Below, piece after piece: positions 1 to 64,000 of a stretch of 64,000 nucleotides of DNA. This DNA comes from Uliginosibacterium aquaticum (GTDB lineage: Bacteria > Pseudomonadota > Gammaproteobacteria > Burkholderiales > Rhodocyclaceae), in assembly GCF_012972705.2 (NCBI RefSeq), contig NZ_JABCSC020000002.1, forward strand, positions 310,001 to 374,000, given 5' to 3'. Every line of letters begins with the position of its first letter. Within the stretch, counting starts at the first letter, position 1. The notes beneath the pieces were generated by a model. That model did not search any database and was not told the DNA's origin. It worked only from the letters and a program-made list of their open reading frames with translations. Position numbers and translations under genes: made by a program.

Positions 1-254
1 CCAGGGATTTTGACGTGCCGGATGGCAAGACCCGTAGCGCCTGGGAAGCAGAGCGTATCGATCGGGTAGGCAAGCCAGGCGCCATCAAGGTCACGCTCAG
101 CGAACTAGACATCAAGCTCAATGGCGACCGTGCCATCGTCCGCTTCAAGCAGAACTACCAGTCTGCAAGCTTCAAGTCTGCCAGTGGCAAAACCCTTGAA
201 ATGATCCTGCGCAATGGTCGCTGGCAGATTCAACAGGAACGGATCGGACGTTGA
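1..254 (+). CDS. C-terminal end of an NTF2-like (L,D-transpeptidase-associated) protein, partial
   Basis: The reading frame is open from the left edge (first full codon at 3) to a TGA at 252-254, so only the last 84 residues are visible. They resemble the C-terminal NTF2/SnoaL-like module of the next gene: both hold a short strand followed by a FxQxYxS-type strand (FKQNYQSASFKS here, [12 protein letters not shown] there) and end in a GRWxIxxE motif. The gene is therefore probably a paralogue, perhaps another L,D-transpeptidase with this accessory domain, but its catalytic part lies outside the window. Its stop overlaps the TTG start of the next gene, suggesting translational coupling. The internal GTG at 15 is not taken as a start because the frame is open upstream. 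Confidence 0.6.
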   Translation, partial: RDFDVPDGKTRSAWEAERIDRVGKPGAIKVTLSELDIKLNGDRAIVRFKQNYQSASFKSASGKTLEMILRNGRWQIQQERIGR

Positions 255-1471
255 CCCGCACACTCAAGCACCTGTTCAGCAGCAAGCTGCACCGCATCGC
301 CGCCTGTGCGGCGCTCATCGTCTCCTCGGCCGCCTGGGCACCCACCGGACTCTACGCCGGCGTATCGGATGCTGGTCCGGATGCCACGATCACTCTGATC
401 ATTCGTGACATTGAGCAGAACAAGCTCGATGTCGCGCTGGCACGCACCGAAAACCTGCTCGGGCTTTATCCGAATTTCCGGCTCGCTCACCTGATCCGTG
501 GCGATCTGCTACTTGCGCGCACCCAGCCACTGGCAACCTTTGGCAATGCTGCAGGCGCGCCCGCCGACAAGCTGCGTGATCTGCGTGAAGAAGCCATTGC
601 GCGCTTGCAGGGCTATCGCAATCGCCCAGCACAGAATCAAGTGCCCCGCTATCTGCTGCAGATGCGCGAAGATCAGAACCATGCGGTCGTGGTCGATACC
701 AAGCAGTCCCGCCTCTATCTTTATCGCAACGAAAAAGGCCGTCCGGTCTTCGTCGCGGATTGGTATATCAGTCAGGGTAAAGCTGGCGCGGAGAAGCAGC
801 GCGAGGGTGACAACAAAACCCCGGTTGGCCTCTACCAGGTCACCAGCGTGATGCCGCCAGAAAAGCTCACCGACTTCTACGGCAAGCGTGCCTTCCCGCT
901 CAACTATCCCAATGAATGGGACAAGATGCAGGGGCGCAACGGTCACGGCATCTGGCTACACGGGGTACCACGCGATACATTCGCCCGCCCGCCCAAGGCC
1001 TCGGAAGGCTGCGTAGTACTAGCCAACCAAGACCTAGACGCTCTTTCCACCTATCTACAAATCGGTGTCACTCCAGTGATCATCAGCAACGGCATCGAAT
1101 GGCTGTCGCTGGATGACTGGCAGAACGAGCGCAGCGCACTGAATCAGGCTATCGACGACTGGCGGCGCGACTGGGAGAGCCGCGATGTCTCGCGCTACCT
1201 GTCCCACTACTCCACCCGCTTCAAGACCAATGATCAGAATTTTGAAGCCTGGGCACGTCAGAAACGTGAAGTCACTGCTGGAAAAACCTGGGTCAAAGTC
1301 GAGCTGCGCAATCTGAGCGTGCTACGCAACCCGGGCAGCCAGGATGAGATGGTCATGGTCAGTTTCGAGCAGGACTACCGCAGCAGCAATCTCAACAATG
1401 TCGCCAAGAAGCGCCAATACTGGCGCAAGGAAAACGGGCGCTGGAAAATCATCTACGAAGGAGTTGCCTGA
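251..1471 (+). CDS. L,D-transpeptidase (YkuD domain) with C-terminal NTF2-like domain
   Basis: A 406-residue protein starting at TTG 251, which overlaps the preceding stop. Residues 1-36 look like a signal peptide ending near GLYAG, so it should act in the periplasm. Residues about 46-110 are helical and TPR-like. A YkuD L,D-transpeptidase domain spans about 143-275, with His237 in WLHGV and the nucleophile Cys254 in SEGCVVLAN. The canonical [S/T]HGC motif thus has Glu in place of the second His, as in the YafK-like branch. Residues about 300-406 form an NTF2-like module. The family cross-links peptidoglycan, attaches lipoproteins to it, or cleaves such links; which one cannot be told from sequence. 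Probably co-transcribed with ppiA, 2 bases downstream. Confidence 0.85.
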
Positions 1472-1473
1472 AC

Positions 1474-2067
1474 ATGAGCACAACGATCATCCGACTGATG
1501 CGCTGCACCATGCTGTTGCTGAGTTGCCTGGCTCTGCCCGTTGCTGCCCAGTCTGCTGCACCCCGCGTTCAGGTCGTCACCAGCGCAGGCGAATTCACCC
1601 TCGAGTTGAACGCCGAGCGTGCGCCGAAGAGCGTTGCCAATTTCCTGAAGTACGTTGAAAGCGGCCATTACGCAGGCACCATCTTCCACCGTGTAATCAA
1701 GGATTTCATGATCCAGGGGGGCGGCTTTAGCGCCGACATGAGCCAGAAATCCGTGCAGGCGCCGATCCAGAACGAAGCCGCCAACGGCCTCAAGAATGCA
1801 CGCGGCAGCATTGCCATGGCCCGCACCGGCGACCCGCATTCCGCTACCGCCCAGTTCTTCATCAATACAGTGGATAACAACTTCCTCGACTACCCGGGCC
1901 AGGACGGCTGGGGCTACGCCGTATTCGGCAAGGTTGTGGCAGGGATGGACGTGATCGACAGGATCCGCAGCGTACCGACCACCAATGCCGGCATGCATCA
2001 GAACGTCCCGGTCAAGCCCGTCACCATCCAGAGCATGAAGCTACTGCCGGCACCTGCCGCCAAATAA
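1474..2067 (+). CDS. ppiA: periplasmic peptidyl-prolyl cis-trans isomerase, cyclophilin type
   Basis: A 197-residue protein with a signal peptide (hydrophobic stretch 9-24, cleavage after AQSA or nearby) followed by a cyclophilin domain. Visible family motifs are [28 protein letters not shown], whose FHRV arginine and QGG line the active site, and the later SATAQFFIN and GYAVFGKV blocks. It should catalyse Xaa-Pro isomerisation during folding of exported proteins. It lies 2 bases after the L,D-transpeptidase gene and is followed by a hairpin terminator at 2079. The next gene is its cytosolic counterpart, with near-identical core blocks, so the pair looks like a tandem duplication with loss or gain of the export signal. 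Confidence 0.93.
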
Positions 2068-2078
2068 CTTTCACCATC

Positions 2079-2101
2079 CGGCCCCATCCGGGGCCGCTTT
2101 T
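2079..2101 (+). terminator. intrinsic terminator after ppiA
   Basis: A perfect 7-bp GC stem (CGGCCCC at 2079-2085 with GGGGCCG at 2090-2096) has a 4-base loop and is followed by CTTTTCCCC. It sits 12 bases past the ppiA stop and just ahead of ppiB. Confidence 0.7.
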
Positions 2102-2116
2102 CCCCCGGAGCCCTCC

Positions 2117-2608
2117 ATGATCAAGCTGCACACCAGCCACGGCATCATCGCCCTCGAACTCGACGCCGAAAAAGCCCCCGAATCCACCAAAAATTTCATT
2201 GCTTACGTGGAAGCCGGCCACTATGACGGCACCATCTTCCACCGCGTTATCAAGGACTTCATGATCCAGGGTGGTGGCATGCTGCCGGACATGAGCCAGA
2301 AACCGACTCAAGCACCGATCAAGAACGAAGCCAACAACGGCCTCAAGAACGAACGCGGCACGATCGCCATGGCCCGCACCTCGGACCCGCACTCAGCTAC
2401 CGCCCAGTTCTTCATCAATACCGTCGATAACGACTTCCTCAACTTCCGCAACGAATCCGTGCAGGGCTGGGGTTACACCGTATTCGGCAAGGTTGTGGAA
2501 GGGATGGATGTCGTCGACCTGATCCGCGCAGTCAAGACCGGTCGCAGCGGCTATCACTCGGATGTGCCGGTGGAAGCAGTTGTCATCACCAAAGCGGAAG
2601 TGGTCTGA
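2117..2608 (+). CDS. ppiB: cytosolic peptidyl-prolyl cis-trans isomerase B
   Basis: A 163-residue single-domain cyclophilin without a signal peptide, matching the usual PpiB length. It begins directly with [16 protein letters not shown] and has the [14 protein letters not shown] active-site block, [17 protein letters not shown] and [16 protein letters not shown]. It isomerises Xaa-Pro bonds in cytoplasmic proteins. A GGAG ribosome binding site (2106-2109) precedes the ATG. It stands alone between two terminators, so it is probably a monocistronic unit or receives read-through from ppiA. Confidence 0.95.
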
Positions 2609-2630
2609 TTCCTCACCACCCGATTTGAGC

Positions 2631-2657
2631 AACGCCGGCTTCGAGCCGGCGTTCTTT
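2631..2657 (+). terminator. intrinsic terminator after ppiB
   Basis: A 10-bp perfect stem (AACGCCGGCT, 2631-2640, with AGCCGGCGTT, 2644-2653) closes on a TCG loop and is followed by CTTTC. It ends about 20 bases before lpxH. Confidence 0.8.
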
Positions 2658-2677
2658 CATCTACCGGACTTCACACC

Positions 2678-3397
2678 TTGATCCTCTTCATCTCCGACCT
2701 GCATCTACAAGCCGCAGAACCGGAAACAGCACAGGCTTTTCTGGAGTTTCTCGCTGGCCCAGCCCGCCAGGCGCGCGAACTATGGATCCTGGGCGATCTG
2801 TTTGAACTGTGGACAGCCGACGACGATTTGCGCGAAGCCTTTCCGGCCAGCATCGCCGATGCGCTGGCCGATCTTTGCCGCAGCGGCGTTGCCATCCGCA
2901 TCGTGGTAGGCAATCGCGACTTCATGCTCGGCAAGGTTTTCGAAGCGCGCAGCGGCGCCCGCATCGTGCCTGAACCCGCGCTACTCGAATTTGAAGGCAA
3001 GCGTCTGGTGCTGCTGCACGGCGATGCGCAATGCACGGACGATGTGGCCTACCAGCGTTATCGCCGCCGCATCCGCTCGCCCTTCATTCAGGCCTTGCAA
3101 CGCAATCTGCCCTACTTTGTAAGGCGTGCCATCGTGCGCCGCATTCGCCAACGCAGCGTCATGAACAGGCAAAAGTACGGCGAAAGAAAAATCTCCGACT
3201 TGAATGCAGACGCGATCGCCGAAGTCTTCCGCGCAACCGGCGCAGATATCATGATTCACGGCCATACACACCAGCCGGCCTGCCACACGCTGGCAGTGGA
3301 CGAACGCGAATGCCAGCGCTGGGTGCTCGCTGACTGGCACGGCAAGGCCACCTGGCTGGAAGCCGGACCGGAGGGACTCATTGCACGCGGCGGCTGA
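2678..3397 (+). CDS. lpxH: UDP-2,3-diacylglucosamine diphosphatase
   Basis: A 239-residue calcineurin-like phosphoesterase of the LpxH family, at full family length. LpxH hydrolyses UDP-2,3-diacylglucosamine to lipid X in lipid A synthesis at the inner membrane. Metal-binding motifs are visible in order: ISDLHL near the N-terminus, LGDLFELW, VGNRDFM, LLHGDA and GHTHQPA. The start is TTG at 2678, since no ATG or GTG occurs in frame upstream and the protein begins exactly at the conserved MILFISDLHL. No strong ribosome binding site is seen. It is convergent with purF, and a shared long hairpin lies between them. Confidence 0.93.
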   Translation: MILFISDLHLQAAEPETAQAFLEFLAGPARQARELWILGDLFELWTADDDLREAFPASIADALADLCRSGVAIRIVVGNRDFMLGKVFEARSGARIVPEPALLEFEGKRLVLLHGDAQCTDDVAYQRYRRRIRSPFIQALQRNLPYFVRRAIVRRIRQRSVMNRQKYGERKISDLNADAIAEVFRATGADIMIHGHTHQPACHTLAVDERECQRWVLADWHGKATWLEAGPEGLIARGG

Positions 3398-3407
3398 ATT
3401 CGGCCAG

Positions 3408-3452
3408 CTGAAACGACAAGCCCCGGTCATCAGCCGGGGCTTGTCGTTTCAG
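3408..3452. terminator. bidirectional terminator between lpxH and purF
   Basis: A perfect 19-bp inverted repeat (3408-3426 with 3434-3452, arms beginning CTGAAACGACAAGCCCCGG) surrounds a 7-base loop. It lies between the convergent stops of lpxH and purF and is symmetrical enough to serve both directions. Confidence 0.8.
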
Positions 3453-3466
3453 CAGCAAAGCCAGAC

Positions 3467-4993
3467 TCAGTTGCTGGCGCCTGCCATCAGATTCAGATCG
3501 AGCTGCTCAGCATCATCGTCAGCCGCCTTGCTGGCCGCACCACGCCCACCCTCAACGCTATCGAGGTAAGCGGAAGTTACATCGCCGGTGACATACACAC
3601 CATCAAAACAGGAACACTCGAACTGCTCAATGGCCGGATTCAAATCACCGACAGCCTTCTTCAGGTCTTCCAGATCCTGATAGATCATCGCATCGGCCCC
3701 GATTTCCTTGCCCACCTGATCGGCATCGCGGAAAGCAGCGATCAGCTCGTTCTTGCTGGGCATATCGATCCCGTACACGTTGGCATGGCGTACCGGCGGC
3801 GCAGCGGAGGCCATAAAGACTTTGGTTGCTCCGGCTTCGCGCGCCATGTTGATGATCTCGCGGCTGGTCGTGCCGCGCACAATGGAGTCATCCACCAACA
3901 GCACGTTTTTGCCGACAAACTCCTGATGCATGGCATTGAGCTTCTGGCGCACCGACTTCTTGCGCACCGCCTGGCCCGGCATGATGAAGGTTCGGCCGAT
4001 GTAGCGATTCTTCACAAAGCCTTCGCGATACGACACGCCGAGATGGCTCGCCAACTCCATCGCCGCCGAACGACTGGAGTCCGGAATCGGGATCACCACG
4101 TCAATCTTGAGATGGCTGTACTCGCGCTTGATCTTCTCCGCCAGATACACGCCCATTTTCACGCGGCTCTCGTAGACCGAAATACCGTCGATGATCGAAT
4201 CAGGACGAGCCAGATACACATACTCGAACATGCAGGGTGCGAAACTGCGCATATCCGCGCACTGACGTGTGGACAGCTTGCCATGGGTATCGATCAGCAC
4301 CGCTTCACCCGGCGCGATGTCGCGCACAGTTTTGAAGCCCAACACATCCATCGCGACCGATTCGGAAGCCACCATGTACTCGGTGCCCTCAGGCGTTTCA
4401 TGCGCGCCGAGAATCAGCGGCCGAATCCCATGCGGATCACGGAAAGCCAGCAGGCCATAACCTGCAATCATCACTACCGCAGCGTAAGCACCCTTGGCAC
4501 GCTTGTGAGTACCCGCCACAGCGGTAAAGATGGTGTCCTCGTCGAGGCGGAATGCACCGTTCGAAGCCACCTGCAACTCATGCGCGAGCACATTGAGCAG
4601 CACCTCCGAATCAGAGTTGGTGTTCATGTGACGCAGATCGCCCAGATACATCTCGCGCTTGAGCTCATCCGAGTTAGTCAGGTTGCCGTTGTGTGCCAGC
4701 ATCAGACCGAAGGGCGAATTCACGTAGAAAGGCTGGGCTTCTGCCGCATTAAAGGCCGAACCAGCGGTCGGATAGCGACAGTGACCAATCCCCCAGTTAC
4801 CTTCCAGATTGCGCATGTTGCGAGTGCGGAAGACTTCGCTCACCAGGCCGGAGCCCTTGTGCATGTGGAAACGACCGGACTCCGTGGTGGCGATACCGGC
4901 GGCATCCTGACCGCGATGCTGCAAAACCAGCAGACCATCGTAAAGCAACTGGTTGACCGGGCCTTTGGCCATTACGCCGATGATTCCGCACAT
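3467..4993 (-). CDS. purF: amidophosphoribosyltransferase
   Basis: A 508-residue PurF, the enzyme that makes phosphoribosylamine from PRPP and glutamine in the first step of purine synthesis. The start is fixed by MCGIIGV, which places the N-terminal nucleophile Cys2 right after the initiator Met; an AGAAGG ribosome binding site precedes it. The class II glutamine amidotransferase domain covers about 1-230 (HNGNLTN, GHCRYPT), and the phosphoribosyltransferase domain follows with the PRPP loop [17 protein letters not shown]. The frame stays open upstream through cvpA, but that extension is not used. It follows cvpA by 17 bases, the usual bacterial pairing, and ends the biosynthetic block. Confidence 0.97.
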
Positions 4994-5010
4994 ACCTTCT
5001 TCACCTGTAT

Positions 5011-5499
5011 TCAATACTTGATTCGATCTGCCAGATCCTGGGGGAGCCAGGGTTTGACAGCCAGTACAGCAACTTCCAGCGGCGGTGCGAAAGTTGATCC
5101 GCGCCACCATTGTTCTTTCGGCAGGCTGCTCATGCCCGCAGCCCCCACTAGCAGCAAGGCCAGAACCACCGCGCGCAGCACACCGAAACCGGCCCCTGCC
5201 ATACGATCCAGCACACCGAGGCCTGCCACACTCAATAGCTCCCGCAAGAGGAATCTCAGCAAGGCCAGCAGCAGCAAGACCGTAATGAACACCGCCACAA
5301 AAACCAGCGGCCAGCGAGCCCACTCCGTCTCCACCGCGCCAGCCAGCATCGGCACGCCCAAGGGCGCGCAGTACCAGGCGATGGCCAGCGCCAAGATCCA
5401 ACCCAGCAGCGCAAATACTTCGCCAACCAGCCCACGCCATAAGCCCAGCAACGCGCTCAGCGCCAGCAAGACCAGAAAGATGTGATCAAACAGCGTCAC
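5011..5499 (-). CDS. cvpA: CvpA family membrane protein
   Basis: A 162-residue protein with about four hydrophobic segments (roughly 5-25, 28-45, 60-85 and 100-122) and a polar C-terminal tail. Length and position directly upstream of purF match CvpA, named for its need in colicin V production and linked to envelope integrity; its molecular role is unknown. The pattern [35 protein letters not shown] fits the family N-terminus (given here as residues 4-38). It is 10 bases downstream of the SPOR gene and is probably on the same transcript. Confidence 0.88.
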
Positions 5500-5509
5500 G
5501 ATCCGACGC

Positions 5510-6202
5510 TCACTTGCTTGTCACGATTCCGTTCAGACCCGCTTTCTTGAGCTTCTCCACGACTTTATCGGCACTCGCGCGATCAGCATAAGGGCCGGCT
5601 CGCACGCGGGTCCGATCCGCCTGCTTTTCCAGACTCGCCTTAACACCGCTGGATGAAGCCCGAGTCGCCACCTCGCGGGCATTGGCTTCCTCGCGATAAA
5701 CCCCCAACTGCACGAAGAACCTCCCCGTCGCGGCAGGCTTGGACTCAGCGGGTTTAGGCTCGGCAGGCTTGGCCTCGGCAGACCGGACAGCAGCGCTGCT
5801 ATCACTGCGCCCTTCAAGAATGTCACGTGCACGCTGCGCCTCCACAGGCGGCTTGGCAGCCGGCTTGGGCGCACTCTGGGCAGGCATTTCAGGAACAGGA
5901 GGAGGGACTACAGTACTTTGCGCAACGGCCGGGGCGAGCTCCGCAGGCTTGGCGGCAGGCACTGACTGGGCAGGCAAAACCGGTGACGCAGGTGGCGGAG
6001 CCGCTCCGGCGATCAAACGGGAGGCGTAGTTACCTCCCTCCTGGCTGGGGATACGGATCGAGAGCTCTTGAGAACCGGGTGCGGGCTCGCTGTCCATCAC
6101 CATCGGCAGCACGATGGCCGCCACCAGAGCCAATGCAATGGCCCCTACCAGACGGCGTCGGGCGCGTTTCTTGAGATCGAGCTGGACGTCGTTTTCAGCC
6201 AT
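5510..6202 (-). CDS. SPOR domain protein, DedD-like
   Basis: A 230-residue protein with a short cytoplasmic N-terminus rich in Lys/Arg, one transmembrane segment (about 19-37), a long Pro/Ala-rich periplasmic linker, and a C-terminal SPOR domain (about 158-230; FFVQLGVYREEANAREV and VRAGPYADRASADKVVEKLKKAGL). SPOR domains bind denuded glycan strands at the division septum, so a role in cell division like that of DedD is likely. It lies between folC and cvpA, the same place dedD occupies in enterics, which supports the assignment. Confidence 0.85.
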   Translation of the reverse strand: MAENDVQLDLKKRARRRLVGAIALALVAAIVLPMVMDSEPAPGSQELSIRIPSQEGGNYASRLIAGAAPPPASPVLPAQSVPAAKPAELAPAVAQSTVVPPPVPEMPAQSAPKPAAKPPVEAQRARDILEGRSDSSAAVRSAEAKPAEPKPAESKPAATGRFFVQLGVYREEANAREVATRASSSGVKASLEKQADRTRVRAGPYADRASADKVVEKLKKAGLNGIVTSK

Positions 6203-6208
6203 GAAAAC

Positions 6209-7492
6209 TCACCGGGAAGCAGCCGCACGCATCACGTCGGCCACGGTCAGGAAGGAACCAAAGGCCACGATTCTATCACCCTCGGCAGCCTGCTTCCGCG
6301 CTGCGGCAAAAGCTTCGGCCGGGCTAGCAAAACAGGCAAGACTGGCCTTGGTGCCAGACGCTTCCAAAACCTCAGCCAGTTGCGCGGCACTGGCCGCACG
6401 CGGCCCCGGCAGGTCACACAGCAACCAGTGATCGACCCGCGGAAGCATATGCTGCAGGCTCCCCACAATATCCTTGTCAGCCAGCATCCCGCATACCGCC
6501 CAGGTATCCGGGAAGAAGCCCATATTGGATAGATTGTCGGCCAGCACCGCAGCAGCCTGTGGATTGTGCGCTACATCCAGCACCACGGCGGGTCGCCCCG
6601 GCAAGACCTGGAAGCGTGCAGGCAGTTCGACCGTCATCAACCCCTGGCGCACAGCCTGCATCGGAACCGGAAGCTGCTCCTGAAGGCACTCTAGTGCAGC
6701 CAGCACGGTCGATGCGTTCAGCAACTGATTGGCACCACGCAGCGCCGGATAGGCCAGGCTGTTGCGGCGCTGGGCACGCCCCTGAAAACTCCACTGTGTC
6801 TTGTCACCCGCGAAACCATAATCCTTGCCCTGCAGGCGCAGATCGGCACCGATGGCGCGCGCATGGGCGACAAGACTCTCTGGCGGTTGGGGGTCACCGC
6901 ACACGGCGGGCTTGCCCGCCCGGAAAATTCCGGCCTTCTCGAAGCCGATCTTCTCGCGCGTATCGCCGAGATAATCCATGTGATCCATGGCTACACCGGT
7001 CACGATACTGCAATCGGGTTCGATGACATTCACGGCATCCAGCCGACCACCCAGACCGACCTCCAGAATGATCACATCCAGATTTTTCTGGCAAAACAGC
7101 CACCAGGCCGCCAGCGTGCCGTACTCGAAATAGGTCAGGGGAACCGGCTCACCAGCCGCGCAGCGTGCCGCGTCCACCGCCGCAAAAGCCGCGCACAGGT
7201 CCGCATCGGACGCCTCCTGCAGATCGATACGCACCCGCTCGTTGTAACGCAGCAGGTGCGGCGACGTGTAGAGGCCGACACGATAGCCGGCAGCATGCAG
7301 GATGGCTTCCAGCATGGCGCAGGTGGAACCCTTGCCATTGGTGCCACCCACCGTGATGACCCGGGCGGTGCTGCCTGCAGCGAGTGCATCACGCACCCGT
7401 GCGACCCGCTCCAGCCCCAGATCGATTGGCCGGCTATGCTGCGCTTCGATGTGCGCCAGCCAGGCTTCCAGCGTGGCGAATGCGACGGGCAT
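6209..7492 (-). CDS. folC: bifunctional dihydrofolate/folylpolyglutamate synthase
   Basis: A 427-residue Mur-ligase-type enzyme that adds glutamate to dihydropteroate and to reduced folates. The ATP-binding loop VGGTNGKGSTCAMLE is at about 45-60, followed by YTSPHLLRYNERVRI and the metal/ATP site EVGLGGRLDAVN; the C-terminal domain has VLDVAHNPQA. The length is normal for FolC. It starts 3 bases after accD stops and is followed by the SPOR gene after 6 bases, so accD-folC-SPOR-cvpA-purF look like one transcript. Confidence 0.95.
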   Translation of the reverse strand: MPVAFATLEAWLAHIEAQHSRPIDLGLERVARVRDALAAGSTARVITVGGTNGKGSTCAMLEAILHAAGYRVGLYTSPHLLRYNERVRIDLQEASDADLCAAFAAVDAARCAAGEPVPLTYFEYGTLAAWWLFCQKNLDVIILEVGLGGRLDAVNVIEPDCSIVTGVAMDHMDYLGDTREKIGFEKAGIFRAGKPAVCGDPQPPESLVAHARAIGADLRLQGKDYGFAGDKTQWSFQGRAQRRNSLAYPALRGANQLLNASTVLAALECLQEQLPVPMQAVRQGLMTVELPARFQVLPGRPAVVLDVAHNPQAAAVLADNLSNMGFFPDTWAVCGMLADKDIVGSLQHMLPRVDHWLLCDLPGPRAASAAQLAEVLEASGTKASLACFASPAEAFAAARKQAAEGDRIVAFGSFLTVADVMRAAASR

Positions 7493-7495
7493 GAA

Positions 7496-8365
7496 TCAGG
7501 CGTTGGTAACCGCCGGCTGGCGGGACAGCAGGGTGATGACCTGGGACAGACGATCGCGCAGTTCGCGGCGATCCACCACCATGTCGATAGCGCCCTTCTC
7601 GAGCAGGAATTCGGAGCGCTGGAAACCTTCGGGCAGCTTCTCGCGCACGGTCTGCTCAATCACGCGCGGGCCGGCAAAACCGATCAGCGCATTCGGCTCG
7701 GCCATCACCACATCGCCCATGAAAGCGAAGCTGGCCGACACACCGCCCATGGTCGGATCGGTCAGCACGGTGATGAAGGGCAGCTTTTTGGCCGACAGCT
7801 TGGTGATGGCAGCCGTCGTCTTGGCCATCTGCATCAGGGAGAAGAGGCCTTCCTGCATGCGCGCGCCGCCGGTGGCGGTAAAGCAGATGAAGGGCAGGCC
7901 CTGCTCCACCGCAGCGTTCACGCCGCGCACGAAGCGCTCGCCCACCACGGAGCCCATTGAGCCACCCTGGAAGTCGAATTCAAACACGGCCACCACGGCA
8001 GGCACCGTCTTGATTGCGCCCTGCATGACCACCATCGCGTCGGCTTCGCCCGTATCTTCGGCAGCGGCCACCAGACGGTCGACGTACTTCTTGCTGTCAC
8101 GGAACTTCAGCGGATCCACCGGCACGACTTCCGCGCCAATCTCGAAACGGCCTTCCGGGTCGAGCAGCAGATCCAGGCGTGCACGCGCACGGATGCGCTT
8201 GTGGTGGCCGCATTTAGGGCACACATGTTCGCTGGCTTCGAGATCGGAGCGATACAGCACCGCCTCGCAGCTATCGCACTTGATCCACAGGCCTTCCGGG
8301 ATCGACTTGCGGACCGGCTGGTCACGCTTGATCTTCGGGGGCAGAAGTTTGGTCAGCCAGCTCAT
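7496..8365 (-). CDS. accD: acetyl-CoA carboxylase carboxyltransferase subunit beta
   Basis: A 289-residue AccD. The N-terminal zinc ribbon is visible as CDSC (about 30-33) and CPKC (about 49-52), followed by the crotonase-like carboxyltransferase fold with [15 protein letters not shown] and [11 protein letters not shown]. With AccA it transfers carboxyl from biotin to acetyl-CoA to give malonyl-CoA for fatty acid synthesis. It is placed between trpA and folC, the common betaproteobacterial order, 27 bases after trpA. Confidence 0.97.
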
Positions 8366-8392
8366 TTCAATACCTCTTCAATCTTGAATTAC

Positions 8393-9190
8393 TCAGGCCG
8401 CATCAAGGGCGGAACGGATGCCAGCCAGGAAGCCCTGGACGCGAGCGTTCAGCCCTTCTTCGCCCTGCTCCACTTCCTGCACGATGCGCGAGCCGATCAC
8501 TACTGCATCGGCCACGGCTGCCACGGCACGGGCGGACTCGGCATCCCGGATACCAAAACCCACGCCGATCGGCAAGGAAATATGCGCGCGCAATTCGGCA
8601 AGCTTGGCGGCCACACTGGCCACATCCAGATTTGCCGCGCCCGTCACCCCCTTCAGGGAGACGTAATACACATAGCCTTCGGCCAGCTTGGCCACGGCCT
8701 GCATGCGGCTGACCGGGGTAGTCGGAGCCAGCAGGAAAATCGGGGCGATACCGAAACGCTTGAGCACGGCCACGCGCTCGACGGCTTCCTCGGGCGGCAA
8801 GTCGACGGTCAGCACGCCATCCACACCTGCAGCCAACGCCGCTTCGCCAAAAGTTTCATAGCCCATGGCTTCAAGCGGATTGGCGTAGCCCATCAGCACC
8901 ACCGGCGTATCGGCATTGGTCTTGCGGAACTCCGCCACCATCGCGATCACCTGACGCAGGCTGGTACCGAACTTCAGCGCACGCTCTGCGGCGCGCTGGA
9001 TCACCGGGCCATCGGCCATCGGATCGGAGAACGGCACGCCCAGTTCGATGATATCGGCGCCCCCCTCCACCAACGCGTGCATCAAGCCGAGCGTCGCCGC
9101 TGGATTCGGATCACCTGCAGTGACGTAGGGAATCAGTGCCTTGCGGCCTTCGGCCTGCAGACGGGAAAAAGTATTCTGGATACGAGACAT
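8393..9190 (-). CDS. trpA: tryptophan synthase alpha chain
   Basis: A 265-residue TIM-barrel protein that cleaves indole-3-glycerol phosphate to indole, which passes to TrpB. Catalytic Glu is in [15 protein letters not shown] and the catalytic Asp in [13 protein letters not shown]; the phosphate-binding GVGFGI follows. It begins 18 bases downstream of trpB, so the two subunits of the complex are co-expressed. Confidence 0.97.
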
Positions 9191-9208
9191 GATGTATCTG
9201 CTGACGGG

Positions 9209-10423
9209 TTACAGGACGATACCGTCGAGACGGGCGATCGTCGGAATGTCCTTGTCGCCACGACCGGACAGATTGACCACGATCACCTGATCGCGGCCCA
9301 TGGTCGGCGCCATCTTGGCGGCATGGGCCAGGGCATGGCTGGATTCCAGTGCCGGAATGATGCCCTCGAAACGACACAGATCATGGAAAGCGGCCAGCGC
9401 CTCATCGTCATTCGCAGCCACGTACTCGGCGCGATGGATATCCTTGAGATGGCAGTGCTCGGGGCCGACACCTGGATAGTCCAGACCAGCCGAGATCGAA
9501 TGGGTATCCACGATCTGGCCGTTCTCGTCCTGCATCAGATTGACGCGCTGACCATGCAGCACGCCAGGACGGGCATTGGTCGTCAGCGGCGCAGCATGCT
9601 TGCCGGTTTCGATGCCGTGACCGCCAGCTTCGACGCCGATCAGGCGCACGCCCGGCACTTCAATGTAAGGGTAGAAAATACCGATCGCGTTGGACCCCCC
9701 ACCCACGCAGGCCACCACCGCATCCGGCTGGCGCCCCAGTTGCTCGGCGCACTGCACTTTGCATTCCTCACCAATCACCGACTGGAAGTCGCGCACCAGT
9801 TGCGGATAGGGGTGCGGGCCGGCGCAGGTGCCGATGATGTAATAGGTCGAGTCGACGTTGGTCACCCAGTCGCGCATGGCTTCATTCATGGCGTCTTTTA
9901 GCGTCTTGGAGCCGCTCTCCACCGGCACCACGGTCGCCCCCAGAAGCTTCATGCGGAATACGTTCGGCGCCTGCCGGGCCACATCCTCGGCACCCATATA
10001 GACGATGCACTCAAGACCGTAGCGCGCTGCAACCGTGGCCGAAGCCACACCATGCTGGCCGGCACCGGTTTCGGCAATCACGCGCTTCTTGCCCATGCGG
10101 CGGGCCAGCAGGGCCTGACCAATGGTGTTGTTCACCTTGTGGGCGCCGGTATGGTTCAGATCCTCGCGTTTGAGATAGATCTGCGCACCACCTAGCAGTT
10201 CGGACCAGCGCTTGGCGTGGTACAGCGGGCTCGGGCGGCCGACGTAATGCTTCAGTTCGTAATGGAACTCGGCCATGAAGGCCGGATCCTTGATGGCCTT
10301 CTCGTACTCGGCGCGCAATTCGTCCAGCGCAGGAATCAGGGTTTCGGCAACGTAGATACCGCCGAACTGACCGAAATGGCCAGACAGATCGGGAAAGTTA
10401 TACGAGGACTTGTTTTCGGCCAT
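9209..10423 (-). CDS. trpB: tryptophan synthase beta chain
   Basis: A PLP enzyme of 404 residues from the chosen ATG at 10423; it joins indole and serine to form tryptophan. The PLP lysine is in [13 protein letters not shown], and the phosphate-binding loop is [16 protein letters not shown] at 10447 in the same frame would add eight residues, but the family normally starts just before the [15 protein letters not shown] segment, so the later ATG is preferred. The start lies inside the end of trpF (26-base overlap), implying coupled translation. Confidence 0.95.
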
Positions 10424-11036
10424 CTGCTTCACGCACTCCAGCAACAAAAGCTTCTATCAGGGCGCGGTCCTTGATTCCTTTGGCCGCTTCGACACCACTG
10501 CTCACATCCACTGCCCACGGCTGCACCGTGCTGACAGCTTGCGCCACATTGCCCGGATTCAGGCCACCAGCCAGCACCAGCGGCACCGGGAAGGTCTCTG
10601 GCAACAGGCTCCAGTCAAAGACTTCGCCACCACCACCATAACCCTCGACCCAAGCATCAACCAGCAAACCAGCTGCCCCCGGAAAACGAGCCGCGTAGTT
10701 TAACAGATCGAAGCCCGCCCTCACTCGAGCCGCCTTCATCCAGGCTCGTCCGAAGGATTCGCAGTAAGCAGCATCCTCCTCGCCGTGAAACTGCAACAAG
10801 GACAGCGGCACTTCCGCCAGCACTTCGCGCACGCGGGCTGCCTCCTCGTTCACAAACAAGCCCACACTCGCCACGAAAGGCGGCAACTCCGCACACAGTT
10901 CGCGTGCCTGTTCGATACTCACGGCACGGGGGCTTGGCGGATAAAACACGAAGCCGATGGCATCCGCCCCTGCCGCAACAGCTGCACGAACATCCTCGAC
11001 GCGGGTCAATCCACAGATCTTGATGCGGGTTCGCAT
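10398..11036 (-). CDS. trpF: phosphoribosylanthranilate isomerase
   Basis: A 212-residue TIM barrel, the normal size for TrpF, which performs the Amadori rearrangement of phosphoribosylanthranilate. Catalytic Cys is in KICGLTR at the N-terminus, the catalytic Asp is in LLVDAW, and the phosphate-binding [10 protein letters not shown] and VDVSSGVE motifs follow. It begins 3 bases after truA and overlaps trpB, giving the order truA-trpF-trpB-trpA. The other tryptophan genes (trpE, G, D, C) are not in the window. Confidence 0.96.
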
Positions 11037-11039
11037 GAT

Positions 11040-11840
11040 TCAGAGCCCAGAAGGCAGGAACAGGGGCGCGATGATACGGCCTCCGTCCGGCAGATTCCAG
11101 CGATCGGGGTATTCCACCCCGCTCAGGTAGAGGCCATCCGGCATGAAAGTAGGCGGCGCCCGACGACGATTGCGCATGGCCAAAAGCTCGCCAAGCCACT
11201 CTGGCGAACAGGCGCCCTTGCCGACATACACCAGTGCCCCCACCATGTTACGGATCATGTGATGAAGAAAGGCATTGGCCGCAAAATCAAACACGAACCA
11301 CGGCCCGACCTGCGTCACGCTGGCTTCGCGCAAAACCCGCACCGGTGAGTTCGCCTGACATTGCGCCGCTCGAAAAGACGAGAAATTATGCTCCCCCAGC
11401 AGATACTGCATGGCGGCCTGCATTGCATCGATATCCAGCGGCGCATGAAACCATCCCACACGGCCATGCAGGAGCGCACTCCGGACTGGCCTGTTAAGCA
11501 GCACGTAGCGATAGCGTCGCCCCAAAGCGGAGAAGCGCGCGTGAAAATCCTCCGCTACTTCCTGCGCCCAATTGACGGCCACTCCATCCGGCAAATGCGC
11601 ATTCACACCCCGCACCCAGGCACTCGCCGGGCGCTCGGCCTGGGTATCAAAATGCGCGATCTGTACGGCAGCATGCACCCCGGTATCGGTCCGCCCGGCG
11701 CACTGCAGTTGCACGGACTCGCCAGCAATCGTATCCACCGCAAGCGTTAGGCAGTCCTGCACCGTGCGCCCGTGACGCTGAGTCTGCCAGCCCTCAAAAG
11801 CGGCGCCGCAATACTCCAGACTGAGCACTATGCGAGCCAT
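11040..11840 (-). CDS. truA: tRNA pseudouridine(38-40) synthase
   Basis: A 266-residue TruA, which isomerises uridines 38-40 in the anticodon arm of many tRNAs. The catalytic Asp lies in CAGRTDTGVHA (about residue 53), and further family blocks include FSALGRRYRYVLLNRP, HNFSSFRAAQCQA and FLHHMIRNMVG. Its start overlaps the end of the upstream membrane-protein gene by 13 bases. Confidence 0.97.
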   Translation of the reverse strand: MARIVLSLEYCGAAFEGWQTQRHGRTVQDCLTLAVDTIAGESVQLQCAGRTDTGVHAAVQIAHFDTQAERPASAWVRGVNAHLPDGVAVNWAQEVAEDFHARFSALGRRYRYVLLNRPVRSALLHGRVGWFHAPLDIDAMQAAMQYLLGEHNFSSFRAAQCQANSPVRVLREASVTQVGPWFVFDFAANAFLHHMIRNMVGALVYVGKGACSPEWLGELLAMRNRRRAPPTFMPDGLYLSGVEYPDRWNLPDGGRIIAPLFLPSGL

Positions 11841-12436
11841 AGCCAGCCCCCCGCAATCAGCAGCATGAGCATCATCAGCGCCAGGTCCGTCCCGGACAAG
11901 GATTTAAGCTCCCAACGCAGAGGGGACAAATCCTGCTCCCGTGGGGCTGCCATCAGAATTTCGCGCCAGTTTCCCGCACCCACAGCCAGATGATCGAGCA
12001 CCAGACGCAGGCGCAGGATGAAGCGATCCACACTGACCCCAAGTACTACCAAGGGTTTCATCAAACTATGCAGACCATTCATCCAGGCGGACTTATCAAG
12101 CACCACGAGCAGAACAGCCAGTACGCTAGCTGCCGCCAGCAGGCGCAAGGATTGCTCAAGGGCTAGCAACACCCCTTCGCGACTCGGACTGAAGACCCCT
12201 GCTTGCGGCCACATGAGACTTCCAGGCGTCTGCCAGGCAAACAGGATGAACAGAGCAAGAAGAATGAAGCGCATACGCCGCCAGGTACGCCAGGTAGGCG
12301 TCTTCGCCAGCAACAGACTGATCGCTCCAACCAGCAGCGCAAGCAACCAGAAACCTGGCCCGTTCAGGCATTGCAACAGGAGAATCAAAAAAAAACCGGC
12401 CGTCATGCAGACGGCCGGATGGATAGATCTAAACAT
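11828..12436 (-). CDS. membrane protein resembling the EcfT/CbiQ transmembrane component
   Basis: Up to 202 residues with about four or five hydrophobic segments (roughly 9-24, 26-45, 56-72, 95-112 and 182-200). The central region with repeated basic residues around DRFILRLRLVLDHL and the layout resemble the T component of energy-coupling factor transporters, but no substrate-binding S protein or ATPase gene is nearby, so the assignment is tentative. The start is uncertain: ATG 12436 has no clear ribosome binding site, and ATG 12406 lies in the loop of the fimV terminator, giving 192 residues. The early Phe-Phe-Leu codons are the terminator's nine-T run. Confidence 0.55.
   Translation of the reverse strand: MFRSIHPAVCMTAGFFLILLLQCLNGPGFWLLALLVGAISLLLAKTPTWRTWRRMRFILLALFILFAWQTPGSLMWPQAGVFSPSREGVLLALEQSLRLLAAASVLAVLLVVLDKSAWMNGLHSLMKPLVVLGVSVDRFILRLRLVLDHLAVGAGNWREILMAAPREQDLSPLRWELKSLSGTDLALMMLMLLIAGGWLWLA
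12387..12418 (-). terminator. strong intrinsic terminator of fimV, inside the next gene's start region
   Basis: On the minus strand a perfect 9-bp stem (CCGGCCGTC with GACGGCCGG, + coordinates 12410-12418 and 12396-12404) with a 5-base loop is followed by nine consecutive T (12387-12395). It lies 46 bases past the fimV stop and overlaps the first codons of the membrane-protein gene. Confidence 0.88.
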
Positions 12437-12463
12437 TTGTATTCAGCTAGCAAGCCTCATGAA

Positions 12464-15367
12464 TCAGCCTAGGCGCCCGAGCATCGTGCGAGCCTGTTCC
12501 TTCTGAAAGTCGGCACCATCCGAGATCACCTCTTCGAGCAGCTCACGCGCGCCTTCCATGTCGCCCATTTCCTCGTATGCCTTAGCAAGCTCGAGCTTGG
12601 TGCTGACCTCTTCATTGACATCGATATTGTCCTGAATAGGCTCATGCACGACGGAAGCGGTCAGCGAGGCGGCAGGACTTGCGGCATTCTCGGCACGGAG
12701 ATTCACGGCAGACAGATCCAGCATGGTCGGTTTGGTATTGGTTTCTTCGCCCAACTCGAAATCGAAATCAAGCAAACTGCCTTCAAAGTTGGTTTTCTCC
12801 AGATCCACTTCAGAAAGCGACTCCCCGCGACCAGACGTCTCAATACCCAGATCGAAATCCTCATCAGCCGCTACCGCAGCCTGAGCAGGTTTCACAACAG
12901 CCTGCGTCACTGGTTCATCATCCAGTCCGATATCAAACTCAAGCGGCATTTCTTCGCCCGGCAGTGAAGGCTGGGTCGAAGTCGCTTCATCCATCGTCCG
13001 GAACTCGTCCTCACGAGGCTCCATCTCGGTTGGCTGATCGACTCCTGCGGGGGTTTCAAGATCCAGATTGAAATCCAGATTCAGGGACTCAGGGACCGGC
13101 TGGACCGGCGCTGCGGGAGTCGCTTCAGCCAGCACAGGCATGTCACTTTCACCCGTCGTGAACTGATTGATCTCACCCGGTACAGTCCACGTCGAACGGA
13201 CCTGCGAAATGTTATTGGTGCCAAAACTCACTGCCGGCGCTTCCGCCATCGGAGTTTCAGGCGGCAGATTCACTGCAGCCGAAGCAGCGACGGCCGCAGG
13301 AACCGCATCACCAGCAGCCATCTTGTAGAGCGGATTGGCGGGATCGAGCTTCAGACCCAGCGCCGCAGCCTTGCTCCAATCGTCACCCACACCTGCCGTC
13401 TGAGTGTAGAGATCAGTTGCAATGTTCTCAAACTGCTTCAGGGAGCGACGTTGCGAATAGATTTCGAGCAGCTTCAAATACACCGCAGTACGCGAAGGAT
13501 CATTCTTCAGTGCATCGAGAAGAATTTCCTCAGCCTGAGCATCACGGCCATAAGCCATGTACACATCGGCTTCAGCGACCGGATCAACGCCTTCATCAGC
13601 ATCAATCGCGGACATACCAGACTGGCTGAAGTCGGTATGCAGCAAGCTAGTGCCGCCCGTATCCACCGTCTGACCACCGGCGCTGCCAAACACAGAGTTA
13701 GGACTGGTAATCGAGGATTCAGTCAGCTGAGTATTCCCGCTACCCGCAGCTGCCATTTTTCGACGCTGTTTAACGACCACATAACCAACAGCACCGGCAA
13801 CTCCCGCCAGTCCAAGCAGGGCCAACAAGGGATTGCTGAGCAAACCCTCCTCCTCAACCGGTAACGGGGCTGGCTCAAGCTTCGGGGCCGCCACTACAGA
13901 CTGCTCCACCGCAGGCGCAGATATTTCGGCGACCGGCGCCGGTGGCTCAAGCACCGGTGCAGACGCTTCTGCAACAGGCGCCGATGCAGCAACTGCCGAG
14001 GCTTCGGCGACCTTGCGCGCCTCCTCAGCGGCGAGAGCTTCCTGAGTTTTCCTGGCCTCATCAGCCAGACGAGCCTCTTCTGCCTTGCGCGCCTCCTCAG
14101 CCTTCCTGGCCTCGTCAGCCCGCTTGGCCTCCTCGGCCTTGGCTGCAGCCTCAGCCTTTTCAGCCTTGGCCTTGTCTGCCTTACTCATCTCAGCTTTGGC
14201 CTTGTCCGATTTTTCGGCAGCCTTCGCTGCAGCCTGGGCATCCGCCAGGCTCTTGTTCTTCAGATCGACAAGCTTCTGCAACTCACGCACATTCTTCTCA
14301 AGGTCAGCAACGCGCGAGTTAGCCTCCTTGAGCGCCTTTTCACGCGCGACCACATCATCCTGCAACGACTGGATGCGTGCCTTGGTGGCCGCATCACCTG
14401 TTGCCGCCGCCGAAGCTTTGCCTTCGGCCGCAGTTACTTTAACCTTGTCCTTACCTTGTTGCGCAGCAACAGCTTTTTCCTCAACCTTGGGAGCAATCTT
14501 GCCCGAGGAACCCTGAGCTGCACCACCTTCCTTAGCTGGAGCGGCTGTTGCAGCAGAAGCCACGGACTGACGATACTGCTCGAAACTCGAGGCCTTAAGG
14601 ACGATCTGACGGGCCTCTCGCTTGGAAATATCCGCGACGCCAGCTGCCTCCGGCACCTTAAGAATGCGCCCAGCACGCAGACGGTTGATATTGCCCCCCA
14701 CAAACGCATCGGTATTGGCCCGATACAGGGCGGCCAGCATCTGTTCCTGACTGACTTCAGCCGGCTTGGTTTCTGCTGCGATCTTGGAGAGCGTGTCACC
14801 GCGCTTGATGCTGTACTCACCAGAAGTCATATCAGCTGCCGGTGCTGGAGACGCGGCCGCTGCAGATTTCGTTTCGCGAGGCGTAGCGGGTCCGGAAGTC
14901 GGCGTAGCCCCCTTGGCTACCGGTGCAGACACGACTGGCGCAACAACCGGTGCTGCAACCCGAGCGGGCCCGACATCAGAAGGATCCAGCAAGAAAGTGT
15001 AATTACGCTGCAGACGACCGCCCACCCAGTTCAGGTCGAGCAGTAGTTCTACAAAGGGCTCATTGAAAGCACGGTCTGTGGAGATCTTGACGACTGATCT
15101 GCTACCCCGACGTTCAATAGCCATTTTTACGCTGGTGAATTCAGCGAGATATTCAACGTTGGCACGTTTGAACGCTTCGGCTGATGCCAGCTTCGCAATC
15201 ATTCCATCGAGCTCTTCGGGACTGGCCGAGAGTTCGACTTCAGCGCGCAGAGGCTGCCCTAGCGCACTCATGACATTGATACGGCCAAGCCCGGCAGCGC
15301 CGGCACTTCCGCAAAAGGCCAACATCATCGCTGCGACGAGGGTGTTACGAAGCATCGGAGTTTTCAT
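12464..15367 (-). CDS. fimV: FimV/HubP-type polar landmark protein
   Basis: A 967-residue protein. A signal peptide covers about 1-24; a periplasmic FimV N-terminal region (about 25-135) is followed by a LysM-like peptidoglycan-binding segment (YSIKRGDTLSKIAAE, about 185-240). Next come a coiled coil and a long Ala/Lys/Glu repeat tract (about 330-460), one transmembrane helix (about 515-540), and an acidic cytoplasmic part with TPR-like helices. The very end (LELAKAYEEMGDMEGARELLEEV) is the conserved FimV C-terminal domain. FimV/HubP proteins organise the cell pole, acting on type IV pili, flagella and chemosensory clusters. It is followed by a strong terminator. The repeat tract is low-complexity and prone to length change. 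Confidence 0.92.
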   Translation of the reverse strand: MKTPMLRNTLVAAMMLAFCGSAGAAGLGRINVMSALGQPLRAEVELSASPEELDGMIAKLASAEAFKRANVEYLAEFTSVKMAIERRGSRSVVKISTDRAFNEPFVELLLDLNWVGGRLQRNYTFLLDPSDVGPARVAAPVVAPVVSAPVAKGATPTSGPATPRETKSAAAASPAPAADMTSGEYSIKRGDTLSKIAAETKPAEVSQEQMLAALYRANTDAFVGGNINRLRAGRILKVPEAAGVADISKREARQIVLKASSFEQYRQSVASAATAAPAKEGGAAQGSSGKIAPKVEEKAVAAQQGKDKVKVTAAEGKASAAATGDAATKARIQSLQDDVVAREKALKEANSRVADLEKNVRELQKLVDLKNKSLADAQAAAKAAEKSDKAKAEMSKADKAKAEKAEAAAKAEEAKRADEARKAEEARKAEEARLADEARKTQEALAAEEARKVAEASAVAASAPVAEASAPVLEPPAPVAEISAPAVEQSVVAAPKLEPAPLPVEEEGLLSNPLLALLGLAGVAGAVGYVVVKQRRKMAAAGSGNTQLTESSITSPNSVFGSAGGQTVDTGGTSLLHTDFSQSGMSAIDADEGVDPVAEADVYMAYGRDAQAEEILLDALKNDPSRTAVYLKLLEIYSQRRSLKQFENIATDLYTQTAGVGDDWSKAAALGLKLDPANPLYKMAAGDAVPAAVAASAAVNLPPETPMAEAPAVSFGTNNISQVRSTWTVPGEINQFTTGESDMPVLAEATPAAPVQPVPESLNLDFNLDLETPAGVDQPTEMEPREDEFRTMDEATSTQPSLPGEEMPLEFDIGLDDEPVTQAVVKPAQAAVAADEDFDLGIETSGRGESLSEVDLEKTNFEGSLLDFDFELGEETNTKPTMLDLSAVNLRAENAASPAASLTASVVHEPIQDNIDVNEEVSTKLELAKAYEEMGDMEGARELLEEVISDGADFQKEQARTMLGRLG

Positions 15368-15670
15368 ATCGAGTACGCGCGGTGCATTCAGGAAGCCACC
15401 GTCTCTGAGGGTTAGAGATAAACTTCAAAATAACATCAACGAGTTATCGCCGCAAGCTAACCTATTACCTGAGTATCAGCAATACAACACCGTATTTCAG
15501 GGGCATTGCGGCAATTCCGTCTGGCGAAAAAATACGCCACGGGCATCAATCTGAAGGTCGAATAAAAATACGGCGGCCCGCTCTGAAGCGCAACCGCCGC
15601 ATCCCAAATTCCTTATAGATCAAAACACTGGACTACAAGGACTTATTTCACAAGAACAGTAAAAACCTGC
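15368..15670. other. intergenic region between asd and fimV
   Basis: These 303 bases hold the asd terminator near 15563-15600 and the upstream region of fimV. The stretch is more AT-rich than its surroundings, as expected for a promoter. No convincing ORF, RNA gene or repeat was found, and no sigma-70 hexamer pair could be chosen with confidence. Confidence 0.5.
15563..15600 (-). terminator. probable intrinsic terminator of asd
   Basis: On the minus strand an imperfect stem (GCGGCGGTTGCGCT against AGCGGGCCGCCG, TCAG loop) is followed by TATTTTTATT. It lies about 70 bases past the asd stop. Confidence 0.65.
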
Positions 15671-16795
15671 TCAAGCCTCCAGCAGGATGCGCAACATGCG
15701 GCGCAGCGGCTCGGCCGCGCCCCACAGCAACTGGTCGCCAACAGTGAAGGCTGCAAGGTATTCGCCGCCCATCGCCATCTTGTGGAGGCGACCAACGGGC
15801 ACATGCAGATGACCGGTCACGGCGTTCGGGGCCAGTTCACGCTCGCTGCGCTCACGCTCGTTCGGAATCACGCGCACCCAGTCATTGGCACCGGCAAGAA
15901 TTTCATGAATCTCATCCAGCGGTACATCCTGACGCAGCTTGATGGTCAGCGCCTGGCTATGGCAACGCATCGCACCGATACGCACGCACAGGCCATCAAT
16001 GGGCACCGAGCCCGCCGTACGGAACGCCGGCTTGCCGAGGATCTTGTTGCACTCGGCTCCGCCCTTCCACTCTTCCTTGCTCTGGCCGTTCTCATACGGC
16101 ACATCGATCCAAGGAATCAGGCTGCCGGCGAGCGGCACGCCACGGAAGTTCTGCACCGGCATGGCTGGCGAGCGCATGGTTTCAGCAACCTTGCGATCGA
16201 TATCCAAGATGGCAGAAGCCGGATCGGCCAGCAGATCAGCGACAGAAGCGTGAATCGAACCCATCTGCGCAATCAGCTCGCGCATGTTCTGTGCGCCAGC
16301 GCCCGACGCGGCCTGATAGGTCATCGAGGTCGCCCACTCGATCATGTCGTTCTGGAACAGGCCGCCCAGCGCCATCAGCATCAGGCTGACCGTACAGTTG
16401 CCGCCGACATAGTTCTTGACGCCCTTCGAGAGACCATCCTGGATCACGTTCTTGTTGACCGGATCGAGAATGATGATCGCGTCATCCTTCATGCGCAGAC
16501 TCGAAGCCGCGTCAATCCAGTAACCATTCCAGCCAGCCGCGCGCAGTTGCGGGAAGACTTCGTTGGTGTAGTCGCCACCCTGACAGGTGATGATCACATC
16601 CATCTTCGCCAGATCGGCGATGGACTTGGCATCCTTCAGAGGCGCGCCGCCGCTCTCAGCCGGGCCAGCGCCGCCTGCATTCGAAGTGGTGAAAAACACC
16701 GGCTCGATCAGGGCGAAATCGTTTTCCTCGCGCATGCGTTGCATGAGCACCGAGCCGACCATACCGCGCCAGCCGACAATACCAACTTTCTTCAT
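15671..16795 (-). CDS. asd: aspartate-semialdehyde dehydrogenase
   Basis: A 374-residue Asd of the Gram-negative type, which reduces aspartyl phosphate to aspartate semialdehyde, the branch point to lysine/diaminopimelate, methionine and threonine. The start is ATG 16795, giving [17 protein letters not shown] with its NADP-binding GWRGMVG; AGAGG stands just upstream. The nucleophilic Cys is in [11 protein letters not shown] and the substrate-binding His/Arg region is [16 protein letters not shown]. An in-frame ATG at 16861 would add 22 residues but lies in the leader hairpin and is not used. A Thr-rich leader peptide ends 81 bases upstream, so attenuation by threonine (and perhaps lysine) is likely. 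Confidence 0.97.
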
Positions 16796-16829
16796 GTGAA
16801 TTACCTCTGCCAGAACTGCCTCCGCTCGC

Positions 16830-16893
16830 TTTAGCCTGTCTCCGCCACCGCGGAGACACATAGCGGCGTGACAGGGCTAAACCGTGGTGGTTT
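16830..16893 (-). promoter_or_regulatory. putative asd attenuator: alternative RNA hairpins after the leader peptide
   Basis: Three pairings are possible in the minus-strand RNA. Hairpin A is a perfect 9-bp stem (16837-16845 with 16850-16858, 4-base loop). Stem B pairs 16830-16840 with 16870-16881 (11 bp, one bulge) and includes the leader stop codon. Stem C pairs the Thr codons (16882-16890) with 16845-16853 (8 of 9). A competes with both B and C, as expected of an attenuator. No U-run follows A, so termination would have to be Rho-dependent or the control translational. Confidence 0.6.
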
Positions 16894-16993
16894 TTTTGGT
16901 CGTGGTGGTGACGGTCGTGACAACGGACACGCGAGCGGAAGCCTCTGCAGCGCAGAAAGCTTCCAGCCCGAATGTATTTTGTGTCCGTTGCAT
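16877..16993 (-). CDS. threonine-rich leader peptide of asd
   Basis: A 38-codon ORF read from ATG 16993 to TAG 16877-16879, starting 14 bases after the leuB stop, with GGAA about 6 bases before the ATG. It begins MQRTQNTFGLEAF and ends VVTTVTTTTKKTTTV; the last 13 residues before the final Val hold nine Thr and two Lys. Threonine and lysine are end products of the pathway that asd feeds. This is the classical design of a leader peptide, as in thrL of enterics, where stalling at scarce Thr-tRNA changes downstream RNA folding. The family is not one I recognise by sequence; the role is inferred from composition, position and the competing hairpins that follow. Confidence 0.8.
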   Translation of the reverse strand: MQRTQNTFGLEAFCAAEASARVSVVTTVTTTTKKTTTV

Positions 16994-17006
16994 CACGTTT
17001 CCGTTC

Positions 17007-18068
17007 TTACAGGGCTGCGATGACCGCGTCGCCCATTTCGCGCGTACCGACGCGCTTCGTGCCTTCTTCCCAGATGTCGCCGGTGCGCAGGCCAGCGGCC
17101 AGCACCTTCTTCACGGCGGCTTCGATGCGGACAGCAGCCGCTTCGTTATTGCCACTGTAACGCAGCATCATGGCTGCGGACAAGATCGTTGCCAGCGGAT
17201 TGGCCACGCCCTTGCCGGCGATGTCCGGTGCAGAACCGTGACACGGCTCGTACATACCCTTGTTGTTCTGATCCAGCGAAGCGGACGGCAGCATGCCAAT
17301 GGAGCCGGTCAGCATCGAAGCTTCGTCGGAAAGGATGTCGCCGAACATGTTGCCGGTGACGACCACGTCGAACTGCTTCGGTGCGCGCACCAGCTGCATC
17401 GCGCAGTTGTCGACCAGCATGTGGGAGAGCTCGACATCCGGATACTCGGACGAGATTTCGATCATCACGTCGCGCCACAGCTGGGTGGTTTCCAGCACGT
17501 TCATCTTGTCGACCGAACACAGCTTCTTGTTGCGCTTCTGAGCGGACTTGAAGGCGACATGGCCGATGCGGCGGATTTCGTCTTCGTTGTAGATCATGGT
17601 GTTGCGGCCAACGCGCTTGCCATCTTCTACAGCGATGCCACGCGGCTCACCGAAATAGATGTCACCGGTCAGTTCGCGCACGATCAGGATATCCAGACCC
17701 GACACGATTTCCGGCTTCAGCGAAGAAGCGTTGGCCAGTTCCGGGTACAGCACGGCCGGGCGCAGGTTGGCGAACAGGTTCAGATCCTTGCGGATGCCCA
17801 GCAGGCCACGTTCCGGGCGCTGCGGACGCGGCAGCACATCCCACTTCGGGCCGCCCACGGCGCCGAGCAGCACGGCGTCAGCCGCGCGCGCCAGCTTCTG
17901 GGTGGCTTCCGGGTAAGGCGAGCCGGTGGAGTCCACCGCACAGCCGCCCAGCTCGGCGTATTCCATTTCCATCTTCAGGCCGTCGCTCTTCAGCGCATCC
18001 AGCACACGCACCGCTTCAGCGATGATTTCGACACCAATGCCGTCGCCCGGCAGAACACAGATCTTCAT
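17007..18068 (-). CDS. leuB: 3-isopropylmalate dehydrogenase
   Basis: A 353-residue LeuB, which oxidatively decarboxylates 3-isopropylmalate in leucine synthesis. The N-terminus [15 protein letters not shown] is typical; [13 protein letters not shown] and the NAD-binding region ending [19 protein letters not shown] are present, as are the metal-binding Asp residues in LVDNCAMQL and [11 protein letters not shown]. It is third in leuC-leuD-leuB, separated from leuD by 61 bases that contain a hairpin. The asd leader follows. Confidence 0.97.
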
Positions 18069-18087
18069 TTCTTTTCCTTTGCATGAA

Positions 18088-18114
18088 CAAAGGCCGGCAT
18101 CAGCCGGCGCTTTG
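18088..18114 (-). terminator. hairpin between leuD and leuB
   Basis: On the minus strand CAAAG-type ends flank a GCCGGC/GCCGGC core (18093-18098 with 18103-18108, TGAT loop), and CTTTG follows. It could be a weak terminator or an RNA-stability hairpin that sets the leuCD to leuB ratio. There is no long U-run. Confidence 0.45.
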
Positions 18115-18131
18115 TATTTCGTATGGTTTGA

Positions 18132-18770
18132 TCAGGCAAACAGCCAGGGTTGCTGAGCCTTGTGCTTGGCTTCAAAAGCCTTGATCTGCTCAGCATGCAC
18201 CAGGGTCAGGCCGATATCGTCCAGACCGTTGAGCAGGCAGTGCTTGCGGTGCGGAGTGATGTCGAAGCTAAAAGAGAAGCCGCTCGGCGTGGTAACGGTC
18301 TGGGCTTCCAGATCCACGTCCAGCTTGTAGCCTTCGGTTGCTTCGCATTCCTTGAACAGGCGGTCGACGATTTCAGCAGAGGCCACGATCGGCAGGATCG
18401 CGTTCTTGTAGCTGTTGCTGAAGAAGATGTCGGCGAAGGACGGGGCAATCATCACGCGGAAGCCGTAATCCTCGATGGCCCAGGGCGCGTGTTCGCGCGA
18501 GGAGCCGCAGCCAAAATTGTCACGCGCCAGCAGCACTTGCGCACCCTGATAGCGCGCTTGGTTCAGCGCGAACTCGGGACGCTTCGGGCGGTTCGTGCAG
18601 TCCATGCCCGGCTCGCCGAAATCGGCGTAGCGCCATTCGTCGAACAGGTAGGGGCCGAAGCCGCTGCGCTTGATGGATTTCAGGAACTGCTTCGGGATGA
18701 TCGCGTCGGTGTCGACGTTGGCGCGGTCGATCGGGCACACGAGGCCATTGAGACGGGTAAAAGCTTTCAT
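18132..18770 (-). CDS. leuD: 3-isopropylmalate dehydratase small subunit
   Basis: A 212-residue LeuD, which pairs with LeuC to convert 2-isopropylmalate to 3-isopropylmalate. The swivelling domain motifs are visible: [33 protein letters not shown] and [18 protein letters not shown]. The length is normal. It begins 11 bases after leuC, so the two subunits are co-translated from one message. Confidence 0.97.
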
Positions 18771-18781
18771 TGTTTATATCC

Positions 18782-20185
18782 TTAAGCCTGGCGGATGTCG
18801 ACGAAGTGTCCGGCAATCGCGGCGGCAGCGGCCATGGCCGGGCTCACCAGGTGAGTACGGCCACCGGGGCCTTGACGGCCTTCGAAGTTGCGGTTGGAGG
18901 TCGAAGCGCAACGCTCGCCCGGGCTCAGACGGTCGGCATTCATCGCCAGACACATCGAGCAACCCGGCTCACGCCATTCGAAACCGGCTTCGATGAAGAT
19001 CTTGTCCAGACCTTCGGCTTCAGCTTGACGCTTGACGATGCCAGAGCCCGGCACCACCAGCGCCAGCTTCACATTGGCAGCCACCTTCTTGCCCTTGGCG
19101 ACGACCGCAGCAGCGCGCATGTCTTCGATGCGGCTGTTGGTGCAGGAGCCGATGAACACCTTGTCGATCTGGATATCGGTGATCGGCATGTCGGCTTGCA
19201 AGCCCATGTACTGCAGCGCGCGCTCGATACCGGCACGCTTCACCGGATCAGCTTCGTTGGCCGGGTTCGGCACATTGCCGCCCACGGCCAGCACCTGCTC
19301 GGGCGAGGTGCCCCAAGTCACTTGCGGCTCGATCTCGGCGGCATTCATTTCCACCACGGCGTCAAACGCAGCACCTTCTTCGGTGTGCAGCGTCTTCCAG
19401 TATTCGACGGCTTGGTTCCACTGCTCGCCCTTCGGCGCATGCTCGCGGCCCTCAAGGTAATCGATGGTGATCTGATCCACACCGATGATGCCGGCGCGCG
19501 CGCCCGCTTCGATGGCGAGGTTACACACGGTCATGCGGCCTTCCATGGACAGGCCACGAATCGCAGAGCCCGCGAACTCGATGCAGTAACCCGTACCGCC
19601 GGCGGTACCGATCTTGCCGATGATGGCCAGCGCCACATCCTTGGCCGTCACGCCCGCGCCAAGCGCGCCTTCCACCTTCACCAGCATGGCCTTGGACTTC
19701 TTCTGCACCAGGGTTTGCGTCGCCAGCACGTGCTCGACTTCCGAGGTGCCGATGCCGTGCGCCAGCGCGCCGAACGCGCCGTGGGTCGCGGTGTGGCTGT
19801 CGCCGCACACCACCGTCATGCCCGGCAGGGTTGCGCCGTTTTCCGGGGCGATCACGTGGATGATGCCCTGATTCTTGTGCTTGAACGGGAAGTAGATCAG
19901 CGAGCCGAATTCCTTGATGTTCGCGTCCAGCGTATCGACCTGAGTCTTCGAGATCGGGTCTTCGATATCGCGATCCCAGTTGTTGGTCGGCGTGTTGTGA
20001 TCCGGCACGGCCACGATGGACGTGTTGCGCCAAGCCTTGCGGCCGGCCAGACGCAGGCCTTCAAAGGCTTGCGGGCTGGTCACTTCGTGCATCAGGTGAC
20101 GGTCGATATAAAGAAGACAGGTACCGTCTTCTTCCTGACGGACAACGTGGGAATCCCACAGCTTGTCGTAAAGGGTCTTGGCCAT
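18782..20185 (-). CDS. leuC: 3-isopropylmalate dehydratase large subunit
   Basis: A 467-residue aconitase-family protein that carries the [4Fe-4S] cluster of isopropylmalate isomerase. Cluster ligands appear in FIGSCTNSR and in [28 protein letters not shown] and the N-terminal [15 protein letters not shown] also fit. AAGGAG stands upstream of the ATG. It is the first gene of the long minus-strand block. The upstream region contains a very short frame rich in branched-chain codons and a palindrome. Confidence 0.97.
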
Positions 20186-20391
20186 TCAAATCACTCCTTG
20201 CCTGGGCGCCGGAATCACATTGAGACTCAGCGCGGATCTGGGTTCCGGAGAAACCTCCCCGGTATGTGGGGCGGATACTAGCCCTGCGTCTATACCCGCA
20301 CAAGGCAAGCGCTTATACTAGTATCAACACTAACAGGATTGATCACTCAAGATAGGCTGCTGCGGGCAGCAATCAAGGCAAGCTCCGGAAA
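20186..20391. promoter_or_regulatory. divergent control region of leuC and the P-loop kinase gene
   Basis: The 206 bases hold a perfect 10-bp palindrome ATACTAGTAT (20315-20324) in an AT-rich patch, possibly an operator. On the minus strand nine codons ending at TAA 20313-20315 read S-I-L-L-V-L-I-L-V. Closer to leuC is a short hairpin with arms CCGGGGA/TCTCCGG. No unambiguous promoter hexamers were found. Confidence 0.4.
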
Positions 20392-20916
20392 ATGAAAGCG
20401 CTCATCATCGGCAACAGTGGCAGTGGCAAAACCTGGCTGGCCACACGCATGGCCGAACGCCGGGGAGGAAGTCTGATTCACATGGACGACCTGTTCTGGA
20501 TGCCGGGCAGTTTCGAGACAAGGCGCAGCGAGGCTGAGCTTCTCAGACTACTGGAGGATGCACGCAGCGCGCCGGACTGGATTGCGGAAGGTGTATTCGG
20601 CAGGCTCGCCGAACATTTTCTGCCTCACGCAGACCTGCTGATCTGGCTAGACCTCGAATGGAGCATCTGCGCCGAGCGGCTAGGCTTGCGAGCGCGGGGC
20701 GATGCCCCGCACATGGGTCGCACGCAGACTGCAGAAAGCCTCGAAAGCCTGCTGAACTGGGCCGGCGCCTACGAAACGCGAAGCAACGATTGCTCGCGCG
20801 CCGGGCACGCCGCACTTTTCGAACAATTCACGGGCCAGCGCCTGCGCCTGCGCACCGTCGAAGAGGTTCGCGCATTTGCAGAAAATTTCGCCACAGCTCA
20901 TTTCACCGGACTTTGA
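20392..20916 (+). CDS. small P-loop kinase, adenylate-kinase/FlaR-like
   Basis: A 174-residue protein with Walker A GNSGSGKT at 7-14, a HMDDLFW segment near 33-38, and a WLDLEW strand near 86-91 that fits the usual nucleoside kinase core. This layout is that of the FlaR/adenylate-kinase-like proteins often annotated as DNA topology modulation protein; the true substrate is unknown. The C-terminus lacks recognisable features. It is divergent from leuC and stops 2 bases before the XRE regulator gene, so these two are probably co-transcribed. Confidence 0.75.
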   Translation: MKALIIGNSGSGKTWLATRMAERRGGSLIHMDDLFWMPGSFETRRSEAELLRLLEDARSAPDWIAEGVFGRLAEHFLPHADLLIWLDLEWSICAERLGLRARGDAPHMGRTQTAESLESLLNWAGAYETRSNDCSRAGHAALFEQFTGQRLRLRTVEEVRAFAENFATAHFTGL

Positions 20917-20918
20917 TC

Positions 20919-21707
20919 ATGGACGCCCGCCGCAAGGAACTCGGAGACTTCATGCAGGCGCTGCGTGCGCGCAGCCAGCCCGCCGACTTCGGCTTTGCCA
21001 GCGGCAGCCGGCGCCGCACGGCAGGCCTGCGCCGCGAGGAGATGGCCCAGCTCGTCGGCATCAGCCCCACCTGGTACACCTGGATCGAGCAAGGGCGCGA
21101 GGTGAATGTCTCCGCCGAGGTGCTGGACCGCATGGCCCGCAGCCTCAAACTCACCCGCAGCGAGCGCGCCTACCTCTTCGAGATGGCCGACCGGCGCGAC
21201 CCGCAGGCCAGCCTGCCTGAAGACGATGATGCGGCGCCGATCTTCAGCACCCTGCTCGCCGACATCGGCGTGCCCGCCTACCTGATGGGCCGCTACTGGG
21301 ACATCCTCGGCTGGAACACCGCCGCCGCCGAACTCTTCACCGGCTGGCTGGATCAGCCTGTTGATGCCAACGCCCCGCCGCCCAACATGCTGCGCTTCGT
21401 CTTCCTGCGCCCGGAGACCCGCACATTCCTGATCGACTGGGAGATCCGCGCACGCCGCATCACCGCCGAATTTCGCGCCGACTGCCGCACCCGGCTGGAC
21501 GAACCCGCCCTGCTCCGCCTGGTCGACGAGCTCACCGCCGCCAGCCCGGATTTCGCCGAGTTCTGGAAACAGCACGACGTGCTCGAGCGCCAGGGCGGCG
21601 AGCGCGGCTTCCAGCACCCGCAGCGCGGTCTGATCCATTACCAGCAAGTCACCCTGCGGCCGGTGGAGCACGAGCACATCAAGCTGGTGATGCTGCAGCC
21701 TGCCTGA
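20919..21707 (+). CDS. XRE-family regulator with MmyB-like ligand-binding domain
   Basis: A 262-residue protein starting at ATG 20919. The N-terminal helix-turn-helix covers about 10-75, with the typical RRTAGLRREEMAQLVGIS and TWYTWIEQGREV segments. The C-terminal half (about 95-260) matches the MmyB-like, PAS-related domain with IGVPAYLMGRYWDILGWNTAAAELF. Members regulate neighbouring genes in response to a small, possibly fatty-acid-like, ligand. The adjacent TSUP permease gene, downstream of a palindromic repeat, is one possible target, as is the kinase gene just upstream. Confidence 0.88.
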   Translation: MDARRKELGDFMQALRARSQPADFGFASGSRRRTAGLRREEMAQLVGISPTWYTWIEQGREVNVSAEVLDRMARSLKLTRSERAYLFEMADRRDPQASLPEDDDAAPIFSTLLADIGVPAYLMGRYWDILGWNTAAAELFTGWLDQPVDANAPPPNMLRFVFLRPETRTFLIDWEIRARRITAEFRADCRTRLDEPALLRLVDELTAASPDFAEFWKQHDVLERQGGERGFQHPQRGLIHYQQVTLRPVEHEHIKLVMLQPA

Positions 21708-21792
21708 AGAGCTGCGCCCAGACTTGGTCTTCAGGCAGCCGATGCGGCTGCGATGAACCAATGGAAACGTAGGGCGCCGCAGGGAACAATGA

Positions 21793-21851
21793 AGCGCAGC
21801 GGAATTGCGCCGGATGTTGCGCCAATGCATTCGGCGCAGTTCGCTGCGCTC
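21793..21851. repeat. imperfect palindrome, first half of an intergenic repeat element
   Basis: The arms, starting AGCGCAGCG at 21793 and ending CGCTGCGCT at 21851, pair over about 23 bases with three differences around an 11-base loop. It is probably part of a dispersed repeat family together with the next inverted repeat. Confidence 0.6.
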
Positions 21852-21857
21852 AGCCTT

Positions 21858-21928
21858 GTAGGGTGCGCATCGCGCACGCTGATCCCGCACTCAATCCAGC
21901 GTAATGGTGCGCAATGCGCACCCTACAA
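21858..21928. repeat. inverted repeat TGTAGGGTGCGCA...TGCGCACCCTACA
   Basis: Arms of 21 bases (21858-21878 and 21908-21928) are complementary with one mismatch and are spaced by 29 bases. With the palindrome just upstream this gives a composite element of about 140 bases between the regulator and the permease. It resembles REP-like dispersed elements of proteobacterial genomes. No transposase is adjacent. Confidence 0.7.
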
Positions 21929-21983
21929 TTCCGGCAAATCACGGAATAATCCCCTCCCCACCCGCTTCGCTTCCCGTCACCCC

Positions 21984-22733
21984 ATGGAATTCATCACCAA
22001 TCCGTACTTCTACCTCGCCGCCGTGCCGGCGGTGCTGCTGGCGGGCATCTCGAAGGGTGGCTTCGCCGGCGGACTGGGCGTGCTGGCGGTGCCGCTGATG
22101 GCGCTGGCGATTCCGGCGCCCCAGGCGGCGAGCGTGATGCTGCCGATCCTGTGCCTGATGGACCTGGTGGGCAGTTGGTCGTATCACCCGCACTGGGATT
22201 ACAAGCTGCTGCGCCGCCTGATGCCGGGCGCGGTGCTGGGCATCGGCGTGGGCTGGTTGCTGTTCCGCCACATCTCGCCGACGGCGCTGAACCTGATCAT
22301 CGGCTTATTGGCGATCCTCTTCGCGCTGCAGCGCCTAGCGGGCTTGCAGCTCAAGGACACTTCGCGCCTGCCGGAGTGGCTGCGCGCCAGCTGGTGGACC
22401 AGCCTCTCCGGCTTCACCAGCACGCTGGCCCACGCGGGCGGCCCGCCGATCATGATTTATCTCTTGCCCAAGCAGCTGGACAAGACGGTGCTGGTGGCGA
22501 ATCTCACCCTGTATTTCGCGATGGTGAATTACCTGAAGCTGGTGCCCTTCGCGGAGCTGGGCCTGCTTGACGCGCGCAACCTCGGCACGGCGCTGGTGCT
22601 CGCCCCGCTGGCACCGGTCGGCGTGTATCTGGGCATCTGGCTGCACAAGCGTATCGACGAAAAGCTGTTTTACCGCCTGAGCTACATTTTTCTGCTACTC
22701 ACCGGCATCAAGCTGATCTGGAGTGCGCTGTGA
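21984..22733 (+). CDS. TSUP (TauE/SafE) family membrane transporter
   Basis: A 249-residue integral membrane protein with about seven or eight hydrophobic segments. The family signature GISKGGFAGGLGVLAVPLMAL lies near the N-terminus (residues about 20-40), and a repeat-like SGFTSTLAHAGGPPIMIYLLP segment is in the second half. TSUP proteins move sulfite, sulfonates, sulfoacetate or other organic anions; the substrate here is unknown. The start is ATG 21984, since the open frame upstream runs through the palindromic repeat. It stands alone and convergent to the signalling operon. Confidence 0.88.
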   Translation: MEFITNPYFYLAAVPAVLLAGISKGGFAGGLGVLAVPLMALAIPAPQAASVMLPILCLMDLVGSWSYHPHWDYKLLRRLMPGAVLGIGVGWLLFRHISPTALNLIIGLLAILFALQRLAGLQLKDTSRLPEWLRASWWTSLSGFTSTLAHAGGPPIMIYLLPKQLDKTVLVANLTLYFAMVNYLKLVPFAELGLLDARNLGTALVLAPLAPVGVYLGIWLHKRIDEKLFYRLSYIFLLLTGIKLIWSAL

Positions 22734-22834
22734 GCCTCAAGCGCCCGCGCTGACCCAAGGCCCCTTGCTGGTGATGGCCAAAGAGTCCCATAAAGTTTTG
22801 GCGCTCAACAAGATCACCCAGACGCGGCGCTTGC

Positions 22835-23419
22835 TCAGATTACGCGCCCGGCGGGCGCTTCAGACTCGGGATCTGGCTCAAGAATCACCGAGCCATCCGC
22901 CGCCCAGCTGACCCGGGTAATACCGGGTTCGATGGCTTCGAGGCGGCGGGCTTCGAGATCGGCCGGGCTCAGATCGCCGATATCCACGCGCATCAGATCG
23001 GCCAGACGCCGGTTCTCCAGCAGCAGCTCACGATGCGCCAGCGCCTGGGCGATTGCCGAGACCAGTTCGTAATCGTTCCAGGGCTTGCCGATAAAGCGAT
23101 CGATGCCCACCTCATTCACCGCCCGCGTCAGCGCATTCAAATCCGCATAGCCCGAGAGGATCAGGCGGCAGGCATCAGGCTGAGCTTCCTTGACAGCCTT
23201 GAGGAAACTGACGCCGTCCATTTCCGGCATCCGGTAATCCGTCAGAAACAAGTCAAAAGGCTCATGGCGGGCCCGTTCCAGCGCAGCGCGCGCGGAAACG
23301 AAGGTTTCGATCTGCAGGTCGAAGTGCTGGCTTCCATACACGCAGGGCGCCACGCGCAGCATGCGGCGCAAGGACTGCAGAATGGCAGGCTCATCATCAA
23401 GAATCAGGATCTGGCTCAT
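22835..23419 (-). CDS. response regulator with single receiver domain
   Basis: A 194-residue protein starting at ATG 23419 with a strong AGGAGG site. The receiver domain covers about 1-125: acidic pair DDE at 8-10, phosphoacceptor Asp61 in LFLTDYRMPEMDG, then ILSGYAD and GKPWNDYEL. A helical, non-DNA-binding tail of about 70 residues follows, so it is probably an adaptor or phosphorelay partner. It overlaps the upstream histidine kinase gene by 23 bases and is the last gene of the eight-gene signalling operon. The KPW motif is shared by all functional-looking receivers in the operon. Confidence 0.9.
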   Translation of the reverse strand: MSQILILDDEPAILQSLRRMLRVAPCVYGSQHFDLQIETFVSARAALERARHEPFDLFLTDYRMPEMDGVSFLKAVKEAQPDACRLILSGYADLNALTRAVNEVGIDRFIGKPWNDYELVSAIAQALAHRELLLENRRLADLMRVDIGDLSPADLEARRLEAIEPGITRVSWAADGSVILEPDPESEAPAGRVI

Positions 23420-26400
23420 AGGGGGCCTCCTGGCTGGGGTTGGATTCGGAAAGCTCGGCCGGTGCCGGTTGGCGTATTGGCAACAGGATGCGGAAAGTAG
23501 TGCCCTGCCCGACTTCGCTGCTGACCTCGATGCGGCCGTGGTGGCGATTGACGATGCCGAACACCAGGGACAAGCCAAGACCGGTTCCGACGCCTATCGG
23601 CTTGGTGGTAAAGAAGGGGTCGAAGATGTGCTTGAAGTGTTCGGGCGGAATCCCCTGGCCGGTATCGGCGATGCTGATCGACACCTGATCCTCGCCCACC
23701 ATGCAGCTGGTGATGGTGATATCGCCCTGGGTTTCAATGGCCTGGGCAGCATTCACGAGCAGGTTCATGAAGACCTGATTGAGCTGCGAGATGACACATT
23801 CGATTTCCGGAATCCTGCCGTAGGCCTTGTGCACCTTGCACTTGTATTTGAGCTCGTTGGCAAGGATGTTCAGGGTGGCGTCGAGGCCCCGATGCAGGTC
23901 GGCAAAGCCCCAGTCCTGCTCGCCGGTGCGCGAGAAATCGCGCAGGTCCAGCACGATCTTGCGCACCCGCTGCAGGCCTTCGCGAGACTCTTCAAGCAAG
24001 GGGAAAATGTCACTGCGCAGGTAGTTGTAATCCTGGTCCTGCTTGATGCGACGGATTTCGGCGAGATTCGGATTATCCGGATGAGCCTCGTCGATCAGGG
24101 TGGTGTAAGCGTCGCACAGGGTGATCAGTGCAGTGCAGTACTCGCTGAGGGTGCCCAGGTTAGAGTGTACGAAACCGATCGGATTGTTCAGCTCATGGGC
24201 CACGCCGGCTGCAAGCTGGCCAATGGCCGCCAGTTTCTCGGCCTGCAAGAGCTGCGTGTGCGCCTCTTCGAGCCGGCGGTTGAGGGCTTCCTGGGCCCGC
24301 AGGTTGTCGGCGAGATACGCCTCCTGAGCCTTGCGTTCGCTGATATCGGTCAGCACCCCGTCGACATAGCAGACCCGCCCATCAACATCCCGCGCCACCG
24401 TGGTGTAGTCCGAGACCCAGATGTACTCGCCGTTGGCGCAACGCAGGCGATACTCCTGGACATACTCGGCATGCCCGGCAGCCAGATATACGCCAACCTC
24501 CTCGCCAATGCGTGCGAGATCCTCCGCATGGATCAGGCTGGCAAAGCTCGGTTCCCCAGCAACCAGCGCGGCCGGCTCATAGCCCCAGCGGCGAACGTTG
24601 TCTGACACGAACTCAACCGGCCAGCCCTCCTCCAGACGCCAGCGGAAGCAGATCGCAGGGCTCGCCTGAACCACCTGCGCAGTCTGCCGCAGCGCACTCT
24701 CAATGCGGCGCTTGCGGGAAATGCGCCAGGCCTCGTTGGCGATCAGCTGCAGGCTCTCGACATCGGTATCGGTGTAATCACTTGCCTTGTTGCCCACCCC
24801 GGCAAGCATGCGCACACGCCCTTCCTCGACCACCGGCACGGTGATCAGGCGCTGAAGCGTGGCATGCCCCTCGGGCAGACCGCGTTTGTTCGGCTCGCCG
24901 GGGTAATCATTAACCACCACAGGCCGTTGCAGCCGCGCAGCATCGGCCCAGATACCGGCCTTTTCGAGCGGGTAATGCTTGTCGAACACCGCCTGGCAAT
25001 AGTGCGTAAGCGTGTTGCGCGACCAGGCCACGAGTTCGATGGAGCGGCCATCCTCACTGATGAAATGGATGAACGCGATCTGGCTGGCCGTGAGCGCCTC
25101 GGCAAGATCCTGGGCGAAGGAAAGAAAGCCTGCCTCATCGAGCACTTCGGCTTTCAAGGGCATGGACAGCAAGGCGTTCGCACGCCGGGCCTGAAGCTCA
25201 ATGAGAAGTTGGGAACGGCGCCGGGTGGTAATTTCCGTAATCACGCCATTCCACAGCAGCTGGCCGTTGTCCAGTACCTGCGGCCGCGAGCGCATGATGA
25301 ACCAGCCGTAATCCCCCTCGCGGCGACGCATGCGCAGCTCCATCGAGAACTCGCTACAGTCGGTCTGGCAACGTATTTCGGTGTCGGCCAGCACCGCCAC
25401 ATCTTCTGGATGCACGCAAGCATAGAGCTGCTGGCCATCGGCCAGTACGCTCTCGGGCGTAATGCCGTGAATGCGCTCCACACCCGAGCTGATGTAGGTA
25501 AAGCTGCGCGCCTCGCCCGGCCCGGTCAGGATCTGGTAGAGATAGCTCTCGGGCAGGTTGTCTCCCACGGTGCGGAACAGTGCCTCCCGCTCACGCAGGG
25601 CCTTGAGTGCTTCAAACCGCGCAGTCACATCGAGCGTCACGCCGCCCAGCCCCGGCGGGCCTTCATCGCGCGGGATGCAGAACTTGATCGACTCATAGTG
25701 ACGGCCGGCAAACTCCTCTTCGAGCGCTTCGGTTTCGCCGCTGGCCAGCACGCGCAGATCATCCGCCACGATCTTGGCGCCGAATTCGCCCGGGAAAATC
25801 TCGCTCGAGAGCTTGCCGATCATGCTGGCCGGATCGATGCCAAGGAGTGTCTGAAACCCCCGGTTGGCCATCAGCACGCGGGACTCATGATCCTTCACAT
25901 AAGCCGTGCCCGGCAGGTGATCGATAAAACTCTGCAAGGTGGCCTGCAGGCGCTGGGCACGGCGCGCATCGGCGTTGCGCTCGGTCACATCAATTCCGAT
26001 CACGACGACATGCTCACCATCGCCCAAGGGATAAATCATGCTTTCAAACTCACGCCCCTGGCGATGATCGATCAGCCGCTGTGGCTCCTCCGTATCACGT
26101 GCCCGCTCCAGCGCGGCGCGGCGGCTGGCCGCGATCTCAGGGCTGAGCTGACGGAAAATATCCTGCCCGATCATCTGCTCCGGCGTACCGCCCAGGCGCC
26201 GGGCTCCCGTCTGGTTGATCAGTTCCAGACGCCCCTCCGGCTTGAGCATCAGCAGGGTTTCCGGCACCGCATTCATGAAGGCCTGAAGGAGACCGGCATG
26301 GCGCTCCCGCTCGCGCTGCAGGGCACGGGTCAGAGCGAAACGATTGTTCTGATGAGCCAGCAGCAGCAGGGCAAGGGTGGTCATCGCGATGAACAGGCCG

Positions 26401-27299
26401 GCATAGAGAGTGGCCAGTCGCGCCGGCGCGAGGATCTCCTGTTCATCAATCTTGGCCGCCAGCCACCATCGGCCATCCTCGATATCGTGCAAGGCGCGGC
26501 GCACTTCGATCTGGCGGTAATCCCTCCCGGGCGTTAGCAAGGTCATCCCCGGCCAGGGCAGCTCAACCCCCAGTTCATCAAGCCTGGCCTGCGTGCTGAG
26601 GGCGGCAATCCGGCCTGCGCCGAGGGGGGCAAGATAATCCAGCTGGCGCCCGTCGATCCGCGCCAGGACCAGCTCACCACTGCGCTGACTGCCAGGCCAG
26701 ACGGCCAGGGTCGGATACAGGGTAAGTTCCGGATCGAATTCGATGTAGGCAAAACCGGGCAGATAATCATCCCGCCCGAGTGCCACGACAAAGCCCAGGC
26801 GGGGAGAACCCGAGGCGGCACTCAAGTGAAGATCCACAAAGTGCGGCTGTGGCGCCTCCCCGGTGGCGGCATCGGCCAGGCTCGCAAAATCGGGCGCGCG
26901 CTCAGCCGAGCTGATCAGGAATCGGCCACTCGGGTCATACAGATCAATCCGGCTCGCATCCTTGAGCCGACGCAGGCTGCTGTTCAGGCTGGCGCGCATG
27001 AGCTCATCGGCATGGGGTTGCTGACGCTCCCCGACCCATACCTTCATGGCCAGGGGCAAATCCCGCGAGGCGGCGAGAATGGCGGCATGGCGGCGCTCCT
27101 CCAGCAAACGCTCGATCTCGTGCGCCTTGAGTTCGGCGATCGCCGCAAGATTGCTGTCTGCACTGCTGCGCGCTTCGTAAGTGAAATGCCAGCCCACCAG
27201 CACGAAGGTCAGCAATGCCAGCAGCACCATGCCGGCCATCATGACCTGGCTGCCCGGACGCGGCCAAGGCATGCGGGCCAGGGCCTGGCGGACGCTCAC
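23397..27299 (-). CDS. large membrane histidine kinase with four PAS and one GAF domain
   Basis: A 1300-residue sensor kinase starting at GTG 27299 (GTGA overlap with the previous gene). Order: TM1 (about 19-38), a periplasmic sensing domain (40-290), TM2 (296-316), PAS (335-440), PAS (452-560), PAS (572-690), GAF (710-865), PAS (872-990), a coiled coil, and the kinase core. The phosphoacceptor is His1035 in AHELNNPIGFVHSN; the ATP-binding domain has an N-box NLLVNAAQAI, DTGQGI, FDPFFTTKPIGVGTGLGLSL. All catalytic motifs look intact. It should phosphorylate receivers encoded in the same operon, the closest being the downstream single-domain regulator. The many sensor domains suggest integration of an external and several internal cues. 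Confidence 0.92.
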   Translation of the reverse strand: MSVRQALARMPWPRPGSQVMMAGMVLLALLTFVLVGWHFTYEARSSADSNLAAIAELKAHEIERLLEERRHAAILAASRDLPLAMKVWVGERQQPHADELMRASLNSSLRRLKDASRIDLYDPSGRFLISSAERAPDFASLADAATGEAPQPHFVDLHLSAASGSPRLGFVVALGRDDYLPGFAYIEFDPELTLYPTLAVWPGSQRSGELVLARIDGRQLDYLAPLGAGRIAALSTQARLDELGVELPWPGMTLLTPGRDYRQIEVRRALHDIEDGRWWLAAKIDEQEILAPARLATLYAGLFIAMTTLALLLLAHQNNRFALTRALQRERERHAGLLQAFMNAVPETLLMLKPEGRLELINQTGARRLGGTPEQMIGQDIFRQLSPEIAASRRAALERARDTEEPQRLIDHRQGREFESMIYPLGDGEHVVVIGIDVTERNADARRAQRLQATLQSFIDHLPGTAYVKDHESRVLMANRGFQTLLGIDPASMIGKLSSEIFPGEFGAKIVADDLRVLASGETEALEEEFAGRHYESIKFCIPRDEGPPGLGGVTLDVTARFEALKALREREALFRTVGDNLPESYLYQILTGPGEARSFTYISSGVERIHGITPESVLADGQQLYACVHPEDVAVLADTEIRCQTDCSEFSMELRMRRREGDYGWFIMRSRPQVLDNGQLLWNGVITEITTRRRSQLLIELQARRANALLSMPLKAEVLDEAGFLSFAQDLAEALTASQIAFIHFISEDGRSIELVAWSRNTLTHYCQAVFDKHYPLEKAGIWADAARLQRPVVVNDYPGEPNKRGLPEGHATLQRLITVPVVEEGRVRMLAGVGNKASDYTDTDVESLQLIANEAWRISRKRRIESALRQTAQVVQASPAICFRWRLEEGWPVEFVSDNVRRWGYEPAALVAGEPSFASLIHAEDLARIGEEVGVYLAAGHAEYVQEYRLRCANGEYIWVSDYTTVARDVDGRVCYVDGVLTDISERKAQEAYLADNLRAQEALNRRLEEAHTQLLQAEKLAAIGQLAAGVAHELNNPIGFVHSNLGTLSEYCTALITLCDAYTTLIDEAHPDNPNLAEIRRIKQDQDYNYLRSDIFPLLEESREGLQRVRKIVLDLRDFSRTGEQDWGFADLHRGLDATLNILANELKYKCKVHKAYGRIPEIECVISQLNQVFMNLLVNAAQAIETQGDITITSCMVGEDQVSISIADTGQGIPPEHFKHIFDPFFTTKPIGVGTGLGLSLVFGIVNRHHGRIEVSSEVGQGTTFRILLPIRQPAPAELSESNPSQEAPYEPDPDS

Positions 27300-29839
27300 G
27301 ATGGCTCCTTGCTGGCCGCGATGCGAAAGGCTTCGCGAATCTGCTCACGCAGCTGGTCGTCCTCCCAGGGTTTGGTGAGGAATTTGTACACCGCACCACG
27401 GTTGATCGCATCCATGACCGATTCAAGTTCGGTATAGCCCGACAGGATGATGCGCACGGTATCCGGATAAAGCTGGCGCACGCGGGCAAAGAACTCGGTG
27501 CCGGTCATGCCGGCCATGCGCTGGTCCGAAAGGATCACGCGTGCTGGGTGGCGTGCCAGCTGCTCGAAGGCTTCATTGCAGCTCGCTGCGGTGAGTACGC
27601 GGAAACTCTCGTGGCGGAACAGGCGGGTAAGCGCGCTGAGGATGGAGGGCTCGTCATCCACGATCAGGAGGTACTGGTTGCCCTGTGCCAGCACTTCACC
27701 CAGATGCAGGCGCTCACGGCTGGCGAGCAGGCGGGCGTAGTCGTCCGCCGCCAACGGCCGATGAAACAGATAGCCCTGCATGGCATGACAGCGCCGGCTG
27801 CGCAGGAACAGAGCCTGCGCTTCCGTTTCCACGCCTTCGGCAAGCACCGCCAGATTGAGGCCGTGAGCGATCGCGATGGCCGCCGTGGCGATCGCGGCAT
27901 TGGCAGGGTTATGGGTGATATCGCGCACGAAGCCCTGGTCTATCTTGAGCTTGTCGAAGGGGAAACGCGCGATATAGGCCAGCGAGGAATAGCCGGTGCC
28001 GAAATCATCGAGCGAAAGCTTCACGCCCAATGCCTTGAGCTTGCGGCAAGTACCAATCGCCGCATCCAGATCGTGAATCAGCGCGGACTCGGTGATCTCC
28101 AGCTCCAGGAACTCTGCGGCCAGCCCGGTATCCGCCAACACGTTACGTACTTCCTCAACCAGGCTGTCCCCCCGAAACTGGCGCGCCGAGAGATTGACCG
28201 CCACGCGCTGCGGCTGCAGACCAAGATCCTGCCAGGCCTTGTTGCGCTCGCAAGCTTCGCGCAGCACCCAGGAGCCGATCGGAATGATCAGGCCGGTATC
28301 TTCGGCCACCGGGATGAACTCCCCCGGGCTGACCATCCCCAGTTGCGGGCTGTACCAGCGCAGCAAGGCCTCACAACCGATGATGCTGCCGCTGTCGAGA
28401 CTGTTCTGCGGCTGATACACCAGTTCGAACTCGCCCTTGCCCAGCGCCTCGCGCAGGCAGGCCTCGATCAGCTGACGCCGGCGCGCATCCTCATCCATGC
28501 CATGCGAGTGGAAGCTGAAGCAGTTGCCGCCCTCATGCTTGGCGCGCATCAGGGCGGCATCGGCGGCCTTGATGAGCTCATCGGAGTTGAGGCCATCGCG
28601 TGGCGACACGCTGATGCCGATGCTGGCGCTCACGATCACGCTGTGCCCCGCACTTTCCACCGGCCGGGTGATCAGGCTCTGCAGGCGGCTGGCCAGATGC
28701 AGGGCCAGTTCAGGATCGGCCAGTTCGCCAAGCAGGAAACAGAACTCGTTACCGGACAGGCGCGACACGGTATCGCCCTGGCGGATCTGGCTGGAGAAGC
28801 GCTGGGCCATCTCAATCAGCACCTGATCGCCCAGGGCCTGACCCAGTGCGTCGTTGATGCTGCGAAAGCGGTCAAGGTTGATCAGCATCACCGCCACACA
28901 ACGCTGGCTGCGCTTGGCAGCCACCAGCGCCTGCTCAAGCCGATCGAGGAACAGGCCACGGCTGGGCAGGCCGGTGAGCGGATCGAACTGGCTCAGATGG
29001 TGGATGCGTTCCACCAGTTGGCGCTGGGCCGCCACGTAGCCGAACTGGCCAACGTAATGCGTGATCTCGCCAGCATCATTACGCACCGACGAGATCCGCA
29101 GCCACTCGCGATAGGTTTCGCCATCCTGTTTGCGATTGGTGACTTCGCCCTGCCAGCAGCCCTCCTCCTCGATCGCGCGCCACATCTCGGCATAGAAGCC
29201 TGCATCGTGCTCGCCGGACTGGAGCATGCGCGGATTGCGCCCGCGCACTGCGTCAAAGGAATAGCCAGTCAGTTGGGTGAACACGTCGTTGACCAGCACG
29301 ATCTGCGCCTCGGCATCCGTCACACAGATCGCATCGCTGCTGCCGCGAAGGATCTGCAGCGCCAGGGCATATTCGGCATCATGCAGCCGCGCTTCGGCCA
29401 GTGCACGCTGGTGCAGCACGGCCGAGCGGACGCGCCGGGGCAGCAGCGCAAGATTGTCGCTAAGCACGTAATCCGCCGCCCCCAGCCACAGGCTGCGCAG
29501 CGCATAGCCCCCTTTGCCGCCGCCCGCTCCTTCCTGCTCATCGCCAGCCTCACAAAGCATGATCACTGCCGGCAGCTCGGGCAGCGCCAGCCATTCTTCG
29601 AGCAGGCGCAGGCCTGCCGGAAGCCCGCCCGCCGGGAGTGCGTCGGCCGGGCGCATGCAGCACAGCAGACAATCGACTGGCCCGACGCGGAGCAGATCAG
29701 GCAGTGCCTGCGGGGTGGCGACTCGCTGCAGCGTAAAACTCAGGCCGCCGCGCTGCAGGGCTGCACTGACGGCCTCATGGAGACCGGCTTCGCTATCGAC
29801 CAGCAGAATCTTCAGCGTGTCGTCCATGGCCGGCTTCAT
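27296..29839 (-). CDS. c-di-GMP phosphodiesterase: degenerate receiver - PAS - degenerate GGDEF - EAL - receiver
   Basis: About 847 residues from ATG 29839, chosen because it forms an ATGA overlap with the upstream stop; ATG 29851 and 29827 are alternatives. Order: N-terminal receiver-like domain in which the phosphoacceptor region reads VDCLLCCMRP (Asp lost), PAS (about 160-275), GGDEF-type domain with SGNEF instead of GGDEF, EAL domain, and a C-terminal receiver with phosphoacceptor Asp772 and LTKPW. The EAL domain keeps CEALLRW, EITES, DDFGTGYSSL, KIDQGFV and AEGVET, so c-di-GMP hydrolysis is expected, while cyclase activity is not. The C-terminal receiver probably gates this activity through the operon's kinases. 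Confidence 0.9.
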   Translation of the reverse strand: MKPAMDDTLKILLVDSEAGLHEAVSAALQRGGLSFTLQRVATPQALPDLLRVGPVDCLLCCMRPADALPAGGLPAGLRLLEEWLALPELPAVIMLCEAGDEQEGAGGGKGGYALRSLWLGAADYVLSDNLALLPRRVRSAVLHQRALAEARLHDAEYALALQILRGSSDAICVTDAEAQIVLVNDVFTQLTGYSFDAVRGRNPRMLQSGEHDAGFYAEMWRAIEEEGCWQGEVTNRKQDGETYREWLRISSVRNDAGEITHYVGQFGYVAAQRQLVERIHHLSQFDPLTGLPSRGLFLDRLEQALVAAKRSQRCVAVMLINLDRFRSINDALGQALGDQVLIEMAQRFSSQIRQGDTVSRLSGNEFCFLLGELADPELALHLASRLQSLITRPVESAGHSVIVSASIGISVSPRDGLNSDELIKAADAALMRAKHEGGNCFSFHSHGMDEDARRRQLIEACLREALGKGEFELVYQPQNSLDSGSIIGCEALLRWYSPQLGMVSPGEFIPVAEDTGLIIPIGSWVLREACERNKAWQDLGLQPQRVAVNLSARQFRGDSLVEEVRNVLADTGLAAEFLELEITESALIHDLDAAIGTCRKLKALGVKLSLDDFGTGYSSLAYIARFPFDKLKIDQGFVRDITHNPANAAIATAAIAIAHGLNLAVLAEGVETEAQALFLRSRRCHAMQGYLFHRPLAADDYARLLASRERLHLGEVLAQGNQYLLIVDDEPSILSALTRLFRHESFRVLTAASCNEAFEQLARHPARVILSDQRMAGMTGTEFFARVRQLYPDTVRIILSGYTELESVMDAINRGAVYKFLTKPWEDDQLREQIREAFRIAASKEPS

Positions 29840-31161
29840 ACCCGCACACACACCACCAGACGGCGACCGAAGGACTCTTCGAAATCGCGGATCTGGCGGA
29901 TCAGCAAGTCATCGAGTACATACTCGGTTGCGAGCAGCAGCATGCCGTCCGGGCTATGCAGATCACGCGAGAGCACCATGCCGGCCTCCAGCTCGGCGCC
30001 ACTCAGGCGGCGCTCGATGATGGTCTGGCGTGGCAGTTTGCCGATAAGCTGGCCGAAGGCATCGACCACATCCGGGTCGTAGCGGAACTTGCGCCCTTCG
30101 ATGACCCACTGTTTGGCTTCTTCCGGCGTCATCCGTTTAGCGCTGAGAGTGCCAAGCTGGGCGCCGTCGTAATCATTGGCCAGCGCCAGGATGCGCGCAC
30201 CGAGCGGGATCTTTTCGCCCGTGAGCGCATCCGGAAAACCCTGCCCATCCCAGCGCTCGTGGTGGCTGCGGATGATGTCGGCCACGCCGCGCATGTCCGG
30301 CATCGACATCAGGGCTGCCGCCCCATTGATCGGATGCTTGCGGGCAATCCCGAGTTCGTCGCTGTTCATGCGTGTCAGCGGGGTACCAAAGAGGGCGTCC
30401 GGGTAGCCGATCTTGCCGATATCGTGGAGCAGGCCGGCGAGCAGGATTTCGTGCTGCAGATCGGCACCCAGCCCCATTTTCTCGGCCAGTTTGCGCGCGA
30501 CATCCGCCACCCGCCGACTGTGCCCGGCCAGCGCCGGGGCGCGCATCTCGATCAGATTGGAGAGCACCTGTACCGAGGTGAAGAAGGTTTTACGCAACTT
30601 CTCCATCGCCAGCGAGATTTCCTGATTGGCGATGCGCAGCTCCTCGGTGCGGATTCTCACCTTGTCTTCGAGCGTCGCGTTGAGCTCGCGCAGCGCGGCG
30701 TTCTGGTGCGCGGTAAGGGCTTCCAGGCGCTGTTTCTCAGCCTGCAGGCCACGCAACTCGAGCGCCTGCTGGAGCGTCTTGAGAAGCTCTTCGTCATTCC
30801 AGGGCTTGGCGATGTAGCGGTAGATGCCGCCCTCGTTGATGGCCGCAATCGCCGAGCTGACCTCGGCATAACCGGTGAGCAGTATGCGCAGGGTATCCGG
30901 CCAGCGCGCACGCGCCTGGGCCAGCAACTCGGCGCCGCTCAGGCCGGGCATGCGCATGTCCGACACGATCAGATCCACCGGCTCGCGGGAAAGGAGCTCG
31001 AGGGCCTCGGCGCCACTGCCCGCCAGATGCAGCTGGTAACCGCTGGGCCGCAGCAGGCGACGCAGGGCCGAGAGCACATTGGGCTCGTCATCGACCAGCA
31101 GCAGTACTGGCGCGGCCGTGAAGCCCGGTGGCCAGCCAGTGGCAGGCAACAGTTCGCTCAT
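29836..31161 (-). CDS. RpfG-type response regulator with HD-GYP phosphodiesterase domain
   Basis: A 441-residue protein. The receiver (about 18-130) has phosphoacceptor Asp68 in LIVSDMRMPGLSG and KPWNDEE. A coiled coil (about 138-190) leads to an HD-GYP domain with HD at 246-247 (LLHDIGKIG) and HHERWDGQGFP at 300-310, where the GYP Tyr is Phe, a common substitution. HD-GYP enzymes hydrolyse c-di-GMP to pGpG or GMP. It shares ATGA-type overlaps with the kinase gene upstream and the EAL gene downstream. Two different classes of phosphodiesterase are thus made side by side. Confidence 0.92.
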   Translation of the reverse strand: MSELLPATGWPPGFTAAPVLLLVDDEPNVLSALRRLLRPSGYQLHLAGSGAEALELLSREPVDLIVSDMRMPGLSGAELLAQARARWPDTLRILLTGYAEVSSAIAAINEGGIYRYIAKPWNDEELLKTLQQALELRGLQAEKQRLEALTAHQNAALRELNATLEDKVRIRTEELRIANQEISLAMEKLRKTFFTSVQVLSNLIEMRAPALAGHSRRVADVARKLAEKMGLGADLQHEILLAGLLHDIGKIGYPDALFGTPLTRMNSDELGIARKHPINGAAALMSMPDMRGVADIIRSHHERWDGQGFPDALTGEKIPLGARILALANDYDGAQLGTLSAKRMTPEEAKQWVIEGRKFRYDPDVVDAFGQLIGKLPRQTIIERRLSGAELEAGMVLSRDLHSPDGMLLLATEYVLDDLLIRQIRDFEESFGRRLVVCVRV

Positions 31162-32444
31162 GGCTTGCCTCCCTGAAGATGGGCTGCGCCGCCACGCAGC
31201 GGCAACAGGATGCGCACCCGGGTGCCGGCACCCGGCGTACTGAGAACTTCAATATCACCACCATGCCGCTGCACCGTGCCGTAGGCCACGGAGAGCCCGA
31301 GCCCGCTGCCCTGCCCTACCGGGCGGGTGGTAAAGAAGGGGTCGAAGATATTCGGCAGCACCTCGGGCGCAATGCCACAACCACTGTCCTCAATGCTGAT
31401 CACCACGCGCTCCCCCTCCAGCGTGGTGCGCACCGTGATGCGGCCCTGCGTCTGAATCGATTGCGCCGCATTGAGCAGCACGCTCATGAACACCTGGTTG
31501 ATCTCGGAGGCCAGGCAGAACACAGGCGGGATGTCGCCATATTCGCGATGCAGCTCGCAGCGCCCGTCGAACTCGCGCGCCAGCACATCGAGTGTGCTCT
31601 CCAGGCAGTGGTGAAGATCGATCTCGCCCCACTGGTATTCCACGCCCTCGCGTGAGAAGTCCTTCAGACTCTTGACGATGCGGCGCACCCGCTCAACACC
31701 CTGGCGGGATTCCTGGAGCAGATCCTGCACATCCTCACGCAGGTAGTCGTAATCAATGGAGCGCTTGAGCAGGGCCAGGCTTTCCAGCTGCGGAGCGGCC
31801 AGCGCTCCGTCGCGTTCAAGCACTTCGTAATGCTCGATCAGGCGCAGCAAGGCCTGGATATGCTTGTCGAGGCTGCCGAGGTTGGAGGATACAAAGCCGA
31901 TCGGATTGTTGATCTCGTGGGCCATGCCGGCCGCGAGCTGGCCCACCGAAGCGAGCTTCTCGTTCTGCAGGAGCTGGCCATGAGCCTGCTCGAGGCGCTC
32001 GTTGAGCGTGTCCAGATCCTGAAAGGCCTTCAGCAAGGCCGCCTGATTGCTCTTGCGCTCGGCAATATCGCGAAAGATCACCACCGCACCGGCGCCGGGC
32101 TCGCCAGGTCGCAGCGGATTAGCCGTGATTTCCACATCCAGTGCCTGGCCATTGGCCTGCCAGAAAACGTCTTCGATGAAGCAGAAGGCACCACCACGCT
32201 CAAGCCACGCAAAAGGGCTTTGCTCCGGCGGATAGGCGCTGCCATCGGCGCGCCTGGGTTGCAGCAGGCTGTGCAGACTGGCACCACACAAGGCCTGCGC
32301 CGGATAGCCGAGCAGGCAGCAGGCGGCACGGTTGGCATAAGTAATGAGGTGCTGCCCATCGATCCCGAGTGCTCCTTCGGTCAGGGTATCAAGCAGGCAA
32401 GTGAGAAATGTCGGTGCAGCGGGCAGCGAGCAAGCCTGGCTCAT
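31158..32444 (-). CDS. soluble PAS histidine kinase
   Basis: A 428-residue cytoplasmic kinase without transmembrane segments. A PAS domain covers about 13-130; a short coiled coil leads to phosphoacceptor His176 in AHEINNPIGFVSSN; the ATP-binding domain has NAAQSI, DSGCGIA, FDPFFTTRPVGQGSGLGLS. It overlaps the DctP-like gene upstream and the HD-GYP gene downstream by 4 bases each. The arrangement suggests that it phosphorylates the HD-GYP regulator, but this is inference. The H-box sequence is closely related to that of the other two kinases in the operon. Confidence 0.9.
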   Translation of the reverse strand: MSQACSLPAAPTFLTCLLDTLTEGALGIDGQHLITYANRAACCLLGYPAQALCGASLHSLLQPRRADGSAYPPEQSPFAWLERGGAFCFIEDVFWQANGQALDVEITANPLRPGEPGAGAVVIFRDIAERKSNQAALLKAFQDLDTLNERLEQAHGQLLQNEKLASVGQLAAGMAHEINNPIGFVSSNLGSLDKHIQALLRLIEHYEVLERDGALAAPQLESLALLKRSIDYDYLREDVQDLLQESRQGVERVRRIVKSLKDFSREGVEYQWGEIDLHHCLESTLDVLAREFDGRCELHREYGDIPPVFCLASEINQVFMSVLLNAAQSIQTQGRITVRTTLEGERVVISIEDSGCGIAPEVLPNIFDPFFTTRPVGQGSGLGLSVAYGTVQRHGGDIEVLSTPGAGTRVRILLPLRGGAAHLQGGKP

Positions 32445-33394
32445 ACGGCATCCTCCGTGGCTGGGCCTGCGCGCAGATGCTCGACCATGGCGAGGAAGCT
32501 GCCCCCGCGCGCAGCCCCGAAGCGCTCGATAAGGCGTTCGCGCGCAGGCTGCAGGGCGATTCGGAAAGGCTGCGGATCTGGCCGCTCGATACGCATGCCG
32601 GCAGTACGCAAGGCTTCGATCTGGCTGAGCTCCTCTGTCCGCAGGGCGAGGCGCATCGCCTGCCCGGCTTGCCGGGACTCCTCGGCGAGGATCTTCTGGT
32701 GCTCGGCGCTGAGGGCTTCGAAACTGCGCCGGTTGATGATGTGGAGCATGCCGCCGTAGCTGTAATCGAGCAGGCTCAGATAGCGTTGCTGCTCGTAGAG
32801 GCGATAGCCGTGGATGATCGCCACCGGGTTTTCCTGGCCATCCACCATGCCCTGCCGCAGGGCCGGGATCAGGCGGGCAAACTCGACCACCACCGGCATC
32901 GCTCCCAGGGCCTGGATGGCGTCAAGATTGATGGCGATTGGTGGCACGCGGATGCGCAGCCCGGCCAGATCGGCGGGCTGTTGCAGCGGGCGCACGCGGT
33001 TGCTGATCTGGCGCCGGCCCCACTCCCAGCTCGAAAGGCTGTGCAGGCCACGTTGCAGAAGATCCGGCAGGGCCCAGTCCGCAAAGGGGCCATTGAGCAC
33101 ACGATCGGCATGGGCCAGGTCGTCGAACACGAAAGGCATACCGACAAAGCCGAACTTGGGAATCAGCTCGCACAGGCGATCGAAGGGGGCGAAAGCCATG
33201 TCAGCCTTCCCGTCCATCACCAGACGCAGCAAGGCCGGGATATTGCCCAGGGTGCTGCCGGGCATGTCGGCAATATTCAGCAGACCTCCGCTGCGCTGGG
33301 CCACGCGACCGGAAAAATCGGCAATGGCACGGCCGGCAGCGGAAGTGTCACCGGTATGGTGGGCCAGCAGCAGGGTCTTGAAGCCGGTGCTCAT
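32441..33394 (-). CDS. DctP-like TRAP solute-binding protein lacking a signal peptide
   Basis: A 317-residue protein with the TRAP/DctP fold: LAHHTGDTSAAGRAIADFS, LRLVMDGKADMAFAP, the ligand-contacting Arg region LAGLRIRVPP, and VDGQENPVAIIHGYRLYEQQ. Ordinary DctP proteins carry a signal peptide; here the mature domain starts at once after MSTGFK, and no start codon exists further upstream in frame, so it should stay in the cytoplasm. No TRAP permease genes are present. It lies between two histidine kinase genes with 4-base overlaps on both sides. A likely role is a cytoplasmic ligand sensor for one of those kinases; this is inference. Confidence 0.85.
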   Translation of the reverse strand: MSTGFKTLLLAHHTGDTSAAGRAIADFSGRVAQRSGGLLNIADMPGSTLGNIPALLRLVMDGKADMAFAPFDRLCELIPKFGFVGMPFVFDDLAHADRVLNGPFADWALPDLLQRGLHSLSSWEWGRRQISNRVRPLQQPADLAGLRIRVPPIAINLDAIQALGAMPVVVEFARLIPALRQGMVDGQENPVAIIHGYRLYEQQRYLSLLDYSYGGMLHIINRRSFEALSAEHQKILAEESRQAGQAMRLALRTEELSQIEALRTAGMRIERPDPQPFRIALQPARERLIERFGAARGGSFLAMVEHLRAGPATEDAV

Positions 33395-35226
33395 GGGCGC
33401 TCCTCCGCCCCCGTCGGTATATCGGGGTCACTGTCCGCGGCATCCCCGGTTTGCTGTACCGGCAGGTGCAGCGTGAAACAGGTGCCGACGCCCGGTGTGG
33501 AGCTGACCTCGATGCGGCCGTGATGCTTGCGGATGATCCCGAAGGAGAGCGAGAGGCCCAGTCCAGTACCCTTGCCAACCGGCTTGGTGGTGAAGAAGGG
33601 ATCGAAGATGCGCTGCATGACCTCCGGCGCCATGCCGCTGCCATTATCCTCAATCTCAACCCGCACCTGCCCGTCCTCGGCCCGCGACCGCACCGTGATG
33701 CTGCCGCGCCGCCCCTCCGGCATGGCATGGGCGGCATTGACCAGCAGATTCATGAAAACCTGATTGAGCTGCGAGGGCAGGCACTGAATCTGCGGCAGCA
33801 CACCGTAATCGCGGATCACGTCAGCCTTGTACTTGATCTCGTTATTGACCACGTTGAGCGTCGATTCGAGACCACGGTGCAGATCCACCCACTGCCAGTC
33901 GGCACTGGCATCAACGTGGGAGAAGTCCTTGAGATCCTGCACAATCTTGCGCACCCGTTCGATCCCTTCACGCGATTCACGCATGAGATCGAGCACATCT
34001 TCTTTCAGGTAAGCCAGATCGATCTTCTCGCGCAGTGCTGCCAGCGAGGCACGCAGGGCTTCGTCACCGATCATTCCTTCGGCTGCCACATAGGCATCGA
34101 GCAGGCCGAGCAGATCATCCAGATAGAGCTGCAGGCTGCCGAAATTCGAGAATACATAGCCGATGGGATTGTTGATTTCATGCGCCACACCCGCCGCCAG
34201 CTGACCAATGGAGGCCAGCTTCTCGTTCTGCACGAGCTGCTGCTGACTCTGAATGAGCTGATCCTGGGCCAGATGGAGCTCTGAGTTCAGGCGCGTAACC
34301 TCGCGCAGATGCTCATGCATAGTCAGCTCGAGCTCCTCGCGACGGGCGATGTCGCGCTCCAGCTCGCTCTTGGCACTTTGCAGCTCGCGCGTGCGCTCCG
34401 CCACCAGGCTCTCGGCGGCCTGATGCGCGTTCTGCAATTCCGCCTCCACGGCCTTGCGAGCCGTAATGTCGATGAGGGTTTCAATGGCGCCCACGATCTG
34501 TCCGGTCGCATCGCGCAGCGGCGCGGCGGCCGCGTGCAGCCAGCGTGCAGACTGCTTGCCGTGGGCAGGAAAGAACATCTCGGCCTCATAGCCCCCCTCG
34601 GCCGTCGGCGAAGGCCAGAAGCGCCCCTGGTAGCGCTGGCGCAGGGAGGCCTCATCAACCGACCCCATCACCTTGTCAGCCAGCCATTCGCCACGCGCAA
34701 CGCCAAGGGCCAGACCGGCATCGTCACGGCCGATGATGTCATTGGCCGAGAGCCCGGTGATGATCTCGCAGGCACGGTTGCAGTGGCTGATGCGATGCTC
34801 GCGATCGAGCACGAAAGTCCCCACCGGATAACTCTCGATGATCTCGGTAAGCATCTGCAGCATTGATGCCTCGGCACTTTCTGCACGCATCCGGGTCGTA
34901 ACATCGGTACAGGTGGCGATCTGTACCGGGCGCCCACCAAACTGGCTCGGCTGCAGACTCACCTCGAACCAGCGATCGCTGCCATCGGCCATCGGCCAGG
35001 GCAAGGCATCCGCCCAGCTTTGCCCGAGCGTGAAATCGATCCAGGACTCTCCCGCCAGCTCGCGCAAACCATGCCCCTGCAGCGCGCTGCGCTCCAGTCC
35101 GACCGTACGCAGGAAGGCACTGTTGGCAAAGAGCAGGGATTCGCCCTCGATGACCAGCACTCCGACCTCGATCAGATCCAGGAGCAGAAAGCTTTGCCGG
35201 GAATCCCCTGCCTGCAGCGTATCCAT
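33391..35226 (-). CDS. soluble double-PAS histidine kinase
   Basis: A 611-residue kinase from ATG 35226; the frame is open for 57 more codons upstream but those lie over the preceding gene. Two PAS domains (about 10-115 and 125-258) are followed by a coiled coil (about 260-340), phosphoacceptor His349 in AHEINNPIGYVFSN, and an ATP-binding domain with NLLVNAAHAM, DNGSGMA, FDPFFTTKPVGKGTGLGLSL. There are no membrane segments, so it senses an internal signal. It begins 2 bases after the receiver gene ends, and its stop overlaps the DctP-like gene start (ATGA). Confidence 0.9.
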   Translation of the reverse strand: MDTLQAGDSRQSFLLLDLIEVGVLVIEGESLLFANSAFLRTVGLERSALQGHGLRELAGESWIDFTLGQSWADALPWPMADGSDRWFEVSLQPSQFGGRPVQIATCTDVTTRMRAESAEASMLQMLTEIIESYPVGTFVLDREHRISHCNRACEIITGLSANDIIGRDDAGLALGVARGEWLADKVMGSVDEASLRQRYQGRFWPSPTAEGGYEAEMFFPAHGKQSARWLHAAAAPLRDATGQIVGAIETLIDITARKAVEAELQNAHQAAESLVAERTRELQSAKSELERDIARREELELTMHEHLREVTRLNSELHLAQDQLIQSQQQLVQNEKLASIGQLAAGVAHEINNPIGYVFSNFGSLQLYLDDLLGLLDAYVAAEGMIGDEALRASLAALREKIDLAYLKEDVLDLMRESREGIERVRKIVQDLKDFSHVDASADWQWVDLHRGLESTLNVVNNEIKYKADVIRDYGVLPQIQCLPSQLNQVFMNLLVNAAHAMPEGRRGSITVRSRAEDGQVRVEIEDNGSGMAPEVMQRIFDPFFTTKPVGKGTGLGLSLSFGIIRKHHGRIEVSSTPGVGTCFTLHLPVQQTGDAADSDPDIPTGAEERP

Positions 35227-35228
35227 AT

Positions 35229-36038
35229 TCAATGCACCGGGGTAATGGCAATGATGAGCCCGCGCTCGGCATGGGGCATGCTTTGGATCTGGGCCTGATA
35301 GTCCTGCCCGGCGAGTGCAAACCGGCAGGATTTCTGTGCCGGATCGGCGATCAGCACCGCCAGTTCGGCGGGCAACTGGGCCGCCGCTGGGCGACATAAC
35401 TGCAGCGCCTCGCTGAACAGGATCAGGCCGGCGTGATTGGCAAACATCAGCAGGCCATCCGCCCCTACGCCAAGTAGTGGCATCGGCAAGGCATGCAGCA
35501 ACTCCTGGGTGGCCGCAAGCGAAGCTTCGGCAAATTCGGCCTGTTCGGCGAGTTTGCGATTGGCCACTGCAAGCTCCTCATTCACTGTAACCAGCATGCT
35601 CTGGAGCATGCGGTTCTCATCCTGGACCCACTTGTGATGCAGGGCCTCCCTGATCGAGAGACGCAGAATTTCGTCTTCCCAGGGTTTGGTCAGGAATTTG
35701 TAGACCGCCCCCTCGTTGATGGCGGCCGTCACACTATCGAGATCGGTGTAACCGGAGAGGATGATGCGGACGCTATCGGGGCTGGAGGCCTGAGCCTTGT
35801 GCAGGAAGACCGTGCCCAGCATGCCCGGCATGCGCTGATCCGACACGATCAGGTCGACCTTTTCGTGGGCCAGGATCTCGAGCCCCTGCTCCCCGCTTGA
35901 AGCCGTCAGGATGACGTAGTTGTCCCGGCGCAGGAGGCGACGCAAGGCGGAGAGGATGTTCTCCTCATCATCGACCAGCAGCAGCACAGCCGGCTTGATC
36001 TCGATGCGCGCATCACCCGGCCCCTGGATCGTTTCCAT
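35229..36038 (-). CDS. response regulator: receiver domain plus PAS-like C-terminus
   Basis: A 269-residue protein from ATG 36038, the first gene of the signalling operon. The receiver (about 15-130) has DDEEN, phosphoacceptor Asp67 in LIVSDQRMPGM, ILSGYTD and FLTKPWEDE. A coiled coil (about 140-175) leads to a PAS-like domain (about 180-265). No DNA-binding or enzymatic output domain is seen, so it likely works by protein contact. A TTG at 36122 would extend it by 28 residues of poor quality; ATG 36038, preceded by GGGAG, is preferred. Confidence 0.85.
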   Translation of the reverse strand: METIQGPGDARIEIKPAVLLLVDDEENILSALRRLLRRDNYVILTASSGEQGLEILAHEKVDLIVSDQRMPGMLGTVFLHKAQASSPDSVRIILSGYTDLDSVTAAINEGAVYKFLTKPWEDEILRLSIREALHHKWVQDENRMLQSMLVTVNEELAVANRKLAEQAEFAEASLAATQELLHALPMPLLGVGADGLLMFANHAGLILFSEALQLCRPAAAQLPAELAVLIADPAQKSCRFALAGQDYQAQIQSMPHAERGLIIAITPVH

Positions 36039-36193
36039 GGCGGCGGAAAGCTCCCCTCGTGTTGGCGGCTCTGCGCGCAGGACGGATGTCCAGGCGCCAG
36101 CCCCCTGCAGGCTTATCGGCAACTTCAGGAGCGGGCTTGAAAGCCGGTGAGCCGCCTAAAGGGGCAGCACCACGAAATCCGGCCGGCAGAGGT

Positions 36194-36220
36194 GAAAACG
36201 GCCCCTGAGCAAGGGGCCGT
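36194..36220 (-). terminator. intrinsic terminator after the M48 peptidase gene
   Basis: On the minus strand ACGGCCCC pairs with GGGGCCGT (+ coordinates 36213-36220 and 36198-36205) around a 7-base loop, followed by TTTCACC. It separates the peptidase gene from the signalling operon. Confidence 0.75.
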
Positions 36221-36284
36221 GGCAGTGCGCTGAGTCGCCCAGGCTAGCCGACCTGATCGGAGAGTCTGGGCGCGTCCTCGATAT

Positions 36285-37115
36285 TTATCGATTTCCCCGA
36301 CGGGCCTGCTCGTACAGCGGCATGACCTTGTCGCCATACACCTTGAGATCGGCCTGGCGATCCGCGGAAGCCGGGTGGGTGGACAACCACTTGGGCGGTG
36401 CGCCCTCGCTGGCCTTACCCATTTTCTGCCACAGCGTGACCGCCGCACGCGGATCATACCCGGCGCGTGCCGCCAGCTCGATGCCGACACGATCAGCCTC
36501 GGTTTCGTGTTCGCGCGAGTTCGGTAATTCAAAGGTGACGTTGTAGACCAGCCCGGCCAGATCCATCTGCCCGGAAGAGGCCCCCAGTGCGATGCCGATG
36601 ATCGACAGACCCAGCCCCGCTGTGGCCGCGCTTGAAGCCCGTTCCAGCGCATGCTCGCGCAAGGCATGGGCGATCTCATGGCCCATCACCTGGGCCAGTT
36701 CGTCGTCACTGGCTTTCAGGCCTTCGATCAGGCCGGTATAGAAGGCGATCTTGCCACCGGGCATGCACCAGGCATTGAGCTCCTTGGACGTGATCACATT
36801 CACTTCCCACTTCCACTTGGCGGCTTCGGGGCGGAAGACCTCGGCCTGTGGAATCAGCCGGTCAGCAATCGTACGGATGCGCTGCACCTGCTCCGGATCC
36901 TTGTTGAGCGCGCCCTTCTTCTGCTCGCCACCCAGTACCTGCTTGTACTGCAAGGCAGACTGCTGATTGAACTGGCCACGGTCGATCAGTGACGACACAC
37001 GCTGCTCACGCGTAACGCCCACTACGCCAGGCTGAGTGGTCTGCACCGTCTGGCAGCCGACCACCGCGGCCAGCAGCACGGCGGCGCTGGCCCAAGGAGC
37101 TATCTTGTCACGCAT
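36285..37115 (-). CDS. M48 family metallopeptidase, lipoprotein
   Basis: A 276-residue protein starting at ATG 37115. A lipoprotein signal peptide ends with the lipobox LAAVVGC (Cys near residue 20), so it should be anchored in the envelope, facing the periplasm. The zinc site HEIAHALREH is present, with the third ligand Glu in HETEADRVGIELAARAGYDP. The layout is that of the LoiP/YcaL periplasmic proteases used in quality control of outer-membrane proteins. Its start overlaps the MFS gene end by 8 bases. Confidence 0.9.
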   Translation of the reverse strand: MRDKIAPWASAAVLLAAVVGCQTVQTTQPGVVGVTREQRVSSLIDRGQFNQQSALQYKQVLGGEQKKGALNKDPEQVQRIRTIADRLIPQAEVFRPEAAKWKWEVNVITSKELNAWCMPGGKIAFYTGLIEGLKASDDELAQVMGHEIAHALREHALERASSAATAGLGLSIIGIALGASSGQMDLAGLVYNVTFELPNSREHETEADRVGIELAARAGYDPRAAVTLWQKMGKASEGAPPKWLSTHPASADRQADLKVYGDKVMPLYEQARRGNR

Positions 37116-38298
37116 CCCGTTTCTCTCCCTCACCAAGGCGGGCCGGCCAACCCAGCCACAAAACCACGAGCCCCAGCAGCGCAAACACCGAGCTGGCCGT
37201 GAAGGTCCAGCCACCGCCCACACCATCCCACAAGGCCCCGCTCACCAGACTGCCGATGATGCCGCCGGCGCCAAAAGAAATGCTGCCATACAGCGCCTGC
37301 CCCTGCGCCTGATGTGCCCCGGCGAACCATTTGCTGACTGCCGAGATCGCGCAGATATGGTTGAGGCCAAAGGTGATGCCATGCAGAAGCTGCAAACCCA
37401 GCAGCAAACCGATCCATTCCACGCCCCAGCCGATCAGCGCAAAGCGCCCCACCGCCACCAGTAGCGCCAGCAACAACATGCTGCGCAGGCGGAACCGCCC
37501 CATCAGGCGCGGCGCCCACATGAAGACCAGAATCTCGGCCAGCACCCCGAGGGTCCACAGCAGGCCCACCACGCTCTTACCGTAACCCGCCTCGACCAGA
37601 TGGATCGAGTAGAACACGTTGAGCGCACCGTGCGCAGCCGTCATCAGCATGCAGGACACCAGCAGCGCCAGCACCTCGCGCCGGCGCAAGATGCTCAGAA
37701 GGCTGCCACCACTCGCGCGCTTGTCTGCCGGTGGTGCCTCCGGCACGGTCAGCGAGGTCAGCACGATGGCCGCCAGCATCACGATTCCGGCATGGATCAC
37801 CCAGTCGATGCTGGCACGCTCCAGCCACCAGCCCATGCCCAGTACAGCCACCACAAAACCAAAGGAGCCCCAGGCACGCACCCTGCCATAGCCATGACGG
37901 CCCGCCAGATGCGCAAAAGTGGTGGCCTCGGCGAGCGGGCTCTGGGCGGTCCAGAAAAAACCCATCACGGCCAGCGCCAGGGCAATACTCCACAGGCCTT
38001 CACCGAGCCAGATGCCAAGAAAACCGCAGAAGGAGCACAAAGCCGCGATACGCATCACCGGCATGCGCCGGCCGGCACGATCGGCCAGCCAGCCCCACAA
38101 ATTGGGGGCAGCCAGGCGCATCCACTGCATGATCGAGAGCAGGAAACCGATCTGCGCCGAAGGAAAGCCGCGCCCTTGCAGATAGAGCGCAAAGTAAGGC
38201 ATGAATACGCCGATGAAAGCGTAGTAAAAAAAGTAATAGGCGGAGAGGCGCGCAAAGGGCACGCGCCCGGCCCCGCCCGGCAGGCCCGCCTCAGTCAC
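37108..38298 (-). CDS. MFS transporter, 3-phenylpropionate (HcaT)-like
   Basis: A 396-residue protein with about twelve hydrophobic segments. The start segment [22 protein letters not shown] and [11 protein letters not shown] (the loop 2-3 motif) fit the PPP/HcaT branch of the major facilitator superfamily, often annotated as 3-phenylpropionic acid transporter. The real substrate is unknown; related members are also found as nucleoside or sugar permeases. It overlaps aroC by 8 bases and the peptidase gene by 8 bases. Confidence 0.82.
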
Positions 38299-39424
38299 GC
38301 GGCGAAGGGATGGCCTGCTGCCCGGCCGGCGCCAGCGCAGCGATCTTCGGCAGCGGCGGCGTGATGTCGGCGTTCTGCGCGCGCTGGCGCAAGGCGTGAT
38401 CGATCAGCACCAGAGCCAGCATGGCCTCGGCGATCGGCGTGGCGCGGATGCCCACGCAGGGGTCGTGGCGACCAGTAGTCATCATCATCACCGGATTGCC
38501 GTCTCGGTCGATCGAGCGGCGCTCCTGCGGCAGCGAGGAAGTCGGCTTGATGGCGATGGACACGTGAATGTCCTGCCCCGAGGAGATGCCACCCAGCACG
38601 CCGCCGGCGTGGTTCGACAGGAAGCCTTCCGGCGTGAGTTCGTCGCAATGCTGGGTGCCGCGCTGGGCCACCACACCGAAGCCGTCGCCAATTTCCACGC
38701 CCTTGACGGCGTTGATGCTCATCATGGCATAGGCGATATCGGCGTCCAGGCGATCGAACACCGGCTCGCCCCAGCCTGGCGGTACGCCGGCGGCCACAAC
38801 ATCGATCTTGGCTCCGATGGAATCGCGCTCGGCGCGGATCTTGTCCATATAGCTCTCGAGCTGCGGCACGATCCCGGCATTCGGTGCAAAGAAGGCGTTG
38901 TTGCCAACTTCATCCCAGCTCTGGAACGGAATCTCGATCTCACCCAGTTGGCTCATGAAGCCACGGATCACGATGCCGAACTTCTCGGCCAACCATTTCT
39001 TGGCGATCGCCCCAGCCGCCACGCGCACCGCGGTTTCGCGCGCAGAGGAACGGCCACCGCCACGGTAGTCGCGCACACCGTACTTGTGCTCGTAGGCGTA
39101 GTCCGCATGGCCGGGGCGGAAGGTGTTCATGATCTTGGAGTAGTCGCCGCTGCGCTGGTCCTCATTACGGATCAGCAGCGCGATCGGAGTGCCGGTGGTC
39201 TTGCCTTCGAACACGCCGGAGAGGATCTCAACGGCGTCCGGCTCCTTGCGCTGGGTCACATGGCGCGAAGTGCCCGGCTTGCGGCGATCCAGCTCCAGCT
39301 GGATGTCAGCCTCGGTCAGCGCCAGCCCCGGAGGGCAGCCGTCCACCACGCAGCCGATGGCCGCGCCGTGCGATTCGCCGAAAGAAGTGACCGTGAAGAG
39401 CGTGCCGAAAGTGCTGCCGGACAT
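38291..39424 (-). CDS. aroC: chorismate synthase
   Basis: A 377-residue AroC, which converts 5-enolpyruvylshikimate-3-phosphate to chorismate with reduced FMN. The start ATG 39424 gives [20 protein letters not shown], with the conserved GESHG; the later signatures [21 protein letters not shown] and [19 protein letters not shown] are intact. It supplies chorismate for the tryptophan genes elsewhere in the window. The C-terminal extension after [11 protein letters not shown] is variable in the family. Confidence 0.97.
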
Positions 39425-39479
39425 GGGCGTTCCAATCCATCCTGTGAGGACGCGGATTTTATCACGCGCCCCTGCCGAA

Positions 39480-39911
39480 TCACCCGGCCAGTGCGGCCAC
39501 AGCAGCCGCGGCAATCACCGCATCCTGCAGCGCATTCATGCCGGAGACACCGATGGCACCGATCACTTCACCGTTGCGGAACAAAGGCAGGCCGCCATCC
39601 ACAGTGCACACGCCGTCCATCGACAGCATGCGCAGACCGATCCCGCCACCCGCCACCACCTCTTCAAGCAGCTTGGTCGGGCGGCGGAAATTGTTGGCCG
39701 TCACTGCCTTGGCCTGCGCCACCGCGAGACTCGCGTGCTGGGCACCATCCAGCGCCTGAAAGAGCTTCAGATGCGAGCCGCTATCGACAATTGCGATGAC
39801 CATCGGCCAGTCGCCCTGGCGCTGGCATTCGGCCACCGCAGCGGCCATCACGCGCTGCGCCTCTTCGAGCGTGATCGGGGCCCCATAGCGCGGGGGAAGT
39901 GGCGTGCTCAT
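39480..39911 (-). CDS. GlcG/HbpS family protein
   Basis: A 143-residue single-domain protein with the GlcG/HbpS (DUF336) pattern: [32 protein letters not shown], and [19 protein letters not shown] near the C-terminus. Members are found as heme-binding proteins (HbpS) or as accessory proteins of glycolate or diol metabolism; no partner genes reveal the role here. It lies between aroC and glnB, separated from glnB by a terminator. Confidence 0.88.
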
Positions 39912-39930
39912 GCGGAAATCCTTTCAGTCA

Positions 39931-39959
39931 AAAAACAAAGGCCCCGCACTGCGGGGCCT
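39931..39959 (-). terminator. intrinsic terminator after glnB
   Basis: On the minus strand a 9-bp perfect stem (AGGCCCCGC with GCGGGGCCT, + coordinates 39951-39959 and 39939-39947) with a 3-base loop is followed by TTGTTTTTT. Confidence 0.88.
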
Positions 39960-39978
39960 CGAACGGAGTGAGCCGGCT

Positions 39979-42325
<2,347 letters not shown>

Positions 42326-42329
<4 letters not shown>

Positions 42330-43384
42330 CAGGTCTGGTCCTGCCCCGCCGCATCGGCCGCGTCGCCTTCCGCTGCGACGCCAGCCTCACCTTGGGCAGC
42401 GGCCACGTCATGCGCTGCCTCACGCTGGCGCAGGCCCTGCAGGCCGAGGGCAGCGAATGCCACTTCCTGTGCCGCGCCGAGCCCGGCCACCTGCTCGCGC
42501 CAATCCGCGCCGCCGGCTTCAGCGCGCACGAACTGCCGGCCAGCGAAGCCTTCAATCAGGAACAGGACGCCGCCGACTGCCGCACCCTGCTGGAAGCCCT
42601 GCGGCCCGACTGGCTCTTCACCGACCACTACGCCCTCACCGCCATCTGGGAAGAGGCCCTGCGCGATACCTGCCAGCACCTGCTCGTCATCGATGATCTC
42701 GCCAATCGCCTGCATGTGGCCGAGCTGCTGCTGGACCAGAACCTTGGCCGCGTGGCGAGCGACTACGCCGCGCTGCTGCCCGCCACCAGCCGCGTGCTGG
42801 TCGGTCCACACTACGCGCTACTGCGCGACGAATTCGCCGCTGCACGCAAGCGCAGCCTGCGCCACCGCCAGCAGCCCGCACTGAAGCAGTTGATGATCAG
42901 CCTCGGCGGCGCCGATGCGGACAACCTCACGGGCGAGATCCTGCAAGCCCTGCACAGCGCCGCGCTGCCGGCGGACTGCCGCATGACGGTGATCCTAGGC
43001 GCCGCCAATCCCTGGCAGGCCGAAGTGCGCGCGCTGGCCACGCAGATGCCCTGCAGCACCGAAGTGAAGATTGCCGTGCCGGACATGGCCCGCCACCTCG
43101 CCAGCACCGACCTCGTCATCGGCGCGGCCGGCGGCAGCGCCTGGGAGCGCTGCTGCCTCGGCGTGCCTAGCGTGTTGCTGATCCAAGCCGAGAACCAGCG
43201 CGCCGGTACGCAAGCACTCGTCGAGGTCGGCGCTGCCCTGCTCGCCAGCAGCCCAGCCGAACTGCCCGCGCTGCTGGCCCAGCTCGACCCGCCCCTCCTC
43301 GGCGAGCTCTCCACCCGCGCCGCCGCGCTCTGCGACGGCCTCGGCACCCAGCGCGTGCTGCAAGCCATGAAGGAACTCACATGA
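42326..43384 (+). CDS. pseG: UDP-2,4-diacetamido-2,4,6-trideoxy-beta-L-altropyranose hydrolase
   Basis: A 352-residue GT-B-like hydrolase from ATG 42326 (ATGA overlap with pseF). The N-terminal RCDASLTLGSGHVMRCLTLAQAL with its catalytic His is typical of PseG, as are LFTDHYAL and the second-domain GAAGGSAWERCCLGVPSVLL. It removes UDP from the trideoxy sugar before the PseI condensation. It overlaps pseH by 4 bases. Confidence 0.93.
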
Positions 43385-43914
43385 ACAGCGCTGCGCCCGC
43401 GTGCCTGCTGCGCCCGCTCGAAGCGCGCGACCTGCCGCTGCTGCTCGCCTGGCGCAACCACCCCTCGGTGCGCAGTGCCATGTTCCGCCGCCGCGAGATC
43501 AGCGCCACCGAACACGCCGCCTGGTTCGCCGCCCAGCACCCCCAAGCCGGGCGCCATCTGCTGATCTACGAAGAAAACGGAATCCCTCTGGGTCATGTGA
43601 ACTTCAGCCTACAAGCCTGCCCACAGATCGCCGAATGGGGCTTCTACCGTGCGCCCGAAGCGCCCGCCGGCAGTGGTCAGCGCATGGGCCGCGCCGCAAT
43701 CGACTGGGCTTTTGATTCGCTCGGTCTGCACAAGATTGCCGCGCAGGTGATTGCCGACAACCCCCGCTCGCTCGCCTTCCACCGCAAGCTCGGCTTCCAG
43801 CCCGAAGGCATATTGCGCGAACACTTCCACGACGGCCAGAGCTATCTGGACGTGCACTGCTTCGGCCTGCTGCGCCCCGAATGGCAGGCCATGAAGGATG
43901 CCCACCATGACTGA
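43381..43914 (+). CDS. pseH: UDP-4-amino-4,6-dideoxy-N-acetyl-beta-L-altrosamine N-acetyltransferase
   Basis: A 177-residue GNAT-fold acetyltransferase: LRPLEARDLPLLLAWRNHPSVR at the start, PEAPAGSGQRMGRAAIDWAF in the acetyl-CoA loop region, and HKIAAQVIADNPRSLAFHRKLGF near the end. Placed between pseG and pseI, it fits PseH, which acetylates the 4-amino group of the PseC product. It overlaps the start of pseI by 8 bases. Confidence 0.93.
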   Translation: MNSAAPACLLRPLEARDLPLLLAWRNHPSVRSAMFRRREISATEHAAWFAAQHPQAGRHLLIYEENGIPLGHVNFSLQACPQIAEWGFYRAPEAPAGSGQRMGRAAIDWAFDSLGLHKIAAQVIADNPRSLAFHRKLGFQPEGILREHFHDGQSYLDVHCFGLLRPEWQAMKDAHHD

Positions 43915-44965
43915 ACACGCCCTCCACATCGCCGGCCGGCGCATCTCACGCGACGACCCGCCCTATGTAATCGCCGAAATGTCTGCCAACCACAACGGCA
44001 GTCTCGATACCGCCTTCGCCATCATCGACGCCGCCGTTGCGGCTGGCGCCAGTGCGGTCAAGCTGCAGACCTACCGGCCGGACACCATCACGCTCGATTG
44101 CGCCAGTGAAGACTTCCAGATCCACGGCGGCCTGTGGGACGGCCAGACCCTCTACCAGCTCTACCAGCAGGCTCACATGCCCTGGGAATGGCACGCCCCG
44201 CTCTTCGCCCACGCCAAGAAGCGCGGCATCACGATCTTCAGCTCGCCCTTCGACCACAGCGCCATCGATCTGCTCGAAGAGCTCGGCGCGCCGGCCTACA
44301 AGATCGCCTCTTTTGAGGCCATCGACCTGCCCCTGATCCGCTACGCCGCGTCTACCGGCAAGCCCATGATCATTTCCACCGGCATGGCGGACGCCGAAGA
44401 AATCGGCGAGGCGGTGGAGGCCGCGCGCAGCGCCGGTTGCCGCGAGCTGGCCCTGCTCCACTGCGTGAGCGGCTACCCAGCACCGGCCGAGGAATACAAC
44501 CTCGCCACGATTGCCGACATGCGCGCCCGCTTCGGCTGCGTGGTGGGTCTCTCGGACCACACCCTGGACAACACCACCGCGATAGCCAGCGTGGCACTGG
44601 GTGCCGCCATCCTCGAAAAGCACTTCACGCTGGACCGCTCCGGCGGCGGCCCGGACGACAGCTTCTCGCTGGAGCCCGACGGCCTCGTCGCCCTGTGCCG
44701 CGATTCCGGCACCGCCTGGCGCGCGCTAGGTCGCGTCGATTACGGCCGCAAATCCAGCGAGCAAGGCAACGTCAAGTTCCGCCGCTCGCTCTACTTCGTA
44801 CGGGATCTGAAAGCCGGTGATGTGATCGGCCCGCAGGATGTGCGCAGCGTACGCCCCGGCTTCGGCCTGCCACCGAAGCATCTCGATGCGGTGATTGGCA
44901 AACGCCTGCTGGCCGACGTAAGCGCCTGCACGCCGGTGAAAGCTAATGTAATCGAGGGGCTGTAA
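43907..44965 (+). CDS. pseI: pseudaminic acid synthase
   Basis: A 352-residue NeuB-type synthase from ATG 43907, chosen over 43898 because GAAGGA lies at a good distance. The barrel begins with PPYVIAEMSANHNGSLDTAF and contains VKLQTYRPDTITLD, FSSPFDHSAIDLLEELGAPAYKIASFE and GLSDHTLDN. A C-terminal antifreeze-like SAF domain (about 285-350) has SLYFVRDLKAGDVI. It condenses the altrose derivative with phosphoenolpyruvate to give pseudaminic acid. It ends the plus-strand pse operon. Confidence 0.95.
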   Translation: MTEHALHIAGRRISRDDPPYVIAEMSANHNGSLDTAFAIIDAAVAAGASAVKLQTYRPDTITLDCASEDFQIHGGLWDGQTLYQLYQQAHMPWEWHAPLFAHAKKRGITIFSSPFDHSAIDLLEELGAPAYKIASFEAIDLPLIRYAASTGKPMIISTGMADAEEIGEAVEAARSAGCRELALLHCVSGYPAPAEEYNLATIADMRARFGCVVGLSDHTLDNTTAIASVALGAAILEKHFTLDRSGGGPDDSFSLEPDGLVALCRDSGTAWRALGRVDYGRKSSEQGNVKFRRSLYFVRDLKAGDVIGPQDVRSVRPGFGLPPKHLDAVIGKRLLADVSACTPVKANVIEGL

Positions 44966-45079
44966 GCGCCGGCGGGTTTCGTGGTGGCACTCCCGGGACA
45001 CCGACGACCACACTTCATTTCCAAGCAGAACCTGGTAGAACATGACGACAACCCCACTTGAGCGATACAAGGAGCCCAC

Positions 45080-45505
45080 ATGAAGTCGTATTCCGGTGCA
45101 TGCCTTTGTGGCGAAATTCGATACGAAATCAAGGCTGATGCTGGTCCATCCAGAATCTGCTGGTGCAAGGACTGCCAACGAATCTCATCCAATGGAACGG
45201 TGAATGTGATCTTCCCGAGCGATGCGATCAGGATTACCGGTACGCCGGGGAAACACGAAAAGACTGCCGACAGTGGAAACACGGTAACCCGCCGCTTCTG
45301 CTCGAAATGCGGCAGCCATTTTTTTTCGGATTCGAGCGGTCGCCCGGGCCTCACGGTTGTTCGAGCCGGCACACTGGACGCCCCCTCAGCCATCAAGCCG
45401 GCCATGAATATCTGGGTAGCAAGCGCCCCCACCTGGGCCTGCATCGATCAGAGCCTCGATCAATCCAAAGGCCCGCCGCTTCCGCCATCGCCCGCAAAGA
45501 CCTGA
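45080..45505 (+). CDS. GFA (glutathione-dependent formaldehyde-activating) family protein
   Basis: A 141-residue CENP-V/GFA-fold protein with zinc-binding Cys residues in ACLCGEIRYE, CWCKDCQR and FCSKCGSHFF. The family is named from Gfa, but most members have no proven formaldehyde role. CAAGGAG precedes the ATG. It sits alone between pseI and the convergent ycaO-like gene. Its AT content and codon use are visibly higher in A/T than in the pse genes beside it, so it may be a later insertion. Confidence 0.85.
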   Translation: MKSYSGACLCGEIRYEIKADAGPSRICWCKDCQRISSNGTVNVIFPSDAIRITGTPGKHEKTADSGNTVTRRFCSKCGSHFFSDSSGRPGLTVVRAGTLDAPSAIKPAMNIWVASAPTWACIDQSLDQSKGPPLPPSPAKT

Positions 45506-45537
45506 TTCCAGAATGAGAGCCTCAAGTACTGAATTCC

Positions 45538-45590
45538 GGCCCGGGCGAAGCCCGGTTTATCCTGAGCTGGTCGAAGGGCAGGAATGACGG
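45538..45590. repeat. short dispersed-type repeat between convergent genes
   Basis: A small CCGGG...CCCGG hairpin (45541-45555) is followed by TTATCCTGAGCTGGTCGAAGG, a variant of the CTGAGCxxGTCGAAGG motif seen as a scattered repeat in many proteobacterial genomes. It lies between the GFA and OsmC-YcaO genes and may also terminate transcription weakly. Confidence 0.4.
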
Positions 45591-45606
45591 CGGAATCCGA
45601 ACGCCC

Positions 45607-47808
45607 CTAGGATGACTTCAGGACTGCAGCCCGCGCCTTGTGCAGTTTGCGGTAGCTGTCGATCAGGCGTTGGTGGCGATCCAGCCCTTCGAGCCTCATG
45701 CTGGTGGGCGTGAGGCCGTAAAAGCGCACGCTGCCATCCACCGAGCCAATCGCTGCATCCATGCGCTCCTTGCCGAACATGCGGCAGAAGTTGGCTTCGA
45801 AATCGGCCAGCTCCAGTTCTTCGTCCAGCGTGACTTCCAGCACCACGTTCAGGGCCTGATAGAAGAGACCGCGATCGAGTGTGTTCTCGTTGTACTGCAG
45901 GTAAGCGCCAACCAGATCGTGCGCGGTTTCGAGATCCTGTATCGCCAGGCAAATCAGAAGCTTGAGCTCCAGAACGGTGAGCTGGCCCCAGACGGTGTTC
46001 TCATCAAACTCGACGCCGATCAGGCTGATGATGTCGGTGTAGTCATCGAGCTCGCTGTCTTCCAGCCGCTCGAGCAGGGCTTGCAGCGCGTCGTCATCGA
46101 GGCGGTGGAGGTTCAGGATGTCTTCGCGGAAAGCGAGGGCCTTGTTGGTGTTGTCCCAGATCAGGTCTTCGACCGGGTAGATCTCGGAGTAAACCGGCAC
46201 GAGGATGCGGCAAGCGGTAGCGCCCAACTGATCATAGACCGCGACATACACCTCCTTGCCCATGGCTTCGAGGATGCCGAAGAGCGTGGCGGCCTCGTCC
46301 GCGTTGCTGTTTTCACCATGGCCGGAGAAATCCCACTCGACGAATTCATGGTCGGCCTTGGCGCTGAAGAAGCGCCAGGAGACCACGCCGCTGGAATCGA
46401 TGAAGTGCTCGACGAAGTTGTTCGGCTCCGTCACCGCATTGCTCTCGAAGGTGGGCTTGGGTAGATCGTTGAGGCCTTCGAAGCTGCGGCCCTGCAGCAG
46501 TTCGGTGAGGCTGCGCTCCAGCGCCACTTCGAAACTCGGGTGCGCGCCGAAGGAGGCGAAGACGCCGCCGGTGCGCGGGTTCATCAGCGTCACGCACATC
46601 ACCGGGAACTGGCCGCCGAGCGAGGCATCCTTCACCAGTACCGGGAAACCTTGCTCTTCCAGCCCACGAATGCCGGCGACGATACCGGGGTACTTGGCCA
46701 GCACCTCGGCCGGCACGTCCGGCAGCGCGATCTCGCCTTCGAGGATCTCGCGTTTCACCGCGCGCTCGAAGATTTCAGACAGGCACTGCACCTGCGCCTC
46801 GACCAAAGTGTTGCCGGCGCTCATGCCGTTGGACAGGTAGAGGTTGTCGATCAGGTTGGTCGGGAAATACACCACTTCGCCATCGCTTTGCCGCACATAG
46901 GGCAGGCAGCAGATGCCGCGCTCGGTGTTGCCGGAGTTAGTGTCGAAGAGATGCGAGGCGCGCAACTCGCCCTCCGGGTTGTAAATGGCGAGGCTGTAGT
47001 CATCCAGCATGCCGGCGGGCAAAGCGTCTTTCTTGCCCGGCTTGAACCAGCGCTCGTCCGGGTAATGCACGTACTCGGCATTGGCGAACTCTTCGCCCCA
47101 GTACTGGTCGTTGTAGAAATGATTGCAGCTGGCGCGCTCGATGTATTCGCCCAGCGCCGAGGCCAGCGCGCTCTCCTTGCTGGATCCCTTGCCGTTGGTG
47201 AAGCACATCGGCGAGTGGGCATCACGGATATGCAGCGACCACACGTTCGGCACCAGATTGCGCCAGGATGCGATCTCGATCTTGATGCCCAGCGCGGCCA
47301 ACGTGGCCGACATGTTGGCGATGGTTTTTTCGAGTGGTAGATCCTTGCCGGGGATGTAGGTCAGCACGTCTGAATCCGAGTTCAGTGTGAGCAGCGCCTG
47401 CGCGTCGGCATCCAGACTCTCGACTTCCTCGATGATGAATTCCGGCCCGTTCTGCACCACGCGCTTCACCGTGCAGCGGTCAATGGAGCGCAGGATGCCC
47501 TGGCGATCCTTCTCGGAGATGCCGGGCGGCAGTTCGATCTGGATCTTGAAGGTCTGCTTGTAGCGGTTCTCCGGATCGACGATGTTGTTGTGCGCGAGGC
47601 GCATGTGCTCGGTCGAGATGCCCCGCGTGTCGCAGTAGGCCTTCACGAAATAGGCCGCGCACAAGGCCGAGGAGGCCAGAAAGTAGTCGAAGGGGCCGGG
47701 CGCGGAGCCGTCGCCCTTATAGCGGATGGGCTGGTCGGCGATGACGGTGAAATCGTCAAACTTCGCCTCCTGGCGAAGCTTGTCGAGAAAATTAACCTTG
47801 ATTTCCAT
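45607..47808 (-). CDS. OsmC domain/YcaO domain fusion protein
   Basis: A 733-residue protein from ATG 47808 (AGGA upstream; ATG 47850 is an alternative). Residues about 1-135 form an OsmC-like domain with ADQPIRYKGDGSAPGPFDYFLASSALCAAYFVKAYC, here residues about 23-58, with a Cys near 50. Residues about 150-733 match full-length YcaO of the E. coli type: PNVWSLHIRDAHSPMCFTNGKGSSKESALASALGEYIERAS includes the ATP-binding Glu residues. YcaO proteins use ATP to activate amide backbones; E. coli YcaO affects RimO-dependent ribosome modification. The OsmC part, a peroxide or sulfur-handling fold, suggests sulfur or redox chemistry. Confidence 0.88.
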   Translation of the reverse strand: MEIKVNFLDKLRQEAKFDDFTVIADQPIRYKGDGSAPGPFDYFLASSALCAAYFVKAYCDTRGISTEHMRLAHNNIVDPENRYKQTFKIQIELPPGISEKDRQGILRSIDRCTVKRVVQNGPEFIIEEVESLDADAQALLTLNSDSDVLTYIPGKDLPLEKTIANMSATLAALGIKIEIASWRNLVPNVWSLHIRDAHSPMCFTNGKGSSKESALASALGEYIERASCNHFYNDQYWGEEFANAEYVHYPDERWFKPGKKDALPAGMLDDYSLAIYNPEGELRASHLFDTNSGNTERGICCLPYVRQSDGEVVYFPTNLIDNLYLSNGMSAGNTLVEAQVQCLSEIFERAVKREILEGEIALPDVPAEVLAKYPGIVAGIRGLEEQGFPVLVKDASLGGQFPVMCVTLMNPRTGGVFASFGAHPSFEVALERSLTELLQGRSFEGLNDLPKPTFESNAVTEPNNFVEHFIDSSGVVSWRFFSAKADHEFVEWDFSGHGENSNADEAATLFGILEAMGKEVYVAVYDQLGATACRILVPVYSEIYPVEDLIWDNTNKALAFREDILNLHRLDDDALQALLERLEDSELDDYTDIISLIGVEFDENTVWGQLTVLELKLLICLAIQDLETAHDLVGAYLQYNENTLDRGLFYQALNVVLEVTLDEELELADFEANFCRMFGKERMDAAIGSVDGSVRFYGLTPTSMRLEGLDRHQRLIDSYRKLHKARAAVLKSS

Positions 47809-47930
47809 GGGGGAGTCCTGCGGGGATGTTTGAACTGGTTTGGCCGCCATTATCCGGATTTCGCCACGCACAGTTGCAGCCATCTTGCGGCTAGCGGCAT
47901 AGCCGCCCCCTGCCCCCGCCCGGCCACGCA

Positions 47931-47958
47931 CGCAACAAGGCCGGCGCATGGCCGGCCT
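47931..47958 (-). terminator. probable terminator after pseB
   Basis: On the minus strand AGGCCGGC pairs with GCCGGCCT (+ coordinates 47951-47958 and 47938-47945) around a 5-base loop, followed by TGTTG. The U-run is poor. Confidence 0.55.
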
Positions 47959-47981
47959 CGGGCTACCGGAAACGGCCCGGC

Positions 47982-51085
<3,104 letters not shown>

Positions 51086-51469
51086 TCCGTTTGCTCCAGC
51101 AAGACAGGTGCTGACACACCTGTTTACAAAAAAAAGCTGAACTCCGGAGGCCGGACGAATCACGGGCTTATCCGGGTTATCGGCCCGCATACCTGAAAAC
51201 TTTAATCCGAAGGGCGCTTTCTCCAACACGGCACCCTCCCCGCAAACCCGCGCCAGTAAAGGGTTTTCAGGCCGCGGTTTTTCACACCACAAAAATATAT
51301 CTGCCTGAAGGCCTACATAACCCTGAAGAGAAGGGTATTCCGGTCGTTATTTGGCTCATGGCACGGGACTACACAGGACCAAAGCCAGCAGTCAGGAATC
51401 GGGGCTCAGCCCCTCAGGCCATACAGCCGCCAGACTGAAGTGAGAAACGCATATACAAGGAGTAGCAAA
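51086..51469. promoter_or_regulatory. divergent control region of maf and the first flagellin gene
   Basis: These 384 bases hold an AT-rich patch near 51290-51300, the octamer pair TAACCCTG (51318-51325) and GTCGTTAT (51343-51350) with a 17-base spacer, a TGGCAC (51359-51364) without a matching -12 element, a GGGGCTCAGCCCC hairpin, and the AAGGAG site (51457-51462) of the flagellin gene. No extra gene is apparent. Confidence 0.5.
51318..51350 (+). promoter_or_regulatory. octamer pair TAACCCTG-N17-GTCGTTAT, first copy
   Basis: The two octamers recur with identical sequence and identical 17-base spacing upstream of flaG. The spacing does not fit the usual sigma-28 pattern. It is 119 bases before the first flagellin ATG and could be a promoter or an activator site. 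Confidence 0.5.
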
Positions 51470-52309
51470 ATGGCACTGACGATCAACACCAACGTGGCTT
51501 CGCTGAACGCCCAACGTAACCTCACAGGCACGCAGAGTTCATTGTCTACCTCGCTGCAACGCCTGTCCTCCGGTCTGCGCATCAACAGCGCCAAGGACGA
51601 TGCAGCAGGCATGGCCATCGCTGAGCGTATTCAGGCACAGGTGCGCGGCTTCAACGTCGCCACCCGCAACGCCAACGATGCGGTCTCCCTGATGCAGGTG
51701 GCCGACGGCGGTGCCGAGCAGATTTCCAACAATATTCAGCGCATGCGCGAGCTGGCCGTGCAAGCCGCCAACGGTACGCTGAACTCTGGTGACCGAGCCA
51801 ACCTTCAGGTGGAGTTTTCAGCCCTTGGCAAGGAAATTTCCCGTCTCTCGAACGCCACCAAGTTCAACAACATTGAACTGATCAACTCGACTGGCGCTCA
51901 GACCTTCACCTTCCAGGTCGGTGCTGGCACCACCACCAACGACCAGATCACCGTCTCTACAGTCGATCTGCAGGCCTCTACGATCGCCCTTGATTCCGGC
52001 TCGATCACGATTGACGGCAGCACCGCCTCCAATGCGCTCGCCGCTATTACTAACCTCGACTGCGGCATCAATACCATCACGACCACTCGTGCAGGCTTTG
52101 GTGCCGCACTGAACCGGGCCACGGCGGTAATCTCCTCGCTGCAGATCGCTGTCGAGAACCAGTCAGCTGCGCGCGGACGCATCGTCGATGCCGACTTTGC
52201 CTCGGAAACGGCCAACCTCTCGCGCTCGCAGATCCTGCAGCAAGCCGGTACCGCGATGCTGGCCCAAGCCAACGCGCTGCCGCAGCAAGTGCTCAGCCTG
52301 CTCCAGTAA
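51470..52309 (+). CDS. fliC: flagellin (first of three)
   Basis: A 279-residue flagellin from ATG 51470 with AAGGAG at 51457. The N-terminal D0/D1 (MALTINTNVASLNAQRNL, LQRLSSGLRINSAKDDAAG) and C-terminal D1/D0 (ENQSAARGRIVDADFASET, NALPQQVLSLLQ) parts are complete, while the variable D2/D3 part is nearly absent, giving a short core flagellin. Unusually it has one cysteine, Cys198 (LDCGIN), where both paralogues have LDSAIN. It ends with a strong terminator, so it is a separate transcript from the next two flagellins. Secreted by the flagellar type III system with FliS and probably glycosylated by Maf. Confidence 0.96.
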   Translation: MALTINTNVASLNAQRNLTGTQSSLSTSLQRLSSGLRINSAKDDAAGMAIAERIQAQVRGFNVATRNANDAVSLMQVADGGAEQISNNIQRMRELAVQAANGTLNSGDRANLQVEFSALGKEISRLSNATKFNNIELINSTGAQTFTFQVGAGTTTNDQITVSTVDLQASTIALDSGSITIDGSTASNALAAITNLDCGINTITTTRAGFGAALNRATAVISSLQIAVENQSAARGRIVDADFASETANLSRSQILQQAGTAMLAQANALPQQVLSLLQ

Positions 52310-52332
52310 AAGCCCCCTTGCCGTAACGGCAG

Positions 52333-52369
52333 AAAATGCCGGTGGATGAGAATCCACCGGCATTTTTTT
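52333..52369 (+). terminator. strong intrinsic terminator after first flagellin
   Basis: A 12-bp perfect core stem (ATGCCGGTGGAT, 52336-52347, with ATCCACCGGCAT, 52352-52363), a GAGA loop and a run of seven T. The A-rich left flank extends the stem. Confidence 0.92.
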
Positions 52370-52461
52370 CGCCCGTCATTCCGCTTTCATTACCGCAAGC
52401 GCCTCACAAGGAGTACTGACAAACAGTCCAAAACCATTGCCCCACGGGGATTTCAGAAAAC

Positions 52462-52478
52462 TGGCATCGGCTTTGCAT
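52462..52478 (+). promoter_or_regulatory. sigma-54 promoter of the second flagellin gene
   Basis: TGGCAT-N5-TTGCAT (52462-52467 and 52473-52478) matches the -24/-12 consensus TGGCAC-N5-TTGCA with one change and exact spacing. The start of transcription would be near 52489, leaving a leader of about 90 bases. Confidence 0.8.
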
Positions 52479-52576
52479 AGGCGTTGGCAAGCGTGTTCCT
52501 GTTCCTCTCCACGGAACAAGACGTTTGAACCACCGCCGAACCACACCGGTCCGGCACGAAATCCAGGAGTCCGGAA

Positions 52577-53419
52577 ATGGCAATGACGATCAACACCAAC
52601 GTAGCTTCGCTGAATGCCCAGCGTAATCTCTCTGGCACCCAGAGCTCGCTGGCTACCTCGCTGCAGCGCCTGTCCTCCGGTCTGCGCATCAACAGCGCCA
52701 AGGATGACGCCGCTGGCCTGGCTGTCGCCGAGCGCATCCAGGCCCAGGTACGCGGCTTCAACGTCGCCATCCGCAACTCCAATGACGCCATCTCGCTGAT
52801 GCAGGTGGCCGACGGTGGCGCCGGTCAGATTGCCGACAACATTCAGCGCATGCGCGAACTCGCCGTGCAGGCTGCCAACGGCACACTGAACTCCGGGGAC
52901 CGCGACAACCTTCAGGTCGAATTCTCGGCCCTCGGCAAGGAAATCACCCGCCTCTCCGAAGCCACCAAGTTCAACAATATCCCGCTGCTGAACTCGGCCT
53001 CCTCCACCTTTACCTTCCAGGTCGGCGCCGGTACCACAGCCAATGACCAGATCAGCGTCTCGACCGTCGATCTGCGCGCCTCGGGCGCCATCCTGGTGGA
53101 TTCAGGCTCAATTTCCATCAACGGCAGCACGGCTTCCAATGCGCTCGCCGCGATCACCAATCTGGATTCGGCGATCAACACCATCACGACCACCCGCGCC
53201 GGCTTCGGTGCAGCACTCAACCGCGCCACTGCCGTGATCTCCTCGCTGCAGATCTCGGTCGAGAACCAAGCCGCGGCACGCGGACGCATCGTCGATGCCG
53301 ACTTCGCCGCCGAAACCGCCCAGCTTTCGCGCAACCAGATCCTGCAGCAGGCCGGCACGGCCATGCTTTCGCAGGCCAATGCGCTTCCCCAACAAGTCCT
53401 GCAGCTTCTGCAGGGCTGA
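52577..53419 (+). CDS. fliC: flagellin (second of three)
   Basis: A 280-residue core flagellin with AGGAG upstream of ATG 52577. D0/D1 blocks are nearly identical to those of the first copy (MAMTINTNVASLNAQRNLSG at the start, NALPQQVLQLLQG at the end), and it has no cysteine. A sigma-54 promoter lies about 100 bases upstream, while the first flagellin lacks one, so the copies are probably expressed differently. No terminator separates it from the third copy 40 bases downstream. Confidence 0.96.
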   Translation: MAMTINTNVASLNAQRNLSGTQSSLATSLQRLSSGLRINSAKDDAAGLAVAERIQAQVRGFNVAIRNSNDAISLMQVADGGAGQIADNIQRMRELAVQAANGTLNSGDRDNLQVEFSALGKEITRLSEATKFNNIPLLNSASSTFTFQVGAGTTANDQISVSTVDLRASGAILVDSGSISINGSTASNALAAITNLDSAINTITTTRAGFGAALNRATAVISSLQISVENQAAARGRIVDADFAAETAQLSRNQILQQAGTAMLSQANALPQQVLQLLQG

Positions 53420-53459
53420 TGCAGACGTTCAGTAATTCACAGCAAACTGGAGAACCATC

Positions 53460-54299
53460 ATGGCAATGACCATCAACACCAACGTTCCTTCGCTGAATGC
53501 CCAGCGCAATCTCAGCGGCTCACAGGCCTCCCTGTCCACCTCGCTGCAGCGCCTGTCCTCGGGCCTGCGCATCAACTCAGCCAAGGACGACGCAGCCGGC
53601 CTGGCGGTCGCCGAGCGAATCCAGGCCCAGGTGCGCGGCTTCACGGTGGCGGTGCGAAATGCCAACGATGCGATCTCCCTGATGCAGGTCGCCGACGGCG
53701 GCTCCGGGCAGATTGCCGACAACATCCAGCGCATGCGCGAGCTGGCCATCCAAGCTGCCAACGGCACGCTGAACTCGGGCGACCGCGCCAACCTGCAGGT
53801 GGAATTCGCCGCCCTGGGCAGCGAGGTACAGCGTCTCTCGCAAGCCACCAAATTCAACAACGTACCGCTGCTGAACTCGGCCGTTTCCACCTTCACCTTC
53901 CAGGTCGGTGCCGGCACCACCCAGTATGACCAGATCAGCGTCTCCACCGCCGATCTGCGCGCTACCGCACTGGCCATCGACTCCTCGGTGATCAACGTGG
54001 CCGGCAGCACCGGCTCCAACGCGCTCGCCGCCATCACCAACCTGGATTCGGCGATCAACACCATCACCACCACCCGCGCTGGTTTTGGCGCCGCGCTGAA
54101 CCGTGCCCAGGCCGTGATTTCCTCGCTGCAGATCGCGGTGGAAAACCAGTCAGCTGCCCGCGGCCGGATCGTCGATGCGGACTTTGCGCAGGAAACCGCC
54201 AATCTCTCGCGCACCCAGATCCTCCAGCAAGCCGGCACAGCCATGCTGGCGCAGGCCAACGCACTGCCACAACAAGTACTCCAGCTCCTCCAGGGCTAA
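53460..54299 (+). CDS. fliC: flagellin (third of three)
   Basis: A 279-residue core flagellin with GGAG upstream of ATG 53460. It starts MAMTINTNVPSLNAQRNLSG and ends NALPQQVLQLLQG; the middle segment (about 145-200, FTFQVGAGTTQYDQISVS) diverges most from the other copies. It is 40 bases after the second flagellin with no promoter or terminator between, so the pair should be co-transcribed from the sigma-54 promoter. A strong terminator follows. Confidence 0.96.
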   Translation: MAMTINTNVPSLNAQRNLSGSQASLSTSLQRLSSGLRINSAKDDAAGLAVAERIQAQVRGFTVAVRNANDAISLMQVADGGSGQIADNIQRMRELAIQAANGTLNSGDRANLQVEFAALGSEVQRLSQATKFNNVPLLNSAVSTFTFQVGAGTTQYDQISVSTADLRATALAIDSSVINVAGSTGSNALAAITNLDSAINTITTTRAGFGAALNRAQAVISSLQIAVENQSAARGRIVDADFAQETANLSRTQILQQAGTAMLAQANALPQQVLQLLQG

Positions 54300-54333
54300 G
54301 CGCTTCTTACAACCGGTCAGTTGCTGTGATTTC

Positions 54334-54359
54334 GAGGAGGCGCAAGCCTCCTCTTTTTT
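54334..54359 (+). terminator. intrinsic terminator after third flagellin
   Basis: GAGGAGGC (54334-54341) pairs perfectly with GCCTCCTC (54346-54353) around a GCAA tetraloop, followed by six T. Confidence 0.92.
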
Positions 54360-54404
54360 GTCCACCCGTCCGCCCGTCAGCTTCATCCAGCCTTGCAGCC
54401 CAGC

Positions 54405-54437
54405 TAACCCTGTGGACTGTGAAAAAGTAGTCGTTAT
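54405..54437 (+). promoter_or_regulatory. octamer pair TAACCCTG-N17-GTCGTTAT, second copy
   Basis: TAACCCTG (54405-54412) and GTCGTTAT (54430-54437) repeat exactly the arrangement found upstream of the first flagellin; the spacers are unrelated. It lies 229 bases before the flaG start. Confidence 0.5.
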
Positions 54438-54666
54438 CCCCCCTACGGACGCCCCGGAAGGCATGCCAGTACCGCCCTCCGAACGTCGCCAGAAGCTGTG
54501 CCGGGGCCCCCGCCCGACCACAGCCAGAGTGGGACGCAGACAACAGGATGGAGTCACAGATGACGCATGCAGCCAGCAATATTCCCGGGCAATCCCGCCC
54601 GCCGCCGGTCTGCCTGTACGCCTTCACTCCTTGTCGCGCCCCCCGGTAGTCACAGGAGGCTGAATC

Positions 54667-55047
54667 ATGACGATGCAACCCATTACGCCCGTTTCCTCGC
54701 CCGACGCAGTTTCACATGCGCGCGACATCCGTCCCTCAGCGGGCAAGGATGTCCCGCTTGATGAAACCCTTAACGTCGTCGGCGAAGACAAGACCGAGCA
54801 AGGCACCAGTGCGCCGCCCCCGAGCCGGGAGGCGGTCAACGAGGCCATGCAGGAAATGCAGCGCGCCCTGCCGTCCGTGGCACGAAACCTGCAATTCTCC
54901 ATTGACGAGCAAACCGGTCGGAGTGTCGTCAAGGTTGTGGATGCAGACACGAGCGAAGTTATTCGCCAGCTGCCCAGCGAAGAGTTGCTGAACATCGCCC
55001 ACGCCCTGGACAAATTATCCGGCCTGCTCCTCAAGCAGAAAGTCTGA
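54667..55047 (+). CDS. flaG: FlaG family protein
   Basis: A 126-residue protein. The unstructured N-terminal half is followed by the FlaG domain: ARNLQFSIDEQTGRSVVKVVDADTSEVIRQLPSEELL, here residues about 77-113. FlaG proteins affect filament length; their mechanism is not settled. It lies between flagellins and fliD, the usual polar-flagellum order. AGGAGG precedes the ATG at good distance. Confidence 0.92.
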   Translation: MTMQPITPVSSPDAVSHARDIRPSAGKDVPLDETLNVVGEDKTEQGTSAPPPSREAVNEAMQEMQRALPSVARNLQFSIDEQTGRSVVKVVDADTSEVIRQLPSEELLNIAHALDKLSGLLLKQKV

Positions 55048-55088
55048 GCCGCTTGCGGCAAACGCTTGAAATAACAGGGTAAGCAATC

Positions 55089-56465
55089 ATGGCAGGCACA
55101 ATTACTTCTGCAGGACTCGGGTCTGGGATCGATATCGAATCCCTGGTGACCAAACTGATGTCCATCGAACAGCAGCCGATCACCAAGCTGCAGACCAAGG
55201 ACAAGAGTTTTGACACCAAGCTCTCCGCCTTCGGCACGCTCAAGAGTTCGCTCTCCAGCCTGCAGACGGCGGCAGAAGCGATCAGTTCGGCGGCAAAATT
55301 CTCGGCTTACCAGGCAAGTATTGCCGACAGCACGATCGGAACGGTCAGCGCCGGCTCTTCAGCCTCAGCCGGCAGCTATCAGTTGGAAGTCAGCTCGCTT
55401 GCGTCATCACAGAAAGTCGTCACGACGGCACAAAGCAGCAGCTATACCTTTGCCGATGGAACGCTCAGCTTTGACGTAGGTGGCAAGGTCACCAACATCG
55501 ACATCAGCGCAGCCAAGGGCAACAACACCCTCGCCAAAGTCAGGGACGCCATCAATGCATCGGGCGCGGGCGTGAGCGCCAGCCTGCTCAGTGACGGTAA
55601 TGGCACCCGGCTGATCCTCACCGCCTCGCAATCCGGCACCGACAACGGCTTCACTGTGAGTGGTCTGGGGCTCGGTTTCGATCCGAGTGACATTGCCAGC
55701 TCGGATAGCCTGGTCGATCAAAGCACTTCGAAGGCAGCCACCAACGCCGTATTCACGCTCGACGGTGTGCAGGTCACCCGATCCAGCAACGTGATCAGTG
55801 ACGCGCTGGACGGCGTGACGCTGACCCTGAACAAAAAGAATATCGGCACGCCGACTACACTCAACATCACGCAGGATGGAACGGCGATCCAGAAAAAGGT
55901 CGAGGACTTCATCACGGCCTATAACAACGTCGTCAACACGATCAAGACCCAGACGGCCTGGAACAACGACACCAAGACGGCTGCAGCCCTCAACGGCGAT
56001 GCTGCGGTACGTGGTATCCAGAGCCAGCTGCGCAGCATTGTCAGCGGCTCCCTGTCGAGCGGTTCGCTGACCCGTCTCTCCGACATTGGCATCAAGATCG
56101 AGACCAGCGGCACCCTCACCCTCGACAGCACCAAATTCAAGAACGTGCTGGCTGACCCGACCAAGGACATTGGCAGCCTGTTTGCCGAGGGCACGGTCAG
56201 TGGCTTTGCCGACCAGATCGCCGACCGGGTCAAGGATTTCCTTGGTACCGATGGCCTGCTGACCAGCCGTACCGATGGGATCAAGAAGACCCAGCTTGGC
56301 ATCGACAAGCAGATTGAAACCCTGGAAGCCCGTATGACCGTGATCGAAGCACGCTACCGCAAGCAATTCACGGCACTGGACACCGCTGTCGCCAGCTGGA
56401 ACTCGACCGGCAACTACCTCTCCACGCAGCTCTCCAGCCTGCTGACCAAGTACACCAACAATTAA
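55089..56465 (+). CDS. fliD: flagellar hook-associated protein 2 (filament cap)
   Basis: A 458-residue FliD with the N-terminal signature TITSAGLGSGIDIESLVTKLM and the C-terminal block RYRKQFTALDTAVASWNSTGNYLSTQLSSL. It forms the cap under which exported flagellin subunits fold. Length is typical for compact FliD proteins. It is followed 20 bases later by its export partner genes fliS and fliT. Confidence 0.95.
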   Translation: MAGTITSAGLGSGIDIESLVTKLMSIEQQPITKLQTKDKSFDTKLSAFGTLKSSLSSLQTAAEAISSAAKFSAYQASIADSTIGTVSAGSSASAGSYQLEVSSLASSQKVVTTAQSSSYTFADGTLSFDVGGKVTNIDISAAKGNNTLAKVRDAINASGAGVSASLLSDGNGTRLILTASQSGTDNGFTVSGLGLGFDPSDIASSDSLVDQSTSKAATNAVFTLDGVQVTRSSNVISDALDGVTLTLNKKNIGTPTTLNITQDGTAIQKKVEDFITAYNNVVNTIKTQTAWNNDTKTAAALNGDAAVRGIQSQLRSIVSGSLSSGSLTRLSDIGIKIETSGTLTLDSTKFKNVLADPTKDIGSLFAEGTVSGFADQIADRVKDFLGTDGLLTSRTDGIKKTQLGIDKQIETLEARMTVIEARYRKQFTALDTAVASWNSTGNYLSTQLSSLLTKYTNN

Positions 56466-56485
56466 CCGAGCAGGAGCCAATCCAT

Positions 56486-56899
56486 ATGTTTGCACGTCCC
56501 TCGGCTGCCGCTGCCTACGCCAAAGTTGGTGTGGAATCCCATGTCACCAACGCAGACCCGCATCAGCTGATTCTCATGCTCTTCGATGGCGCCCTGCTGG
56601 CCATCAACTCCGCCGCAATCGCCATGGAACGTGGCGATATCGAAGCACGCGTCAAGAACATCACCAAGGCCATCGAAATCATCACCATGGGGCTCAAGGC
56701 CAGTCTGGACGCGCAAGGTGGCGGCGAACTAGCCGAGCGGCTCGGCGCCCTCTACGACTACATGTGCTCACGCCTCCTGCACGCCAACGCCTTCAGCACG
56801 GATGCGCCGCTGGTGGAAGTAGCCGGCCTGCTGCGCGATCTGCGCGACGCCTGGTCGCAGATTGCTAATGCCAGCCAGGCAGAATCACAGGAGGCATGA
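56486..56899 (+). CDS. fliS: flagellin export chaperone
   Basis: A 137-residue helical FliS: AAAYAKVGVESHVTNADPHQLILMLFDGALLAI is the typical N-terminal helix pair (residues about 6-38), followed by KNITKAIEIITMGLKASLD and LYDYMCSRLLHAN. It binds the flagellin C-terminus and prevents early polymerisation. AGGAG lies upstream of the ATG. It overlaps fliT by 4 bases. Confidence 0.95.
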   Translation: MFARPSAAAAYAKVGVESHVTNADPHQLILMLFDGALLAINSAAIAMERGDIEARVKNITKAIEIITMGLKASLDAQGGGELAERLGALYDYMCSRLLHANAFSTDAPLVEVAGLLRDLRDAWSQIANASQAESQEA

Positions 56900-57234
56900 T
56901 GGATCCGACCCTCCCCCTCTACGAAGCCATGCATCATCTTTCCAGCGAAATGCTGGTGGCTGCCCGCGCCAATGACTGGGACCAGTTCTGCCTGCTCGAA
57001 CGCGAAGCCGCCGAGCTGCGCGATCGCCTCGTCCGCTACGAGATGCCGGCAAGCCCCGCCCCCCTAGATGAAGGCGGCAGGGCACGCAAAGTGGCCCTCA
57101 TTCAGCAGATCCTCGCCGAAGATCGCGAGATCCGTAGCCACACCGATCCCTGGCTGGAACATGTGCGTGCCCTGCTGGCCGGCAACAGCCGGCAACGGGC
57201 GATCAATAATGCTTACGGTCTGCGGCCGGGCTAG
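56896..57234 (+). CDS. fliT: flagellar protein FliT
   Basis: A 112-residue helical protein with LYEAMHHLSSEMLVAARANDWDQF and RKVALIQQILAEDREIRSHTDPWLEHV. Weak overall conservation, helical content and position after fliS with ATGA overlap point to FliT, a FliD export chaperone. In enterics it also inhibits FlhDC; that master regulator is not visible here. Confidence 0.82.
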   Translation: MMDPTLPLYEAMHHLSSEMLVAARANDWDQFCLLEREAAELRDRLVRYEMPASPAPLDEGGRARKVALIQQILAEDREIRSHTDPWLEHVRALLAGNSRQRAINNAYGLRPG

Positions 57235-57271
57235 AATCAGGGCCATCCCAGCGGCAGGAGCGCAGTAGCCC

Positions 57272-58495
57272 ATGATTCCCGGAGACTTGGCGTCCAGACT
57301 GCGCGTCCTGCTTGAAGCGAGTATCCAGCCCATCTCAGTGGCGCATGAAATCGCGCCCGATCTGCCGCGTCTGCAGCCAGGCCAGCGAATTACTGCGCTG
57401 ATCGAAAGTCCCTTGCCCGATGGCAGCTTCCGCGCCCTTGTGGCGGGCAAGACCATCACCCTCGCGCTGCCCGAGTCTGCCAAGAGTGGCGACTCTCTGG
57501 AGTTGCTTGTCACCGGTCAGCGTGGCGGCACGGTTCACGCCCGTCTGGCACCGGCGGCCGAAACGCCGCCCGCCGATGGCGACGAGTTGCCGCGCACCGC
57601 ATTAAGCAAAACCGGCCAGCTCATTTCTCAGCTGATCACCGGCCGCCATGGCGAAGCCCGCCCGCAAGCCCTCAACCGGGGTGAGCCCCTGCTACCGGCC
57701 ACCCAGACACCCCGTGCGGCCACCCTGGCCCCCGTCCTGCAGCAGGCGGTGAGTCAAAGCGGCGTTTTCTACGAAGCCCATCTGCGTCAATGGGTGGAAG
57801 GCAAGCGATCGCTCGCCAGCCTGCTCGCCGAGCCCCAGGCCGCAGGCATGCCCGAAAGCGAAGGGGGCGAAACGACCACCAGTGGTCTGTTGCCACGCAC
57901 AGCCAGCAGTACCGCCGCCGCACCGACTGCCCCCCCCGCCAGCAGCGCAGGTAGCCCCGCTCAGGCTTCCGCCAATCCACAGGCACCGACCGGTGTCGCC
58001 CAGGCACTGAATTCCCAGACAACGCCTGACACCGAGCGTGAACGCGAAACCTCGGCTCTGCGTGTGGCAACCGGCACGACTGCCGCCAATGCGACAGACA
58101 ACACGGCTCCAGCACGCACCGCCGATCCGATTACACCCGTAATGCTGCAGCAGCTCGAAGCCCTCGCCAGCAACCAGCTCAGCTGGCAAGGCCAGGCCTG
58201 GCCCGGCATGCAGTTGCAATGGTCACTGGTCGATCCGGAAAGCGAATCGCCCCAGCGCGGCGAGGCCGACCAAGGCCAGGTCTGGCGCAGCAATCTGCGC
58301 GTCGATCTGCCAGCCCTCGGCGGTATCCAGGCACGCCTGCTGCTCGGGCCGCAAGGCCTGAGCCTGCTGATCGATACTGATCGCGCCGATACCGCCGAAA
58401 AAATGCGCGCAGCACAACCGGCTCTGCAGGCCTCACTCGAAGCCGCCGGACTGGATCCGCGCCACATCACGGTGAGCGAACATGTCAGCGCCTGA
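57272..58495 (+). CDS. fliK: flagellar hook-length control protein FliK-like
   Basis: A 407-residue protein. The N-terminal part (about 1-110) is folded-looking; the middle (about 140-280) is rich in Ala, Pro, Thr and Ser, as in FliK rulers; the C-terminal domain (about 290-400) has the FliK hallmark LRVDLPALGGIQARLLLGPQGLSLLIDTD, here at residues about 339-367. FliK measures hook length and switches export specificity through FlhB. The next gene, an FlhB-C-like protein, overlaps it by 14 bases, which fits this role. Confidence 0.82.
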   Translation: MIPGDLASRLRVLLEASIQPISVAHEIAPDLPRLQPGQRITALIESPLPDGSFRALVAGKTITLALPESAKSGDSLELLVTGQRGGTVHARLAPAAETPPADGDELPRTALSKTGQLISQLITGRHGEARPQALNRGEPLLPATQTPRAATLAPVLQQAVSQSGVFYEAHLRQWVEGKRSLASLLAEPQAAGMPESEGGETTTSGLLPRTASSTAAAPTAPPASSAGSPAQASANPQAPTGVAQALNSQTTPDTERERETSALRVATGTTAANATDNTAPARTADPITPVMLQQLEALASNQLSWQGQAWPGMQLQWSLVDPESESPQRGEADQGQVWRSNLRVDLPALGGIQARLLLGPQGLSLLIDTDRADTAEKMRAAQPALQASLEAAGLDPRHITVSEHVSA

Positions 58496-58814
58496 TCTCG
58501 CCCCGCGCGCCACGGCCGTCGCCCTCGCCTATCAGGAAGGTGAGGCTGCCCCGCGCGTGATCGCCAAAGGCAATGGCCTCATCGCCCAGCAGATCATCGA
58601 TCGCGCCCGCGAGGCCGGCGTCTATGTGCATGAATCGCGCGAGCTCGTAGCGCTCCTGATGCAGGTAGATCTGGACGAACGCATCCCGCCCAAGCTCTAT
58701 GTAGCGGTCGCCGAACTGCTCGCCTGGCTCTACCGCCTTGAACAGGGACAAGCCCCGGAAGCCCCGCCACCACTGCCCGATGATATAGTCTCCCCCACGC
58801 CGGACGAGACCTGA
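58482..58814 (+). CDS. FlhB C-terminal-like protein (FhlB/FlhX type)
   Basis: A 110-residue protein equal to the cytoplasmic C-terminal domain of FlhB alone: ATAVALAYQEGEAAPRVIAKGNGLIAQQIIDRAREAGVYVHESRELVALLMQVDLDERIPPKLYVAVAELLAWLY spans about 11-88. The self-cleavage NPTH motif is replaced by PRAT, so it represents the part after the cut. Such proteins can replace FlhB-C in export specificity switching. It overlaps fliK and is followed by ycgR. Confidence 0.85.
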   Translation: MSAPDLAPRATAVALAYQEGEAAPRVIAKGNGLIAQQIIDRAREAGVYVHESRELVALLMQVDLDERIPPKLYVAVAELLAWLYRLEQGQAPEAPPPLPDDIVSPTPDET

Positions 58815-58838
58815 TTCCGGCCCTTCATTCCCGGAATC
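58813..58838 (+). promoter_or_regulatory. hairpin covering the ycgR ribosome-binding region
   Basis: GATTCCGG (58813-58820) pairs perfectly with CCGGAATC (58831-58838) around a 10-base loop. The only SD-like GGAA before ycgR lies in the right arm, so the hairpin may limit ycgR translation. No U-run follows. Confidence 0.4.
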
Positions 58839-58844
58839 CACCGC

Positions 58845-59615
58845 ATGCCCACTCCCGGTTCCGCATCCGCGCCAGACACCCGCCTCGAAATCCAGCAACC
58901 TGACGCGCACGCTCAGTACATCCTGCGCGAAGCGCGCGAAATCGCCTATGTGCTGCGCCAGCTCGGCGCTCGCCGCGCCATCGTTACCGCCTGGTATGGC
59001 CACGCGGGGGATTTTCTGACCACCGGCGTCATTGACGTCGCAACGGACAATCGCAATCTGATCCTCGATCTCGGCCGTGATGAAGCTGCGATTGCCGGCG
59101 CCCTGGCCGCAGGCCGTCTGCTCTGCGCCACTCAACTCGACAAGGTCAAGATCCAGTTCCCCCTGGAGCGTCTGGAGCGCTGCACCCACGAAGGCTTCCC
59201 AGCCCTGCGCACACCGCTGCCAGACATCCTCCTGCGTCTGCAGCGCCGCGAATACTACCGCCTCAGCGCCCCCTCGCTCGATTCACTGGCCTGCCAGATT
59301 CCGCTGCGCGATGGCCACAAGATCCACGCCCGCATCCTCGACATTTCAGGCGGTGGCCTAGCCATCGTCGCCCCCCCCGGAGGGGAGGATCTGCAGGTTG
59401 GCACGATCTTCGAGAACTGCCGCCTCGAATTGCCGGACAGCCCGCCTCTCACCGTCAGCCTGCAGGTACGCAACGTATTCCGCATGAGCACCCGGGGCGG
59501 CAGCGAAGTGCTGCGAGCGGGCTGCCAGCTCGTGCATCTGCGCGCCGCCGAAGCCAACCTGATCCAGCGCTATATCCTCAAGACCGAGCGCGAGCGCAAC
59601 CACTACCGGGCCTGA
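58845..59615 (+). CDS. ycgR: flagellar brake protein YcgR, c-di-GMP effector
   Basis: A 256-residue protein with an N-terminal YcgR domain (about 15-120) and a C-terminal PilZ domain (about 130-250). The c-di-GMP-binding motifs are visible as QRREYYRLSAP (RxxxR) and DISGGGLAI ([D/N]xSxxG). When loaded with c-di-GMP, YcgR slows or biases the flagellar motor. Its place at the end of the flagellar block couples motility to the c-di-GMP phosphodiesterases of the operon at 22835-36038. Confidence 0.94.
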   Translation: MPTPGSASAPDTRLEIQQPDAHAQYILREAREIAYVLRQLGARRAIVTAWYGHAGDFLTTGVIDVATDNRNLILDLGRDEAAIAGALAAGRLLCATQLDKVKIQFPLERLERCTHEGFPALRTPLPDILLRLQRREYYRLSAPSLDSLACQIPLRDGHKIHARILDISGGGLAIVAPPGGEDLQVGTIFENCRLELPDSPPLTVSLQVRNVFRMSTRGGSEVLRAGCQLVHLRAAEANLIQRYILKTERERNHYRA

Positions 59616-59626
59616 CCCCCTCCTCC

Positions 59627-60550
59627 ATGTCTGCTCCAGCCGCCGACAAGCCTGCGCCCGACGCCTTCCGCTATATCTACCTGTCGGTGCTAGCGGCCTT
59701 AGCCACCATCGTCCTGAAATTCCTCGCCTGGTGGCTGTCAGGCTCAGTGAGCCTGCTCTCGGATGCGATGGAATCCTTCGTGAACCTGGCCGGAGCCGTG
59801 TTCGCGCTGGTGATGCTGAAAGTGGCTGCCGAGCCGCCAGACGCAGGTCACCCCTGGGGCCACAGCAAAGCGGAGTACTTCTCCAGTGGCTTCGAGGGAG
59901 GTCTGATCTTCATCGCCGCTGCCGCCATCCTGTGGGCGGCCATCCCGCGCCTCTTCGCACCGCAGCCACTCGAATCGCTGGGCATCGGCCTGTGGTTCTC
60001 CGCCGCCAGTACCGCCATCAATTTCTTCACGGCACACACCCTCAAGCGCGCCGGTAAACGCCTCCACTCGATCGCCCTGGAAGCAGATTCGGCGCACCTG
60101 ATGACCGACGTATGGACCTCGGTCGGCGTGGTCGCCGGCCTCATCGGAGTCATGCTCACCGGCTGGCTGTGGCTCGATGCGGTGATCGCCGTCCTGGTCG
60201 CCCTGCACATCCTCTCCGAGGGCGCCCGCCTGATGCAGGCTTCAGTCAGCGGCCTGATGGATCACGCAATGGATGAAGCCGAAATCGAGCAGATCCGCCA
60301 GATCCTGCGCAGCTACGCCGCGCGCAATGTGCACTACCGCCATCTCCTTACGCGGCGGGCCGGCACACGCCGTTTCGCGCATGTCGACATCCTCGTGCCG
60401 GGCGACTGGTCAGTGGAGACTGCTCACACCCTGCTCGATGAAATCGAAGCCAGGATTGCCAGCGAAGTTCACGGCACCCAAACCACCACCCATCTCGAAC
60501 CGGTATATTGCGCGCTTCACGCCGCCACCGGCGACCGCCGTCAGGATTGA
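59627..60550 (+). CDS. cation diffusion facilitator (CDF) metal exporter
   Basis: A 307-residue CDF protein with six hydrophobic segments in the N-terminal 210 residues and a cytoplasmic C-terminal domain. TM2 has [17 protein letters not shown]5 has the [12 protein letters not shown] metal site (HxxxD), and the C-terminus ends in a region with [11 protein letters not shown]. It should export a divalent metal such as zinc, iron or manganese in exchange for protons; the metal cannot be told. It ends 4 bases before pyrD. Confidence 0.9.
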
Positions 60551-60554
60551 ACCG

Positions 60555-61589
60555 ATGCTCTACGCCCTAGCCCGCCCCTTTCTTTTCTCGCTCGATCCGG
60601 AATGCGCCCACGATTTCTCGCTGTGGGGGATGCGCAACTTCGGCGGCTGGATGCCCAGCGCCAGCCTGGCCCAGGCCGAGTCGATCGAGGTGATGGGGAT
60701 CCGTTTCCCGAACCGGGTCGGGCTGGCGGCCGGACTGGACAAGAATGGCGATGCCATCGACGCGCTCTCCTCCTTTGGCTTCGGGCATCTCGAAATCGGC
60801 ACCGTCACCCCGCGCGCCCAACCCGGCAACCCCAAGCCACGCATGTTCCGCATTCCCGAGCAGCGCGCCATCATCAACCGCATGGGCTTCAACAATGAAG
60901 GCGTGGACAACCTCATCGCCCATGTGAAGGCTGCCCGTTTCAAGGGAGTGCTGGGCATTTCCATCGGCAAGAATTTCGATACTCCGATCGAACACGCCGC
61001 GGACGACTACCTCGCCTGCCTCGACAAGGTCTATGGCCACGCCAGCTACATCGCGGCCAACATCTCCTCGCCCAATACCCAGAATTTGCGCCAGCTGCAG
61101 GGCGAATCCGAGCTCGACAGCCTGCTTGCTCGATTGAAGCAGCGCCAGACCGAGCTGGCTCAGAGCCACGGCCGCTACGTACCGATTGCCCTGAAAATCG
61201 CACCTGACGTAGATGAAGCCCAGCTCACCAACATCGCCGACGCGCTGCGCCGTCACCGCATCGACGGCGTGATCGCCACCAACACCACACTGGCTCGCGA
61301 GGCCGTGCAAGGGCTCGCCCATAGCAACGAAGCGGGTGGGCTATCTGGCGCGCCGCTGCGCGAGCGCAGCACCGAAGTGGTCCGCTCACTGGCGGCCAAA
61401 CTGGCCGGCGAACTACCGATCATTGGTGTCGGCGGCATCACCGAAGGCGCTCATGCCCTCGAAAAACTGCAGGCTGGCGCGGCCCTGGTCCAGGTCTATA
61501 CCGGCTTCATCTACGGTGGCCCCAAACTCATCGCAGACTGCGTGGAAAACACCTGCAAGTTCCAGCGCGACGCAGCGGAAACAGAGTAA
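60555..61589 (+). CDS. pyrD: dihydroorotate dehydrogenase (quinone), class 2
   Basis: A 344-residue membrane-associated PyrD from ATG 60555. FMN- and substrate-binding blocks are [41 protein letters not shown], the catalytic Ser in [14 protein letters not shown], and [21 protein letters not shown]. The N-terminal helix ([20 protein letters not shown]) for membrane and quinone contact marks class 2. It oxidises dihydroorotate in pyrimidine synthesis. Confidence 0.96.
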
Positions 61590-61598
61590 ATAAGAGCG

Positions 61599-61647
61599 CG
61601 GACTGCCTTCAGCGCCGGCCCGGCCGGTGCAGGCCGCACGCAGTCCG
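61599..61647 (+). other. large hairpin between pyrD and rsxA
   Basis: CGGACTGC (61599-61606) pairs with GCAGTCCG (61640-61647), enclosing a second GC-rich palindrome GCCGGCCCGGCCGGTGC. It has no U-run, so it may be a weak terminator or an mRNA end-stabilising structure. The rest of the 184-base gap shows nothing clear. Confidence 0.45.
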
Positions 61648-61773
61648 TGTTACACAGCCCTGCCATCCCAGGCGACGCCTATATGCCTCGCCTGCATACC
61701 CCTATAACACTCCTCTGCTTTGGATTCACCGGGCTCAGGCGGATAATCCCGGCCATTCTCCGGGCGAAAATTC

Positions 61774-62355
61774 ATGGCTCACTACCTTTTCCTGATCATT
61801 GGCGCTGTGCTCGTCAACAACGTCGTGTTCGTGCGCATTCTCGGCCTATGCCCCTTCATGGGTGTTTCCAAGAAGCTGGAAACCGCGATCGGCATGGGCG
61901 CTGCCACCACCTTCGTACTCACGCTGGCCTGCGGCAGCAGCTATCTGATCGAGCATTACCTGCTGATGCCCTTCGATGTTGGCTACCTGCGCACTCTGGC
62001 CTTCATCGTGATGATTGCCGCCATCGTGCAATTCACCGAGTTGGTGATCCAGAAGACCAGCCCTGATCTACAACAGGTACTGGGGATCTACCTGCCGCTG
62101 ATCACGACCAACTGCGCCGTGCTGGGCATCCCGCTACTGTCAGTGAACTACCAGCACAACCTCATGGAAGCCCTGATTTTCGGCTTTGGCAGCGCCGCCG
62201 GTTTCACTCTGGCGCTGATCCTGTTTGCCGGTGTGCGTGAGCGCCTTGATGGCGCCGATGTACCCCAACACTTCAAGGGCACACCGATCGCGCTGGTCAC
62301 CGCCGGGCTGATGAGCCTGGCCTTCATGGGCTTTGCCGGACTGGACAAGTTCTGA
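61774..62355 (+). CDS. rsxA: Rnf/Rsx electron transport complex subunit A
   Basis: A 193-residue integral membrane protein with six hydrophobic segments. [42 protein letters not shown] is the usual RnfA start (residues 1-42), including the Cys in [21 protein letters not shown] holds the second conserved Cys. RnfA/E bind an iron-sulfur centre in the membrane of the ferredoxin:NAD or SoxR-reducing complex. Its stop overlaps the rsxB start by one base. Confidence 0.96.
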
Positions 62356-62918
62356 TGCTGTCAGCTCTTCTCGTGATGGCGGGCCTCGCCATCCTCATCG
62401 GCGCCGTACTGGGCTTCGCAGCCCTGAAATTCAAGGTCGAAGGCGACCCGCTGGTCGAGAAAATCGACGCCATCCTGCCGCAGACGCAATGCGGTCAGTG
62501 CGGTTTCCCCGGCTGCAAACCCTATGCCACGGCCATCGCCAATGGCGAGGCAGACATCAACCAGTGCCCTCCAGGCGGCGATGATGGCATCCACAAGCTC
62601 GCCGACCTTCTGGGACGCGAATACAAACCGCTGAATGCCGAGAACGGCGCCGAAAAACCCAAGGCAGTGGCCTTCATTGATGAGCAGACCTGCATCGGCT
62701 GTACCTTGTGCCTGCAGGCCTGCCCGGTGGATGCCATCTCAGGCGCCGCCAAGCAGATGCATACCATCATCGCGCCGCTGTGCACCGGCTGCGAGTTGTG
62801 CATTGCCCCCTGCCCGGTCGACTGCATCACGATGGAACCGGTGAAGGAAACCGTAGACACCTGGAAGTGGCGCTACCCGGTCTTCCCGCTCAAGCAACAG
62901 GAAGGCCGTACCGCATGA
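62355..62918 (+). CDS. rsxB: Rnf/Rsx electron transport complex subunit B
   Basis: A 187-residue iron-sulfur protein. An N-terminal membrane helix (about 3-23) is followed by a cluster motif [13 protein letters not shown] with a later Cys in INQCPPGG, and two ferredoxin-type [4Fe-4S] motifs, [12 protein letters not shown] and [12 protein letters not shown]. It passes electrons within the Rnf/Rsx complex. It overlaps rsxC by 4 bases (ATGA). Confidence 0.96.
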
Positions 62919-64000
62919 ACGCCCTGCGCAAACTCTTCAGTTTCAACGGCGGCGTAAAGCCCGCCACAAACAAGGCCGAATCCACCCGCGCGCCGATTGT
63001 GCCGCTAGCCGAGTTGCCGCTGCCCGCACAGTTCGTAGTGCCACTGCATCAGAGCGTCGGCGGCACACCGCTGCCGCTGGTGGCAGCGGGCGAGCACGTG
63101 CTCAAGGGCCAACGCATCGGCGCAGCCGATGGCAACTTCTCGGCCGCCGTACATGCCCCCACCTCCGGCACCGTCGTTGCCGTTGAACCTCGCCTGATGG
63201 CCCACACCTCGGGGCTGTCGATGCTGTCAGTGGTCATCGAGCCGGACGGCAAGGACGAATGGATCGAGTGTGAGCCACTGCGCTGGAAGAGCCTCGGCGC
63301 TGATGAAGTACGCGACTGGCTGCGCGATGCAGGGGTGGTCGGCCTCGGTGGTGCGGTCTTCCCCAGCCACGTGAAATTGAACCCAGGCCGCAAGACGCCA
63401 ATGAAGACCCTGGTGATCAACGGCGCCGAATGCGAGCCCTTCATCACCTGCGATGATCTCCTGATGCGCGAGCGCGCAGACAAGGTGCTGGCCGGCATCC
63501 TGATCATGCGCGAACTGCTGGGCGCGCCCGAGGTACTGATCGGTATCGAGGACAACAAACCCGAAGCCGTTGCCGCCATGCAGGCAGCCTGCCAGGTGCA
63601 TGGCGATGCCTCGATCCAGGCCATCGCCGTACCGACACGCTATCCAGCCGGCGGCGCCAAGCAGCTCATTCGCGTGCTCACCGGTATTGAAGTGCCACAC
63701 GGTCAGCGCTCCACCGATTACGGCGTGCAGTGTTTCAACGTTGGTACCGCCTACGCCATTCACGAAGCCATCGAACTGGGCCGCCCGCTGATTTCGCGCA
63801 TCGTCACCGTCGCCGGCAACGTCGGCGCGCCGCGCAATTACGAAGTGCTCTTCGGCACGCCGATGGATCATCTAGTGCGCCAGGCCGGCTGGCAAGAGGA
63901 TACCGACGCTTTCATCATGGGCGGCCCGATGATGGGCTTCCGCATGCCGGCCTTCGATGTGCCCGTCGTCAAGGCCACAAACTGCGTGATCGCGGCCAGT
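62915..64000 (+). CDS. rsxC: Rnf/Rsx electron transport complex subunit C, 3'-truncated by window edge
   Basis: The frame runs open from ATG 62915 to the window end, giving 362 residues. After [20 protein letters not shown] it has the RnfC N-terminal barrel ([28 protein letters not shown]), then the FMN/NADH-binding Rossmann-like region with [33 protein letters not shown] and [10 protein letters not shown]. The C-terminal ferredoxin clusters lie outside the window. RsxC is the NADH-oxidising, peripheral subunit. The remaining genes rsxD, G and E are expected to follow. Confidence 0.95.

Follow-up and report, generated by a model that had tools for sequence, protein, structure and literature searches.

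A Thr/Lys-rich leader ORF conserved upstream of asd, a probable ribosome-mediated attenuator with counterparts in Burkholderiaceae

A short open reading frame (ORF) with a C-terminus rich in threonine and lysine lies between leuB and asd, and it most probably represents a ribosome-mediated attenuator of asd that senses charged tRNA-Thr and tRNA-Lys. Asd makes a branch-point intermediate for lysine, threonine, methionine and isoleucine as well as for cell-wall diaminopimelate. Threonine, lysine and isoleucine are end products of the Asd pathway, and the control residues of the leaders described here match them. Two features expected of an attenuator were found, namely a conserved short ORF before a biosynthetic gene and codons for the product amino acids near its stop; a third, a U-tract intrinsic terminator before the gene, was not found in the genus concerned. 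The window, meaning the whole stretch of 64,000 nucleotides that was analysed, contains the following elements at this locus.

17007..18068, minus strand: leuB, the upstream gene on the same strand (NCBIfam TIGR00169 leuB, 505 bits, cut-off 353)
16999..17002, minus strand: GGAA, a putative Shine-Dalgarno (SD)-like site of the leader ORF, as read in the sequence
16877..16993, minus strand: leader ORF with Thr/Lys-rich C-terminus, 38 codons plus TAG, kept in 9 distinct sequences from two genera
16880..16924, minus strand: control run VVTTVTTTTKKTTTV with 9 Thr and 2 Lys codons, C-rich and G-poor
16804..16808, minus strand: AGAGG, a putative SD-like site of asd, as read in the sequence
15671..16795, minus strand: asd, aspartate-semialdehyde dehydrogenase, the putative regulated gene (NCBIfam TIGR01745 asd_gamma, 611 bits, cut-off 403)

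The gene names asd and leuB rest on NCBIfam equivalog models, each matched above its cut-off. A sequence-only reading of this DNA had described a 38-codon minus-strand ORF between the two genes, a GGAA site before its start and nine threonine and two lysine codons near its stop, and all three descriptions hold: the ORF runs from an ATG at 16993 to a TAG stop ending at 16877 (translation MQRTQNTFGLEAFCAAEASARVSVVTTVTTTTKKTTTV), the GGAA lies 5 nt 5' of the ATG, and the nine Thr and two Lys fall within the final 15 codons, the tail being VVTTVTTTTKKTTTV. By contrast, the distance of 14 bases that it gave between leuB and the leader start has to be corrected to 13 nt, counted from the leuB stop (ending at 17007) to the leader ATG. 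An in-frame GTG stands one codon before this ATG. The leader stop is separated from the asd ATG (16795) by 81 nt, and the whole leuB-asd gap is 211 nt in length. A promoter scan of the window found no promoter near the leader, so the leader would sit inside a leu-asd transcript.

The composition of the tail was compared with shuffled sequence and with other ORFs. Thr and Thr plus Lys were scored within the last 15 residues of any ORF after the 211-nt gap had been shuffled 5000 times with its dinucleotides preserved; no shuffle reached 9 Thr (best 6), and none reached 11 Thr plus Lys (best 7). The leader also ranks first among the 762 window ORFs of 20-60 aa, the runner-up having 5 Thr, and its core codon pattern ACNACNAARAARACNACN (degenerate) has a single occurrence in the 4.09-Mb genome. 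Over loci of at least 3 kb, a Thr/Lys/Ile criterion selected 101 of 11,172 ORFs of 18-70 aa, comprising 90 asd leaders, 3 further copies of the window leader and 8 unrelated ORFs. Leaders of like kind were not found before lysC and hom in the same genome, and R1, a model of the window genus, had no second significant site in the genome (next best E 1.9).

Conservation was examined in a family search, in which 289 of 297 genomes had a match to asd. The window's genus (g1) has eight genomes, seven of which were read (L001, L082-L087), with G185, where the asd match is in two pieces, left out; L002, L003 and L004 duplicate L086, L088 and L089 and were counted once. Conservation of the frame in close relatives had been set earlier as a check on the leader, and it was passed, as an open leader ORF with a Thr/Lys tail is kept in 7/7 g1 genomes read and in both genomes of the sister genus g13 (L088, L089). 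In g13, no leuB was found upstream of the leader while the leader still precedes asd, indicating that the leader ORF belongs to asd. Spacing from the stop to asd is 81-84 nt in g1, and 89 and 91 nt in g13. The nine distinct g1 and g13 peptides, 37-43 residues in length, diverge in their N-terminal halves and have the Thr/Lys tail in common, and the indels within the Thr/Lys run of the DNA alignment are whole codons. A fixed criterion detected no leader in 62 genomes from other genera of the family (59 distinct genomes with 61 loci, L090-L110 and L111-L150, plus L151, L152 and L169 from the order sample), indicating that most relatives manage without it. Run over 212 loci, this criterion gave 57 positives, named and unnamed copies together, and the stop-to-asd spacing was 80-86 nt in 52 of the 57 rows, rows L004 and L089 among these really being 91 nt (GTG start).

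Several leuB-asd gaps carry features of their own. The 329-nt gap of L017 (an Azonexus MAG) is mostly taken up by a head-to-tail GGATCAA array (32 copies of the 7-mer), and a shorter repeat of another unit is found in the gap of L015. In eight Azonexus/Dechloromonas-type loci (L005, L010, L011, L013, L018, L107, L109 and L110), the roughly 50-nt gap preceding asd contains GYGCGTTAA, and variants of this motif precede asd in L008 and L111. The gap of L002, a MAG titled Moraxellaceae, is letter-identical to that of the g1 genome G209 (L086), and its title thus looks wrong.

Residue and codon usage in the control region were then compared between the two leader groups. Within the last 18 residues of the g1 and g13 leaders, the fraction of Thr is 0.49 and that of Lys 0.12, with Val also at 12%, while 61 distinct tails from Burkholderiaceae have Thr at 0.29, Ile at 0.23 and Lys at 0.16; Met occurs only 3 times across these 70 tails. 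In the nine g1 and g13 leaders, AAA encodes 21 of 25 lysines, compared with 18 of 127 for five neighbouring genes (Fisher p 1.5e-11, with the codons of relatives treated as independent). Likewise, 72 distinct control regions, mostly from Burkholderiaceae, use AAA for 179/200 lysines compared with 10/122 in six Burkholderiaceae asd genes, and ATT for 156/270 isoleucines compared with 23/117 in the same six genes. This AAA/ATT preference may raise sensitivity, or may merely keep the control run unstructured. Lysine as a second sensed residue, which had earlier only been suggested, is supported by its conservation together with the strong AAA bias, and the proposal that charged tRNA-Thr, and perhaps tRNA-Lys, sets asd expression is supported at the level of sensing by the conserved Thr/Lys frame and the same bias. 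An ORF kept across two genera at 37-43 residues could instead encode a functional small protein, with the Thr-rich tail as a protein feature and not a sensor. We consider this very improbable because the N-terminal parts differ freely, the tail keeps its composition but not its order, codon choice is skewed to the locally rare AAA and ATT, and all 34 fetched matches of the Burkholderiaceae model described below adjoin a gene for the same amino acids.

Leaders of this kind extend beyond the family. In Burkholderia, Paraburkholderia, Caballeronia and Trinickia, the leuB-asd gap contains a Thr/Ile/Lys ORF such as MALISLISPVLKLHGNTARAGAHAIVITKTITTKTIIKR. A covariance model, R2, covering the Burkholderiaceae control end (the 3' part of the leader) and the spacer in 22 sequences, matched 154 of 249 genomes of family f31, which its named relatives suggest to be Burkholderiaceae, in 9 of 25 genera. 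Among the genomes listed there was one site per genome, except for G829 with two contigs. With strict filters, R2 matched 5 of 399 genomes in the order sample, all from f31, the window's own type not being matched by this model. All 34 R2 loci fetched (L224-L257), 4 of them from genomes already counted, have the site directly 5' of asd together with a Thr/Lys/Ile ORF. Parvibium and one genome of another family (G309, L167) provide one leader case each, in versions of their own; Parvibium lacunae (L020) has a leuB-asd gap of 1448 nt, yet its Thr/Ile/Lys leader lies 75 nt before asd (match at 2501). In the class sample, with an asd match in 73 of 274 genomes, none of 49 loci (L268-L316) had a leader with at least 8 Thr/Lys/Ile. 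An ORF in L288 with 7 Thr/Lys/Ile, 186 nt from asd, was not credited as a leader.

When the leader label is mapped on a tree of 64 dereplicated Asd proteins, of which 22 have a leader, it needs 4 changes versus 18.7 in shuffles, suggesting four lineages that arose by several gains, or by one gain with repeated loss. R1 was applied to 17 loci and matched over its full length at the corresponding position in g13 (E 0.005-0.03), G309 (0.046) and L034 (0.27), values that are weak because the opposite strand of R1's own type scores 0.014-0.04; no match was obtained in L020, L027, L068 and L210. A common origin of the window-genus leaders and the others is possible.

The Burkholderiaceae leaders share a further feature at their start. 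All 86 leader loci (61 distinct tails; for example L068, L034 and L258-L265) have a -10-like element (TGTATATT, TGTAGACT and the like) upstream of an in-frame ATG, ending 6 (73 loci), 7 (4) or 8 (9) nt before it. In 84/86 loci (14 length classes, many being near relatives), the first ATG past this element shares its frame with the leader stop, and the remaining two have an in-frame ATG 6-8 nt past the element. A -10-like element so placed predicts a transcript starting at the leader AUG, that is, a leaderless mRNA. This prediction is weakened by promoter scans of L068 and L034, which found no promoter, only the -10-like element without a -35 match. The consistent choice of the first ATG in Burkholderiaceae also bears on the idea that the ORF is a chance frame lying across an RNA or DNA element that is conserved for other reasons. 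The strong hairpins at this place would suit such an element, but a frame that the shuffles never reproduced in its tail, and that the first ATG opens in nearly every Burkholderiaceae locus, makes this scarcely credible.

RNA structure within the gap was assessed by folding, alignment and arm swaps. The leuB-to-asd RNA folds at -92 kcal/mol (z -5.2), beating 200/200 shuffles, and the following arms were delineated.

16981..16991, minus strand: 5' arm of hairpin H0 (overlaps the leader ATG)
16944..16956, minus strand: inner hairpin of H0 (TCTGC/GCAGA), with 35/35 cells paired and 2/5 pairs changed on both sides
16920..16930, minus strand: 3' arm of hairpin H0 (immediately precedes the Thr run and touches it)
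16862..16876, minus strand: arm A, immediately past the leader stop codon
16850..16858, minus strand: arm B (TGTCTCCGC), invariant in 7 g1 sequences
16835..16845, minus strand: arm C (GCGGAGACAGG), which can pair with B or A
16817..16825, minus strand: arm D (GCGGAGGCA), which can pair with B or A, without a U-tract after it; B:D has 63/63 cells paired

H0 covaries within the genus. Across 7 related g1 sequences, 88.6% of its cells are paired and 10 cells are changed on both sides (0/500 shuffles as high in either case), its covariation score is matched by 1/500 shuffles, its 6 pairs with changes on both sides by 21/500 and its pair types by 497/500, with the caveat stated by the tool that relatedness alone can exceed shuffles. 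When H0 arms were swapped among g1 sequences, the native arms ranked first in 5/7, second in the window and third in L083, while the native combination was not favoured in g13 (rank 5 and 2 of 9). In the window the H0 3' arm could also form 12 bp with a pre-asd segment (GCTTCCGCTCGC with GCGAGCGGAGGC), but this pairing was dropped, as by eye only L001 and L082 keep it.

Mutually exclusive foldings exist between the leader and asd, and covariation does not prove which of them is used. The g1 consensus fold is A:D enclosing B:C, with a score matched by 99/500 shuffles. The B:D pairing in g1 shows one-sided changes only and A:C has 95% of its cells paired, 500/500 shuffles being as high for each, such that support for arms A-D is mostly invariance, without significant covariation. 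In Burkholderiaceae, the B and D cores are invariant in alignments of 30 and 22 sequences. Arm swaps of A:C weakly favour the native arms (28 better and 11 worse of 39 in Burkholderiaceae, 6 and 1 of 7 in g1), and those of A:D and B:D showed no native preference. Masking arm A, as by a ribosome at the stop codon, led to B:D formation in L084, L086 and L088 (two of three masks), while B:C, and not B:D, persisted in L001, L083, L087 and mostly in L085. Two Burkholderiaceae candidates were left out of the model. One is a hairpin at the leader stop codon, which some sequences form stably and others lack; the other is a pairing of the leader start with a post-stop segment, which would use bases upstream of the predicted transcript start.

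In the scheme that we infer from these elements, the ribosome would translate the leader close behind RNA polymerase. A shortage of charged tRNA-Thr or tRNA-Lys would stall it within the Thr/Lys run, before it gets to arm A, and arm A would be left free to pair as A:C or, in g1, as A:D enclosing B:C. If threonine and lysine were plentiful, it would reach the stop codon. The footprint of a terminating ribosome extends some 10 nt beyond the stop, so arm A would be covered at its start and the other folding, B:D or B:C with D free, would form. The stalled state would permit asd expression, and the stop-codon state would lower it, most likely via a premature end of transcription. H0, in which the leader start region pairs with the segment before the Thr run, would probably limit re-initiation on the leader.

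The route by which such a decision could reach asd was judged from the sequence downstream of the arms. No U-tract was found after arm D in g1, with at most 4 T in 8 nt (7 distinct sequences), and the window, L068 and L034, when scanned for terminators, had none at this place. Broken runs that reach 5 T follow arm D in 5 of 46 distinct Burkholderiaceae sequences (15 of 86 loci), and a broken 5-T stretch was also seen by eye in L088 of g13. Predicted exposure of the asd SD at four ribosome positions in 26 sequences showed no consistent shift, as was the case for g13 with the GTG start. The lack of both a U-tract and a consistent shift in SD exposure favours Rho-dependent or U-poor termination, by which the output would be an early end of transcription.

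Alternatively, the folds could act on translation by hiding or freeing the asd ribosome-binding site. In the Burkholderiaceae consensus fold, the asd SD (GGGU) has arm A (GCCC) as its partner in 30/30 sequences, and the lack of a clear terminator would fit as well, but we judge this route unlikely given that the 4-bp A:SD pairing hardly varies, that no SD partner was found by eye in g1, and that the predicted SD exposure shifts inconsistently. In a different version of early termination, the Thr run would itself be a Rho loading region, hidden by the stalled ribosome so that asd is transcribed, and exposed on release so that Rho ends transcription before asd. The control run, which this version takes to be unstructured, is C-rich and G-poor: C minus G is 0.30 in the 50-nt segment 16914-16865, a value that 0.03% of same-strand windows in the 64 kb attain, and the mean C minus G of control regions is 0.19 in g1 and 0.16 in Burkholderiaceae. 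The missing U-tract in g1 points the same way, as do leader peptides of Streptomyces lividans with hairpins lacking a U-rich tail, as described in PMC8079986. On the other hand, the Thr codons (ACN) by themselves bring the C excess, without any need for selection, the 81 nt between stop and asd are short for Rho, and the conserved arms A-D would be left unexplained, so that we regard such direct Rho gating as conceivable but somewhat doubtful.

The preferred reading thus stays with attenuation through sensing of charged tRNA-Thr and tRNA-Lys. We further propose, only tentatively, a new class of Thr+Lys or Thr+Ile+Lys leader regulators dedicated to asd and without a U-tract terminator, in which a ribosome on the C-rich run might gate Rho or a U-poor stop, the Burkholderiaceae leader being read from a leaderless mRNA at its own AUG. 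If true, a leader reading Thr and Lys (and Ile in Burkholderiaceae) together would show how a single RNA can adjust a branch enzyme to several of its end products. Such a leader occurs in 154 of 249 genomes of one family and has no Rfam match. The missing U-tract would also allow a clean test of Rho-dependent versus other outputs.

A close known system is thrL, the attenuator of the E. coli thr operon (Rfam Thr_leader), a Thr/Ile-rich leader ORF before thrABC. Like thrL, the leader described here is a short ORF with a Thr-rich run by its stop and precedes an aspartate-family gene, and derepression on starvation would be expected. Unlike thrL, its target is asd and not thrABC, Lys codons are added, a U-tract terminator is lacking, and its place in the window is between leuB and asd, all three on one strand. 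No Rfam family reached its gathering cut-off in the window or in any of 8 loci, 7 of which have a leader, and in 16780-17020 no family, Thr_leader included, matched at E up to 10. In tnaC/Rho control, the signal is a nascent-chain ligand; similarly, a stalled ribosome could shield a Rho site here, but the signal would be uncharged tRNA at repeated codons instead of a nascent-chain ligand. No asd leader peptide was found in the open-access literature searched, a scope outside which most subscription papers lie, and the main text of PMC2965389 mentions neither asd nor threonine. Leader peptides without obvious terminators have been described in Actinobacteria (PMC1262725), and several leaders of S. 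lividans are reported to be leaderless (PMC8079986). None of eight S. lividans leaders described in the latter precedes asd, and the thrL there precedes thrS. As far as these texts go (PMC8079986, PMC1262725), the actinobacterial leaders belong to another phylum and to other genes, but they share with the present ones an amino-acid-rich ORF, hairpins without a U-rich tail and, for several in S. lividans as predicted for Burkholderiaceae, leaderless reading, and they are the nearest precedents for leader peptides that are both U-less and leaderless.
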